Origin: a virus
Strand: one strand, 5' to 3'
IMG/VR virus record: IMGVR_UViG_3300020472_000131
Coordinates: 1 to 28,283 of that record
DNA: 28,283 nucleotides
Notes under the pieces: model-generated
The model's input: only the letters and a program-made list of their open reading frames with translations
Database searches by the model: none
Told to the model about the DNA's origin: nothing
Program-made: the position numbers and the translations under genes
Shown: in pieces, positions 1 through 28,283 of the stretch
Layout of the letters: each line of letters begins with the position of its first letter
Numbering within the stretch: the first letter of the stretch is position 1

Positions 1-1
1 A

Positions 2-211
2 TACGCAAAAGAAGAATTAGTGGCTGAATTATGTGCATTTTTGATTGCAGATGAATTACAAATTAATTCAGATACGCAAAATCATGCCAACTATTTACAG
101 TCATGGATTAAATGTCTACACAAAGATCCATCTATTCTCAAAACTTCCTTGAAAGAAGCTAATCGTGCAAGGAATTATATCCTTCATCCAAAGGAGGACA
201 AAACAAAATGA
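2..211 (+). CDS. ArdC-like zincin-type protein, C-terminal end (partial)
   Basis: The gene begins before the window; the frame is open from base 2. The visible 69 residues start YAKEELVAEL and continue with a helical segment containing HANYLQSWIK and a final stretch ending in ARNYIL. The YA-x-EELVAE block followed by an H-A-x-Y-x-x-SW(I/L)K block is the usual C-terminal pattern of ArdC-like proteins, which carry an ssDNA-binding N-terminal domain and an MPTase/zincin-type domain. The HExxH-type zinc motif would lie upstream and cannot be seen. In known members such proteins are antirestriction or early-injected factors; that role is inferred here. The stop overlaps the next start as ATGA. Partial only because of the window edge. 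Confidence 0.72.
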   Translation, partial: YAKEELVAELCAFLIADELQINSDTQNHANYLQSWIKCLHKDPSILKTSLKEANRARNYILHPKEDKTK

Positions 212-471
212 ACAACAATCGTGATCTAAGTAAGATTCTTGAATCTTTACAAGACTTACAAACAAATACAGCTTCTACAGAAGAAATAACTGTATTAAAG
301 GAAATGCTGTCAGAAACAATAAGTACACTAATTGCTTTAGCACAGCAAACAGCAGTAGTTTCAACAGCAATAAATAAACGAATAACACTTGTTGATGAAA
401 AAAATGATTTAAATCGTGAAGCAATAGATCGTCTTTATAAACATGTATTAAAGATGGAGAAAACTAAATGA
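208..471 (+). CDS. small helical/coiled-coil protein
   Basis: This encodes 87 aa with no recognised family. The sequence is nearly all predicted helix: a leucine-spaced N-terminal half (ILESLQDLQ, ITVLKEMLSETI) and a charged C-terminal half (EAIDRLYKHVLKMEKTK), which suggests a short coiled coil. There is no membrane segment or cysteine. Its start overlaps the stop of the ArdC-like gene and its stop overlaps the next start, both as ATGA, so it is probably translationally coupled in an early operon. A short AGGAGG-like stretch (aaaggaggac) lies about 10 nt upstream of the ATG. Function unknown. Confidence 0.7.
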   Translation: MNNNRDLSKILESLQDLQTNTASTEEITVLKEMLSETISTLIALAQQTAVVSTAINKRITLVDEKNDLNREAIDRLYKHVLKMEKTK

Positions 472-761
472 TTGGAGATCTAACTAAACGTAAAGAAAGA
501 CAAAATCGTTTTAAAAGAGTATTTATCCCTCGTATGAAATCTATTGGTAAAACAATTACTTTAATTGGTAACTGTTCCAATAAAAATAACTATGAGTGGC
601 ATGAAGAAACTACTAAACGATCCTTTCTTCTTATAGCTCAAATCCTCTTAGCTCAAGCTGAAAAGTTTGGGCTAAGTATGGAACTTACATACGATGGACA
701 ACCTGTTCAAAGTATGAATCCTACTGATCCAGATCTTTTTAAATTGGAGGAACAATCATGA
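468..761 (+). CDS. hypothetical basic protein
   Basis: This encodes 97 aa. The N-terminal half is basic (KRKERQNRFKRVFIPRMKS), followed by an aromatic and acidic stretch around NYEWHEETTK and a hydrophobic helix, LLIAQILLAQAEKFG. I do not recognise the family; an R/K-rich start followed by a helix would fit a small nucleic-acid-binding protein, but that is only inference. The start overlaps the upstream stop as ATGA and its own stop overlaps the next ATG, keeping it inside the leftmost operon. Confidence 0.68.
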   Translation: MIGDLTKRKERQNRFKRVFIPRMKSIGKTITLIGNCSNKNNYEWHEETTKRSFLLIAQILLAQAEKFGLSMELTYDGQPVQSMNPTDPDLFKLEEQS

Positions 762-1093
762 TGAGTGGAATGACTGTAGGTTTATTAAAACAAATTTTAA
801 TAAAACATAATGTCTCTGATGATGATGTAATTGAATTTCATTTCACTGAAACACCTATAGGGTGTAGAGAAATAGAATTTGATCAAATCTATAAAAGAGA
901 ATTTGGAATCCTTATGGATTTTATTCCTACAAAACTGGAAGAAAATGATGATCAAGAAGAAAATCTTGATGATGATTATGATCCAACTCCTCAATATCTT
1001 TGGGATGACACTGGTGGAGAACCACCAATAAGTGCAGACGAAAGACATAGGGAGGCATGGGAAGAGAAACAACGACTTAAAGGTAGACGATAA
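758..1093 (+). CDS. hypothetical acidic protein
   Basis: This encodes 111 aa. The first 45 residues form a mixed alpha/beta unit (TVGLLKQILIKHNVSDDDVIEF) resembling small phage proteins with a 'nnvpDDdvV' turn. A strongly acidic linker with runs such as ENDDQEENLDDDYDP follows, then a basic tail, EEKQRLKGRR. The acidic centre could mimic DNA or bind a basic partner, but there is no specific support for this. The start is ATGATG, overlapping the previous stop; either Met could be used. The opposite-strand frame through 797-1099 is very hydrophobic low-complexity and is taken as a shadow. Confidence 0.68.
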   Translation: MMSGMTVGLLKQILIKHNVSDDDVIEFHFTETPIGCREIEFDQIYKREFGILMDFIPTKLEENDDQEENLDDDYDPTPQYLWDDTGGEPPISADERHREAWEEKQRLKGRR

Positions 1094-1183
1094 GTGCATA
1101 ATCTTCTTCGTGCCTTTATGGAAGCCTCTTCAATCATTACAACTTTACTTTTAATTCACTATTACTTAAATGGAAATCACTAA
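1094..1183 (+). CDS. possible 29-aa membrane peptide
   Basis: A GTG directly after the preceding stop (TAA-GTG) opens 29 codons ending 14 nt inside the next gene. The peptide carries a short hydrophobic run (SSIITTLLLIHYYL) like a small membrane peptide. An internal ATG at 1118 would give 21 aa. The only support is the tight fit between two genes; it may simply be an intergenic leader. Confidence 0.25.
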   Translation: MHNLLRAFMEASSIITTLLLIHYYLNGNH

Positions 1184-1454
1184 CGCTCCCGTTATTTCTT
1201 TAAATGAAATACCTTCTGTAAATGAAAACTTTATGGAAGTAAATGCACAAATTGAACACGAACATTTAGTTAATCCAGCTGTAATTAATCCACCTGAACT
1301 TTCTCATCCAGATGAATATGAAACAGTAATAGTAGATGCTATTGCCATGATTGAATTTGAAGATGAGAAACCTCCTTTCACTCTTAAAGGATGGCTTAAC
1401 TACTTAAATAACAACTCACATTCCATTACATGGATTGTAGATACAGGAGTTTAA
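1170..1454 (+). CDS. hypothetical protein
   Basis: This encodes 94 aa and is unrecognised. The N-terminal half is proline- and asparagine-rich and probably extended (NAPVISLNEIPSVNENF; VNPAVINPPELSHPDEYE). The C-terminal half contains a likely structured part around EDEKPPFTLKGWLNYL. There are no cysteines and no signal peptide. No convincing Shine-Dalgarno sequence precedes the ATG, as for many genes in this window. It is followed 2 nt later by another small ORF on the same strand. Confidence 0.55.
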   Translation: MEITNAPVISLNEIPSVNENFMEVNAQIEHEHLVNPAVINPPELSHPDEYETVIVDAIAMIEFEDEKPPFTLKGWLNYLNNNSHSITWIVDTGV

Positions 1455-1456
1455 TT

Positions 1457-1576
1457 ATGTCTCATCTACCAAATGAAGAACGTAATCAAGATTTATGGGA
1501 ACTTGTATGCCAAGATCATCCAAATCTTACACATGAAGAAAGATTACGTGTCTATGAAAGTATGAAAGGAGATTAA
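1457..1576 (+). CDS. 39-aa hypothetical protein
   Basis: A short ORF starts 2 nt after the preceding stop. The 39 residues are polar and look like a folded helical peptide (LPNEERNQDLWELVCQD, then HEERLRVYESMKGD). The LTHEERLRVYESM end resembles helical ends of small phage proteins, but the family is not recognised. Tight spacing and good local codon use support it. Confidence 0.5.
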   Translation: MSHLPNEERNQDLWELVCQDHPNLTHEERLRVYESMKGD

Positions 1577-1593
1577 CATTCCTTGCATAACAC

Positions 1594-1620
1594 TCTAGGC
1601 ATTCCTAAAATGTAAGTCCT
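1594..1620 (+). promoter_or_regulatory. shared intergenic element, copy 1
   Basis: Two words, TCTAGGCATT (1594-1603) and TGTAAGTCCT (1611-1620), lie upstream of the gene starting at 1633. The same two words recur in the same order at 5850-5859 and 5892-5901, upstream of the gene at 5925. The spacing differs (7 versus 32 nt). This is direct sequence observation; a promoter, operator or RNA element role is inferred. Confidence 0.4.
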
Positions 1621-1632
1621 GGTGTGTTTTTC

Positions 1633-2064
1633 ATGCACATTACTTCTGTTCAACTCACCCAAATTTTAACAACTATGCAAATTGTAAAAGCATTTAAATC
1701 CTTAGTTCCTTCAATAGAACTAACTAACGATGAAACTCGTACTTCACATCTCGTCGGCACTTGGACTGACAACCAAGGTTATAGAGATCAACATACACTT
1801 TCATTCAGATATGTACGCAATTCTGAAAAATTAGCTGCTGAAAAAGGTACGCCTAATTTAAAAACAAAAGATATTGAATACAGAGATGAATGGGGTAACA
1901 AACATGTCTTAACTGCTCAACGAGCAAAAGATATTATGCGCTTAGCTGAAAACATTAGTCAACAAGCAAATGCCTTAGCTGATTTATATGATGAAGCAGG
2001 TATTACTCCTGAAGAAATTCTTGGTAAAAATTCAATGATTGATATACAAGCAAATCCTGCTTAA
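1633..2064 (+). CDS. hypothetical protein
   Basis: This encodes 143 aa from the ATG at 1633; a GTG at 1624 in the same frame is possible but less likely. The sequence shows a helical start (LTQILTTMQIVKAFKSLVPSIEL), a central beta-like part (HLVGTWTDNQGYRDQHTLSF) and a C-terminal helical part with MRLAENISQQANALADLYDE. I do not recognise the family. It stands alone after a 56-nt gap holding a repeated element, and is followed by a strong hairpin at 2084-2107, so it may be its own transcription unit. Confidence 0.62.
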   Translation: MHITSVQLTQILTTMQIVKAFKSLVPSIELTNDETRTSHLVGTWTDNQGYRDQHTLSFRYVRNSEKLAAEKGTPNLKTKDIEYRDEWGNKHVLTAQRAKDIMRLAENISQQANALADLYDEAGITPEEILGKNSMIDIQANPA

Positions 2065-2083
2065 ACTAAAAACAAAATTATAT

Positions 2084-2107
2084 AGACCTCTGACAATTCA
2101 GGGGTCT
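2084..2107 (+). terminator. 10-bp hairpin, possible terminator or translation control
   Basis: Stem agacctctga (2084-2093), loop caat, stem tcaggggtct (2098-2107): ten pairs with one U-G wobble. It follows the stop at 2064 by 19 nt. The tail is TATCAAA rather than a U run, so termination may be weak. It ends 6 nt before the ATG at 2114 and could instead restrain translation of that gene. Confidence 0.5.
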
Positions 2108-2113
2108 TATCAA

Positions 2114-2443
2114 ATGTACCAAGAAAAAGAAATTAAAGAACTGATTCAGCAAACTGTCTCTTTAATACCAGAGCATACTTGGCCAATTGTTGCAGATCAA
2201 TTATCAGCAAGAATTGTAGATACTATGCCACCTGCTGTATTAGAAGAAATAACAGGTAATCCTACAGGATTTAAACAAGCAGAAGAAATCCTCTTGAATT
2301 ACTATCTAGAATCGATAGAAAAACGAGAGGATTTAATTTCTGATGCTTTTGGTTTTGTAGGAGCTGAAAGCACTCTTTACTTCTTAGAAGGATTAGAGCT
2401 TGATAAAGTTCCAGAACCTAAACAGAAGCAAGAGACTTCTTAG
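2114..2443 (+). CDS. hypothetical acidic helical protein
   Basis: This encodes 109 aa from ATG 2114. The frame is open from 2039, but that would read through the previous gene's end and the hairpin, so the later start is preferred. Mostly helix: KEIKELIQQTVSLIPEHTWPIVADQLSA, then a Pro-Pro turn, then FKQAEEILLNYYLESIEKREDL, with a polar tail (PEPKQKQETS). No family recognised. Its 3' end overlaps by 26 nt the end of a convergent minus-strand gene (2418-2594). Confidence 0.62.
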   Translation: MYQEKEIKELIQQTVSLIPEHTWPIVADQLSARIVDTMPPAVLEEITGNPTGFKQAEEILLNYYLESIEKREDLISDAFGFVGAESTLYFLEGLELDKVPEPKQKQETS

Positions 2444-2594
2444 AAGATAGATTCTCATCAAGATAAGAACTTCTAGTCATTGATGTATCACGAGAGTATT
2501 GTCCTTTATCATTTTTGATATAGGCAACACCTCTGTAAACGAGTGTTGTACAAGTCATTTGGTAGCCTTTGTTACTAAAATGATAATATGACAT
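2418..2594 (-). CDS. DUF4278-like small protein
   Basis: A 58-aa minus-strand gene occupying what would otherwise be a 220-nt gap. The core TTLVYRGVAY matches the L-x-YRG-x-x-Y signature of the DUF4278 family, known from cyanobacteria and their phages. The N-terminal part is aromatic (SYYHF) and the C-terminal half is polar with Ser/Arg (YSRDTSMTRSSYL). Function of the family is unknown. It is convergent with the preceding gene and divergent from the zinc-ribbon gene at 2665. The clean frame and motif support it more than its length would. Confidence 0.62.
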   Translation of the reverse strand: MSYYHFSNKGYQMTCTTLVYRGVAYIKNDKGQYSRDTSMTRSSYLDENLSSKKSLASV

Positions 2595-2664
2595 TTCGGT
2601 TTTCTATGTAGTTCACACTGTAACAAATCTTACCTTTTTAATAATTTATTAACAAATCAACACA

Positions 2665-2874
2665 ATGAATTGTCCTGAATGTGATTCAATTAGAACAAAA
2701 GTTGTTTGTACTGGAAGAGATTCTGAAAAAAGAATCCTTCGTCGAAGAAAATGTTTAATTTGTAACCATCGTTGGTACTCAATTCAATACCCAGAGGTCC
2801 TTATACCTCCACATAGAATTAAATGGACTAAGAAAGGTTGCACAGTTAGACCTTATTTATCTATTAAAAAATAA
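2665..2874 (+). CDS. NrdR-like zinc-ribbon protein
   Basis: This encodes 69 aa with a four-cysteine zinc ribbon: C3-x2-C6 and C30-x2-C33 (NCPEC ... RRRKCLIC). The layout, with a basic RILRRRKC run before the second knuckle and an HRW after it, is the N-terminal DNA-binding ribbon of NrdR, the repressor of ribonucleotide reductase genes. The ATP-cone domain of NrdR is absent; the remaining 35 residues are a basic tail. It could be a small phage transcription factor. It starts after about 70 nt of leader downstream of the divergent gene at 2594. Nucleotide-metabolism control is inference. Confidence 0.65.
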   Translation: MNCPECDSIRTKVVCTGRDSEKRILRRRKCLICNHRWYSIQYPEVLIPPHRIKWTKKGCTVRPYLSIKK

Positions 2875-2928
2875 ATATCTAATCCTATTTGATAAATAGT
2901 GGTTGTATTTATTAAAAATTGTATTATT

Positions 2929-2941
2929 ATTTATCCGAAAT
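2929..2941 (+). promoter_or_regulatory. ATTTrTCCGAAAT element, copy 1
   Basis: ATTTATCCGAAAT lies just upstream of the start at 2947. ATTTGTCCGAAAT, differing at one of 13 bases, is at 4993-5005 upstream of the SSB-like gene. Both lie before replication genes. A shared control site is possible. Confidence 0.3.
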
Positions 2942-2946
2942 CGTTT

Positions 2947-3189
2947 ATGAAGCAAACAAAAATGTCCTATGTAATCGCCTGTTGGAAAGGTGGCATTCCT
3001 TATGGGATAAAGGTCGATAAAGAGGCATTTAAATTGATTTCTCTTGATTCTCAAAGAAATGTTTCTAAACTATTTCATAATCCGCATCGTGATCAGATGC
3101 AAAAATTCTTAACATGGATCAAAGAAAATGACAAAGAGCTTCAACAAGAAGAATTCTCTATTGAAGACTACGGAAGATTTAGAAAATAA
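2947..3189 (+). CDS. hypothetical protein upstream of polymerase
   Basis: This encodes 80 aa using ATG 2947; the frame extends upstream to a GTG at 2899, but that part is low-complexity. The sequence has a short beta-like start (MSYVIACWKGGIPYGIKVD) and helical middle (RDQMQKFLTWIKENDKELQ). No family recognised. The last 62 nt overlap the 5' end of the DNA polymerase gene in another frame, so the two are probably translationally coupled. Confidence 0.58.
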   Translation: MKQTKMSYVIACWKGGIPYGIKVDKEAFKLISLDSQRNVSKLFHNPHRDQMQKFLTWIKENDKELQQEEFSIEDYGRFRK

Positions 3190-4990
3190 ACCTTGTCTAA
3201 TCTTTGATTTAGAATCTAATGGACTTTATGATACAGTTTCAGAAATCTATTGTCTGGTTATTTATGACCTTCAGTCAGGACACACTTCTAGCTATGGCCC
3301 TGATGCTATTGATAACGCTATTGATCATCTGGGGACAGCTTCTGTACTAATCGGTCATAATATACTTTTCTATGATCTACCAGTTCTAAAGAAACTTTAT
3401 TCTTTTGAAACTGACTGCAAAATTATTGATACTTTAATTTGTAGTCGATTGATATGGCCTAAAGAAACTCTTTATGACTATGACAGCGAACAACATCAGG
3501 ATATTCCACCGAAACTTAAAGGTGCTAACTCCCTTAAAGCATGGGGATACAGATTATCCGATAAGAAAATCGAATTCGATGACTGGAGCGAGTATTCAGA
3601 AGAAATGCTTGAATACTGTATCCAAGATGTTCGGGTTACAGAAAAACTCTGGCTTCATATTGATAAGCAGAACTACCCTCAGTCCGCTTTGGCTCTTGAA
3701 CATGACTTTGCTCAAGCCATTAATAAACAAATTAGGACAGGTGTGCCTTTTGATGTGGATGCATGTCTTGATCTGGTGGATAATCTCAGAACAAAAGAGA
3801 GAACGCTTGAAGACAAACTAAAGAAAATATTTCCTCCTATTAGACGTTCTGAATGGTTTACTCCTAAAGTAAACAATGTAAATCGTGGTTATGTAAAAGG
3901 TGTTCCATTCGAAAAAGTAAAATATGAACCATTCAATCCAGGATCACGTAAACAAATTATTGAACGTTTACAAACAAAGTACAGATGGGTACCAGAGAAG
4001 CTTACTGAGAAACGAAATCCAATCCTTGATGATGAAGTCATCGAAAAACTTCCCTATCCAGAAGCTAAGCCACTGGCCGAATACATGCTTATTAGAAAAC
4101 GACTAGGACAAATAGCAGATGGTAATAATGCTTGGTTGAAATTAGTTGATAATGAAACAGGAAAAATATACGGAGATGTAATTACTAATGGAACAATTAC
4201 AGGACGATGTTCACATCGATCTCCAAATCTTGGTCAGGTCGTTGCGAATAATAAAGAATATGGAAAAGAATGTCGTTCTTTATTCCATGCTCCTTACGAC
4301 TGGGATCAAATAGGTATTGATGCTAAAGCATTAGAACTTCGTTGTCTTGCAGGTTACTTGGCTTTATGGGATGAAGGTGAATATGCCTCAATGGTTATTA
4401 ATCCAGAAGTAGATATACACAGCTATAACCAAAAACAATTTGGTGTTGCTACCAGAGATATTAGTAAACGTCTACTTTATGGAATGTTATATGGATGTGG
4501 TGCTCTTAAAGCAGGTACAATTATTGATCCTGAAGAAAAAAATGAAACTAAATTAAAAACAATGGGACGTGATGCTATTAACGGATTTTTAAAAGGAGTT
4601 CCCGCACTTCAAAAACTAAAAGATAAAATTGAACAAACAATTGCAACTCGTGGTTATTTGATAGGACTTGATAAAAGAATCCTACATTGCAGATCTTCTT
4701 TTAAAGGTTTAAATGTTTTATTACAATCTGCTGGTGGAATCATTATGAAACAAGTCGTTATTAACATTCATAAAAATATTGAAACAAATCTTCAATTACC
4801 TTATGGAGGTGTATGGGAACAGTTGCTAATGATCCATGATGAGGTACAACTTACATGTAGTCCTCGTTATACAAAAGAAATACAAGAACAAGCTTTATTA
4901 GCTTTTCCTCAAGCGCAAGAAATTCTAAAGTTTCGTTGTAAAATTGAGGGCGATTCAAATGTAGGATCTAATTGGTCTGAAACACATTAA
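3128..4990 (+). CDS. family A DNA polymerase with 3'-5' exonuclease
   Basis: This 620-aa replicative polymerase of the T7/Pol I type has no 5'-nuclease domain. Proofreading domain: Exo I D27-L-E29, Exo II G76-H-N78 with D83, Exo III Y163-x3-D167. Polymerase domain: template/fingers region TGRCSHRSPNLGQ at about 358-370; motif A D398-x4-E403-L-R405; motif B R443-x3-K447-x3-Y451-G; motif C H570-D571-E572. All catalytic residues are present, so it should be active. The motif B position equivalent to E. coli Phe762 is Tyr, as in T7; in family surveys this goes with lytic phages. Start at 3128 overlaps the upstream gene; no other in-frame ATG precedes the Exo I motif. The SSB-like gene follows 51 nt later. 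By contrast, T4-like cyanophages use a family B polymerase. Confidence 0.96.
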   Translation: MTKSFNKKNSLLKTTEDLENKPCLIFDLESNGLYDTVSEIYCLVIYDLQSGHTSSYGPDAIDNAIDHLGTASVLIGHNILFYDLPVLKKLYSFETDCKIIDTLICSRLIWPKETLYDYDSEQHQDIPPKLKGANSLKAWGYRLSDKKIEFDDWSEYSEEMLEYCIQDVRVTEKLWLHIDKQNYPQSALALEHDFAQAINKQIRTGVPFDVDACLDLVDNLRTKERTLEDKLKKIFPPIRRSEWFTPKVNNVNRGYVKGVPFEKVKYEPFNPGSRKQIIERLQTKYRWVPEKLTEKRNPILDDEVIEKLPYPEAKPLAEYMLIRKRLGQIADGNNAWLKLVDNETGKIYGDVITNGTITGRCSHRSPNLGQVVANNKEYGKECRSLFHAPYDWDQIGIDAKALELRCLAGYLALWDEGEYASMVINPEVDIHSYNQKQFGVATRDISKRLLYGMLYGCGALKAGTIIDPEEKNETKLKTMGRDAINGFLKGVPALQKLKDKIEQTIATRGYLIGLDKRILHCRSSFKGLNVLLQSAGGIIMKQVVINIHKNIETNLQLPYGGVWEQLLMIHDEVQLTCSPRYTKEIQEQALLAFPQAQEILKFRCKIEGDSNVGSNWSETH

Positions 4991-4992
4991 CT

Positions 4993-5005
4993 ATTTGTCC
5001 GAAAT
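4993..5005 (+). promoter_or_regulatory. ATTTrTCCGAAAT element, copy 2
   Basis: ATTTGTCCGAAAT sits in the 51-nt gap between polymerase and SSB-like genes. It differs at one base from the copy at 2929-2941. A weak TATATT follows at 5016-5021. Regulatory role inferred only. Confidence 0.3.
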
Positions 5006-5041
5006 GACATTAAACTATATTCACTTTTAATTAACTCATTT

Positions 5042-5845
5042 ATGAATTACGTCAATTTAACTGCTACGGCTATTACTGATCCTAAGCCTTTATCTTTTGG
5101 AGATGGTTTAGGTTGCATGATTGAAATCGCTACTCCTCAATATGGAAATTATGTTCCTACTCAGATTGAATTAAAAATTTGGGGAAAGAAAAAAGAGAAT
5201 TTATCAAATGTAAATTCTGGAAATAAAATTTATATTGAAAGTTCTGAATTACATATGTCATATGATCCTGAAAAAGGTCAAGGTGTATGGCTACAAGGAG
5301 GAGATGTATTAATAGTTCCAGAACATTTTCCTGATATAAATACTGTTATTTTGGCAGGTAAAGCAGCTAAAGATTTAAATGAAAAAGACAGCATAACTAC
5401 TAATTCAGGTTTTATGTCTGTTAAACAACGATTAGCTGTATGGAATAAACCTCTAAAACCTACATTTTATTTATTTAAAGCTATTTATAATGTTAATAAT
5501 AAATATGGCGTTAACTATGTAGAACATGTAGTTAATTTCTTAAATAAAGTAAATAAACCAGCCATTATAAAAGGCCACATAGTAACCGAAGCATGGGAAG
5601 ATAAGAAAACAAAATCTTCACGTCATCAAACAATTGTTTTAATGGCCGATAAGAATGGTATGACTTTAACTAATAACTCATTAGAAGAAAGATCAGCATC
5701 TCCTAAAAAAGAAGATACAACTAAGTTACAACCTGTTGCAACAACAGAGAAACCTCAAGGCTCTGAGCCAGAATGGAGTATAGCTCCTAAAGGTGCCGTT
5801 GAAGAACCAAAAGCAATTGCGGTTTCTGAAGACGAACCTTTCTAA
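5042..5845 (+). CDS. single-stranded DNA-binding protein (SSB-like)
   Basis: This encodes 267 aa. Residues 1-95 read as an OB fold (NYVNLTATAITDPKPL at the start, a KIWGKK strand, ending VLIVPE). Residues 125-210 may form a second OB-like or accessory domain with an extra helix (VNYVEHVVNFLNKV). A flexible Pro/Lys/Glu-rich linker of about 50 residues leads to a final SEDEPF, closely resembling the acidic DDDIPF tip by which bacterial SSBs recruit partner proteins. Position directly after the polymerase supports a replication role in coating single strands. T7 gp2.5-type proteins are functional analogues. The length and two-part body differ from standard 170-aa bacterial SSB. Confidence 0.75.
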   Translation: MNYVNLTATAITDPKPLSFGDGLGCMIEIATPQYGNYVPTQIELKIWGKKKENLSNVNSGNKIYIESSELHMSYDPEKGQGVWLQGGDVLIVPEHFPDINTVILAGKAAKDLNEKDSITTNSGFMSVKQRLAVWNKPLKPTFYLFKAIYNVNNKYGVNYVEHVVNFLNKVNKPAIIKGHIVTEAWEDKKTKSSRHQTIVLMADKNGMTLTNNSLEERSASPKKEDTTKLQPVATTEKPQGSEPEWSIAPKGAVEEPKAIAVSEDEPF

Positions 5846-5849
5846 CTTT

Positions 5850-5901
5850 TCTAGGCATTATTATTCGATTGGTTTTTCCAGATGAATAACGTGTAAGTCC
5901 T
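5850..5901 (+). promoter_or_regulatory. shared intergenic element, copy 2
   Basis: TCTAGGCATT (5850-5859) and TGTAAGTCCT (5892-5901) lie in the 79-nt gap before the gene at 5925 and repeat the words found at 1594-1620 before the gene at 1633. The inner 32 nt differ from copy 1. Confidence 0.4.
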
Positions 5902-5924
5902 AGTTTTTAACCCTGCTTATTTTT

Positions 5925-6941
5925 ATGACTACTTCCATGTCTACTTCTAAAAAGAAAACGGCTATTACATCTACAAGATCCTATGATTCGTTCCTTATGT
6001 TTAAGGAAAAAGAGTTTGTAGATGGTTTACAGTCTTTCGTTACAATTCAACCTTTAAACAAATCAAAAAAGAGAGGATGGTTTATCCGTAATTCCGATCT
6101 TGATTCATGTGGTTGGAATGCTGAAGAATCTGATTTTGAAAAAAATTCAGTTCTTTGGAGTTATAAACAAACTTTTGGAATGCCTCCAAGTACTTCTATT
6201 GAAGAAGGTTTAAACTTTATTCAACCAAGGATACAAATCTTAATGCGTTCTCCTTTAATGGTAGAAGAAACATTTGGATTAAGGACAACAATTGGATGTT
6301 TTGATGATCCTATTGTTAAAGCAAAATTTGAAGATGATAAAGCAGCCTCAGATCTTGCTTCATCTAAAAATGAAATGTACAAACGTAAGTATGGTGTAAG
6401 AACCAAGTACTTGATTAATATCTTGAAAAAAGATAATACTCCTGCACATAGTATTCCAATTGTTCTTACCTTAAAAGGATTAAATGGAACAGATATGGCA
6501 GAAAAATTAAGACTATTTGAAAAAGTTATGGCAAAAACTTTATCAAAAGTTATTGATGCAGAAGTACCTTTGAAATTTAATCCAAAAGTAAATTCAACTT
6601 ACGTATTTATTCCAACGTTAAATTCCGATATGAAAGGAAATAATAATGTTGAAATATGTGCAATAGAAGCATTTGAAGCTCCTGATTATTCTTCAAAAGA
6701 AGCAGCATTAGATTCTATGGATAGGCTTACTATCCCAGATATAGCTAGAGAAGCAACATGGAAAAAGATTGATGATCCTTGGTATCAGGATTATATTAAT
6801 CAACATTCTTTACAAGATGCAAAGAAACTTGGTGGTGCTTATGGAATTAAAGAAGGTTTGAAAATTCTTCCTAAAGGTGCAGATGAAGAAACAACTGTAG
6901 AAGTTAAGAATCTTGCTACAGGAGAAGATGCTTCTTTATGA
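5925..6941 (+). CDS. DUF5895-like protein
   Basis: This encodes 338 aa. After a Ser/Thr/Lys-rich start (residues 1-18), the protein shows the pattern I know from DUF5895, a family of cyanobacteria and their plasmids and phages: a GWFIRNSDLDSCGW motif near 52-65, RIQILMRSPLM near 102-112, YGVRTKYLINIL near 155-166 and SIPIVLTLKGLNG near 176-188. The family's function is not established. Its place between an SSB-like gene and a SWIM/Gp157 gene set suggests a DNA-replication or recombination role, which is inference. Two other Met codons (5 and 26) could serve as starts. It ends 6 nt inside the convergent gene at 6936-7163. Confidence 0.62.
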   Translation: MTTSMSTSKKKTAITSTRSYDSFLMFKEKEFVDGLQSFVTIQPLNKSKKRGWFIRNSDLDSCGWNAEESDFEKNSVLWSYKQTFGMPPSTSIEEGLNFIQPRIQILMRSPLMVEETFGLRTTIGCFDDPIVKAKFEDDKAASDLASSKNEMYKRKYGVRTKYLINILKKDNTPAHSIPIVLTLKGLNGTDMAEKLRLFEKVMAKTLSKVIDAEVPLKFNPKVNSTYVFIPTLNSDMKGNNNVEICAIEAFEAPDYSSKEAALDSMDRLTIPDIAREATWKKIDDPWYQDYINQHSLQDAKKLGGAYGIKEGLKILPKGADEETTVEVKNLATGEDASL

Positions 6942-7163
6942 ATGAATTACAATATGACTAGGAGATTTAATTTCTTGCACTAATCCTTTAATTATTGCAT
7001 TTCGTTGGGTGGCAATTTTCGCTAAGAAGATTGCCATCTCTTTTATATCTTCTTTTGAATCACTGTTTTGAATTGATCTTCTAACTCTTTCAAACCAAAA
7101 TTCATCATCTAAAGGAATACCGAATTCTAATTGATTAATTTGAGCTTCAGTATTTTCTTCCAT
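6936..7163 (-). CDS. small hypothetical protein, minus strand
   Basis: This encodes 75 aa. It has an excellent Shine-Dalgarno (AGGAGG, 4 nt before the ATG), rare in this window. The N-terminal half is acidic (MEENTEAQINQLEF), followed by DDEFWFERVRRSI and a helix, EMAIFLAKIATQRNAIIKGL. The helix-with-'QRNxIIKxL' end recalls short cyanobacterial/cyanophage proteins of unknown function. It converges with the DUF5895-like gene, overlapping by 6 nt. Confidence 0.6.
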   Translation of the reverse strand: MEENTEAQINQLEFGIPLDDEFWFERVRRSIQNSDSKEDIKEMAIFLAKIATQRNAIIKGLVQEIKSPSHIVIHS

Positions 7164-7204
7164 AAGCCTCCTTTTTTTCTATTTTACATCTAATTTAATT
7201 AATC

Positions 7205-7336
7205 ATGCTTCTAATTAAGTACGGTCCTTTAGCAGTAATTGGTACAGGACTTGTCTATAAAGTAACTAAATCTATTTATAAGAAAGTTAAAAAACTTCGT
7301 TCTTATAAAGATGACGAACCAGCCTTATTTATTTAA
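7205..7336 (+). CDS. 43-aa membrane-type small protein
   Basis: A short ORF with a hydrophobic N-terminal stretch (MLLIKYGPLAVIGTGLVY) followed by a basic segment (KVTKSIYKKVKKLRSYK), the pattern of a small single-pass protein with positive-inside tail. No family recognised. It overlaps the end of the convergent 7329-7496 gene by 8 nt. Confidence 0.5.
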   Translation: MLLIKYGPLAVIGTGLVYKVTKSIYKKVKKLRSYKDDEPALFI

Positions 7337-7496
7337 TACTATTGGTTAACTCTTTAACACTTTCAGACATAGTTCTATACCCATAACCAACATAGATTTG
7401 ACCGCTAACTACGGCAATGGTCATTATCGCCCAAAAAATATAGTACCAATAACTTTTTATTTGGTGCGTTTTTTTTCTCACTTCATTCAATTTCAT
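7329..7496 (-). CDS. 55-aa single-pass membrane protein
   Basis: A minus-strand ORF filling a gap of about 160 nt. A basic N-terminus (MKLNEVRKKTHQIK) leads into an aromatic transmembrane helix (SYWYYIFWAIMTIAVV) and a soluble tail (GYGYRTMSESVKEL). The IKSYWYYIFW start of the helix matches small membrane proteins I recall from cyanophage genomes. Its start codon lies 2 nt inside the divergent gene at 7495, so its leader would sit in that gene's coding region. An internal GTG at codon 6 is an alternative start. Confidence 0.6.
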   Translation of the reverse strand: MKLNEVRKKTHQIKSYWYYIFWAIMTIAVVSGQIYVGYGYRTMSESVKELTNSIK

Positions 7497-8379
7497 GATG
7501 GCTCAACAAACTTATAATGAGCTTAATCCAGCTCAAAAATTAATCTACACTTGTTCCAATATTAAACGATCACATGTAGATTTTGATGATTCAGATATAG
7601 CAGGCATTTATTTACGAGACAATTCATGCATTGTCGTTCGTAATGATGGTGTCGAAAATATCTATCAAAGAGATTTGATTAAGATTGCTTATGCAGAAAA
7701 TGTAAATCGTTTAGTTAATTTCTTTCATAATCTTGGTCCTAATTATTCAGGACCTTCTTTATGGATAGGTGATGGTCAACCAGAAACATATGTGATGTTA
7801 CGAGGTGCTCATTACTGGCATCAAGAATCTAAAAACACATTGGTTGCAAAAACACAAAGAAAATTTATTCAGAATAATGAATTAAATTCAATAAAAGGAA
7901 CAGGACCAATGGTTAGTTTCTTAGAAAATGATCATCTTCCTATTGGTCATTTAGTTAAACTTTGCAATAATTCTTGTTCTTGTCATTCCTTTCAAAAACA
8001 ATATAGAATTCTAGATTTATTTAAAGAAGAAATATCTGAAGCTTTTGAGCCAGGTTGTATTCATTTAACGTGGTTAAAAGCTTACAAACGTTTTCTTCAA
8101 CAACGAGCTGCATTGATCAATTCTATTCCTAATGGCATACCTAAAAAATGTGCAGCTTGGTGGTATGCACCTCCAGATGTAAAGCATCCAAGAGGTTATG
8201 GTAAATTAATTATTCTTTATACAGATCAAGGACATTTAGCAAAGAAAAAAGAATGGAAAACATACATGGTTAATAAAGATTTTAATCAATATGATCTTTG
8301 GCAAAAACTGTTTAAGATGGTAGATAATGGTTATGTCCCCTTTAATGGACAAACCGCTTTACCTCAAATAAAACTTTAA
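7495..8379 (+). CDS. SWIM-type zinc-finger protein
   Basis: This encodes 294 aa; ATG 7495 is followed directly by ATG 7498. The key feature is C161-x-C163 ... C188-x-H190 (SCSCHSFQ ... PGCIHLTWL), the CxCx(n)CxH signature of SWIM zinc fingers, which bind DNA or proteins in helicase, recombination and transposase contexts. N-terminal 150 residues hold beta-like segments (IAGIYLRDNSCIVVRNDGVENIYQ; PETYVMLRGAHYWHQ). The C-terminal part is aromatic (CAAWWYAPPD; GYGKLIILYT). I do not recognise the full-length family. Neighbours are replication genes, so a DNA-processing role is likely but unproven. Confidence 0.62.
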   Translation: MMAQQTYNELNPAQKLIYTCSNIKRSHVDFDDSDIAGIYLRDNSCIVVRNDGVENIYQRDLIKIAYAENVNRLVNFFHNLGPNYSGPSLWIGDGQPETYVMLRGAHYWHQESKNTLVAKTQRKFIQNNELNSIKGTGPMVSFLENDHLPIGHLVKLCNNSCSCHSFQKQYRILDLFKEEISEAFEPGCIHLTWLKAYKRFLQQRAALINSIPNGIPKKCAAWWYAPPDVKHPRGYGKLIILYTDQGHLAKKKEWKTYMVNKDFNQYDLWQKLFKMVDNGYVPFNGQTALPQIKL

Positions 8380-8381
8380 AC

Positions 8382-8636
8382 ATGGAATCTGAAATTATCC
8401 AGGCAATAATTGCTCATGAAGAGGGACATATTGCCGTCCACAAAGCTAATATTGAGATTTGTTTACAAAATCCAGTAGGGATTGGTGAACATCCTGATCT
8501 AATTTCTTCTATAGGAAAAGAACTTGATTGTTTATCTCAACATGCAGGTCGCATATCTGTTTTGAGAGAATATTTTGATGAGTATTTACCTTTTGAAGAT
8601 TGTGAAGATTGCGAAGCTGATCCTGACGAGATTTAA
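8382..8636 (+). CDS. hypothetical acidic protein
   Basis: This encodes 84 aa starting 2 nt after the SWIM gene. Helical N-terminus (IIQAIIAHEEGHIAVHKANIEI), a central NPVGIGEHPDLISSIGKEL block and an acidic, Cys-bearing end (EDCEDCEADPDEI). The 'VGIGEHPD-(h)-x5-EL' block resembles small proteins of T4-like cyanophages that I recall, function unknown. The HEEGH string looks like an HExxH zinc motif but lacks the surrounding metalloprotease features. Confidence 0.6.
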   Translation: MESEIIQAIIAHEEGHIAVHKANIEICLQNPVGIGEHPDLISSIGKELDCLSQHAGRISVLREYFDEYLPFEDCEDCEADPDEI

Positions 8637-8694
8637 AAACTTATCCTGAGTCATGATATAAAACTGACTTTATTCATTTCATTCAACTTTATTT

Positions 8695-9396
8695 ATGGCT
8701 GATCCTAAATCAATGACAGTGCTCCAACTCATTGAACATGAAAGAGCATTATCTAAGACCTTGCCTTTATTGGCTCCAGAAGCTCAAGAAACTGTAAAAG
8801 CAGATCTTGAAAATACTATTACTACTAAGTCTCATTTAATTGATCGAGTATACGCTTATCTAGCTACTCATGAAGATATGCTTGAGCGTGATACTAAAGA
8901 GATTAAATTGTTAACCGATTCAAAGAAACATCATATTTCTGAAATCGATAAAACAAAAAAAGTCTTACGTTATATAGGTCGTATGTTACCTGCTGGACAA
9001 AACTCAATTAGTGGAAATAAATATAAATTTCTATTGAGTAAAAAGTCTACCTCTGCTGTTGTTGTTAATTCCAATATAGAAGATTGGACCGATAAAGAAA
9101 GAAATAAATTTTGTATACAAAAAGATATAGAAATTATCACGAAAACTGTGGTACGTTCTTTAACAGGTGAGATTATTTCTCAAGAAGAAACACCTAAAAC
9201 AAAAACTGAAATCATCCCAAATGAAACTGCCATCCGCAACGCAAACAAAAACCAAGAACCATTGCCCGAAGGAGTCTATGTCTATCAAACCATTGCCGTC
9301 ACCCCAAAGAGAATCACTATCGACAGTATGGAAATGGAAGCATCCGATTTTACAGGAAAATTTCTATCAGAAACTTCCAGTCCCACAGGATCTTGA
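8695..9396 (+). CDS. Gp157-like phage protein
   Basis: This encodes 233 aa. Residues 15-100 are a long coiled coil with the Gp157-type order: a helix with paired ENTITTKSHLIDRVYAYL, a second helix ETKEI/LLTDSKKHHISEIDKTKKVLRYI, then a beta hairpin with GNKYKFLLSKKSTSAVVV. That is the pattern of the siphovirus Gp157 family, linked to recombination or phage-resistance in streptococcal phages; the exact role is not known. The C-terminal half (from about 150) is a beta-rich tail without recognised family. From about 9200 codon use shifts to C-ending codons (ATC, ACC, GCC, CGC), matching the overlap with a second gene in another frame. Confidence 0.62.
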   Translation: MADPKSMTVLQLIEHERALSKTLPLLAPEAQETVKADLENTITTKSHLIDRVYAYLATHEDMLERDTKEIKLLTDSKKHHISEIDKTKKVLRYIGRMLPAGQNSISGNKYKFLLSKKSTSAVVVNSNIEDWTDKERNKFCIQKDIEIITKTVVRSLTGEIISQEETPKTKTEIIPNETAIRNANKNQEPLPEGVYVYQTIAVTPKRITIDSMEMEASDFTGKFLSETSSPTGS

Positions 9397-9652
9397 AGAT
9401 GCTCATATTTGGATGTGTTGTCATAAACATGGCATAGAAGATTTCGATCTACAAATCCAAATGAATAAATTAGATATGAGTTTGCTTTGTGAAGATGGTG
9501 AGCTTCTGGCTTACCATAAAAATCAGTATGAAGAACTACGCCAAAAAGAATTAAAACTTCTTACTGGCAAAAGATATCATACAAATGCTTCACATTGCTA
9601 TTGGTATTGGTTACAAAGAGAAGGGTATAAAAATAAAACTGAGATAGAATAA
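9278..9652 (+). CDS. hypothetical protein overlapping the Gp157-like gene
   Basis: This encodes 124 aa using ATG 9278, which has GAAGGAG 3 nt upstream; the frame is open back to a GTG at 9167. The first 119 nt overlap the end of the Gp157-like gene in another frame. The unique part has a helix-rich, Cys/His-bearing sequence: HIWMCCHKHGIEDFDL, KLDMSLLCEDGELLAY, then EELRQKELKLLTG and an aromatic end SHCYWYWLQREGY. No family recognised. A start further inside (ATG in HIWMCC) would avoid the overlap. Confidence 0.55.
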   Translation: MSIKPLPSPQRESLSTVWKWKHPILQENFYQKLPVPQDLEDAHIWMCCHKHGIEDFDLQIQMNKLDMSLLCEDGELLAYHKNQYEELRQKELKLLTGKRYHTNASHCYWYWLQREGYKNKTEIE

Positions 9653-9673
9653 AAACACAACAAGAGGAGTTTC

Positions 9674-9940
9674 ATGGAAAGAGATCCAGCTCATCTATAC
9701 AACCTACTCGCTGGCTTTACCCAAGATGGAACTCCTCTGGAGGCTTTAATTGGTAGCAAGATGGAATGGGGCGTTACTGTTTTGACAGCCGCCATGCTCG
9801 CTAACGAGAATCTTGCTGCAGGTATGCAAGCTGAAGAAATGGTTGATGGAGCTATCAATTACTACAACTTAATTCAAGAACGTTTAGCTTATTACAGATC
9901 TAATCAAGTACATTCTTTAGAGAAAATGATTGAAAAATAA
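9674..9940 (+). CDS. hypothetical helical protein
   Basis: This encodes 88 aa with a clear Shine-Dalgarno (AAGAGGAG, 7 nt before the ATG). The protein is mainly helical with a central, mildly hydrophobic part (WGVTVLTAAMLANENLAAGMQAEEMVDGAINYY) and a polar helical end. Possible small structural or regulatory protein; family not recognised. It closes the replication block before the tail-fibre gene. Confidence 0.62.
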   Translation: MERDPAHLYNLLAGFTQDGTPLEALIGSKMEWGVTVLTAAMLANENLAAGMQAEEMVDGAINYYNLIQERLAYYRSNQVHSLEKMIEK

Positions 9941-10000
9941 ACAATAGGCGTAAAAGTTCTAGAAGTAAAATAGAAGAATTGACAGTAATAGTAGTAGAAA

Positions 10001-13000
10001 ATGAGTCAAACTACCGCCCAATTAATTAGTAATTTAGTACAAGCATTAAGTTTTACTGCTACATCCAGTGCTCCAGCTAATGGTGTATTTCTTTCTGCAG
10101 CAAATACCTTAGCTTTTGCAACTAATTCGGCACAGAAATTAACGATAAATGCAGATGGTGAATTAGGTATTGGTATAGCAAGTCCTACCGAGGCTTTACA
10201 TATTCAAGGAAGTGCTGCAAATACTACTAATCTTCTTTTAAAAAATACAGGAAATAATATTATTTATTTAACAGGTGATACCGTTAAAACTGATGCGTCT
10301 TCATCTATTCTTCAATTAAGAGCATTTTGGAATGGTAATAGTGTTGCTGGTATTAGATTTATTACTGGAACTGACACAACAAATAAAGATGATGGTGCTA
10401 TTAGCTTTTTTGTAAGAGAAAGTGGTCAGGCTCTAACGGAAGCTATGAGACTAAGAACTAGTGGAAATCTAGGTATTGGTAAAGCTTCTCCATCTAATAG
10501 ATTACATGTTTATCATGCAACTACTGATCTGTTAGCACTATTAGAAAGTGGTGATTCAAGAGCTGCTATTGGTTTTGAAGATAATTCAACTACTACAGTT
10601 CCAAGAATAGGAGGTATAGCTGATGCTCTTTATTTCTTTACAGGAGGTACTGAAAAGATTCGTTTAACTTCTACAGGAAACTTAGGTATAGGTACAACTT
10701 CTCCTAATTTTTTATTAGATGTTGAAACAGATGGCAGTACTGAACCAACTATTAGAGTTCATAATACAGGTACAGCTGCTAGTAATGATGTAAGAATAAG
10801 ATTACAAACAGCTGGTACAGGTGCAACTTCTCAAAATGCAAGACTTGAATTTGGTAATGCAGATGATACAGATAATGGATTAATTCGATATTACACAGGT
10901 TCAGGTGAACGTTATTTTGCTTTCTCAACAAACGCAAGTGAAAAAATGCGTTTGGATACCAATGGTAATTTACTACTTGGAACAACAACTGCAGATGCAA
11001 AATTATATGTTAATGGCGGCACTGTTTTAATTAAAGGTAATGCTGCTCAGACAAAATTACATCTTTATCATAATTCTTCAGGAGAAACAGCAGTAACAGG
11101 TTCTAGTCCAGGACTATTACTGACTGCAGGAAGTATGAATGCAACAAATAAATATACTCCTGCTATTGAATTTGGTTCAACAGATGGTGCTTTTACAACA
11201 ACGAATCCAAAAGTTGGAGCATTGATTGTTGGACGTGCTACTGAAACATACGGTGCAGATACCGATAGTGCGATGGCAATGGATTTCTTTACTACTGGTA
11301 CTAATGCTGGTACAGGAGATAATTTACAAGTTCATGCAATGACGCTAGATGGTGGTCAACGCTTACTTATAGGAAGAACTGCAAGCAGATCAACTCGTAT
11401 TGGTGGTAGTAATCTAGATCCAAACATCCAAATAGAAGGAGATGTTGTAGGATCAGCATCTATTTGTAGATGGAACGAAGGTACTAATCCTTCTAGATTC
11501 ATTTTACAAAAAGGAAGAGGAACAGGAGCTTCTCCAGCCATTGTGCAAGATGACGATAACCTTGGTCAAATAGTATTTTCTGGATGGGATGGAGATACTT
11601 TTACTAATGCAGCAATGATAAGAGCGCAAGTAGCTGGAACTCCAGGAGATGATGATATGCCTGGAAGACTTCAATTTTTGACAACAGCAGATGGGGATCT
11701 TACTTGTGCAACAAGAATGACTATTACTGAAACTGGAAATGTAGGTATAGGTACAGCAGCACCAGGTAGATTACTTGAACTTGAAGGTGGTGCTCCAATT
11801 ATTAGATTTGATGATACTGGCGGTGGTTATTCAGAAATATCTGCTAATACTGCAATTTTAGGATTAAGAGCAGACGCAGGTAATACTCAATCTAGTAGTT
11901 ATATTGATTTTGAAGTTGATGGATCTGAAAAAGCAAGAATAAATGCTAGTGGAATGTTTATGATAGGTGCAAGTACTGGAGGAGATACTAATCCAATTTT
12001 TATTAAAGACCAGACCTCTGGTAAAGGAATTAAGATACAGCAAACAGGTAATCAGTTTGTTAGTCTTATTGCTGATTGTAATAGAACTGGTGGAGGTAAT
12101 GCTCTTTTAAGTATCGATGGTGAATGGAATGGAACTGTAGTTTCTCGGATCAAACTTGAAGCAGGAAGTTCTACAACGAATAAAGATGATGGACGAATTA
12201 GCCTTTCTACAAAAGCTGGTGGAACAGATTTAGAAGAAATAGTTGAAATTAATGAGAATGGTCAATTCTCAATTTATGGTACAGCAGCATCAGCTTCTTT
12301 ACTTAGACTTTATCCAACTAATTCACAAACTACTCCGTCAATAGATATTCGATCAAGTTGTAATACTTCATGCGGAAATATACTTAGATTTTATGATGAA
12401 GATACAAGTATTGCTGGAAGTAAAGCAATAGGTGATATTCAATTCTGGTCCCAAGATACTGGTAATGAAGGTATAAAAGCAGCAATTCAAGGTGCTGCAG
12501 ATTCAACCGCACCCAATGGAGAACTTCGATTACAAACTGATAATAATCAGACATTAAGTACTGCCTTAAGACTTGATTATCGTGGCTATGCTCAATTTCC
12601 ACTGATGGGTGAGTCTACAGGAACTAATGTCATTCTTACATCAAGTGGATATCTACAAAAAGAATCATCATCTCGAAGATATAAGAAAAATATTAAATCA
12701 ATAGAGGATTCAATGGCAGACAAGATGTTAGAGTGTCGTCCTGTTTGGTATCAAATGAATTCTGAAGAAGATGATGCTCTTGGACATTATGGATTTATTG
12801 CAGAAGAAGTAAATGAAATCGATCCTACTTTTGTTGTATTTGAAAATGAAAGGGATGGAATAGATGAAAATGGAAATCCAGTTTGGAAAGATCAACCTAA
12901 AGAAAAATGGCTTCCTGAATCTGTAAAGTATACAAACTTTATTCCACTTCTTTTAAATCTTGTTAAAAGACAAGATGAAAGAATTAAAGCACTAGAAGCT

Positions 13001-13009
13001 AAAATTTAA
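10001..13009 (+). CDS. tail fibre/spike protein with S74 intramolecular chaperone
   Basis: This encodes 1002 aa. Residues 1-880 are rich in Gly, Ser, Thr, Asn with recurring 'SGNLGIGTTSPN' type motifs (for example about 150, 227, 580), typical of trimeric beta-structured fibres. A segment of about 70-100 residues ending in TTNKDDG-x-IS occurs twice (about 85-135 and 690-735), an internal duplication. Residues from about 885 form a peptidase S74 (endosialidase-type chaperone) domain: ESSSRRYKKNI with candidate Ser890/891 and Lys895/896, then GHYGFIAEEVNEIDP near 927-941. In the family this domain trimerises the fibre and removes itself by autocleavage just before the Ser. Role: host receptor binding. 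Start at 10001 has no clear SD. Confidence 0.88.
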   Translation: MSQTTAQLISNLVQALSFTATSSAPANGVFLSAANTLAFATNSAQKLTINADGELGIGIASPTEALHIQGSAANTTNLLLKNTGNNIIYLTGDTVKTDASSSILQLRAFWNGNSVAGIRFITGTDTTNKDDGAISFFVRESGQALTEAMRLRTSGNLGIGKASPSNRLHVYHATTDLLALLESGDSRAAIGFEDNSTTTVPRIGGIADALYFFTGGTEKIRLTSTGNLGIGTTSPNFLLDVETDGSTEPTIRVHNTGTAASNDVRIRLQTAGTGATSQNARLEFGNADDTDNGLIRYYTGSGERYFAFSTNASEKMRLDTNGNLLLGTTTADAKLYVNGGTVLIKGNAAQTKLHLYHNSSGETAVTGSSPGLLLTAGSMNATNKYTPAIEFGSTDGAFTTTNPKVGALIVGRATETYGADTDSAMAMDFFTTGTNAGTGDNLQVHAMTLDGGQRLLIGRTASRSTRIGGSNLDPNIQIEGDVVGSASICRWNEGTNPSRFILQKGRGTGASPAIVQDDDNLGQIVFSGWDGDTFTNAAMIRAQVAGTPGDDDMPGRLQFLTTADGDLTCATRMTITETGNVGIGTAAPGRLLELEGGAPIIRFDDTGGGYSEISANTAILGLRADAGNTQSSSYIDFEVDGSEKARINASGMFMIGASTGGDTNPIFIKDQTSGKGIKIQQTGNQFVSLIADCNRTGGGNALLSIDGEWNGTVVSRIKLEAGSSTTNKDDGRISLSTKAGGTDLEEIVEINENGQFSIYGTAASASLLRLYPTNSQTTPSIDIRSSCNTSCGNILRFYDEDTSIAGSKAIGDIQFWSQDTGNEGIKAAIQGAADSTAPNGELRLQTDNNQTLSTALRLDYRGYAQFPLMGESTGTNVILTSSGYLQKESSSRRYKKNIKSIEDSMADKMLECRPVWYQMNSEEDDALGHYGFIAEEVNEIDPTFVVFENERDGIDENGNPVWKDQPKEKWLPESVKYTNFIPLLLNLVKRQDERIKALEAKI

Positions 13010-13013
13010 TTCC

Positions 13014-13151
13014 TTAAGGTCTTTTAGAACGTTTTTTCTCAAAATGTAAATCGATTCTTAACTTTCCATAGTAAAGAATTCCTAGCCAAATAGAAAACAT
13101 AACTCCGTCAAACCAGCTTAGACTGTGCCAAGCTTCTACTGCACCATCCAT
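13014..13151 (-). CDS. 45-aa membrane-type protein
   Basis: A minus-strand ORF in the gap after the fibre gene. Sequence: MDGAVEAWHSLSWFDG, then a hydrophobic aromatic helix (VMFSIWLGILYYG) and a basic tail (KLRIDLHFEKKRSKRP). This is a single-pass membrane protein layout. Divergent to the PsbN-like gene; if that gene starts at 13195 there are 43 nt between them for two promoters. Family not recognised. Confidence 0.55.
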   Translation of the reverse strand: MDGAVEAWHSLSWFDGVMFSIWLGILYYGKLRIDLHFEKKRSKRP

Positions 13152-13194
13152 GATTCATTTCTTTTTAGCTAAATCCATCATCTCACATGGACAT

Positions 13195-13377
13195 ATGCAA
13201 CCATTGCCACCACAAGGACAACTTGTTGTTATTATTTGTGCTTTATTATTTTTTATGATTGGTTTTGGTTTGTATGAAACTTTTGGTCCAGGAGGAAAAG
13301 AGCTTAGAGATACAATTGATGAACATGCCAAAATGCATGAACTAGGTATTGCTCATGGACATACAAAAAAGAAATAA
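13195..13377 (+). CDS. psbN: PsbN-like photosystem II assembly protein
   Basis: This encodes 60 aa from ATG 13195; the frame is open from 13150, but the extra 15 residues look non-native. A transmembrane helix (LVVIICALLFFMIGFGLYETFG, 10-31) is followed by ELRDTIDEH (36-44). This matches cyanobacterial PsbN: LV-x-I in the helix, then G-x-x-LY-x-x-FG-x5-LRD-x3-EH at the same spacing. PsbN is a thylakoid protein needed for assembly and repair of the photosystem II reaction centre. The phage version has a 16-residue His/Lys-rich C-terminal extension (AKMHELGIAHGHTKKK). A host-derived metabolic gene would help keep photosynthesis going during infection (inference). Confidence 0.72.
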   Translation: MQPLPPQGQLVVIICALLFFMIGFGLYETFGPGGKELRDTIDEHAKMHELGIAHGHTKKK

Positions 13378-13412
13378 GGACTGCTATCGTTAATATATAG
13401 TTAATAAATTAG

Positions 13413-13640
13413 ATGGAGCAAGTTCCAATTCCTCGCTTAACATTAAGCTTTTCAGTTGATTTAGATGTAGATTACGATCCATTTAAAGGTAAAACACAAC
13501 AAGAATTTGTTAAATATATTGAAAATGAATTACATGAAGTTCTTTACGATATAAATCCTTCAGTAAAAAACGCTTATACTTCTCTTATAGCTATAGATGA
13601 AAATGGCAAATCACATCCAGAACCCAAACTTCAATCGTGA
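13413..13640 (+). CDS. hypothetical small protein
   Basis: This encodes 75 aa: IPRLTLSFSVDLDVDYDPF beta-like strand region, then FVKYIENELHEVLYDI helix, then a short beta-like end (SLIAIDENGKSH). Looks like a small beta-alpha-beta fold; family not recognised. The last 44 nt overlap the next gene. Confidence 0.58.
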   Translation: MEQVPIPRLTLSFSVDLDVDYDPFKGKTQQEFVKYIENELHEVLYDINPSVKNAYTSLIAIDENGKSHPEPKLQS

Positions 13641-14109
13641 ATGGATTGAAGAAAATAATCGTCGAGTAATTTTTCAAAATCATATGTTTAAATGTGCAGG
13701 ACGTGATAATCCTGATCATCCAATGCATGGGTTATTTACTGGTTTATGGCATGATTTTTGTTTAAATGAAGCAGGTAAAGCACAAAGAGATCAATGGTTT
13801 GATCGTATGGAGTTTGTAAGAAAAGTAGAAAGTGGTGAAATTAAATTAGAACAAGCACCAACTACAAGTTTTATTCCTAATGATGATTTACCAAGACCTG
13901 AAGAAGAAATTGCATATAATTTTAGTGTCTCTAATGATTCAGATCCCATAGATGACTATTTAAATTGTTATTCTGAATGCACTATTGATGATAAAGAATG
14001 TGAGGATGTTTGTCTTGATGATCTAAAAGAAAAACAAACAGTTCAATTTACTACTCCTAAAGTATTTGAGTCACCTCATCAACAAGCTTTTTTAAATGGT
14101 TCAAACTAA
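13597..14109 (+). CDS. hypothetical protein with Cys-rich acidic centre
   Basis: This encodes 170 aa; ATG 13597 and ATG 13603 both possible. The N-terminal half has RVIFQNHMFKCAGRDNPDHPMHGLFTGLW, rich in His and aromatic residues. The centre holds four cysteines (NCYSECTIDDKECEDVC) of spacing C-x3-C-x6-C-x3-C, possibly a metal or disulphide motif. Function unknown. The first 44 nt overlap the previous gene and the last 14 nt the next one; the three genes look co-translated. Confidence 0.6.
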   Translation: MKMANHIQNPNFNREWIEENNRRVIFQNHMFKCAGRDNPDHPMHGLFTGLWHDFCLNEAGKAQRDQWFDRMEFVRKVESGEIKLEQAPTTSFIPNDDLPRPEEEIAYNFSVSNDSDPIDDYLNCYSECTIDDKECEDVCLDDLKEKQTVQFTTPKVFESPHQQAFLNGSN

Positions 14110-14305
14110 TGAAATTGTTGAATTAGATTTACGTGAATTTTTTGATGCATATGACAGAGGAGAACCTCATATGATTTCTGCAGTATCTGATTTATACTGT
14201 CAAATTCGTGAACATGCACCCCAAGTATTAAATAAAGAATCTTCATGGTATCAAACATGGATATGGGGAGGTAAACGTAATTTAAAAACAGGAGAACGTT
14301 TATGA
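14096..14305 (+). CDS. hypothetical small protein
   Basis: This encodes 69 aa: EIVELDLREFFDAYDRGEPHMISAVSDLYCQI helical acidic front, then a tryptophan-rich end (SSWYQTWIWGGKRN). Family not recognised. Overlaps both flanking genes (14 nt and ATGA), so it belongs to the same operon as the dioxygenase. Confidence 0.58.
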   Translation: MVQTNEIVELDLREFFDAYDRGEPHMISAVSDLYCQIREHAPQVLNKESSWYQTWIWGGKRNLKTGERL

Positions 14306-15105
14306 TCCATGATGAAAATCGATTAAAACAATTAGTTATTAAAGCTGCATCTCAAGGGTGTAATAAAAAAAGTGTTATTGAAGGTCTAAAAAAAATTCCT
14401 AATCTTAGTGAAAAGAAAATTAATTTTTTAATTAAAGATTTAAACATTAATAAAAAACCTTTATTTGTTAACCATCAAAAATTTTATAATACAAAAATTA
14501 GTTCTAATGCAAAACGAATACCTTTTCCTTTTACTAAAATATATATCTATGAGGATTTTTTAAAACGTAGTTATTGTAATGAATTAATTTCAATAGCTGA
14601 TGAAATAGCAACGAAATCTTCAATATCTAATAACACAGGGCAAGAACTATATAGTCAATATAGAACAAGTAAAACTGCTTATATGGATATAGATGATAAT
14701 GAAATAGTTAAATATATTAATGAAAGAATATCTAATACAATTAATCTTGATCCAAAATTAGGAGGTTCTTTACAAATACAAAAATATAAACCTGGAGAAT
14801 ATTATCGGGCACATAATGATTACTATCATTGGTTTACTCCTGAACATAAAATTTATACTGAATGGATGGGACAACGTACATGGACATTTATGATCTATTT
14901 AAATGATGTAATACAAGGTGGAGAAACTTATTTCAAACATTTAAATCTAAAATTACAACCAAGGAAAGGCATGGCAGTTATTTGGAATAATCTATTTCCT
15001 TTTGGTATTCCAAATTATAAAACTTTACATGAAGCTCTGCCTCCAATTAGTGGTAATAAATATGTAATAACTAAATGGTTTCGGAGTTGGAAGCTTTTTG
15101 ATTAG
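14302..15105 (+). CDS. 2-oxoglutarate/Fe(II) dioxygenase, prolyl-4-hydroxylase type
   Basis: This encodes 267 aa. The double-stranded beta-helix core has H171-N-D173 (the H-x-D iron pair in RAHNDYYH), GGETYFKHLNLKLQPRKGMAVIW (206-228), and distal H243 (TLHEAL) with K253 ten residues later (NKYVITKWF), the usual 2-oxoglutarate anchor. These are the P4Hc-superfamily residues, all present. Residues 1-50 form an extra helical region. Family enzymes hydroxylate proline or other residues; in cyanophages such dioxygenases are common accessory enzymes, substrate unknown. Starts via ATGA overlap with the upstream gene. The 3' end overlaps a convergent HNH gene by 35 nt. Confidence 0.88.
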   Translation: MIHDENRLKQLVIKAASQGCNKKSVIEGLKKIPNLSEKKINFLIKDLNINKKPLFVNHQKFYNTKISSNAKRIPFPFTKIYIYEDFLKRSYCNELISIADEIATKSSISNNTGQELYSQYRTSKTAYMDIDDNEIVKYINERISNTINLDPKLGGSLQIQKYKPGEYYRAHNDYYHWFTPEHKIYTEWMGQRTWTFMIYLNDVIQGGETYFKHLNLKLQPRKGMAVIWNNLFPFGIPNYKTLHEALPPISGNKYVITKWFRSWKLFD

Positions 15106-15364
15106 CTTTTTTATTTTCCCAATGTTCAATACGATGACAATTACTACATAAAGGAATACACTTTTTTATTTCTTTTGTAATAGTTTTCCAGCTATATCCA
15201 GTATTTACCATTCGTCCTACTTCTTTATCTTTTTCTTCAACATGATGAAACTCTAAAACTCTATGGTCATCTAATCCACAATATCTACATTGCAATGTTT
15301 TTTTATATTTTAAAAATCTGGCTCTATTTCTTTTAATTCTTTCTTTGCTGTACTTCCAGCTCAT
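15071..15364 (-). CDS. HNH endonuclease
   Basis: This encodes 97 aa from ATG 15364, which overlaps the methyltransferase stop as ATGA; 7 more residues are possible upstream at 15385. Motif order: C26-x2-C29, LEFHH (H40, H41), then C73-x2-C76-H77-R with H81, the HNH layout with a structural zinc. The N-terminal 20 residues are basic (KYSKERIKRNRARF). It probably cuts DNA. Coupling to a methyltransferase on the strand opposite to flanking genes suggests a mobile cassette or a DNA-modification/restriction pair. It may be a homing-type nuclease. Confidence 0.8.
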   Translation of the reverse strand: MSWKYSKERIKRNRARFLKYKKTLQCRYCGLDDHRVLEFHHVEEKDKEVGRMVNTGYSWKTITKEIKKCIPLCSNCHRIEHWENKKANQKASNSETI

Positions 15365-16014
15365 ACTTCGTCTTTCCAAATCCAACCGATTTGATAAGAA
15401 TCGAAATACGTATTAAAACCAATAGCATCCATTACTTCATAAACAAGTCTTCCTTTACCTACTCTTTGTCCTTTAATAACTTTATTTGCAATATCATCTT
15501 CAGGAACTTTTTGATTATCATCCACTACAATTAATGTTCCTTCTTTAATGATGTTTTTAGCAGCAAATAATTCTTTTAAATGATGTGCAGCTGGCATCCA
15601 ATCGTCTAACCAATCATCAGCAATGGAACCATCTGGCAATTGGACTAATTTTAAATTGCAAGAATCCAAATATAAAAGGTCTACTTTTCCTGTTAAATAA
15701 CTCAATTCTTCTACTGAATCTCCACAAATAATTTCTGTGTTAGATCCAGTGGTTGATCTTGCAAGACTACAGGCTTTTGGATCAATATCTATTGAAAGTA
15801 ATTTTCCATTATGTGTTTCTACATATTTGTCAAACAGTAGTGTAGAACAGCCATCTCCTTCATAATTATTTTCTTCTCGATACGTACCTGTTTCTAAAAT
15901 AGTAATTTTATCTTGTTTTAAATTATCTAAATATTTAAAAATTTTATCAAAAGTTTTTCGTCTTTTACCTAGCTTTTTTTTAGTTTTGCTGAAATATTCA
16001 TCCCATTTTTCCAT
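15361..16014 (-). CDS. class I SAM-dependent methyltransferase-like protein
   Basis: This encodes 217 aa. Rossmann-type motif I TILETGTYR (38-46), acidic loop after strand 2 LLSIDIDP (72-79), a IICGDS strand (96-100), motif DLLYLDS (112-118) and IVVDDN (162-167). This resembles Methyltransf_24-type enzymes, often linked to glycan, glycoconjugate or small-molecule methylation. The motif I is not the DNA-methyltransferase DPPY type, so a DNA-modification role is less likely than O/N-methylation of a sugar or protein. No SD is visible upstream of ATG 16014. Coupled to the HNH gene downstream. Confidence 0.75.
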   Translation of the reverse strand: MEKWDEYFSKTKKKLGKRRKTFDKIFKYLDNLKQDKITILETGTYREENNYEGDGCSTLLFDKYVETHNGKLLSIDIDPKACSLARSTTGSNTEIICGDSVEELSYLTGKVDLLYLDSCNLKLVQLPDGSIADDWLDDWMPAAHHLKELFAAKNIIKEGTLIVVDDNQKVPEDDIANKVIKGQRVGKGRLVYEVMDAIGFNTYFDSYQIGWIWKDEV

Positions 16015-16093
16015 TTTAAAAAAACTATATTTCTTTTTGAGTATACATAATTTTTGGAATTGTGCGCTTATTTAATATTTTTTGGATGTATTG

Positions 16094-16123
16094 TTGACAG
16101 CTACGATAGCCTATAAGTAATAC
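16094..16123 (+). promoter_or_regulatory. possible sigma70-type promoter in divergent gap
   Basis: In the 123-nt divergent gap (16015-16137), TTGACA (16094-16099) is followed 18 nt later by TAATAC (16118-16123), 14 nt before the nuclease ATG. The -35 is perfect, the -10 is poor (or TATAAG at 16112 with only 12 nt spacing). For the minus strand a TATACT (16045-16040) is visible but no good -35. Confidence 0.3.
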
Positions 16124-16137
16124 AAACATGACCTTAA

Positions 16138-16992
16138 ATGGTTTCAACTACAGAGATTACTGAAATTGAAGATAAAGAGTTAGAGAATATTCCTGACAAA
16201 ATGCAGGATATTAATAAAACTCCTGCTCGAATTACTCTTAACGGTAAACGTCACTATACAACTCCATTATTTACTGGACCAGCTCCTTCAGTAACAACAA
16301 TTATTTCTGAAACTGCTTCTGAAGCAAACAAAAGAAAATTAGAAATGTGGTCTAAAGCTAATCCAGGAGTAAAAGAACAAGCAGCCGAAAGGGGTACAGC
16401 CATTCATTATGGAATGGAACAATACCTTAAAGGTGATAAAGAACCAGAAATTAAAACTGATTATCAAGATTTTTGGTCAGGTATGCCTTCTGTTTTAGAT
16501 CAATTTACAGAAGTGCTTTGGGCAGAATCTCCTGTATTAGAAAAATTTAAATTTACCTTAGGTTCAGATGAAGTTGCCAGAGTATGGGGATCAGATAAAG
16601 AAGGAAGAGCTTGGGCGGGTGCTCCAGATATTATTGCTGTGGCAAACAATAAACTTACTTTGGCTGATCTAAAAACAAGTGTTAAACCCTATAGTCGTAA
16701 ATGGCCTAAAGATTTTGAAAAAGGTTCACAAGAATGGAGAGATCTATTAGGTGGACATATGAAATTCAAAAAGACTTGCAAACAATTAGCTGCGTATGAT
16801 ATTGCAATACAACAAACATTAAATATAAAAGTACAACAAGCTGCTATTTTAGTTTCTACTCCTTTACGGACTCAGATATTTAAAATTTCACGTCGTTTTT
16901 TAGACATTTTACATAACGATTGGTATAAGATTGTTGATGAATATTACAAACAAATAGATAACTGCAATGTTTATGATGCAGATTTAATATAA
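16138..16992 (+). CDS. RecB/Cas4-type PD-(D/E)XK exonuclease
   Basis: This encodes 284 aa. RecB-family motifs in order: R85-G-T-A-I-H90 (first conserved helix), E130 at the end of a strand, D164 (GAPDII), D177-L-K179 (the D-x-K active site) and Q216-x3-Y220 (QxxxY helix). This matches Cas4/RecB-like and phage nucleases of the PD-(D/E)XK fold, which degrade or process DNA ends for recombination and host DNA breakdown. All catalytic residues are present. Residues 1-45 form a polar tail. The start lacks a clear SD; a TTGACA box lies upstream. Convergent with the small minus-strand operon, with only 4 nt between stops. Confidence 0.88.
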   Translation: MVSTTEITEIEDKELENIPDKMQDINKTPARITLNGKRHYTTPLFTGPAPSVTTIISETASEANKRKLEMWSKANPGVKEQAAERGTAIHYGMEQYLKGDKEPEIKTDYQDFWSGMPSVLDQFTEVLWAESPVLEKFKFTLGSDEVARVWGSDKEGRAWAGAPDIIAVANNKLTLADLKTSVKPYSRKWPKDFEKGSQEWRDLLGGHMKFKKTCKQLAAYDIAIQQTLNIKVQQAAILVSTPLRTQIFKISRRFLDILHNDWYKIVDEYYKQIDNCNVYDADLI

Positions 16993-16996
16993 AAAA

Positions 16997-17089
16997 TTAG
17001 TGTTTACAACCACAACTTTTTTTAGTTTTCTTTTTAGTTTTAAGGCTTCTTTTTACGGAAGCCTTTTTAACTTTTTTTATCTGCTTCAT
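16997..17089 (-). CDS. 30-aa very basic Cys-bearing peptide
   Basis: The start directly follows the stop of the upstream minus-strand gene (TAA-ATG). The peptide is MKQIKKVKKASVKRS, a Lys-rich run, and ends SCGCKH. Half of the residues are Lys/Arg, like the proteins upstream of it, so it looks like the last gene of that operon. The KSCGCKH end resembles tails of tiny cyanophage proteins that I recall. A hairpin (17042-17065) lies inside the coding region. Confidence 0.5.
   Translation of the reverse strand: MKQIKKVKKASVKRSLKTKKKTKKSCGCKH
17042..17065. terminator. bidirectional hairpin between convergent genes
   Basis: Stem aaggcttc (17042-17049) pairs with gaagcctt (17058-17065) with an 8-nt loop, followed on the plus strand by TTTAACTTTTTTT. 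It suits a rho-independent terminator for the nuclease gene, 50 nt after its stop. It sits inside the 30-codon minus-strand ORF, so its coding and termination roles would overlap. Confidence 0.55.
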
Positions 17090-17716
17090 TTATTTTTTAT
17101 ATATTTTTGGACCTCTACCTTTTTTCTTACACATTGCATATTGTTTTTTCAAAGAACTTATCTTACTCAAAATACTAGAACACTTAGAACCACCACCTGG
17201 ATTTGAGCCTCCTCCTCTTACTTTTATACAACGTTTTCCATTCCACTTATAGCCTGGTCTACAAGATCTAGGATCTCTTCCTCCTTTAACACAACGTTTT
17301 CCATTCCACTTATATCCTGGTCTACATTTTTTTGGAGTTTTTGGACCTGCTTTAACACAACGTTTTCCATTCCACTTATAGCCTGGTTTACATTTTCTTG
17401 GAGTTTTTGGACCTCCTTTCTTACGTACACATTTTGGACTATCTGCTGGTGCTATGCATTTAAAGCCTGGTGGACATTTATGACCTCTACAAGGATTTCT
17501 TGATGGTGGCCCTGGATTTTTTTTACGAATACATTTACCTCTTTTTCTTATCGTTCCTGTTGGGCATGGTCTAGGTCGTCTTCTGTTAGGTTTTTTTGGA
17601 ATTCCAACTTCCTTTTTTTTAGGTTTTCTTGGTTTGATCCACCTGCTTTGTTTATCCGTCTTAACATCTTCAGAAACTTTTTCTTTAGGAATTTTGGGTT
17701 CTTTTTTAAGTGCCAT
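17090..17716 (-). CDS. basic cysteine-repeat protein, three tandem repeats
   Basis: This encodes 208 aa, rich in Lys, Arg, Pro, Gly and Cys. Residues 1-48 are a basic, unstructured front with VGIPKKP. Then come related units of the form C-x-P-G-x-K-x-x-G-K-x-C: CPTGTIRKRGKC, CPPGFKC...KC, and three near-identical units, each CxPGYKWNGKRC, at a spacing of about 21-22 residues. The tail is GGGSNPGGGSKCSSILSKI followed by a basic helix. The Cys pairs suggest disulphides or metal-bound beta-knots; no known family recognised (similar C-P-G-x-x-W patterns occur in TIL/EGF-like repeats). Likely virion-associated or nucleic-acid binding. Shares the VGIPK motif with the upstream gene product. Confidence 0.72.
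   Translation of the reverse strand: MALKKEPKIPKEKVSEDVKTDKQSRWIKPRKPKKKEVGIPKKPNRRRPRPCPTGTIRKRGKCIRKKNPGPPSRNPCRGHKCPPGFKCIAPADSPKCVRKKGGPKTPRKCKPGYKWNGKRCVKAGPKTPKKCRPGYKWNGKRCVKGGRDPRSCRPGYKWNGKRCIKVRGGGSNPGGGSKCSSILSKISSLKKQYAMCKKKGRGPKIYKK
17228..17387 (-). repeat. three tandem copies of a Cys-repeat unit
   Basis: The 31-nt core acaacgttttccattccact... occurs at 17228-17258, 17291-17321 and 17357-17387, with only single-base changes. Steps are 63 and 66 nt, equal to the 21-22 residue unit of the encoded protein. Such near-identity at DNA level shows recent duplication or homogenising recombination. Confidence 0.85.
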
Positions 17717-17727
17717 AGTTTTAATTC

Positions 17728-18192
17728 CTATTTCTGAATAGTTGGTCTAGATTTACAGCGTCTCTTCATTGCTTGGCCTCTTCTGATCATTCCATTTGCT
17801 TTAGCCATACAAGCTGCATTTGGTTTCTTATTCGGTTTTCTAACTCCTTTTTTAGGTGATTTATTACCAGATTTGCTTTTAACACATTTACCTTTAGCTT
17901 TATCAAATCTCTGACCAGGACCACAAATACTTGCTTTACCTTTACCTTTATCTTTAGGTGGTAATGCTTCTTTAGCTATAACACATTTACCTTGTGCATT
18001 TCTTTTCTTTCCTACTGGACATGGTAAAGGTCTTCTGCCTTTTCTTTTTTTAGGTTTTTCCTGTTTGTCAGACCTTTTTTTAGGCATTTTTGGAATTCCA
18101 ACTTCCTCTTTGTTGGATTTTTTATCAGGCATTTTAGGAATGCTAACTTCTTGTTTTTTCTTTGGTATTCCTACCCCTGCTTTAGATGCCAT
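17728..18192 (-). CDS. basic repeat protein, relative of the downstream gene product
   Basis: This encodes 154 aa, mostly Lys/Arg/Pro/Gly. The N-terminal part has three spaced V-x-IPK motifs (VGIPKKK, VSIPKMPDK, VGIPKMPKK). The centre has two C-x-x-G-x5-x-G-K-C-V units (CPVGKKRNAQGKCV; CGPGQRFDKAKGKCV), like those in 17090-17716. The end is a basic helix with ACMAKANGMIRRGQAMKRRC. No family recognised. Its ATG overlaps the previous stop (TAATG), linking it to the 61-aa gene. Product is likely cationic enough to bind DNA or a phage shell (inference). Confidence 0.7.
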   Translation of the reverse strand: MASKAGVGIPKKKQEVSIPKMPDKKSNKEEVGIPKMPKKRSDKQEKPKKRKGRRPLPCPVGKKRNAQGKCVIAKEALPPKDKGKGKASICGPGQRFDKAKGKCVKSKSGNKSPKKGVRKPNKKPNAACMAKANGMIRRGQAMKRRCKSRPTIQK

Positions 18193-18377
18193 TACTTTTT
18201 GCCTCTTTTTTTAACATTACGTTTTAGTTTTTTGGCCTCATCTGCCATTTTGTTAGCAGACGGAGTGAATTTATCACTGTAATAAAGAGCAGTATTTGGA
18301 TTGTTCTTGGGAAGCTTGTTATCTTCTCCTACCAAAGAATGAAGCTTCCTTAGATCGTAATAATCAGGATTAGCCAC
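18192..18377 (-). CDS. small protein, first firm gene of the minus-strand operon
   Basis: This encodes 61 aa: MANPDYYDLRKLHSLVGEDN, then NNPNTALYYSDKFTPSANKMA and a basic tail EAKKLKRNVKKRGKK. Polar front, basic tail, no repeats. It runs into the repeat protein gene through a TAATG overlap, so the two are co-translated. Family not recognised. Confidence 0.62.
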   Translation of the reverse strand: MANPDYYDLRKLHSLVGEDNKLPKNNPNTALYYSDKFTPSANKMADEAKKLKRNVKKRGKK

Positions 18378-18403
18378 TATAACTCTTATTTTTACTGTCT
18401 TAA

Positions 18404-18508
18404 TTATAAATACAGTTCATTTTCATCCTTAATATTTTGAACAATATTTTTTAGCTTTTTAGTCTTAGGATAAGAAGACACAAAAAAATACTTCCTATGG
18501 AAATTCAT
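18404..18508 (-). CDS. possible 34-aa peptide at head of minus-strand operon
   Basis: A minus frame starting at ATG 18508 gives NFHRKYFFVSSYPKTKKLKN then IVQNIKDENELYL. The Lys/Ile/Asn-rich helix looks coding and the stop lies 26 nt before the next operon gene. The frame is open upstream to 18604 but that part overlaps a better plus-strand gene. Low support. Confidence 0.35.
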   Translation of the reverse strand: MNFHRKYFFVSSYPKTKKLKNIVQNIKDENELYL

Positions 18509-18682
18509 ATTTCTGTCGGGGAGTGGATAAGTACTCTCAAAAATCGTATGGATACAGCGATGGATGGGGATTGCTTTTGTCTTCCTACCCCTATGCATTA
18601 TCACGCTTTTAAGCTAGTACATGAAAAGGAATACCCTAAAAAGCAATTTCACGTTAGTATTAAAAACCATCTCATTTTATGA
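18497..18682 (+). CDS. small conserved-looking protein
   Basis: This encodes 61 aa: EIHISVGEWISTLKNRMD, then DGDCFCLPTPMHYHAFKLV and a short basic end. The GDCFCLPTPMHYHA core, with helix and Cys/His, looks like a conserved small phage protein; I recall related sequences in cyanophages but the function is unknown. The stop overlaps the primase-helicase start as ATGA. Upstream 120 nt are divergent with the basic operon. Confidence 0.58.
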   Translation: MEIHISVGEWISTLKNRMDTAMDGDCFCLPTPMHYHAFKLVHEKEYPKKQFHVSIKNHLIL

Positions 18683-21240
18683 CATCTTCAACATCGTTAA
18701 AACCAGGGCAAATTCGACTAGAACTTATTTCAAAAGAATGGCCTTTAACACCTTTAGGTAAAAATAAAGATCCTTATATTTCTGGTTGGCAAAATAAACC
18801 ATGTAATCTTCATGATATTGAAGAAGAAATCTTATCAGGAAGATGTAAGGCTATTGGTCTTTTGTCAGGTCCTGTCTATAACTTGCCCTATGGATTAGTT
18901 TGGGTAGATGTTGATGGTCCAAGTGTTTTCAATTTAATTGAAGGATTAGCTGATCAAGAGTATCCAGATGCTTTACCAAAAACCTTAACAATAGTTAGTG
19001 GAAAAGTTGGACGAGAAAGAAAATTATACCGTTTACCAAGAGACAAACATAAGTTTTTTCTTAGGAATAAATATACGTGGCATGCAGAAACAAATAAAGA
19101 AAAATTAGAAATCCTTTGGAAAAGACATCAAGGTGTCTTAATGGGTCTTCATCCTGATACGGATGGTTATTACACGGCTCATAAAGAAGGATTTGAATGG
19201 ATTGATCAATTACCAGAATTACCTCAATGGTTGCTTAATTGCATTATTAATAAAAACGTAAAACAAGGAAATCCTGCAAAGGAAACAACTAGAATAGTAG
19301 GTCCTAGTTTTGCCTTAAATGCTGAAGCCTCTCTCGAAAGAGACATTCAACTCGCTACTGAAGCTATGTGGGCTATGCCTCCAGAAGCATGTGATGATTA
19401 CGACATTTGGATTACTGTTGGTCAGTCGCTTCACTCGTTGGATGATTCGTTGCTTGATGATTGGGACGAATGGTCTAAACAATCTGAAAAATATATTGAT
19501 GGTGATTGCCAAAGGCGTTGGCATAGCTTTGATCGGAATGGAGCACGTACTTTAGGCTCTCTAATTCATCATGCTAAAGAATATGGATGGACTCCAAAAA
19601 AAGATACTACTTATATTAATCAAGAATTAGATGAAAAAACACTTGAAGAGGCTTCTGAAATGCTCACTGACTTTGAATCAATTCCATCTACATATGAACC
19701 TGTAGTTCAAAAACAAAAAAAAGTTAAAACAAAGGAACAAAAAACTAGAAATCCTTCTTCTGATATTGTCGTAAATGTAATACTACAAACGTATGAAGGA
19801 AATTTAAAATATAGTCAAACACAAAATTGTTTCTTTAATTATCAATATAAAAATAAGGGCCTCTGGTCTGCTTTGTCAGATACAGAAATGAAAGGTGAAA
19901 TTAAACTAAGACTTGAATTATTAAAAGATGAACTATTACCTAGTGGTTATAGTATGAATCTTGTTAATGATGTATTAGAACAATTAAAAATAAGTGTATT
20001 ATTTGATGATTGGTATGAAGGTAATGAATATTTATTATTCAATAACGGAATTTTAGTTGTTAATACAAAAGAATTTATTGCGTTTAATCGTGAAATGTAT
20101 TTAACGCAACAGCTACCTTATAACTATGATCCTTCGGCTACATGTGAGCCGATTATTAAGTGGTTAAAACATGTACAAGATGGCAACTGGGGACGTGTAC
20201 AAGTCCTTAGAGCATGGTTACGTGCAGTCTTATTAAGCCATTCTGATATACAGAAGTTCGTTGAAATTGTTGGCCCAGGTAAGTCTGGTAAGTCTACTTA
20301 TTCCAACCTTGCTCATGCATTAGTAGGTGATACAAATGCTATTATTTCTTCTCTTGATCATTTAGAGAAAAGTAGATTTGAAACTGCTAATTTGTATAAA
20401 AAGAAATTACTTTTGTTTAATGATGTTGAAAGATATGGTGGTTCAGTTTCAGTATTAAAAGCAATTACTGGAAGAGATTTAATTCGAAATGAACGTAAGT
20501 TTCAATCTGGTGCATTAAAACCATTTAAATTTAATGGATTGGTAATGATAACTGCTAATGAACCCATTCAAACGACAGATCCTACATCTGGGCTTGCACG
20601 TCGTCGTCTTACTATTCCTTTTGATCGACCTTTCACTGGTAGTTCAGCTCAACAACGCACCTTAATTGATATGGATGATGGCGGTAATCCATTTGGAGAT
20701 TTCGCTACATTACTTCCAGGTTTGGTTAATTGGGTTTTGGATATGCCAGAACTTGAGATGCGTGAATATTTAATGGAAACAAATAAAAAAGTTCCTTTCT
20801 TTGCTAAGCATCATAAAGAACAAATATTGAAATCTAATCAAATTATGGATTGGATGGAACATTGCTTAGTATTCGATCCAGGGAATTCTGCTCCTGTAGG
20901 ACTTGCTAAACATTCTCAACCAGGATCTTCAAATGTATTTATATCTTGGGATAAATGGCTATATGCAAGCTACTGTGAATTTTCAAAAGCTTCAAATAGT
21001 AATATCCTTGGACGTAGTAGATTTGAAACCTTACTAATGGATGTTTGTGTACATCAATTAAGACTAAATATTTATAAGTTTAAAGACCGTAGAGGAATGA
21101 GAGTCAAGAATATTGCTTGTCGTTCTTCTGATCAAAAATTTGAATCTTATCCTTCAATTATTGAAGTTGGTTTAAATAAAGATAAATGGAGAGAAGAATA
21201 TGGTGAGGTTCTTGATAAAAAAGAAAAAGATATTGAGTAA
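18679..21240 (+). CDS. primase-helicase: AEP primase plus D5/SF3 helicase
   Basis: This encodes 853 aa. N-terminal primase-polymerase (AEP-type) domain about 10-190: WVDVDGPSVF with D77-x-D79, the metal-binding D-x-D. A PriCT-like domain about 220-310 (DIWITVGQSLHSLDD ... ARTLGSLIHHAKEYGW). A D5_N-type region about 370-500. SF3 helicase: Walker A GPGKSGKST near 531-539, Walker B LLLFNDVE near 575-582, sensor-like MITANE near 622-627, and arginine finger region ARRRLTIPFDRPF near 640-652. Together primase and replicative helicase, pairing naturally with the polymerase. All catalytic motifs present. Starts ATGA with the small upstream gene. A further domain may lie in the C-terminal 180 residues. 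Confidence 0.93.
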   Translation: MTSSTSLKPGQIRLELISKEWPLTPLGKNKDPYISGWQNKPCNLHDIEEEILSGRCKAIGLLSGPVYNLPYGLVWVDVDGPSVFNLIEGLADQEYPDALPKTLTIVSGKVGRERKLYRLPRDKHKFFLRNKYTWHAETNKEKLEILWKRHQGVLMGLHPDTDGYYTAHKEGFEWIDQLPELPQWLLNCIINKNVKQGNPAKETTRIVGPSFALNAEASLERDIQLATEAMWAMPPEACDDYDIWITVGQSLHSLDDSLLDDWDEWSKQSEKYIDGDCQRRWHSFDRNGARTLGSLIHHAKEYGWTPKKDTTYINQELDEKTLEEASEMLTDFESIPSTYEPVVQKQKKVKTKEQKTRNPSSDIVVNVILQTYEGNLKYSQTQNCFFNYQYKNKGLWSALSDTEMKGEIKLRLELLKDELLPSGYSMNLVNDVLEQLKISVLFDDWYEGNEYLLFNNGILVVNTKEFIAFNREMYLTQQLPYNYDPSATCEPIIKWLKHVQDGNWGRVQVLRAWLRAVLLSHSDIQKFVEIVGPGKSGKSTYSNLAHALVGDTNAIISSLDHLEKSRFETANLYKKKLLLFNDVERYGGSVSVLKAITGRDLIRNERKFQSGALKPFKFNGLVMITANEPIQTTDPTSGLARRRLTIPFDRPFTGSSAQQRTLIDMDDGGNPFGDFATLLPGLVNWVLDMPELEMREYLMETNKKVPFFAKHHKEQILKSNQIMDWMEHCLVFDPGNSAPVGLAKHSQPGSSNVFISWDKWLYASYCEFSKASNSNILGRSRFETLLMDVCVHQLRLNIYKFKDRRGMRVKNIACRSSDQKFESYPSIIEVGLNKDKWREEYGEVLDKKEKDIE

Positions 21241-21297
21241 TTACTAATTACATTTTTTTTCTATCTTGTGTATATTTAGGTTAGAAATTATAAATAA

Positions 21298-22542
21298 ATG
21301 CCTAAAAAACCAAAACTTTTATGGATTGGTGACATCGTTGCTAAGACAGGCTTCGCTCGTGTAACAGAAAACGTTCTTCCTACATTATCTAAAAAGTTTG
21401 ATATTACCGTTTTAGGAAATAATTGGTGGGGTGATCCAACACCGTTGCAGAAGAAATATAAAATGTATCCTTCTTCAAATCGGTTTCAAACAGCTCCTTT
21501 TGGAGAACAACGTATAAGAGAAATTGTCCAAATAGAAAAACCAGATTTAGTTTTTACCATTAATGACATGTGGATCATTAATGCTCAATACAATGAAATT
21601 AAAGATTTTCATAAAGATGGAAAATTTAAATTTGTTGGATACGCTCCAATGGATTCATATGGTTGGACAGGTTGCTTATCAGATACTGCTAACGATTGGG
21701 ATGGCATAGTTTCTTATACTCAATTTGGTGCAAAAGAATTTATACAAGGAGGTATTACAAAACCGATTGCTGTCATTCCACATGGCGTAACACCAGGGCA
21801 ATTCTATCCTCTTGATAAAAAAGAATGTAGAAAAAAATTAAATTTAAAAGAAGATATTTTTATTGTCTTTAATGGAAATAGAAATCAATTCCGTAAACGT
21901 ATTGATATAACAATCGCTGCCTTCGCTAAATTCGCAAAAGATAAACCTGATACCCAACTTTATTTACATATGGGTAAAAAAGATCAAGGCTGGGACATTA
22001 TGCATCTCTTTGATAGAGATATGAAACGTCAAGGCTTAGATCCAAATAATAGAATTATTTTGACAGCAGATATGGATGCTCCTCCAAATGTTGAGGTTGA
22101 TATGTTAAATACAATTTATAATTGTGCAGATATAGGAATTAATACATGTAAAGGAGAAGGATGGGGTTTAGTTAATTTTGAACATGCAGCTTGTGGCGTA
22201 GCTCAAATTGTTCCAGGGCATACTTCATGTAAAGAAATCTTTGAAGGTTACGCACCTTTAATCCGTTGTGATCACATGGATACAGATACTAATTTCAATC
22301 GTGAAATGCCTTGTCCTTCTACTGATCATTTAGTTGAATTAATGGATAACTTATATAAGGATCGTAAAAAATTAGATGCTGTAGGTGAACTTTGTCAGAC
22401 AAGAGTTTTATCTAAAGAATTTGAATGGACTCATATTGCTCAACAATTCTCTGGTGTATTTGAAGATGTATTAAATGATGTGGATCATTCTATAGAACCA
22501 CCCAAAAAAAAGAAAAGAAGAAAAAAGAGAAGAGAGATATAA
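21298..22542 (+). CDS. GT4-like glycosyltransferase
   Basis: This encodes 414 aa with a GT-B fold. N-terminal LLWIGDIVAKTGFARVTENVL (7-27) acceptor-side domain; IVFNGNRNQFRKRIDITI at about 193-210 (start of the nucleotide-sugar domain); KGEGWGLVNFEHAACG with E287-x7-E295, the EX7E motif. These are family 4 retaining glycosyltransferase marks. The C-terminal tail is a run of Lys/Arg (PPKKKKRRKKRREI), an odd basic end. Substrate unknown: could modify host surface sugars, phage virion or DNA. The ATG follows an AT-rich 57-nt gap; no SD. Confidence 0.85.
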   Translation: MPKKPKLLWIGDIVAKTGFARVTENVLPTLSKKFDITVLGNNWWGDPTPLQKKYKMYPSSNRFQTAPFGEQRIREIVQIEKPDLVFTINDMWIINAQYNEIKDFHKDGKFKFVGYAPMDSYGWTGCLSDTANDWDGIVSYTQFGAKEFIQGGITKPIAVIPHGVTPGQFYPLDKKECRKKLNLKEDIFIVFNGNRNQFRKRIDITIAAFAKFAKDKPDTQLYLHMGKKDQGWDIMHLFDRDMKRQGLDPNNRIILTADMDAPPNVEVDMLNTIYNCADIGINTCKGEGWGLVNFEHAACGVAQIVPGHTSCKEIFEGYAPLIRCDHMDTDTNFNREMPCPSTDHLVELMDNLYKDRKKLDAVGELCQTRVLSKEFEWTHIAQQFSGVFEDVLNDVDHSIEPPKKKKRRKKRREI

Positions 22543-22545
22543 ACC

Positions 22546-22893
22546 ATGGAAAAATTTAATTTTAGACCTTGGGGCTGGTGGAAAAATTTTTTAAAAGGTC
22601 CTCAGTTCTTAGGTAAAGTTATCCATGTTAAAAAAAATGAACAGTTAAGTCTTCAAAGACATAAACATAGAAATGAAACATGGATTATTGCTGATGGAGA
22701 AGGTGAAATCTTTGTTCAAGGCATCTGGCAAAAAGCTAGACAAGGAAAATGTGTACATATTCCTGTCAATGGTATTCATCGAGTAAAAGCAGGAAAAAAA
22801 GATTTAGTTCTTATAGAGCTGCAATTTGGGGAAAAAATTTCTGAAGACGATATTGAACGATTAGAAGATGATTATGGACGAATAAAAAAATGA
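22546..22893 (+). CDS. cupin of mannose-6-phosphate isomerase type II
   Basis: This encodes 115 aa, a single cupin: FRPWGWW start, metal-binding H39-x-H41-x2-E44 (RHKHRNETWIIADGEG) and second motif with H78 (IPVNGIHRV), ending LVLIELQFGEKISEDDIERLEDDYGR. This matches the C-terminal phosphomannose isomerase domain of ManC/mannose-1-phosphate guanylyltransferases, here freestanding. Would isomerise sugar phosphates or bind sugars; paired with the glycosyltransferase 3 nt upstream in a likely sugar-modification unit. Lacks the nucleotidyltransferase domain of full ManC. Confidence 0.8.
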   Translation: MEKFNFRPWGWWKNFLKGPQFLGKVIHVKKNEQLSLQRHKHRNETWIIADGEGEIFVQGIWQKARQGKCVHIPVNGIHRVKAGKKDLVLIELQFGEKISEDDIERLEDDYGRIKK

Positions 22894-23042
22894 ACTGTTA
22901 TTACTGTCATACCGAATTGATATGGGGAAGTGATTCTAATTGTGAACATTTAGAAGAATTTGATTATATATCTTTTCTTACTTGTCCCAAATGTGAATCA
23001 GAAGTAGAAGTTTATCATAAAAAAAATGACATAGAAACATAG
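22890..23042 (+). CDS. 50-aa zinc-ribbon protein
   Basis: This encodes 50 aa: CYYCHTELIWGSDSNCEHLEE, then LTCPKCESEVEVYH. CxxC pairs at 3-6 and 33-36 form a four-cysteine zinc ribbon. The 'NCYxC-x-TELIWG ... LxCPKC' layout is what I recall from small cyanophage proteins of unknown function. Starts via ATGA overlap with the cupin gene. Confidence 0.68.
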   Translation: MNCYYCHTELIWGSDSNCEHLEEFDYISFLTCPKCESEVEVYHKKNDIET

Positions 23043-23082
23043 AATAAGATATTTTTTTCTTAGGCGTAAATTAAATTACACT

Positions 23083-23124
23083 TTTATTCTGATTCTCATG
23101 AGTCTTATAAAAACACAGAATAAA
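23083..23124. repeat. 9-bp inverted repeat in the 142-nt gap
   Basis: TTTATTCTG (23083-23091) and CAGAATAAA (23116-23124) are perfect complements separated by 24 nt. The gap 23043-23184 is otherwise AT-rich with no gene seen on either strand. Could be a weak terminator or a protein-binding site. Confidence 0.3.
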
Positions 23125-23184
23125 TATGTAATTTAACTATAGACATAAGAAATATTTATCCTATTCTAGGTTTTTGTGACACTA

Positions 23185-23508
23185 ATGCCTCGTAATTATA
23201 AAAAAATGCCAAAACTTTGGAGATTAAAAGAACTATTTAAAATTTCTGAAGAATATCCAACAGGATTAGAGTGGCTTATAAATAAAGCAGGATATAAAAA
23301 AGGAGATTGTGCGGGAAAAATAAACACATCCAATGGGTATTATTTTGTCTCCATTGATAATGAAAGCTATATGGCTCATCGTATTGTTTATTATTTACGT
23401 ACTGAAAAATGCCCAGATAACTATAGTGTTATCCATTCGTTTTCTAATAAACTAAAAGATAACAGACTTGAATTAAAACCTGCTTTTTATAATTATGTCA
23501 AAAATTGA
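23185..23508 (+). CDS. HNH-like protein, degenerate
   Basis: This encodes 107 aa from ATG 23185 (a GTG at 23176 is possible). The arrangement GYYFVSIDNESYMAHRIVYYLRT followed by VIHSFSNKLKDNRLEL follows the HNH_3 homing-endonuclease pattern (RxxyxxxxxG ... hDHxdgnklnNrxeNL), but the usual D of the DH pair is I, and the third Asn is altered, so activity is doubtful. Similar degenerate copies occur in cyanophages from memory. Its last 14 nt overlap the next gene. Confidence 0.6.
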   Translation: MPRNYKKMPKLWRLKELFKISEEYPTGLEWLINKAGYKKGDCAGKINTSNGYYFVSIDNESYMAHRIVYYLRTEKCPDNYSVIHSFSNKLKDNRLELKPAFYNYVKN

Positions 23509-24178
23509 TCAACTTATTGAACTATCTTCTGCTCCTGATAACTTTCGCTATGTCTATAAAATAGATGATCTAACTTCAGATGAGCTTGAAAAAGAAGGAT
23601 ACTACATTGGTTTCCCATGTGTACATAATCATGTAATCAGAGATAAAACAAATCACTGGTGCTATCACTGTGCAGTAAAAATACAATCTAATATTTGTGG
23701 TTTTGATATTAATTATTTACATAGTGATTACAAAACTAAATACCACAGATTATGGGCACATATAAAAAAGACCGATCCAAGTGAATGTTGGGAAGCTTCT
23801 CTTCCAGGAAAAAGAGGTCCTCATCGAGTTTGTTTTCCTTCTTATCGTTCACAATATAGTTGTCAAAAAGCTGAAAACTTAACTGCTCATAAAGCTATTT
23901 ATCAATGTGCATGGGGAGATATTGGTTCAATGTTTGTTACACGTTTATGTTCTAATCCTTGGTGTTTAAATCCTTTACATATGACATCCAGATGGAATAG
24001 AAGAACTTATCCAAAAAAAATAGAACCTTTCGTTTTGGATTTTGATGCACCAAAACTAATGAGAATAAATAAAGCTAAATTATTAAACCGAGAACAAGAA
24101 GTCATTAAAGAAGATTATAAAAATACAATCGAACACCCTTTATCTGTCAAAGATGCTCCCGATTATGATGAAGGATAG
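23495..24178 (+). CDS. HNH-type nuclease-like protein with zinc knuckles
   Basis: This encodes 227 aa. N-terminal knuckle C42 with H44/H46 (PCVHNHV) and CYHC (56-59); C-terminal LCSNPWCLNPLHMTSRWNR (about 150-168), the CxNPxCxNPxHL signature of HNH endonucleases where the His and Asn form the active site. The middle has KSCQKAENLTAHKAIYQCAWG-like text. The protein closely resembles cyanophage HNH-like gene products that I know by memory. May cut DNA or act in virion assembly; untested. ORF begins inside the preceding gene. Confidence 0.65.
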   Translation: MSKIDQLIELSSAPDNFRYVYKIDDLTSDELEKEGYYIGFPCVHNHVIRDKTNHWCYHCAVKIQSNICGFDINYLHSDYKTKYHRLWAHIKKTDPSECWEASLPGKRGPHRVCFPSYRSQYSCQKAENLTAHKAIYQCAWGDIGSMFVTRLCSNPWCLNPLHMTSRWNRRTYPKKIEPFVLDFDAPKLMRINKAKLLNREQEVIKEDYKNTIEHPLSVKDAPDYDEG

Positions 24179-24195
24179 AATAATGTTTTATAATA

Positions 24196-24918
24196 ATGTC
24201 TCGTAATCAGACAACACAAAGACAAAGAACAGCTGCAGATCCTTTATTACTTGGTGATTTTGACGAAACATCTATACGTTATTTAACTGGTAAATTAGGT
24301 CCAACCAATAGAGTTTCATCTGGTGGATATGGTGGAGGTACTTATAACCATTGGTTTAAAATTAAAATTAAAACAGAAGCCTGGATAATATTAACTAAAG
24401 GAGGTGGTTGGGAAAAATGGTTTACAGTTTCAGCGTATGATTTAAATAAAAATCCTATTGAAGGAAGAGCTATTTTTGATGAAGACAGTATACAAACAAG
24501 ATCTAATGATGAAATTTATACTCCATATACTGGTACGATAATGGCATCTAGATCAAATCTATATAATAATTTTGATGCTAGGAGATTAGATAAAGGAGAT
24601 TCAAGATATTTTCCTTTAAAAATTGGTGAATATTTAATTTGTGTTTCCAGTACATTAAATACTCCTTTTGATTATGCTGTAGGTATAGTTATAGAAATGG
24701 CAGATCCATTTCCTGTTCTACTTACTGAAGATTATGATCGTTTAATTTTGGAAAATACTCCTGATCAAGATGATATTATTTGTGATACAACTCCTAATTA
24801 CACTGGAGCTGAAGATCATGAGCATTCATTAACTGAATGGCAAACAGCTTGGAATAGAGAAAGACAATCGTATGAAAAATTTCCAGATGTTCTTATTCCT
24901 TTAACTACCAAACCTTAA
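24196..24918 (+). CDS. probable structural protein of cyanophage type
   Basis: This encodes 240 aa. Beta-rich: GGYGGGTYNHWFKIKI, AWIILTKGGGWEKWFTV, NPIEGRAIFD, and SLYNNFDARRLDKGD. The order 'TYNHWFxI ... WIIxTKGG ... VSAYDLNxNPIEGR' is one that I associate with T4-like cyanophage proteins of unknown (possibly virion) function. The first 20 residues are a polar tail (SRNQTTQRQRTAADPLL), a processing-type N-terminus. C-terminal 40 residues are acidic. No signal peptide. Confidence 0.6.
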   Translation: MSRNQTTQRQRTAADPLLLGDFDETSIRYLTGKLGPTNRVSSGGYGGGTYNHWFKIKIKTEAWIILTKGGGWEKWFTVSAYDLNKNPIEGRAIFDEDSIQTRSNDEIYTPYTGTIMASRSNLYNNFDARRLDKGDSRYFPLKIGEYLICVSSTLNTPFDYAVGIVIEMADPFPVLLTEDYDRLILENTPDQDDIICDTTPNYTGAEDHEHSLTEWQTAWNRERQSYEKFPDVLIPLTTKP

Positions 24919-24927
24919 ATAATAACT

Positions 24928-25074
24928 ATGGACTCTAATCTTTATACAAAAATTTTAGATGATCAATATGAAAAAGGTAAACAAAATCTTTTAAATAAAA
25001 ATTTACCTTTAAAATTTAAATTAGAATGTGAGAAAATTCCTTATCTACAACAATGTAAACTTTATGACTGTTAA
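24928..25074 (+). CDS. 48-aa hypothetical protein
   Basis: This encodes 48 aa: NLYTKILDDQYEKGKQNLLNK helix, basic middle, then CEKIPYLQQCKLYDC with three cysteines at the end. Family not recognised. It ends 11 nt inside the next overlapping ORF. Confidence 0.5.
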   Translation: MDSNLYTKILDDQYEKGKQNLLNKNLPLKFKLECEKIPYLQQCKLYDC

Positions 25075-25294
25075 CAATAATGACAATAAGATTCTATCGC
25101 AACAAGAAATTAGCGACGACACGTATTGGCAAACATATTTTGAAAGTGAGACTATTCCCTTGGATGTATACTTCCGACGGTTGCGTGTGGTTAGCAAGCA
25201 TGGCGATCAGCAAGAGCAATCGACAACTCAACGATTGGACAGCACAAAAGAAAAACAAAAGAGTAAGAAGTTTGAATTCATCTATGACAGGTAG
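25064..25294 (+). CDS. overlapping ORF A (76 aa)
   Basis: ATG 25064, 76 aa: a polar, acidic start (NNNDNKILSQQEISDDTYW), an aromatic centre (TYFESETIPLDVYFRRLRVV) and a charged end. From 25080 to its stop it shares all bases with ORF B (25080-25505) in another frame. The stretch has clearly more G and C, with C/G at many third positions, than surrounding DNA, as expected if both frames are used. No family recognised. Confidence 0.42.
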   Translation: MTVNNNDNKILSQQEISDDTYWQTYFESETIPLDVYFRRLRVVSKHGDQQEQSTTQRLDSTKEKQKSKKFEFIYDR

Positions 25295-25505
25295 ATATGG
25301 AATGGGTCCTCAATTAAAAGCTATCCATAAAGTAAGAGAATGGATGAAAGAAATACCAATAGGAGATTCAATTACTTTAAGATGTGAAGCCGTCTTAGAT
25401 GATAAACAATTTAAAGTATGGAAAAAATGGTTCTTAAAAAATGAAAGTAAAGAATGGACTTTTTCAGAAAAACATAAAGCTTTCTTTTTTTATAGAGCAG
25501 AGTAA
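25080..25505 (+). CDS. overlapping ORF B, hypothetical basic protein
   Basis: This encodes 141 aa. First 70 residues basic (RFYRNKKLATTRIGKHIL; KKNKRVRSLNSSM), then a conserved-looking part GRYGMGPQLKAIHKVREWM and DKQFKVWKKWFLKNES. I recall proteins with 'KQFxVWKKWF' ends in cyanophages. N-terminal 72 codons overlap ORF A; the rest is alone and clearly coding, so B is the safer gene of the pair. An internal ATG at codon 69 (TGRYGMG) is an alternative start that would remove the overlap. Confidence 0.6.
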   Translation: MTIRFYRNKKLATTRIGKHILKVRLFPWMYTSDGCVWLASMAISKSNRQLNDWTAQKKNKRVRSLNSSMTGRYGMGPQLKAIHKVREWMKEIPIGDSITLRCEAVLDDKQFKVWKKWFLKNESKEWTFSEKHKAFFFYRAE

Positions 25506-25534
25506 AATAAAAAAGTTATATAATCTTTAAAACA

Positions 25535-25705
25535 ATGGTTGCCTTGATTCGTCCTTTATTATTTAAATTTGTTAATACTCCTCAAGTTAAACAATTAATT
25601 ATTGATTTATTAACAAAGTTAGCAGCTTCTACTGATAATACCGTAGATGATAAGGCAGTTATTTTTATTAAAAACGGTTTGTTTCCAGGATCTAAATCTA
25701 AGTAG
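25535..25705 (+). CDS. 56-aa protein
   Basis: This encodes 56 aa: a hydrophobic front (ALIRPLLFKFVNTPQVKQLIIDLLTKL), then STDNTVDDKAVIFIKNGLFPG. The layout 'IRPLLxxFxNTPxVKQLIxDLLxKLAxSTDNxVDDKAV' resembles small cyanophage proteins from memory. TATAAT lies at 25519, but no -35. Its end overlaps the convergent gene by 8 nt. Confidence 0.58.
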   Translation: MVALIRPLLFKFVNTPQVKQLIIDLLTKLAASTDNTVDDKAVIFIKNGLFPGSKSK

Positions 25706-25853
25706 CAGTAAACCACCAAACTGCGCCTTTTTTGTCTTCTATATGATGACGTAAATTCATTGCCTCATTCTTATTTAGAGTGAGGCATTCTCTATGTCCA
25801 TGTAACTCATAGCACATGTTTACAGTTATATTTTGATTTCTATTAAATGTCAT
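25698..25853 (-). CDS. 51-aa minus-strand protein
   Basis: A minus-strand ORF that occupies nearly all of the 184-nt gap. Sequence: TFNRNQNITVNMCYELHGHREC, then LTLNKNEAMNLRHHIEDKKGAVWWF. The 'LTxxEAxxLRxxIxDxxGxVWW' end is a pattern I recall from small cyanophage proteins. No SD. Convergent with the 25535 gene and divergent from the 25890 gene. Confidence 0.55.
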   Translation of the reverse strand: MTFNRNQNITVNMCYELHGHRECLTLNKNEAMNLRHHIEDKKGAVWWFTAT

Positions 25854-25889
25854 AATCTTATACTAAACAACAGAATATAATTATTACAA

Positions 25890-26357
25890 ATGGTAGAGAA
25901 GAAAAGTGCGGAAATCCTAGAAGAAAAAAAGGATGATAAGAAAGCTGATAAAAAAAATCCTCTTCAAAAACTAAAAGAAAATTTTGATGACAAAGAAGAA
26001 CAAGCCAATGCTATTACTACACTGATAAAAATTGTAGTTCTTGGGTGGTCGGGTGCAATCTTAACTTTAAATTACGTTTCTATCCCAGGAATACCACAGC
26101 AAAAAATAGATCCAACTTTCATAGCTTCAGTTTTTACAGGGGTTTTAGCTAGTTTTAATATTGCTACAGCTTCTAAAAAAGGCGATGGAACTATGAAAAT
26201 GAATGGTGATAATAATGGTCAAATTACTAAAAAAGACATGGAAGCAATGATTGCAAAAGCTGCATCAACTGCTGCTGTGCAAACTGTAAGAATTGAACAA
26301 GCTCCTTTAGTAATTAAGGCAGAAACACCTAGTAAAGATTCTAAGTACCAGATGTAA
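25890..26357 (+). CDS. two-helix membrane protein, holin-like topology
   Basis: This encodes 155 aa. Charged N-terminal 40 residues (Lys/Asp/Glu), transmembrane helix 1 about 41-62 (TTLIKIVVLGWSGAILTLN), a short loop with SIPGIPQQKIDPT, helix 2 about 76-93 (FIASVFTGVLASFN), then a basic/amphipathic tail with TVRIEQAPLVIKAE. Two helices, charged N-terminus and polar tail fit the class II holin pattern, and similar cyanophage proteins exist from memory, but a holin role is inference. No endolysin was seen nearby. Confidence 0.55.
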   Translation: MVEKKSAEILEEKKDDKKADKKNPLQKLKENFDDKEEQANAITTLIKIVVLGWSGAILTLNYVSIPGIPQQKIDPTFIASVFTGVLASFNIATASKKGDGTMKMNGDNNGQITKKDMEAMIAKAASTAAVQTVRIEQAPLVIKAETPSKDSKYQM

Positions 26358-26390
26358 AATTAAAAAGGAAATAACTAAGGAGGTTTATTC

Positions 26391-26531
26391 ATGAACAGTC
26401 CACTTTATATTCCTAATTGGCAGTATCATTCTAAGAAAGATATAACACTTGATTTTGTAAAGAAAGAAAATATGCTTCGTAGAGCTTTACATCGTGGAAA
26501 GACAATAATTAAAAAGATAAGACGAATGTAG
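26391..26531 (+). CDS. 46-aa hypothetical basic protein
   Basis: Strong SD AAGGAGG (26377-26383), 7 nt before ATG. 46 aa: NSPLYIPNWQYHSKKDITL, then a basic helix FVKKENMLRRALHRGK and KIIRRM-like end. Family not recognised. The SD supports it more than its length would. Confidence 0.6.
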   Translation: MNSPLYIPNWQYHSKKDITLDFVKKENMLRRALHRGKTIIKKIRRM

Positions 26532-26564
26532 TTGTTATTGTGAACAAGGTATATCTTTGTTTAA

Positions 26565-26729
26565 ATGATTAAACACTATACGATTGGTTATTTTGATGAT
26601 CAACAAAGACATCAAGATACATATGTTGATGCTGAAAATTGTTGGGAAGCAAAAAATAATGCTGAAAATAATAGTTCTTATTTACAAGAGCATCCACATT
26701 CAATAGATTATATATTATTAGATGATTAA
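26565..26729 (+). CDS. 54-aa hypothetical protein
   Basis: This encodes 54 aa: KHYTIGYFDDQQRHQDTYVD, then AENCWEAKNNAENNSSYLQEHPHSIDYILL. The beta-then-helix form with a 'DAxxxxEAxxxA ... YLxxHPHxID' ending matches small cyanophage proteins that I recall. Function unknown. Followed 8 nt later by the cytidylyltransferase-like gene. Confidence 0.58.
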   Translation: MIKHYTIGYFDDQQRHQDTYVDAENCWEAKNNAENNSSYLQEHPHSIDYILLDD

Positions 26730-26737
26730 AATTTCAA

Positions 26738-27202
26738 ATGTTCTTCGATTCAATTTCTCTTGTAACAGGTGGATTCGATCCGATTCATAGTGGTCATATT
26801 AAATATTTTAAAGAAGCAAAAGAATTATCTGACTGTTTAGTTGTTGGGTTGAATAGTGACGCTTGGTTAACAAATAAAAAGAAACAATGTTTTCAAAATT
26901 GGAATGAACGAGCCAATATTGTTAAACATCTAGATATGGTCAATATTGTTATTGATTGGGATGATTATGATAACTCAGCATGTGGTGCAATTCAAAAATG
27001 TTTAACCTTAACAAATAAAATATATTTTGCAAATGGAGGAGATAGAACATCAGAAAATACTCCTGAAATTAAACGCTATGGCTTAGATCCTAGAGTTAAT
27101 TTTGTATGGTCTGTTGGAGGTAATAATAAAATTAATAGTAGTTCTTGGATATTAGATAAGTATTTTAAAGATAGAGAATTAATAATGGATGATAGACTTT
27201 AA
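26738..27202 (+). CDS. cytidylyltransferase-like nucleotidyltransferase
   Basis: This encodes 154 aa. Rossmann-type nucleotidyltransferase: GGFDPIHSGHIKYFKEAK with HSGH (the HxGH motif, residues 17-20), VVGLNSDAWLTNKK near 35-48, NGGDRT near 99-104, and NNKINSSSWILDKY near 128-141 (ISSS/T-type motif). This is the glycerol-3-phosphate cytidylyltransferase / HldE C-terminal / adenylyltransferase fold; it joins a nucleotide to a sugar or polyol phosphate. With the glycosyltransferase and cupin it could make an activated sugar, inferred. Motifs complete. Confidence 0.84.
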   Translation: MFFDSISLVTGGFDPIHSGHIKYFKEAKELSDCLVVGLNSDAWLTNKKKQCFQNWNERANIVKHLDMVNIVIDWDDYDNSACGAIQKCLTLTNKIYFANGGDRTSENTPEIKRYGLDPRVNFVWSVGGNNKINSSSWILDKYFKDRELIMDDRL

Positions 27203-27225
27203 ATATCTAATATCAGAAATTTAAA

Positions 27226-27732
27226 ATGTTGAAATTTTTAACATTTTTAATATTATTATTTGTTCCTATTTCTGTAAAAGCAGATCTAGTACATCGTTTA
27301 TCTACATCAACTCAACTTAGTGTGAACGGTGCAGCAACAGTTAGCGAAAGAATTGGCTCAACATACGTTGTAAGCGGAAGTAATATTAAAGTCACAGACG
27401 ATGGATCTTTTGGTGGATTAACTGCGGGTTCAGCTACAGCAGCACCAACAATGACATCAGGTACTTACGAAGTAGATAATGAAGGCGAGGCATTCTCATT
27501 CAGTGAGTCATGGACCCAGGGGGACGGAATCGCAGCAATTGGATCAGGTGTAGAACTAACAGATGGTGAAGTTACAAATATGCCAGCGTATGGAACAGTT
27601 ACTACACAAGCTGCTGGATCCGTTGGTGATTTGGCAGGTACTATAAATTCCCAGGGGGAAATTGAATTAACTGCTGGTGGAGTTGGTACTCAGGCTCTAG
27701 GACAATTCGTTAGTGAAATAACTATAGAATAA
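27226..27732 (+). CDS. secreted beta-rich protein of cyanophage type
   Basis: This encodes 168 aa. Signal peptide MLKFLTFLILLFVPISVKA (1-19; cleavage likely after A19). Mature part is Gly/Ser/Thr/Ala-rich, with STQLSVNGAATVSER, GSTYVVSGSNIKV and GGLTAGSATAAPTM, then a FSFSESWTQGDG region. Resembles exported proteins that I know from T4-like cyanophages; function unknown. Base use is more G+C-rich than neighbours in 27300-27700; CCCAGGGGG occurs twice (27517-27525, 27651-27659), both coding for a 'QG' step, suggesting recent exchange with another phage lineage. Confidence 0.62.
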   Translation: MLKFLTFLILLFVPISVKADLVHRLSTSTQLSVNGAATVSERIGSTYVVSGSNIKVTDDGSFGGLTAGSATAAPTMTSGTYEVDNEGEAFSFSESWTQGDGIAAIGSGVELTDGEVTNMPAYGTVTTQAAGSVGDLAGTINSQGEIELTAGGVGTQALGQFVSEITIE

Positions 27733-27736
27733 AATT

Positions 27737-28162
27737 ATGAAACGGCTTTTATTGCTGTTTTTATTATGGCCAACGTCTGTATATTCAGTTCCCGTCACGC
27801 CAAATTTTCAAAGTGGTAGCATGACATCCCATACAGAGACTACTTCTAAAGTTTCTGAGGTGATATCGGTAATTGAATATCAGAGTGGGTGGCAAATGAC
27901 ATTAACAGGGAATAATATAACTACAGATGCAGAAACTTTAATTCCATCAGCTACTAATGTTACAAATACTGTTAATAATGTTACTTCAACATGGACAGGT
28001 TTGAATCCAAATAATTTACCTGATTTTCGAATAAAGGATGATACAAAAGCATGGCAATTTACTTCAACACTATCTCAACCAGGTTTAAAATCCCATACGG
28101 TTATAACAAGAACTCAAGAAATAACTTCAGTCACCGACACGGTTTCCACCTTCAGTCAGTAA
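27737..28162 (+). CDS. secreted protein
   Basis: This encodes 141 aa. Signal peptide MKRLLLLFLLWPTSVYS (cleavage about 17). Mature part has the Ser/Thr/Asn-rich beta pattern of the preceding protein, with VISVIEYQSGWQMTLTGNNI, TNVTNTVNNVTSTWTGLNP and SHTVITRTQEITSVTDTV. No family named. Third in the row is the secreted protein starting near 28051. Together with it and the preceding gene it forms an exported-protein cassette that I recall from cyanophages, where the three genes lie together. Confidence 0.6.
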   Translation: MKRLLLLFLLWPTSVYSVPVTPNFQSGSMTSHTETTSKVSEVISVIEYQSGWQMTLTGNNITTDAETLIPSATNVTNTVNNVTSTWTGLNPNNLPDFRIKDDTKAWQFTSTLSQPGLKSHTVITRTQEITSVTDTVSTFSQ

Positions 28163-28283
28163 AATATTTTTTATTAGTATTAATTAATGCAATATCATTA
28201 TTCCCCCAAGCAGTACGTTCAGAATCTGTTGGTGGTGTCAGTGCCTCTGCTGCTCCTGTTGCTAATAGTAGTGGTAGTGTAAC
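28051..28283 (+). CDS. secreted protein, 5' part (partial)
   Basis: The frame is open from an ATG at 28051 to the window edge, overlapping the preceding gene by 112 nt. The meaningful part is SVKYFLLVLINAISLFPQAVR (from about 28155), a signal peptide, followed by VGGVSASAAPVANSSGSV. That Ala/Ser/Asn start is the N-terminus of a secreted cyanophage protein that I recall as beginning MK-FLLVL. Here the residue before K is Val (GTA) and no ATG, GTG or TTG lies at the expected start, so the true start is unclear: ATG 28051, a rare start codon or a lost start. Cut by window end. Confidence 0.55.
   Translation, partial: MAIYFNTISTRFKIPYGYNKNSRNNFSHRHGFHLQSVKYFLLVLINAISLFPQAVRSESVGGVSASAAPVANSSGSV

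Follow-up and report, generated by a model that had tools for sequence, protein, structure and literature searches.

A conserved small protein and its changing hyperbasic partners form an accessory module in S-EIV1-like cyanophages

Introduction

Hyperbasic, repetitive and disordered core proteins are known from several viruses, e.g., P6.9 of baculoviruses, VP15 of nimaviruses and protein VII of adenoviruses. The proteins of the gene cassette described here share these traits, with disorder as predicted from models; the examples are not from bacterial viruses, and no homology is claimed. The internal proteins of phage T4 are small and basic, occur in about 300 copies, carry short targeting sequences and are ejected into the host (PMC9026906), and the prohead core in which they lie also contains gp68 (PMC9026906). 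IPI, IPII and IPIII of T4 are comparable to the cassette as small, basic, non-essential proteins with, in T4, a short conserved targeting sequence (PMC9026906), but no sequence relation was seen, and here the conserved N-terminus sits on a separate protein, p61.

In one marine survey, 3.3% of the cyanophage content belonged to the group of Synechococcus phage S-EIV1 (PMC5332604), and most S-EIV1 genes carry hypothetical annotation only. We analyzed a minus-strand cassette in an S-EIV1-like genome and found that its key and sole conserved member is p61, a point that a sequence-only reading of the same DNA had missed, as it had the insertion of the cassette. Hyperbasic viral proteins are already known as a kind; the p61 module has no family match in the libraries searched. 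Our analysis suggests that p61 modules supply swappable, predicted nucleic-acid-binding proteins that are perhaps packed in the virus head. The pairing of p61 with its partner is a clear target, since p61 is then the protein to search for and the position of the partner can be predicted from it. If the proteins do reside in the head, they would represent a protamine-like cargo in a cyanophage lineage, with repeat-driven turnover of such proteins.

Genes of the cassette

The window, i.e., the whole stretch of DNA that was analyzed, is a 28,283-base IMG/VR record of an S-EIV1-like cyanophage. Its polymerase, primase, exonuclease and glycosyltransferase are 64%, 61%, 65% and 63% identical to those of S-EIV1, other proteins match too, and the gene order is the same. 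The features of the cassette and its flanks are as follows.

16138-16992, plus strand: exonuclease (left flank), convergent with the cassette; phrog_298, E 1.4e-30; 65% identity to S-EIV1 AHV82142
16993-18426, no strand: interval inserted relative to the closest relatives, ends approximate; beyond it, conserved sequence continues with CCTTAATATTTTGAACAA from about 18427
16997-17089, minus strand: p30, a 30-aa Lys-rich ORF, doubtful as a gene
17042-17065, plus strand: terminator-like hairpin, 9 bp followed by a T-rich tail, 3' of the exonuclease gene
17090-17716, minus strand: p208, 208 aa, hyperbasic, with five two-Cys units modeled as beta-hairpins
17222-17263, minus strand: p208 two-Cys repeat 3, CRPGYKWNGKRCIK
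17285-17326, minus strand: p208 two-Cys repeat 2, CRPGYKWNGKRCVK
17351-17392, minus strand: p208 two-Cys repeat 1, CKPGYKWNGKRCVK
17728-18192, minus strand: p154, 154 aa, hyperbasic, with VGIPK/VSIPK units and two two-Cys units, CPVGKKRNAQGKCV and CGPGQRFDKAKGKCV
18192-18377, minus strand: p61, 61 aa, GTG start at 18377; MANPDYYDLRKLHSLV...PKNNPNT, then a basic tail
18497-18682, plus strand: 61-aa ORF before the primase, VGEWISTL...DGDCF.LPTPMHYHAF; present in S-EIV1 (AHV82141) and most relatives
18679-21240, plus strand: primase (right flank); phrog_1156, E 1.7e-83; 61% identity to S-EIV1

p61, p154 and p208 are real genes. The open frame spans 218 codons, as opposed to a maximum of 144 among 500 first-order shuffles, GC at third codon positions is 0.17 in p154 and 0.15 in p208, and GC by codon position is like that of the phage's own genes (third positions 0.16–0.21). 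p61 and p154 overlap by TAATG, an 11-nt gap separates p154 from p208, and p208 and p30 are joined by TAA-ATG. The reading of this stretch as an operon of four minus-strand genes holds for the coordinates, the junctions and three of the genes. The fourth, the 30-aa p30, could not be confirmed and is doubtful because a terminator-like hairpin suited to the convergent exonuclease gene lies inside it, although the hairpin itself counts for little because a scan gave 2 hairpins vs. 2.4 expected. Comparison of p30 with family models returned weak matches of the compositional type only. A promoter scan of the cassette found 2 sites vs. 11.1 in shuffled sequence, and the site near p61 overlaps the p61 start codon.

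Lys and Arg together account for 33–34% of residues in p154 and p208, at net charges of about +41 and +61, respectively. VGIPK occurs twice in p154, next to one VSIPK, and once in p208. In p208, three near-identical units of the form C-x-PGYKWNGKRC-[VI]-K follow each other at spacings of 66 and 63 nt (22 and 21 residues) with just 2–3 base differences between their 42-nt cores; the protein carries two diverged two-Cys units besides, and both units of p154 are diverged. Basic composition, shared VGIPK motifs and the three p208 repeats had all been recognized from the letters, and each was borne out. End-to-end alignment of p154 and p208 scores 147 vs. 74 ± 10 for shuffles (z = 7.0), and the two are therefore paralogues.

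The ~60-aa ORF that most relatives have before the primase has the consensus VGEWMxxLxxRMxxAxDGDCFxLPTxMHLHAF, and the conserved block CCTTAATATTTTGAACAA lies upstream of it.

Conservation of p61 and its basic partners

Searches of IMG/VR returned 22 relatives of p61, all of them (22/22) in S-EIV1-like genomes and flanked by S-EIV1 orthologues, and together with the window they represent 17 distinct 96-nt alleles. In S-EIV1 itself p61 was looked for and not found. In an alignment of 14 sequences the residues MANPDYYDL-x-KL-x-x-L and PK-x-NPNT are invariant, and p61 of the window fits this pattern. Across the N-terminal 32 codons pS averages 0.61 and pN 0.11, i.e., this near-invariant N-terminus is under purifying selection. 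Most copies (19/22) are flanked by the dCTP-deaminase and lysozyme groups, the other three (L162–L164) lie just before the first structural genes, and all known sites of the module are at operon ends. A placement of the cassette on the late strand in all phages was considered and dropped, as the strand varies between slots; it does not always agree with the strand of the structural genes, and late expression can therefore not be inferred.

In 21 of the 22 relatives an ORF for a hyperbasic, Cys-free repeat protein precedes p61, with a gap of no more than 28 nt or a one-base overlap. The frame before p61 in the remaining one (L167) is truncated by the contig end and basic too, hence a basic frame is present in 22/22. 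The 21 complete partners have 116–287 aa, 22–37% K/R, 3–14% D/E, no Cys, a pI of 10.5–11.9 and a charge of +25 to +61. They fall into 10 clusters without mutual similarity, and in two close relatives (L169 vs. L170) the partner differs by a 20-residue deletion in its repeat region. The targeting sequence of T4 internal proteins is N-terminal and is cleaved by the prohead protease at L/I-x-E; no shared N-terminus was seen among the partners of p61. p154 and p208 have the charge, length and repeats of such partners and likewise adjoin p61, which p154 overlaps on the same strand; unlike the partners, they carry Cys units and follow p61, whereas partners elsewhere precede it. p154 resembles other p61 partners and slot proteins marginally at most, or no more than by chance; the link of p154 and p208 to the partners therefore rests on position and composition, from which p154 and p208 look like the Cys-containing counterpart of the p61 partner. 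The similarity between p154 and the L169 partner (GLGTPKM) was marginal at z = 3.3, and no claim is made from it.

Conservation differs within the cassette. A lack of conserved reading frames in related genomes had been named as grounds for refuting the sequence-only reading; such a lack is seen for p154 and p208 but not for p61. Relatives of p154 and p208 were absent from phages, IMG/VR and 49 related contigs, where low-complexity filters may hide distant ones, and none of p208 appeared in genome_contigs. Both are known from one contig only, as opposed to the 22 relatives of p61. The cassette proteins had been described as belonging to no known family, which stands for p154 and p208 and, in PHROGs, NCBIfam and PADLOC, for p61; NCBIfam and PADLOC (a library of defence, not counter-defence models) matched none of the cassette proteins, and the one departure is a motif-level match of the p208 repeats to Pfam cEGF. 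A literature search outside the S-EIV1 genome paper returned no description of the p61 module.

Insertion between exonuclease and primase

Among loci with both genes, the gap between exonuclease and primase measures 45 to ~2,400 bp; in the closest relatives (exonuclease ~79–85% identity) it measures 45–291 bp, and a search of their contigs yielded no p61. When the two flanks of the window are joined, they align straight through in six of these relatives (L002, L003, L004, L005, L085 and L087), and the sequence comparison therefore identifies the ~1.4-kb cassette as an insertion or, less likely, as the remainder of a loss in several relatives.

Convergent minus-strand ORFs of at least 90 aa that end no more than 70 nt from the exonuclease stop were found in 24 of 110 distinct gaps vs. 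3.2 in shuffled gaps. A pI of at least 10 was reached by 21 of the 24, vs. 1.1 expected from shuffles, and most of these slot proteins are rich in Pro, Ala, Lys and Arg and of low complexity. From these statistics it follows that the site occupied by the cassette holds different basic proteins elsewhere in the lineage. It has the position, strand, convergence and high pI of such slot ORFs (e.g., L071, L072, L063 and L035), but these are Pro/Ala/Thr-rich, are devoid of Cys repeats and show no detectable homology to p154 or p208.

Minus-strand slot proteins in the gaps of L013, L059, L063, L071, L072, L073, L026 and L043, and at L200:11444-11941, have a common N-terminus, MRDTRTGAARK..PKGxAVDKAGKKGMPKP, followed by low-complexity tails; one member that was scanned had no PHROG match. 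Homology of the p154 start (MASKAGVGIPK) with the KAGxxGMPKP part of this N-terminus was considered and rejected, as a profile built from eight slot proteins matched ten ORFs and missed p154. HNH-endonuclease-like ORFs accompany the end of the exonuclease gene, inside it or next to it, in L027, L050, L051, L109, L148 and L075. In L050 and L051 the exonuclease match is longer by hundreds of bases, and the final part of the L027 match is found again downstream, in both cases as by an intron or homing insertion.

A further element of these genomes is a 40-residue domain, FxxLLxRLExSKxRQQRQxSVEGRRDxxAxGLASMMSNF, which always ends at the last residue of otherwise quite different proteins and, judged from its sequence, looks like a shared C-terminal tag. 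It was located at the following positions.

S-EIV1 KJ410740, 52482-52661: stand-alone small gene near the terminase gene (AHV82214)
L035, 1662-2099: exonuclease–primase slot protein
L031, 6852-7526: exonuclease–primase slot protein
L017, 6798-7340: exonuclease–primase slot protein
L175, 3537-3788: 40-residue domain
L178, 4833-5084: 40-residue domain
L088, 361-642: 40-residue domain
L089, 2120-3784: 554-aa DUF4214-type protein

Carriers of the domain also include neighbours of p61; p154 and p208 are without it.

The two-cysteine unit

AlphaFold2 models of the proteins are of low confidence (pTM 0.22 and 0.20). The model of p208 alone (pTM 0.22) contains one beta-hairpin per two-Cys unit on disordered linkers, with 10-residue blocks in the hairpin zones averaging ~66–86 pLDDT. 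Foldseek comparison of this low-confidence model with the PDB gave a best E of 0.14, EGF-type matches starting at E 0.26, and the best match in a PDB sequence search was a 27-residue peptide (E 0.1). Pfam cEGF (PF12662) reached 35.5 bits on p208, summed over three repeats, vs. a gathering cut-off of 26.6. The likeness is to the C-x-x-G-Y hairpin motif of that family, and the Pfam and PDB matches, including the 27-residue peptide, were judged to be motif-level noise.

A search of IMG/VR for C-x-PG-aromatic-KW-x4-C returned eight loci. One of these (L217) has CLPGYKWNGKKCV in a protein without assignment; another (L218) has CRPGFKWDGSACVK in a protein that matches phrog_33445 (6.5e-46) and phrog_3503, 'head scaffolding protein' (3.1e-20). 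Relatives of the tail of the L218 protein occur in 307 phage records, and the annotation of several reads prohead core or gp68-like. The unit common to p208 and L218 is C-x-P-G-[YF]-K-W-x-G-x-x-C-[VI]-K, which in gp68-like proteins lies beside K/R-rich stretches. This match of 13–14 residues came from searching for the motif itself and is not independent, and the rest of gp68 is absent from the cassette. In the profile search p208 reached phrog_33445 at no better than E 0.17, over 18 residues, and a gp68-like match of the whole protein was not obtained. The gp68-like prohead core proteins (phrog_3503, phrog_33445) resemble p208 in carrying the unit within a K/R-rich protein, but they have a single unit and a conserved C-terminal basic domain, whereas p208 has its five units and no such domain.

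Another pattern, CP-x-GK...GKC, picked up long, Pro-rich proteins that are unrelated, as well as small phage proteins resembling MPVHKCPNGKYRIGSGKC, and was set aside for want of a functional link. Another recurring short Cys pair is found in a 41-aa basic protein (G044:C1:48375-48500, minus strand), whose two-Cys mini-motif DPCWKGYKKQGMKTSKKTGKKVPNCVP matches parts of seven PHROGs of unknown function.

Possible functions of the module

As the best explanation, which we hold tentatively, the cassette represents a single copy of a module that is accessory in S-EIV1-like phages and encodes putative nucleic-acid-binding, most likely head-internal, basic proteins. Each module combines a small p61 with a nearly fixed 32-residue N-terminus and one or more very basic, mostly disordered repeat proteins whose sequence changes from phage to phage. 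In the window phage, on this explanation, the module was inserted between exonuclease and primase, its basic partner was duplicated to give p154 and p208, and the two-Cys hairpin unit was then amplified in p208. The basic proteins may bind nucleic acid by charge, as hairpin beads on flexible cationic linkers, and may enter the phage head to neutralize or organize the packaged DNA or to be injected with it, much as T4 internal proteins or protamine-like core proteins of viruses do; the conserved part of p61 could contact a fixed partner, e.g., a head protein. Location in the head is supported by the recurrence of the gp68-type unit and by the C-terminal domain that the slot proteins L017, L031 and L035 share with the gene near the terminase. 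The suggestion of cationic virion or DNA-binding proteins in the sequence-only reading still fares best, given the constant association of p61 with a hyperbasic partner and the gp68-like motif of the two-Cys unit, subject to the missing remainder of gp68. It is a more speculative and rather unlikely extension that the 32 residues of p61 serve as a fixed dock for interchangeable hyperbasic cargo, DNA-organizing or injected and specific to each phage, which would evolve by repeat gain or replacement and move between convergent operon-end slots.

The main rival, somewhat unlikely in our estimate, is that the module acts early to take over the host or counter its defences; the basic proteins, made inside the cell, would then have the host nucleoid, RNA or a defence complex as their target, and an arms race would lie behind the variability of the partner. 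The combination of a small, fixed protein with a hypervariable partner, the accessory occurrence of the module in several slots and the position of the window module among replication genes would all suit such a role. Among the basic internal proteins of T4, IPI acts as an inhibitor of a restriction enzyme (PMC9026906), and a counter-defence reading is therefore compatible with location in the head as well. However, PADLOC gave no match (its models cover defence proteins), the low-complexity changes look less like selection acting on a fold than like drift with repeat slippage, and the structural genes come directly after the module in three phages.

It is improbable that the ORFs are low-constraint filler, i.e., drifting AT-rich, Lys/Arg-rich frames of little function that gather in convergent slots at operon ends. 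The single occurrence of p154 and p208, a different partner in every lineage and the operon-end sites are what such filler would produce, but purifying selection on p61, its constant pairing with a basic partner and a roughly sevenfold excess of slot ORFs over shuffles argue against it. Less probable still is a function in head assembly proper, as a lineage-specific part of a gp68-like prohead core or scaffold. The shared two-Cys unit beside K/R-rich stretches points that way; however, the cassette proteins lack the rest of gp68, and the closest relatives have no module at the exonuclease–primase site and gave no p61 from their contigs, which makes an essential scaffold unlikely. An EGF domain has six cysteines and three disulphides, and the earlier proposal of Cys-stabilized surface peptides, taken here to cover EGF-like or knottin-like peptides at the surface or secreted, is very hard to sustain in spite of the cEGF score and the modeled hairpins, because each unit has two Cys where six are needed, no signal peptide or other export signal is visible in the sequences, the Foldseek search with a low-confidence model and the PDB sequence search gave no significant match and the 21 complete partners in related modules are Cys-free.

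Other genes of the window

The replication region of the window also encodes a 1002-aa fibre-like protein (10001-13009), whose S-EIV1 counterpart is distant (at 768-2573) and whose C-terminus has, by eye, the look of an intramolecular chaperone. By inspection, a prolyl-4-hydroxylase-like protein (14302-15105), a glycosyltransferase followed by a cupin-type protein (21298-22893) and a nucleotidyltransferase-like protein (26738-27202) were recognized, and these are possible sugar or surface modification genes.
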